Assembly (NCBI GenBank): GCA_041623475.1 | Contig: JBFJWU010000190.1 | Span: forward strand, 1-6,789 | Reading direction: 5' to 3' | DNA from: JBFJWU01 sp041623475 [NCBI: bacterium] | GTDB lineage: Bacteria; J088 | DNA length: 6,789 bases | Shown: positions 1 to 6,789 of the stretch, piece after piece | Layout of the letters: each line of letters opens with the position of its first letter | Numbering within the stretch: position 1 is the first letter of the stretch | Notes under the pieces: generated by a model | The model's input: only the letters and a program-made list of their open reading frames with translations | Databases searched by the model: none | Told to the model about the DNA's origin: nothing | Position numbers and translations under genes: made by a program

Positions 1-449
1 CGCTCCAGGACCTGCGCTGGATGATCAAGGAAGGCGGCGAACGGGAGCCGGTCAAAGTCATGCTGACATTTATGCGCTGGATCCGCGGCCGTGAACTGAT
101 CTGTTACCAGTCGGGTTACGACTTCAAGGCCAATTTCCACAAGATCACGATCCCGTTGACCATTGTCTTTGGCGACGAAGACCTGCTGGCGGGGATGAAG
201 AGCACCCGCGTCATTTACGAAAACGCCCGCAGTGACTACCTGGTCTGGCGGCCCGTGCGAGGCAACAGCCACATTGAAATCACGATGGGGTATGACATTC
301 GCCAGATCTGCTACGACATCAAGAACCTGATGGAGTTTGCGGTCTCGCACCAGGATAAGCCCTCGAGGTTGCCACGGCGACCGCTGCACCGGCGCAATTT
401 GTTGAAGAGCGTCCGTCGAGGCCGAAAACGACGCCAGGATCAGCGCTGA
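1..449 (+). CDS. Alpha/beta-hydrolase fold protein, C-terminal part (5' end outside window)
   Basis: The frame is open from the first complete codon (position 3) to the TGA at 447-449, so the gene begins upstream. About 148 residues are visible. They resemble the cap segment and last third of an alpha/beta hydrolase: a strand reading ITIPLTIVFGDED, where the second Asp of GDED (codon 180-182) sits where the catalytic acid belongs, then NSHIE, whose His (codon 270-272) fits the catalytic base, then a closing amphipathic helix (DIRQICYDIKNLMEF). The nucleophile elbow (GxSxG) would lie upstream and cannot be checked, so the substrate is unknown. After the helix comes a tail of about 29 residues with 13 Arg/Lys, unusual for this fold. 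The stop lies 85 bp before the preferred start of the MFS gene, same strand, so the two may be co-transcribed. Fold assignment is fairly secure; exact function is not. Confidence 0.75.
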   Translation, partial: LQDLRWMIKEGGEREPVKVMLTFMRWIRGRELICYQSGYDFKANFHKITIPLTIVFGDEDLLAGMKSTRVIYENARSDYLVWRPVRGNSHIEITMGYDIRQICYDIKNLMEFAVSHQDKPSRLPRRPLHRRNLLKSVRRGRKRRQDQR

Positions 450-522
450 CTGGCCACCGCAGCCGGCAACCATGACCGCTGATCCACCTGTCGGGGTTGT
501 CATTGAGACAGGCCCGGTGCCC

Positions 523-527
523 GGAGG
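523..527 (+). promoter_or_regulatory. Shine-Dalgarno GGAGG that points to a TTG start for the MFS gene
   Basis: GGAGG lies 7 nt before an in-frame TTG at 535-537, an ideal spacing. The upstream in-frame ATG at 472 and GTG at 517 have no comparable purine-rich site in front. The protein from the TTG begins LKRRYFLNFFFQF, that is, directly at the first membrane helix, as expected for the family. Confidence 0.65.
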
Positions 528-534
528 TTCGGCG

Positions 535-1698
535 TTGAAACGCCGTTATTTCCTGAATTTCTTCTTCCAGTTCGCCACACTGGGCGTCTTCCTGCCCTTT
601 TTCGCCATCTATATGAAGGATCGCGGCTTTTCCGGTACGGAAATCAGCCTGATCATGATGTTTTTCCCGATGATGCAACTGCTGGCCAACCCCTTGTACG
701 GTATTATCGCGGATACCCGGCTGTCCCGGGTGGCCATCTACCGTACGGCGCTCGTCGGCTCCATCTGCCTGTTCCCGGGGTTCTACCTGGCGGACGGGTT
801 CTGGCAGTTTGCCCTGTTTATTGGTGCCTACGCGTTTTTCAGGCTGCCCAGTGTCTCGATCGTCAACGCTTCGTTGCTGGAGCGACTGGCCAGCCTGCGG
901 GCAGACTACGGACGCCTGCGGCTGGGTGGATCAATCGGTTTTATCCTGTTCGTTAATGTTGCTGGATGGTGGACGGCCCGCCACGGTATCGCCCACCTGC
1001 CGGACGTGTTGTTGCTCGGATTGGTCGGGCATTTGCTGGTGGGGTGGGGCACACCGGTTAACCTGCAGCAGGAACGGAGGCCGGTACAGCCGGGGGGCTG
1101 GCGCAATTTCTACCGGAACAGGGCGTGGCTGTGGTTTCTGGGCGCGGTCGTGTTCCATCGCATCGCCGAAGGCGGTTACAACATCTTTTTCAGTGCCTAC
1201 GTTGTCGACCTGGGCCACTCGACGGCCGATGCTGGCCGGTTGTGGGCTGTTGCGGTCAGCAGCGAGGTTCTTGTGCTCTGGCTTAGCCCCCTGATTATCA
1301 ATCGATTCCGGACAGATCGGATTATGCTGGTCTGCTTCTGTGTCGCGGCGGGTCGCTGGTTCCTGACCGCCCACGTGACGGGAATTTCGCAACTGGCGAT
1401 CCTGCAGGGCCTGCACGGGATCACTTTTGGGCTGTTTTATGTGTCGTCTGTCCAATGGGCGCACAACAACGCGCCGGACGGACTGACAACGACCGCGCAG
1501 TCTGTGCTGACGGCGATTATGTTTGGGATGTCCGGTCTGATCGGAATGCCGTTGTCGGGCCCTCTGTATGATGCGGGCGGCGGAACCCTGGTCTTTACGG
1601 TCAGCGGCTGGCTGGCGCTGACGGCGGCTGTTGTGAACGTGTGTACCGCAGCGGAACACCGGGGTCGCTCGTCGCACACCCCTGTATCCAGCCATTAG
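535..1698 (+). CDS. Major facilitator superfamily transporter, HcaT/PPP-like (MFS_1_like)
   Basis: This is a predicted inner-membrane secondary transporter of about 387 residues with roughly twelve hydrophobic segments. The N-terminus (YFLNFFFQFATLGVFLPFF, then a YMKDRGFSGTEISLI loop and NPLYGIIADTR) has the pattern of the MFS_1_like group, which includes the E. coli 3-phenylpropionate transporter HcaT and LacY-related symporters. The IADTR loop fits the usual MFS helix 2-3 motif. The second half starts again with FHRIAEGGYNIFFSAYVVDLG, the typical seventh helix of these proteins. An in-frame ATG at 472 would add 21 non-membrane residues, but the GGAGG at 523-527 favours the TTG at 535. It follows the hydrolase gene on the same strand, so the hydrolase may act on what this protein imports; that is conjecture. 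The last 98 bp overlap the convergent radical SAM gene, and the matching protein tail is poorly conserved in character ([16 protein letters not shown]). Substrate unknown. Confidence 0.88.
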   Translation: MKRRYFLNFFFQFATLGVFLPFFAIYMKDRGFSGTEISLIMMFFPMMQLLANPLYGIIADTRLSRVAIYRTALVGSICLFPGFYLADGFWQFALFIGAYAFFRLPSVSIVNASLLERLASLRADYGRLRLGGSIGFILFVNVAGWWTARHGIAHLPDVLLLGLVGHLLVGWGTPVNLQQERRPVQPGGWRNFYRNRAWLWFLGAVVFHRIAEGGYNIFFSAYVVDLGHSTADAGRLWAVAVSSEVLVLWLSPLIINRFRTDRIMLVCFCVAAGRWFLTAHVTGISQLAILQGLHGITFGLFYVSSVQWAHNNAPDGLTTTAQSVLTAIMFGMSGLIGMPLSGPLYDAGGGTLVFTVSGWLALTAAVVNVCTAAEHRGRSSHTPVSSH

Positions 1699-2602
1699 CC
1701 TCGAGGATCCGGTCGATCCGGTTCAGTAGCTTGCGGGGCTGGACAGCCCAGTCCGGCGCCAGGTGTTTTGGCCCGGCTCCGGCCCCGGTCAGGCGATGGA
1801 TGATCCAATGGTCAGGCAGCATCGTAATCGCCCGGGCGGCCAGTTCCGCGTAGGTCTCGGCGCCCATCAGCTCCAGGCGGCCGCGTTGCCACAGTGCCGC
1901 AATCGGTGACCCGGCAACAACATGAAACGGGTGAATCTTGATGCCCCAGATCGGCAGCGACTGCAGGAATGCGATTGAATCTAGGGCCTGCTGCGGTGTC
2001 TCGCCGGGCCATCCAAAGATGATATGGGCGACAGTGGGCACTCCGGCTGCAGCCAGCCGTTCGACCCCGTGAACAAAGCACTGGCTGTCGTGGGCACGCC
2101 CCATTCGCCGCAGGGTCTCGTCGTGGGCGGACTCCAGACCGACCTCAACCCAGAGGGGGATGCGTCGGGCGCGCTGGGCCAGGTCCGCGACGATGTCGGG
2201 CTGCAGGCAATCCGGGCGCGTCGACACAGCCAGGCCACAGGCGCCAGGCAGCCGTTCGGCGGTATCCCAATGATCCCGAAGGACCGTAAGTGGCGCATAG
2301 GTGCCGCTGTAGGCCTGGAAGTACGGGATAAACCGTGACTCGCGTCGCCGGGCGATGGCCGCCTGGTACTGACGGGTGATCGTGCCGCTGCGCGCGATCA
2401 GGCCCCGCGAGCCCTCGCCGCAATAGGCACAGCCGTTATCTGCCAATGTTCCGTCGCGATTGGGACACGTATAGCCGCCGTCCAGGCTGATGCGGGCCAC
2501 GCGGCCATCGTAAACCTGGCGTAGCAGCGGCCCCAGGCGATTGTAGCGCCCCGCAGAAGCACTGGCCGTCCGTTCTGGAAAGCCCAGGGGCCGCGGTGTC
2601 AG
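1601..2602 (-). CDS. Radical SAM protein, TIGR01212 / YhcC-like family
   Basis: The product resembles E. coli YhcC, a radical SAM protein of unknown reaction. The [4Fe-4S]/SAM site is the family-type CPNRDG...GCAYC: Cys 46, 58 and 61 counted from 2602. Other family signatures follow: [50 protein letters not shown], and a C-terminal IIHRLTG with APDW. The first standard start in frame is GTG at 2500, but it would put only about 11 residues before the first cluster Cys. The frame continues upstream as [20 protein letters not shown], matching the N-terminal arm of family members. No ATG, GTG or TTG lies in that extension; CTG at 2602-2600 overlaps the dnaJ stop as CTGA, resembling the common ATGA coupling, and gives 333 residues. 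An indel is the alternative. It is the third gene of the arsR-dnaJ unit, and its 3' end overlaps the MFS gene. Family call is firm; the start is tentative. Confidence 0.88.
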
Positions 2603-3684
2603 GCGGATTTCCGTTTCTTGAGCATTTTGCGGAACTTCTTGATCTCGCCATAGCGATCGTCGTCGATTTTGGCGAACAGGGATTCCAACGCCTTGCGTTC
2701 GCTGCGGCCAAATTTATCCGGCATGACAACCCGGACAACGACAACCAGGTCGCCGCTGCGCCGACTGCCGGGCAGGGGCAGACCTTTGCCGCGCAGGCGG
2801 ACCTCTGTGCCTGATTCTGTGCCCGGTGCGATGTCCAGGCTTGTGGTTGTTCCGTCCAGCAGCGGAACCTCGGCCTCGCCACCAAGCAGTGCACTGGAGA
2901 CCGGAACCGGGAGTTCCAGCCAAAGGTCGGCATCGCGAACGGCGTAAACAGGGTGGCGCTCAAGCTGGATGTCGACAAACAGATCCCCGGCAGGGCCACC
3001 GTTGGGTCCGGGTTCACCCTCGCCACGGATCCGCAACCGGGTCCCCGTACCGACACCGGGCGGGATCCTGATCTCCAGGCTGCGGTCGACGGCGCGGACC
3101 CCCTCACCGCCGCAGGTGCCACAGGGATTGCGGATCTGCTTGCCATTGCCGCGACAGACATTGCAGGTACGCGAGACAACAAAAAATCCCTGGCTCATGC
3201 GAACTTGACCGGTTCCCTGGCATTGTTCGCAGGTGACAACATCCGACGGGTCCGGTGTCCCCTTGCCGTCACAGGTTTCGCAGCGTCCCGGGCGGACAAA
3301 TTCGATCTCGCGGGTCGCGCCGGATGCGACTTCCTCGAGCGTGACAGACATCCGATAACGGAGGTCAGCGCCAGCCTGGGGCCGGGACCGGCGCCGGCCG
3401 CCAAACATATCGCCAATCAGGTCCTCGAACAGGTCCCCAAAGCCACCGCCGCCACCAAACCCGGGACCCTGGGCTCCAAAACGGTCGTACTGGGCCCTTT
3501 TCTGCGGGTCCGAAAGTACGGCGTAGGCCTCGCTGATGTCCTTGAAGCGTTCTTCGGCAGCCGGATTATCAGGATTGTGGTCGGGATGGTTTTCCCGGGC
3601 CAGTCTGCGGTACGCCCGTTTAATGTCGTCATCTGACGCATCACGGTCGACGCCCAGCACCTCGTAATAGTCATTGCCAGCCAT
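2599..3684 (-). CDS. dnaJ: Chaperone DnaJ (Hsp40, class A)
   Basis: This is the cytosolic J-domain co-chaperone that delivers unfolded clients to DnaK and stimulates its ATPase. All class A parts are present in 361 residues: a J domain at about 4-70 with the HPD loop at 33-35; a Gly/Phe region at about 70-100 ([24 protein letters not shown]); a zinc region at 135-195 with four CxxCxGxG repeats ([32 protein letters not shown]); then substrate-binding beta domains and a basic C-terminus ([13 protein letters not shown]). No key residue is missing. The ATG at 3684 begins the canonical [12 protein letters not shown]; the upstream sequence has only a weak ribosome site. It starts 40 bp after arsR and its TGA overlaps the probable start of the radical SAM gene. 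No dnaK or grpE is next to it, unlike the common dnaK-dnaJ arrangement, so it may be either the main DnaJ or an extra copy. Confidence 0.96.
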
Positions 3685-3724
3685 AGTTTGCCGTTTGTAA
3701 TATGGTTCGTGGACGCCAGCCGGT

Positions 3725-4051
3725 TCAGGCGACGTCGGCGGTCAATACCTCTTTGCAGCACTCCAGGTCGATGCCCGCAGCGCGAAGGAGCCGGGAAACG
3801 CGTTCGTCGGCAACTTCATAGACGATCTCTTTGCCGTTGCGGCGGGCGGTCAGGATGCCCTCCTGCCGCAGAACCTTCAAATGCTGGCTGACGGTCGGCT
3901 GGGGCAAGTCCAGGCATTGCCAGATCCGGCCCACGTTGCAGCCGCCGGACACAAGCCCAGCAACAATCTGCAACCGTACCGGATGCCCAAGTACCTTGAG
4001 CGTCTGGCCCAGCTGATTCCAGTCAATATCGTCCGGTGACATCGAGCTCAT
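3725..4051 (-). CDS. ArsR/SmtB-family winged-helix transcriptional repressor
   Basis: This is a small dimeric DNA-binding regulator of 108 residues from ATG 4051. The sequence [20 protein letters not shown] opens the family core. The recognition helix is [19 protein letters not shown], followed by the beta wing ([13 protein letters not shown]) and a C-terminal helix. The classical ELCVCDL arsenic/metal motif is absent. Cysteines sit at 38 and 46 (before the recognition helix) and as a vicinal pair at 98-99 (LECCKEV), so a thiol-binding signal such as a metal, arsenite or an oxidant is plausible. Other in-frame starts are TTG 4057 and ATG 4042; none has a good ribosome site, and the candidate promoter places the 5' end of the mRNA close to them. 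It leads the dnaJ-radical SAM unit and faces the acylphosphatase gene, the usual layout for an autoregulated repressor. The signal it senses is not known. Confidence 0.9.
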
Positions 4052-4064
4052 TTGCAAATACTAT
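4036..4064 (+). promoter_or_regulatory. Candidate sigma70 promoter for the acylphosphatase-glycosyltransferase unit
   Basis: GTGACA (4036-4041, 5 of 6 to TTGACA) and TACTAT (4059-4064, 4 of 6 to TATAAT) are separated by 17 bp. Transcription would start near 4071, giving a leader of about 47 nt to the ATG at 4118. The -35 lies inside the 5' end of arsR, so the divergent promoters overlap. Confidence 0.45.
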
Positions 4065-4090
4065 CATATCAAGATGTGACAATGAGTCGG
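4063..4090 (-). promoter_or_regulatory. Candidate extended -10 promoter for arsR-dnaJ-radical SAM
   Basis: Read on the minus strand, 4071-4063 is TGATATGAT, an extended -10 (TGn plus TATGAT, 5 of 6). A weak -35-like CCGACT at 4090-4085 lies 16 bp upstream. Transcription would begin near 4056, leaving only 5 nt before ATG 4051 or 14 nt before ATG 4042, so the mRNA would be nearly leaderless. Confidence 0.45.
4065..4078. promoter_or_regulatory. Candidate ArsR operator (imperfect palindrome)
   Basis: CATATC-AA-GATGTG is an inverted repeat matching at 5 of 6 positions per arm. It overlaps the extended -10 of the arsR promoter and directly follows the -10 of the divergent promoter. A repressor bound here could block both. 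ArsR-family operators are commonly short AT-rich inverted repeats in this position. Assignment to this particular ArsR is inference. Confidence 0.35.
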
Positions 4091-4107
4091 TCTGCGGGAC
4101 CACAGGC

Positions 4108-4111
4108 AGGG
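4108..4111 (+). promoter_or_regulatory. Ribosome binding site that selects ATG 4118 for the acylphosphatase
   Basis: AGGG ends 6 nt before ATG 4118 inside a purine-rich run. Earlier in-frame starts (TTG 4052, ATG 4082) lack such a site and would add residues that do not belong to the acylphosphatase fold. Confidence 0.5.
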
Positions 4112-4117
4112 CAGGGG

Positions 4118-4405
4118 ATGACAGAAAAACGGTGTATCAACATTACGGTTTACGGTCGCGTCCAGGGCGTGTTCTATCGAGCCTCGACACAGCAGCAGGC
4201 CCGGCAGCTGGGCCTGAACGGCTGGGTGCGCAATCGACCGGACGGGACTGTGCAGGTCTGCGCCTGCGGACATCCATCCGACCTGGAGGCCCTGGCTGAA
4301 TGGTGCCGGACGGGGCCACCAGCCGCGCAGGTTGATCGGATCGTCGTTGCCGCGACGGACGCGGTCCCGCCCGGGGCAGGCTTCGAGGTTCGACCAACTG
4401 AATGA
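4118..4405 (+). CDS. acyP: Acylphosphatase
   Basis: This small cytosolic enzyme hydrolyses acyl phosphates such as acetyl-phosphate or 1,3-bisphosphoglycerate to carboxylate and phosphate. The 95 residues from ATG 4118 are the normal length for the family. The phosphate cradle is clear: VYGRVQGVFYR, with the catalytic Arg at 21, and GLNGWVRN, with the catalytic Asn at 39, followed by RPDGTVQV. The C-terminus carries the usual basic-residue strand (FEVRPTE). In-frame starts at 4052 and 4082 exist, but 4118 has the ribosome site. The TGA at 4403-4405 overlaps the ATG of the glycosyltransferase gene as ATGA, so the two are probably translated together. It faces arsR, with the shared promoter region between. 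The physiological substrate is usually unclear for this family, and the coupling to a glycosyltransferase does not settle it. Confidence 0.93.
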   Translation: MTEKRCINITVYGRVQGVFYRASTQQQARQLGLNGWVRNRPDGTVQVCACGHPSDLEALAEWCRTGPPAAQVDRIVVAATDAVPPGAGFEVRPTE

Positions 4406-5478
4406 CCGTTTCCGGGCCAGCGCAACGTTACTGGTTCCTGGATCCGTACCCCGTGCCCAGTCACCAGGCGGTTCGGGATACCTACATTGGTGCCAGCCGC
4501 CTCGATTGGCAGATCGAGGCGCTGCCCGCTGACGGCTGGAAATGGCGAATGAGGACTGCGGCGGCGGTACTGGCAGAACGGATCGGCCCCAAAACCCATG
4601 ACGGTGATGTCATCGTCACGACGTCCATGCTGGATGCATCGACGCTGCGGGGTCTGCTGCCCAATCGTGTTCGAATCATTGTCTACATGCACGAAAACCA
4701 GCTGACCTATGCCCGCAGTACGCCGACGATGGAAATGGCGGTTCGTCATTTGCACAGTTGCCTGGCGGCAGATGCGATTGTCTTTAATTCGTGCTGGCAC
4801 CAGGACGGTTTCTGGCAGGCCATGAGCCAGGCGACCGCATCCTGGCCCAATGACGCAATTCCGGAGGCCGCCGCGCGGTTGTCCGACCGGTCGGTCGTCA
4901 TCTATCCGGGTGTGGTTCCCGCGCCCCGGCTGCCCAAGGATGGTCCACCGATGCTGCTCTGGAACCATCGTTGGTGTCCGGAAAAGCGTCCCGACCGGTT
5001 GCTGACCCTGTTGCGGTCGTTGCGTCGCAACGGGCAGCGGTTTCGCCTGGCTTTGACCGGCAGCCCGAATTACCGGATTCCCGATGCCATCACCACAATC
5101 CGATCCGAATTTGCGGACGAACTGGTCGCTTGCGGATACCTGGACAGGCCGAAGTATCAGCAGGTCCTGGGAATGGCTGACGTCGTTATCAGTACGGCGG
5201 ACGAGGAGAATTTTGGCCTGGCGGTTGCCGAGTCGATCGCATCGGGGGCATGGCCCGTGTTGCCGGCGCGGCTCAGTTATCCGGAAGTCCTGCCGGCGCA
5301 ATGGCATTCGCGCTGCCTGTACGACGGGCCGGACGAGCTCCTTCACCAGGCGGTTCGCGCCCTGTCCCGGTCGGCGCCCGAAATTGACGGTTCGCTGGCA
5401 AACGAGATGACGGTGCGGTTTTCGCCAGACCGGATGGCGGCGGAACTGGATGACCTTGTTGCAAAAATTGTTGCCTAG
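4402..5478 (+). CDS. DUF3524/GTDC1-like GT-B glycosyltransferase (tRNA-queuosine mannosyltransferase homologue)
   Basis: This 358-residue cytosolic glycosyltransferase has the signatures of the DUF3524/GTDC1 family, whose animal member mannosylates queuosine in tRNA-Asp. The N-terminal domain carries SH at 20-21, the hallmark LPADGWKWRMRTAA (about 41-54) and YMHENQLTYA with HENQ at 97-100. A linker VFNSCWHQDGF follows. The C-terminal donor-binding domain opens with LLWNHRWCPEKRPD (185-198), continues with GYLDRPKYQQVLGMADVVIST, and has an E-x7-E pattern from Glu 269 to Glu 277 (ENFGLAVAE), then LSYPEVLP. The family's usual GG before SH in the first loop is replaced by YPVPSH, a small departure. 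The start ATG overlaps the acylphosphatase stop. Family membership is confident. Mannosylation of queuosine by this bacterial version is inference, as donor and acceptor could differ. Confidence 0.87.
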   Translation: MTVSGPAQRYWFLDPYPVPSHQAVRDTYIGASRLDWQIEALPADGWKWRMRTAAAVLAERIGPKTHDGDVIVTTSMLDASTLRGLLPNRVRIIVYMHENQLTYARSTPTMEMAVRHLHSCLAADAIVFNSCWHQDGFWQAMSQATASWPNDAIPEAAARLSDRSVVIYPGVVPAPRLPKDGPPMLLWNHRWCPEKRPDRLLTLLRSLRRNGQRFRLALTGSPNYRIPDAITTIRSEFADELVACGYLDRPKYQQVLGMADVVISTADEENFGLAVAESIASGAWPVLPARLSYPEVLPAQWHSRCLYDGPDELLHQAVRALSRSAPEIDGSLANEMTVRFSPDRMAAELDDLVAKIVA

Positions 5479-5499
5479 GCCAATTTGCTCCGGTATGAT
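5471..5499 (+). promoter_or_regulatory. Candidate sigma70 promoter for the lipoprotein gene
   Basis: TTGCCT (5471-5476, 4 of 6 to consensus) and TATGAT (5494-5499, 5 of 6) are exactly 17 bp apart. The -35 starts inside the last codons of the glycosyltransferase gene. The predicted first transcribed base is close to 5506, which is itself an in-frame GTG. The -35 is embedded in the 8-bp palindrome GCCTAGGC (5473-5480), whose meaning is unclear. Confidence 0.55.
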
Positions 5500-5505
5500 G
5501 TGGAC

Positions 5506-6765
5506 GTGCTGAAAACGGATGGCCAGAACAAGTTTGGACTGTCGCTGCGGCGCCTGCACGCACTGCTGCTGGGCGGGCTGGTTGCAGCCTGTACCGGTGA
5601 CGCGGCGGGCTTGGAGTTCCAGATCGCAATTACAGGAGCCGTCGGATTGACGGATGCGGCGCAGAACCTGCGGCTGGCCGCCTGGGTCGATGAAGCACCG
5701 GAACTGGGCAGTCGCCCGATTGATATTTTCCATATCGGCGAAAGCAAAAACCCTGATTCCGTCTGCCAGTTGGGGACCGAGCAGAATTCGTTTGTCTGCA
5801 CCAGCGAGGTGGTTGTGACGCCAGATGCGGATCTGTATATCGGCGCGTTCTATGAGTATTCGCACAGCAGCAACATGTTGCCCAGCGAGGGTGAGTTTTT
5901 TGCATACGTGGGACCGATTCGCGTTCCCAAAGGGCTGTCCACCGTCGAGGATATCGAGATCAAGATTGTCGATCCCGGAGCCGGGCTTGATACAACGGTT
6001 CAGGAGGCATCGGAACGCCTGATTGGTGTCGTCGTATCAGGTGGCGAGCAGGCGTTCCTGGATCTGGTCCATCCCTTCTATTCTGACCAGTGGAACCTGA
6101 CATTCGAAGACGTGAAGTCCTGGGTCGAAGGTGATTTCAGCAGCAGCAACACCTATGGGACGCAGGTCACATATGAAGATCCGTTGACAGCACCCGTTGC
6201 CGGCTTTTTCAACACCAATATTCGCGAAGACCTGAATATGGCTGAGGTCACAGTGACGACGGACAACCTGAACAAGAACACACTCAGCGCCGACTGGGAA
6301 GTCGAATACAAGGTGAAGTTGAGCAACGCCGAAGGGTTCTTTACGGTACGCGAGGACTGGCGATTATCGTTTCAGGAGACCGAGACGGACCTGTTGCTCG
6401 TTCAGAATACGGTTGTCTCGCAGGAAATCATTGGCGGGGAAAACGGCACGCTGGAAATTCGCGGCGGCAGTTTTTCCAACGGGCTTTTTTCAATCGACTG
6501 GGACCTGTCGGGCACCAACGCCGACGAGTTGCTGGTCGGGCTGGACAAGTACGATCCAGAGTCGCACTATTGGGACACCCAGACCGAGGTCACCTGGCCG
6601 ATCCTGAACGCCAGCGAATGTACCCTGGGCCCCGGCGGGACGTGTGTTACCAGTCCGCCGCTGGATGATTTCGGATTCTACCGTGTCCGGGTGCACCCAC
6701 GAGTCAGTGGCACGGCTGGACGTCCTTCGACGTTGTACCTGCCCGGGGATTCTTACCCGTACTAG
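5506..6765 (+). CDS. Predicted lipoprotein of unknown function
   Basis: I do not recognise this protein. From GTG 5506 it has 419 residues. The N-terminus is basic (two Lys, then RR), followed by a hydrophobic stretch HALLLGGLVAAC with a lipobox (VAAC, Cys at 29), so it is probably lipidated; Thr after the Cys would favour the outer membrane by the Gram-negative rule. The mature part is acidic and looks beta-rich. An early region (after the Cys to about 150) contains a Cys pair 11 apart. A middle region begins with an amphipathic helix (ERLIGVVVSGGEQAFLDLVHPFYSDQ) and a second (FEDVKSWVEGDF) before several strands ending in WRLSFQETETDLLLVQNTVV, a layout reminiscent of NTF2/SnoaL-like folds; this is only a guess. 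A second Cys pair (ECTLGPGGTC) lies near the end. In-frame TTG 5485 and GTG 5500 are upstream, but the promoter overlaps them. It follows the glycosyltransferase gene by 27 bp with its own promoter. Confidence 0.75.
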   Translation: MLKTDGQNKFGLSLRRLHALLLGGLVAACTGDAAGLEFQIAITGAVGLTDAAQNLRLAAWVDEAPELGSRPIDIFHIGESKNPDSVCQLGTEQNSFVCTSEVVVTPDADLYIGAFYEYSHSSNMLPSEGEFFAYVGPIRVPKGLSTVEDIEIKIVDPGAGLDTTVQEASERLIGVVVSGGEQAFLDLVHPFYSDQWNLTFEDVKSWVEGDFSSSNTYGTQVTYEDPLTAPVAGFFNTNIREDLNMAEVTVTTDNLNKNTLSADWEVEYKVKLSNAEGFFTVREDWRLSFQETETDLLLVQNTVVSQEIIGGENGTLEIRGGSFSNGLFSIDWDLSGTNADELLVGLDKYDPESHYWDTQTEVTWPILNASECTLGPGGTCVTSPPLDDFGFYRVRVHPRVSGTAGRPSTLYLPGDSYPY

Positions 6766-6789
6766 GTTTCTGCACCCACGTGCGACCCG

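Follow-up and report, generated by a model that had tools for sequence, protein, structure and literature searches.

The locus lies within a stretch of 6,789 nucleotides, analysed as a whole and referred to below as the window, and consists of a short spacer from which arsR, encoding an ArsR/SmtB-family repressor, is read leftward and acyP, encoding an acylphosphatase, is read rightward (Table 1). For the repressor, two family profiles scored above their cut-offs (NF033788, 84.9 bits against 55; PF01022, 37.1 bits against 22), and for acyP a second possible in-frame start was found at ATG 4082. The predicted product of the gene following acyP carries a glycosyltransferase domain (PF00534, 37.9 bits, cut-off 26.4) in addition to QTMAN_N, and this domain pair agrees with assignment to the tRNA-queuosine mannosyltransferase (QTMAN) type, for which the enzyme activity is a prediction. 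The gap between arsR and dnaJ is 40 bp, whereas acyP and the QTMAN gene overlap by 4 bp; based on this spacing, two probable operons flank the spacer, a leftward arsR-dnaJ-mnmL unit and a rightward acyP-QTMAN unit. No terminator-like site was found on the minus strand between arsR and dnaJ. Each probable operon includes one gene of a tRNA-modification family, of the MnmL/YtqA type on the left and of the QTMAN type on the right. The radical SAM frame (minus strand, 2500-2600) contains no ATG, GTG or TTG upstream of the conserved N terminus, and the TIGR01212 match starts near 2548, yet the first listed start, a GTG, lies at 2500; the gene may use an unusual start codon, or the sequence may contain an error.

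Table 1. Genes and candidate regulatory features of the window
Feature	Position	Strand	Remarks
ORF, 3' part, no family match	3-449	+	
MFS transporter	472-1698	+	
mnmL/ytqA-type tRNA-modification radical SAM gene	1601-2548 (about)	-	TIGR01212, 254.6 bits (cut-off 180)
dnaJ	2599-3684	-	TIGR02349, 379.6 bits (cut-off 377.2)
arsR, ArsR/SmtB-family repressor	3725-4051	-	start ATG 4051 or 4042
Candidate acyP promoter, GTGACA-17-TACTAT	4036-4064	+	9/12 consensus matches
Alternative operator candidate, GATATGATAGTATTTGCAAATG	4049-4070	-	matrix from block upstream of relatives' arsR
AT-rich island with both candidate -10 elements	4050-4082		lowest GC of all 33-mers in the window
TATCATA, two-strand -10 element	4062-4068		5/6 to TATAAT both ways (TATCAT +, TATGAT -)
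Candidate arsR promoter, extended -10 TGATATGAT	4063-4071	-	without a good -35
Palindrome CATATC-AA-GATGTG, CATATCAAGATGTG	4065-4078		present, at chance level
acyP, acylphosphatase	4118-4405	+	PF00708, 91.5 bits (cut-off 22.5)
QTMAN_N glycosyltransferase, tRNA-queuosine mannosyltransferase type	4402-5478	+	PF12038, 133 bits (cut-off 25)
ORF, no family match	5485-6765	+	

The first-pass annotation of the spacer had listed three motifs, GTGACA-17-TACTAT (4036-4064), TGATATGAT (4071-4063) and CATATC-AA-GATGTG (4065-4078), and all three were recovered at these positions. Both candidate -10 elements fall within an island of 27% GC, compared with 61% for the window. The -35 of the candidate acyP promoter sits within the first codons of arsR. 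Apart from TGATATGAT on the minus strand, no extended -10 on either strand of the window reaches five of six matches. The best -35 hexamer for TGATATGAT at spacers of 15-19 bp is CCGACT, with three of six matches, and this candidate promoter depends on its extended -10. The two -10 boxes, TACTAT (4059-4064, plus) and TATGAT (4068-4063, minus), overlap at 4063-4064. The promoter elements were scored against a sigma-70-type consensus, which may not match the sigma-factor preferences of the host.

From the -10 positions, the rightward transcript would start at 4071, or at 4074 if TATCAT (4062-4067) serves as the -10, and the leftward transcript at about 4055-4056. The predicted starts are thus 15 bp apart, or 18 bp with the TATCATA reading. 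The 15-bp arrangement, with GTGACA-17-TACTAT, suits the plus-strand promoter better than the symmetric TATCAT, for which no -35 was found at 15-19 bp. The pair had been described as face-to-face; with the starts so placed, the two promoters instead diverge. With these starts arsR would have a leader of 4-14 nt and acyP one of 44-47 nt, the latter shortening to 8-11 nt if acyP begins at 4082.

Several repeats were also observed in and around the spacer. A direct repeat, GTGACATCGAG (4036-4046) and GTGACAATGAG (4076-4086), matches at 9 of 11 positions over a distance of 40 bp and frames the AT-rich island, and an inverted repeat pairs 4047-4059 with 4074-4086. CTCATT and AATGAG bound the segment 4047-4086, so that the first ATGs of arsR (4051) and acyP (4082) lie in mirrored AATGAG words. 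The strongest symmetry over 40 bp in this region pairs 12 of 20 positions, a level reached by 92 of 2000 shuffles.

For comparison with chance, 5000 dinucleotide shuffles were made for each of the segments 4030-4100, 4043-4117 and 4050-4082. Of these, 0.4%, 0.28% and 0.34%, respectively, combined a promoter on one strand with an extended -10 on the opposite one, so that the pair moderately exceeds chance and a promoter region is likely. Single elements were commoner in the same shuffles (6-9% for a 9-of-12 promoter on either strand, 4-10% for an extended -10). The motif TATNATA has one copy in the window, at 4062, against 0.14 expected, and at least one copy was seen in 28 of 200 shuffles. Reciprocal -10 pairs with five of six matches occur twice, at 4062-4068 and at 702, and at least one such pair was present in 38% of 300 random first-order windows; the -10 symmetry by itself is therefore weak evidence. 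Promoter elements, AT-rich island and gene layout together support a promoter region shared between arsR and acyP.

This arrangement resembles known bidirectional promoters. Promoters of this kind, with overlapping -10 elements, are common in bacteria; their definition is a distance of 7-25 bp between the starts, mostly 18 (PMC10268837). Of the E. coli bidirectional promoters, 24% are placed between divergent genes and yield two mRNAs, and five examples studied, acrR/acrA and soxR/soxS among them, have starts 10-23 bp apart (PMC12825309). The spacer shares with the promoters described there a near-symmetric two-strand -10, predicted starts 15-18 bp apart and divergent genes (PMC10268837, PMC12825309), and it resembles acrR/acrA and soxR/soxS in having a local regulator divergent from its neighbour over a compact promoter (PMC12825309). 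TATCATA shows the reciprocal -10 overlap with -7T and -11A paired across strands. The full 18-bp form, with a purine at +1 and -18T in both directions, is seen only in part. With starts estimated from the -10 positions, the plus-strand start A4074 is a purine and supplies -18T for the minus strand, whereas on the minus strand the start position 4056 carries T, followed by G at 4055, and A stands at -18 of the plus-strand promoter; unlike the 18-bp form, the spacer thus has -18T for one direction only. The window also differs from acrR/acrA and soxR/soxS in regulator family and target genes, and binding by its ArsR is putative. The regulators of those two E. coli loci belong to the TetR and MerR families.

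ArsR proteins bind short inverted repeats, and members of the family commonly autoregulate. The first-pass annotation had accordingly proposed a shared promoter with CATATC-AA-GATGTG as its operator. In the three shuffle sets (4030-4100, 4043-4117 and 4050-4082, respectively), a 6-2-6 palindrome with at most one mismatch arose in 31%, 22% and 25% of shuffles, and 49 such sites are present in the window. The motif can be extended to 7-2-7 with one mismatch (4064-4079), a form found in 10%, 6% and 9% of shuffles and at 17 sites in the window. It is also outscored within its own region by ATTTGCAAAT (4050-4059), which lies at the first codon of arsR. A perfect 10-bp palindrome such as this one appeared in 9%, 5% and 8% of shuffles, and its score over all spacers corresponds to p = 0.43. 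By these shuffle tests no palindrome in the region exceeds chance. The shared promoter region of the earlier proposal was retained and its palindromic operator rejected.

As a control, segments made up of the 70 bp preceding arsR and its first 9 coding bases were taken from 73 of 80 relatives, and the best palindrome in each was scored against 300 shuffles (seven loci were left out; start codons were picked by a simple rule). A palindrome at p ≤ 0.05 was detected in 15 of 73, where about 4 would be expected by chance, and at p ≤ 0.01 in 6 of 73; one example is TATTCA-N6-TGAATG at -23 in L052. The window itself gave no palindrome at p ≤ 0.05 in this comparison; the test is insensitive, since the remaining 58 relatives were also silent, and an operator may still be present in the window. 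Because autoregulation is common in the family and 15 relatives carry such a palindrome, autoregulation by the window ArsR would fit the family and is plausible by analogy.

The upstream regions of one set of relatives, the Tharpella-type ArsR group, were then compared. An AT-rich block over the -10, of about TTATATGAGATTRCAATATATACATATG, was present in 10 of 12 aligned regions (L009-L011, L013-L017, L019 and L020), in each case behind TTGACA; it has diverged in L011 and is absent from L012 and L018. This block is likely the operator of the Tharpella-type group, as judged from its conservation. A matrix was built from the part of the block after the -10 in eight Tharpella-type rows, AT-rich and with two pairs identical over the block, and it placed minus-strand 4070-4049 of the window first of 13536 positions (14.2 against 9.8 for the runner-up). 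Shuffling the island reached that score in 17 and 40 of 2000 trials, and shuffling the matrix columns did so in 50 and 35 of 2000. Three sub-blocks were tried. The full block also ranks the region first, followed by plus-strand AT-rich registers of the same island, and with the shortest sub-block the region is only 23rd. These figures hint, weakly, that the candidate operator at 4049-4070 may resemble the conserved block of these distant ArsR relatives.

The window ArsR protein contains four cysteines, Cys38, Cys46, Cys98 and Cys99, which have a cysteine at the matching position in 7, 15, 2 and 13 of 73 aligned relatives, respectively. Cys46 and Cys99 occur together in the 13 relatives of the Tharpella-type group (L008-L020) and in none of the others. 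Among solved structures the closest homologue is that of BigR (3pqj, E 7.9e-17), likewise of the ArsR/SmtB family. The window protein scores 70.4 bits with the NCBIfam BigR model, below the equivalog cut-off of 155. In BigR and SqrR the helix-2 cysteine is one of a pair of sensing cysteines; the BigR residue (in VCTL) aligns with Ala31 of the window protein, which therefore lacks the BigR/SqrR pair. The window also differs from SqrR, of the BigR/SqrR/YgaV sulfane-sulfur repressors, in its DNA: the site ATTC-N8-GAAT, given for SqrR in PMC9774250, was not found in 4030-4100 at up to two mismatches, and its count over the whole window is at expectation (20 against 19.75).

Ten neighbouring proteins from the loci of four relatives were inspected. 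They include a thioredoxin and a family 2 glycosyltransferase in L002, and a thioredoxin and a DsbD-type membrane protein in L007; in L005 a rhodanese and a metallo-beta-lactamase-fold protein lie within two genes of arsR. A thiol-related effector for the window ArsR is a reasonable guess. L011, a member of the Cys46/Cys99 group, lends it no support, as the neighbours looked at there were only MurJ, FapA_N, a TPR protein and a pseudouridine synthase. RexT, an ArsR/SmtB redox regulator with a vicinal Cys40-Cys41 pair, is encoded beside a thioredoxin gene (PMC8960804), as are the relatives in L002 and L007. The window itself differs in having no thioredoxin gene.

Relatives with the same gene order were sought in genome samples that share some members and are subsets of larger groups; an empty strict search accordingly means only that the sample holds no close relative. 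Scanning with ArsR gave 142 matching relatives, the highest identity being 51%, of which 80 were kept. None of the 80 loci, fetched with about 1.5 kb of flank each so that farther neighbours would be missed, matched another window gene at E 1e-4; L034 and L060 have a second ArsR. Among 187 loci searched at E 1e-3, 186 matched a window gene and none matched two different ones. DnaJ proteins of 30 genomes from the ArsR loci were at most 51% identical when near full-length (J-domain fragments up to 68%), and a DnaJ tree of 26 rows left the window protein unplaced on a branch of 1.39. Strict DnaJ searches found no genome at 1e-105 (0/199, 0/198, 0/299 and 0/121) or at 1e-103 (0/207 and 0/178). At 1e-102 in the phylum of genome G022, 13 of 188 matched, with identities of 46-51%; in the same phylum 138 of 148 genomes had ArsR matches, at best 3.5e-16. 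QTMAN matches numbered 10/24 at 1e-3, 8/203 at 1e-30 and 16/186 at 1e-35, with identity up to 41%. Scans of viral contigs gave no match, and plasmid matches were all below 60% identity. Given the long DnaJ branch and the limit of 51% for near-full-length matches, the host lineage may be absent from the genomes sampled. Among literature titles and abstract openings, subscription journals lying outside the scope, none concerned this gene arrangement.

We hold with moderate confidence that 4036-4090 is a compact divergent sigma-70-type promoter and that ArsR probably binds its AT-rich island, repressing both sides. As read from the sequence, the spacer is probably a real, functional divergent promoter, ordinary in kind. 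Since the -10 elements overlap in the core TATCATA, polymerase would load in either orientation, never in both at once. An ArsR dimer, produced from the leftward transcript, would probably bind the island and exclude polymerase; its occupancy would repress its own operon and, likewise, acyP, and its release would come about through a thiol or metal effector. Promoter activity, ArsR binding and the position of that binding are all predicted from the DNA. Joint control of the arsR-dnaJ-mnmL and acyP-QTMAN units is inferred from the geometry only: should ArsR bind the island, it would likely control both, as a stretch of 10 bp holds the two -10 boxes. This model needs no contribution from the palindrome at 4065-4078. 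That ArsR instead controls both units through CATATC-AA-GATGTG itself is quite improbable: the motif is present, overlaps the arsR -10 and is of the inverted-repeat kind bound by ArsR proteins, but shuffled sequence matches or betters it readily, the window has dozens of such sites and its own region holds a higher-ranked one.

A more specific site within the island, the minus-strand element GATATGATAGTATTTGCAAATG at about 4049-4070, which includes ATTTGCAAAT and covers the arsR -10, start and first codon as the Tharpella-type block does, is possible but doubtful. It ranks first in the matrix scan and, like the relatives' block, lies on the arsR strand directly at the -10, with a score seldom reached in either control, and the window ArsR shares the joint Cys46 and Cys99 with L008-L020 only. 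The matrix, however, comes from a few related, AT-rich rows and from one of three sub-blocks, the shortest of which ranks the region low, and the Tharpella-type proteins are just 44-51% identical to the window ArsR. We regard as unlikely a plain promoter in which acyP is constitutive and ArsR acts on distant genes or without self-regulation. It would agree with the finding that no operator stands out in the region and that no fetched ArsR relative keeps another window gene nearby, but autoregulation is usual for the family and separate control of the two sides would be hard with overlapping -10 boxes. Returning to the repressed divergent promoter, a bolder extension would make the window ArsR a new sensor subtype (Cys38, Cys46 and Cys98-Cys99, no BigR helix-2 cysteine) that couples DnaJ and the MnmL- and QTMAN-type enzymes to thiol or metal stress through one bidirectional promoter, with polymerase competition balancing the operons; this we consider very improbable.

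The main lesson is that finding a 6-2-6 palindrome within a spacer rich in AT is no evidence of an operator. As it stands, the locus is one more compact divergent promoter next to a local repressor gene. It would be unusual for an ArsR protein to control dnaJ or acyP. Should both sides indeed be under ArsR control, one stress-responsive repressor would govern tRNA modification and DnaJ, and translation quality would thereby be tied to thiol or metal stress.
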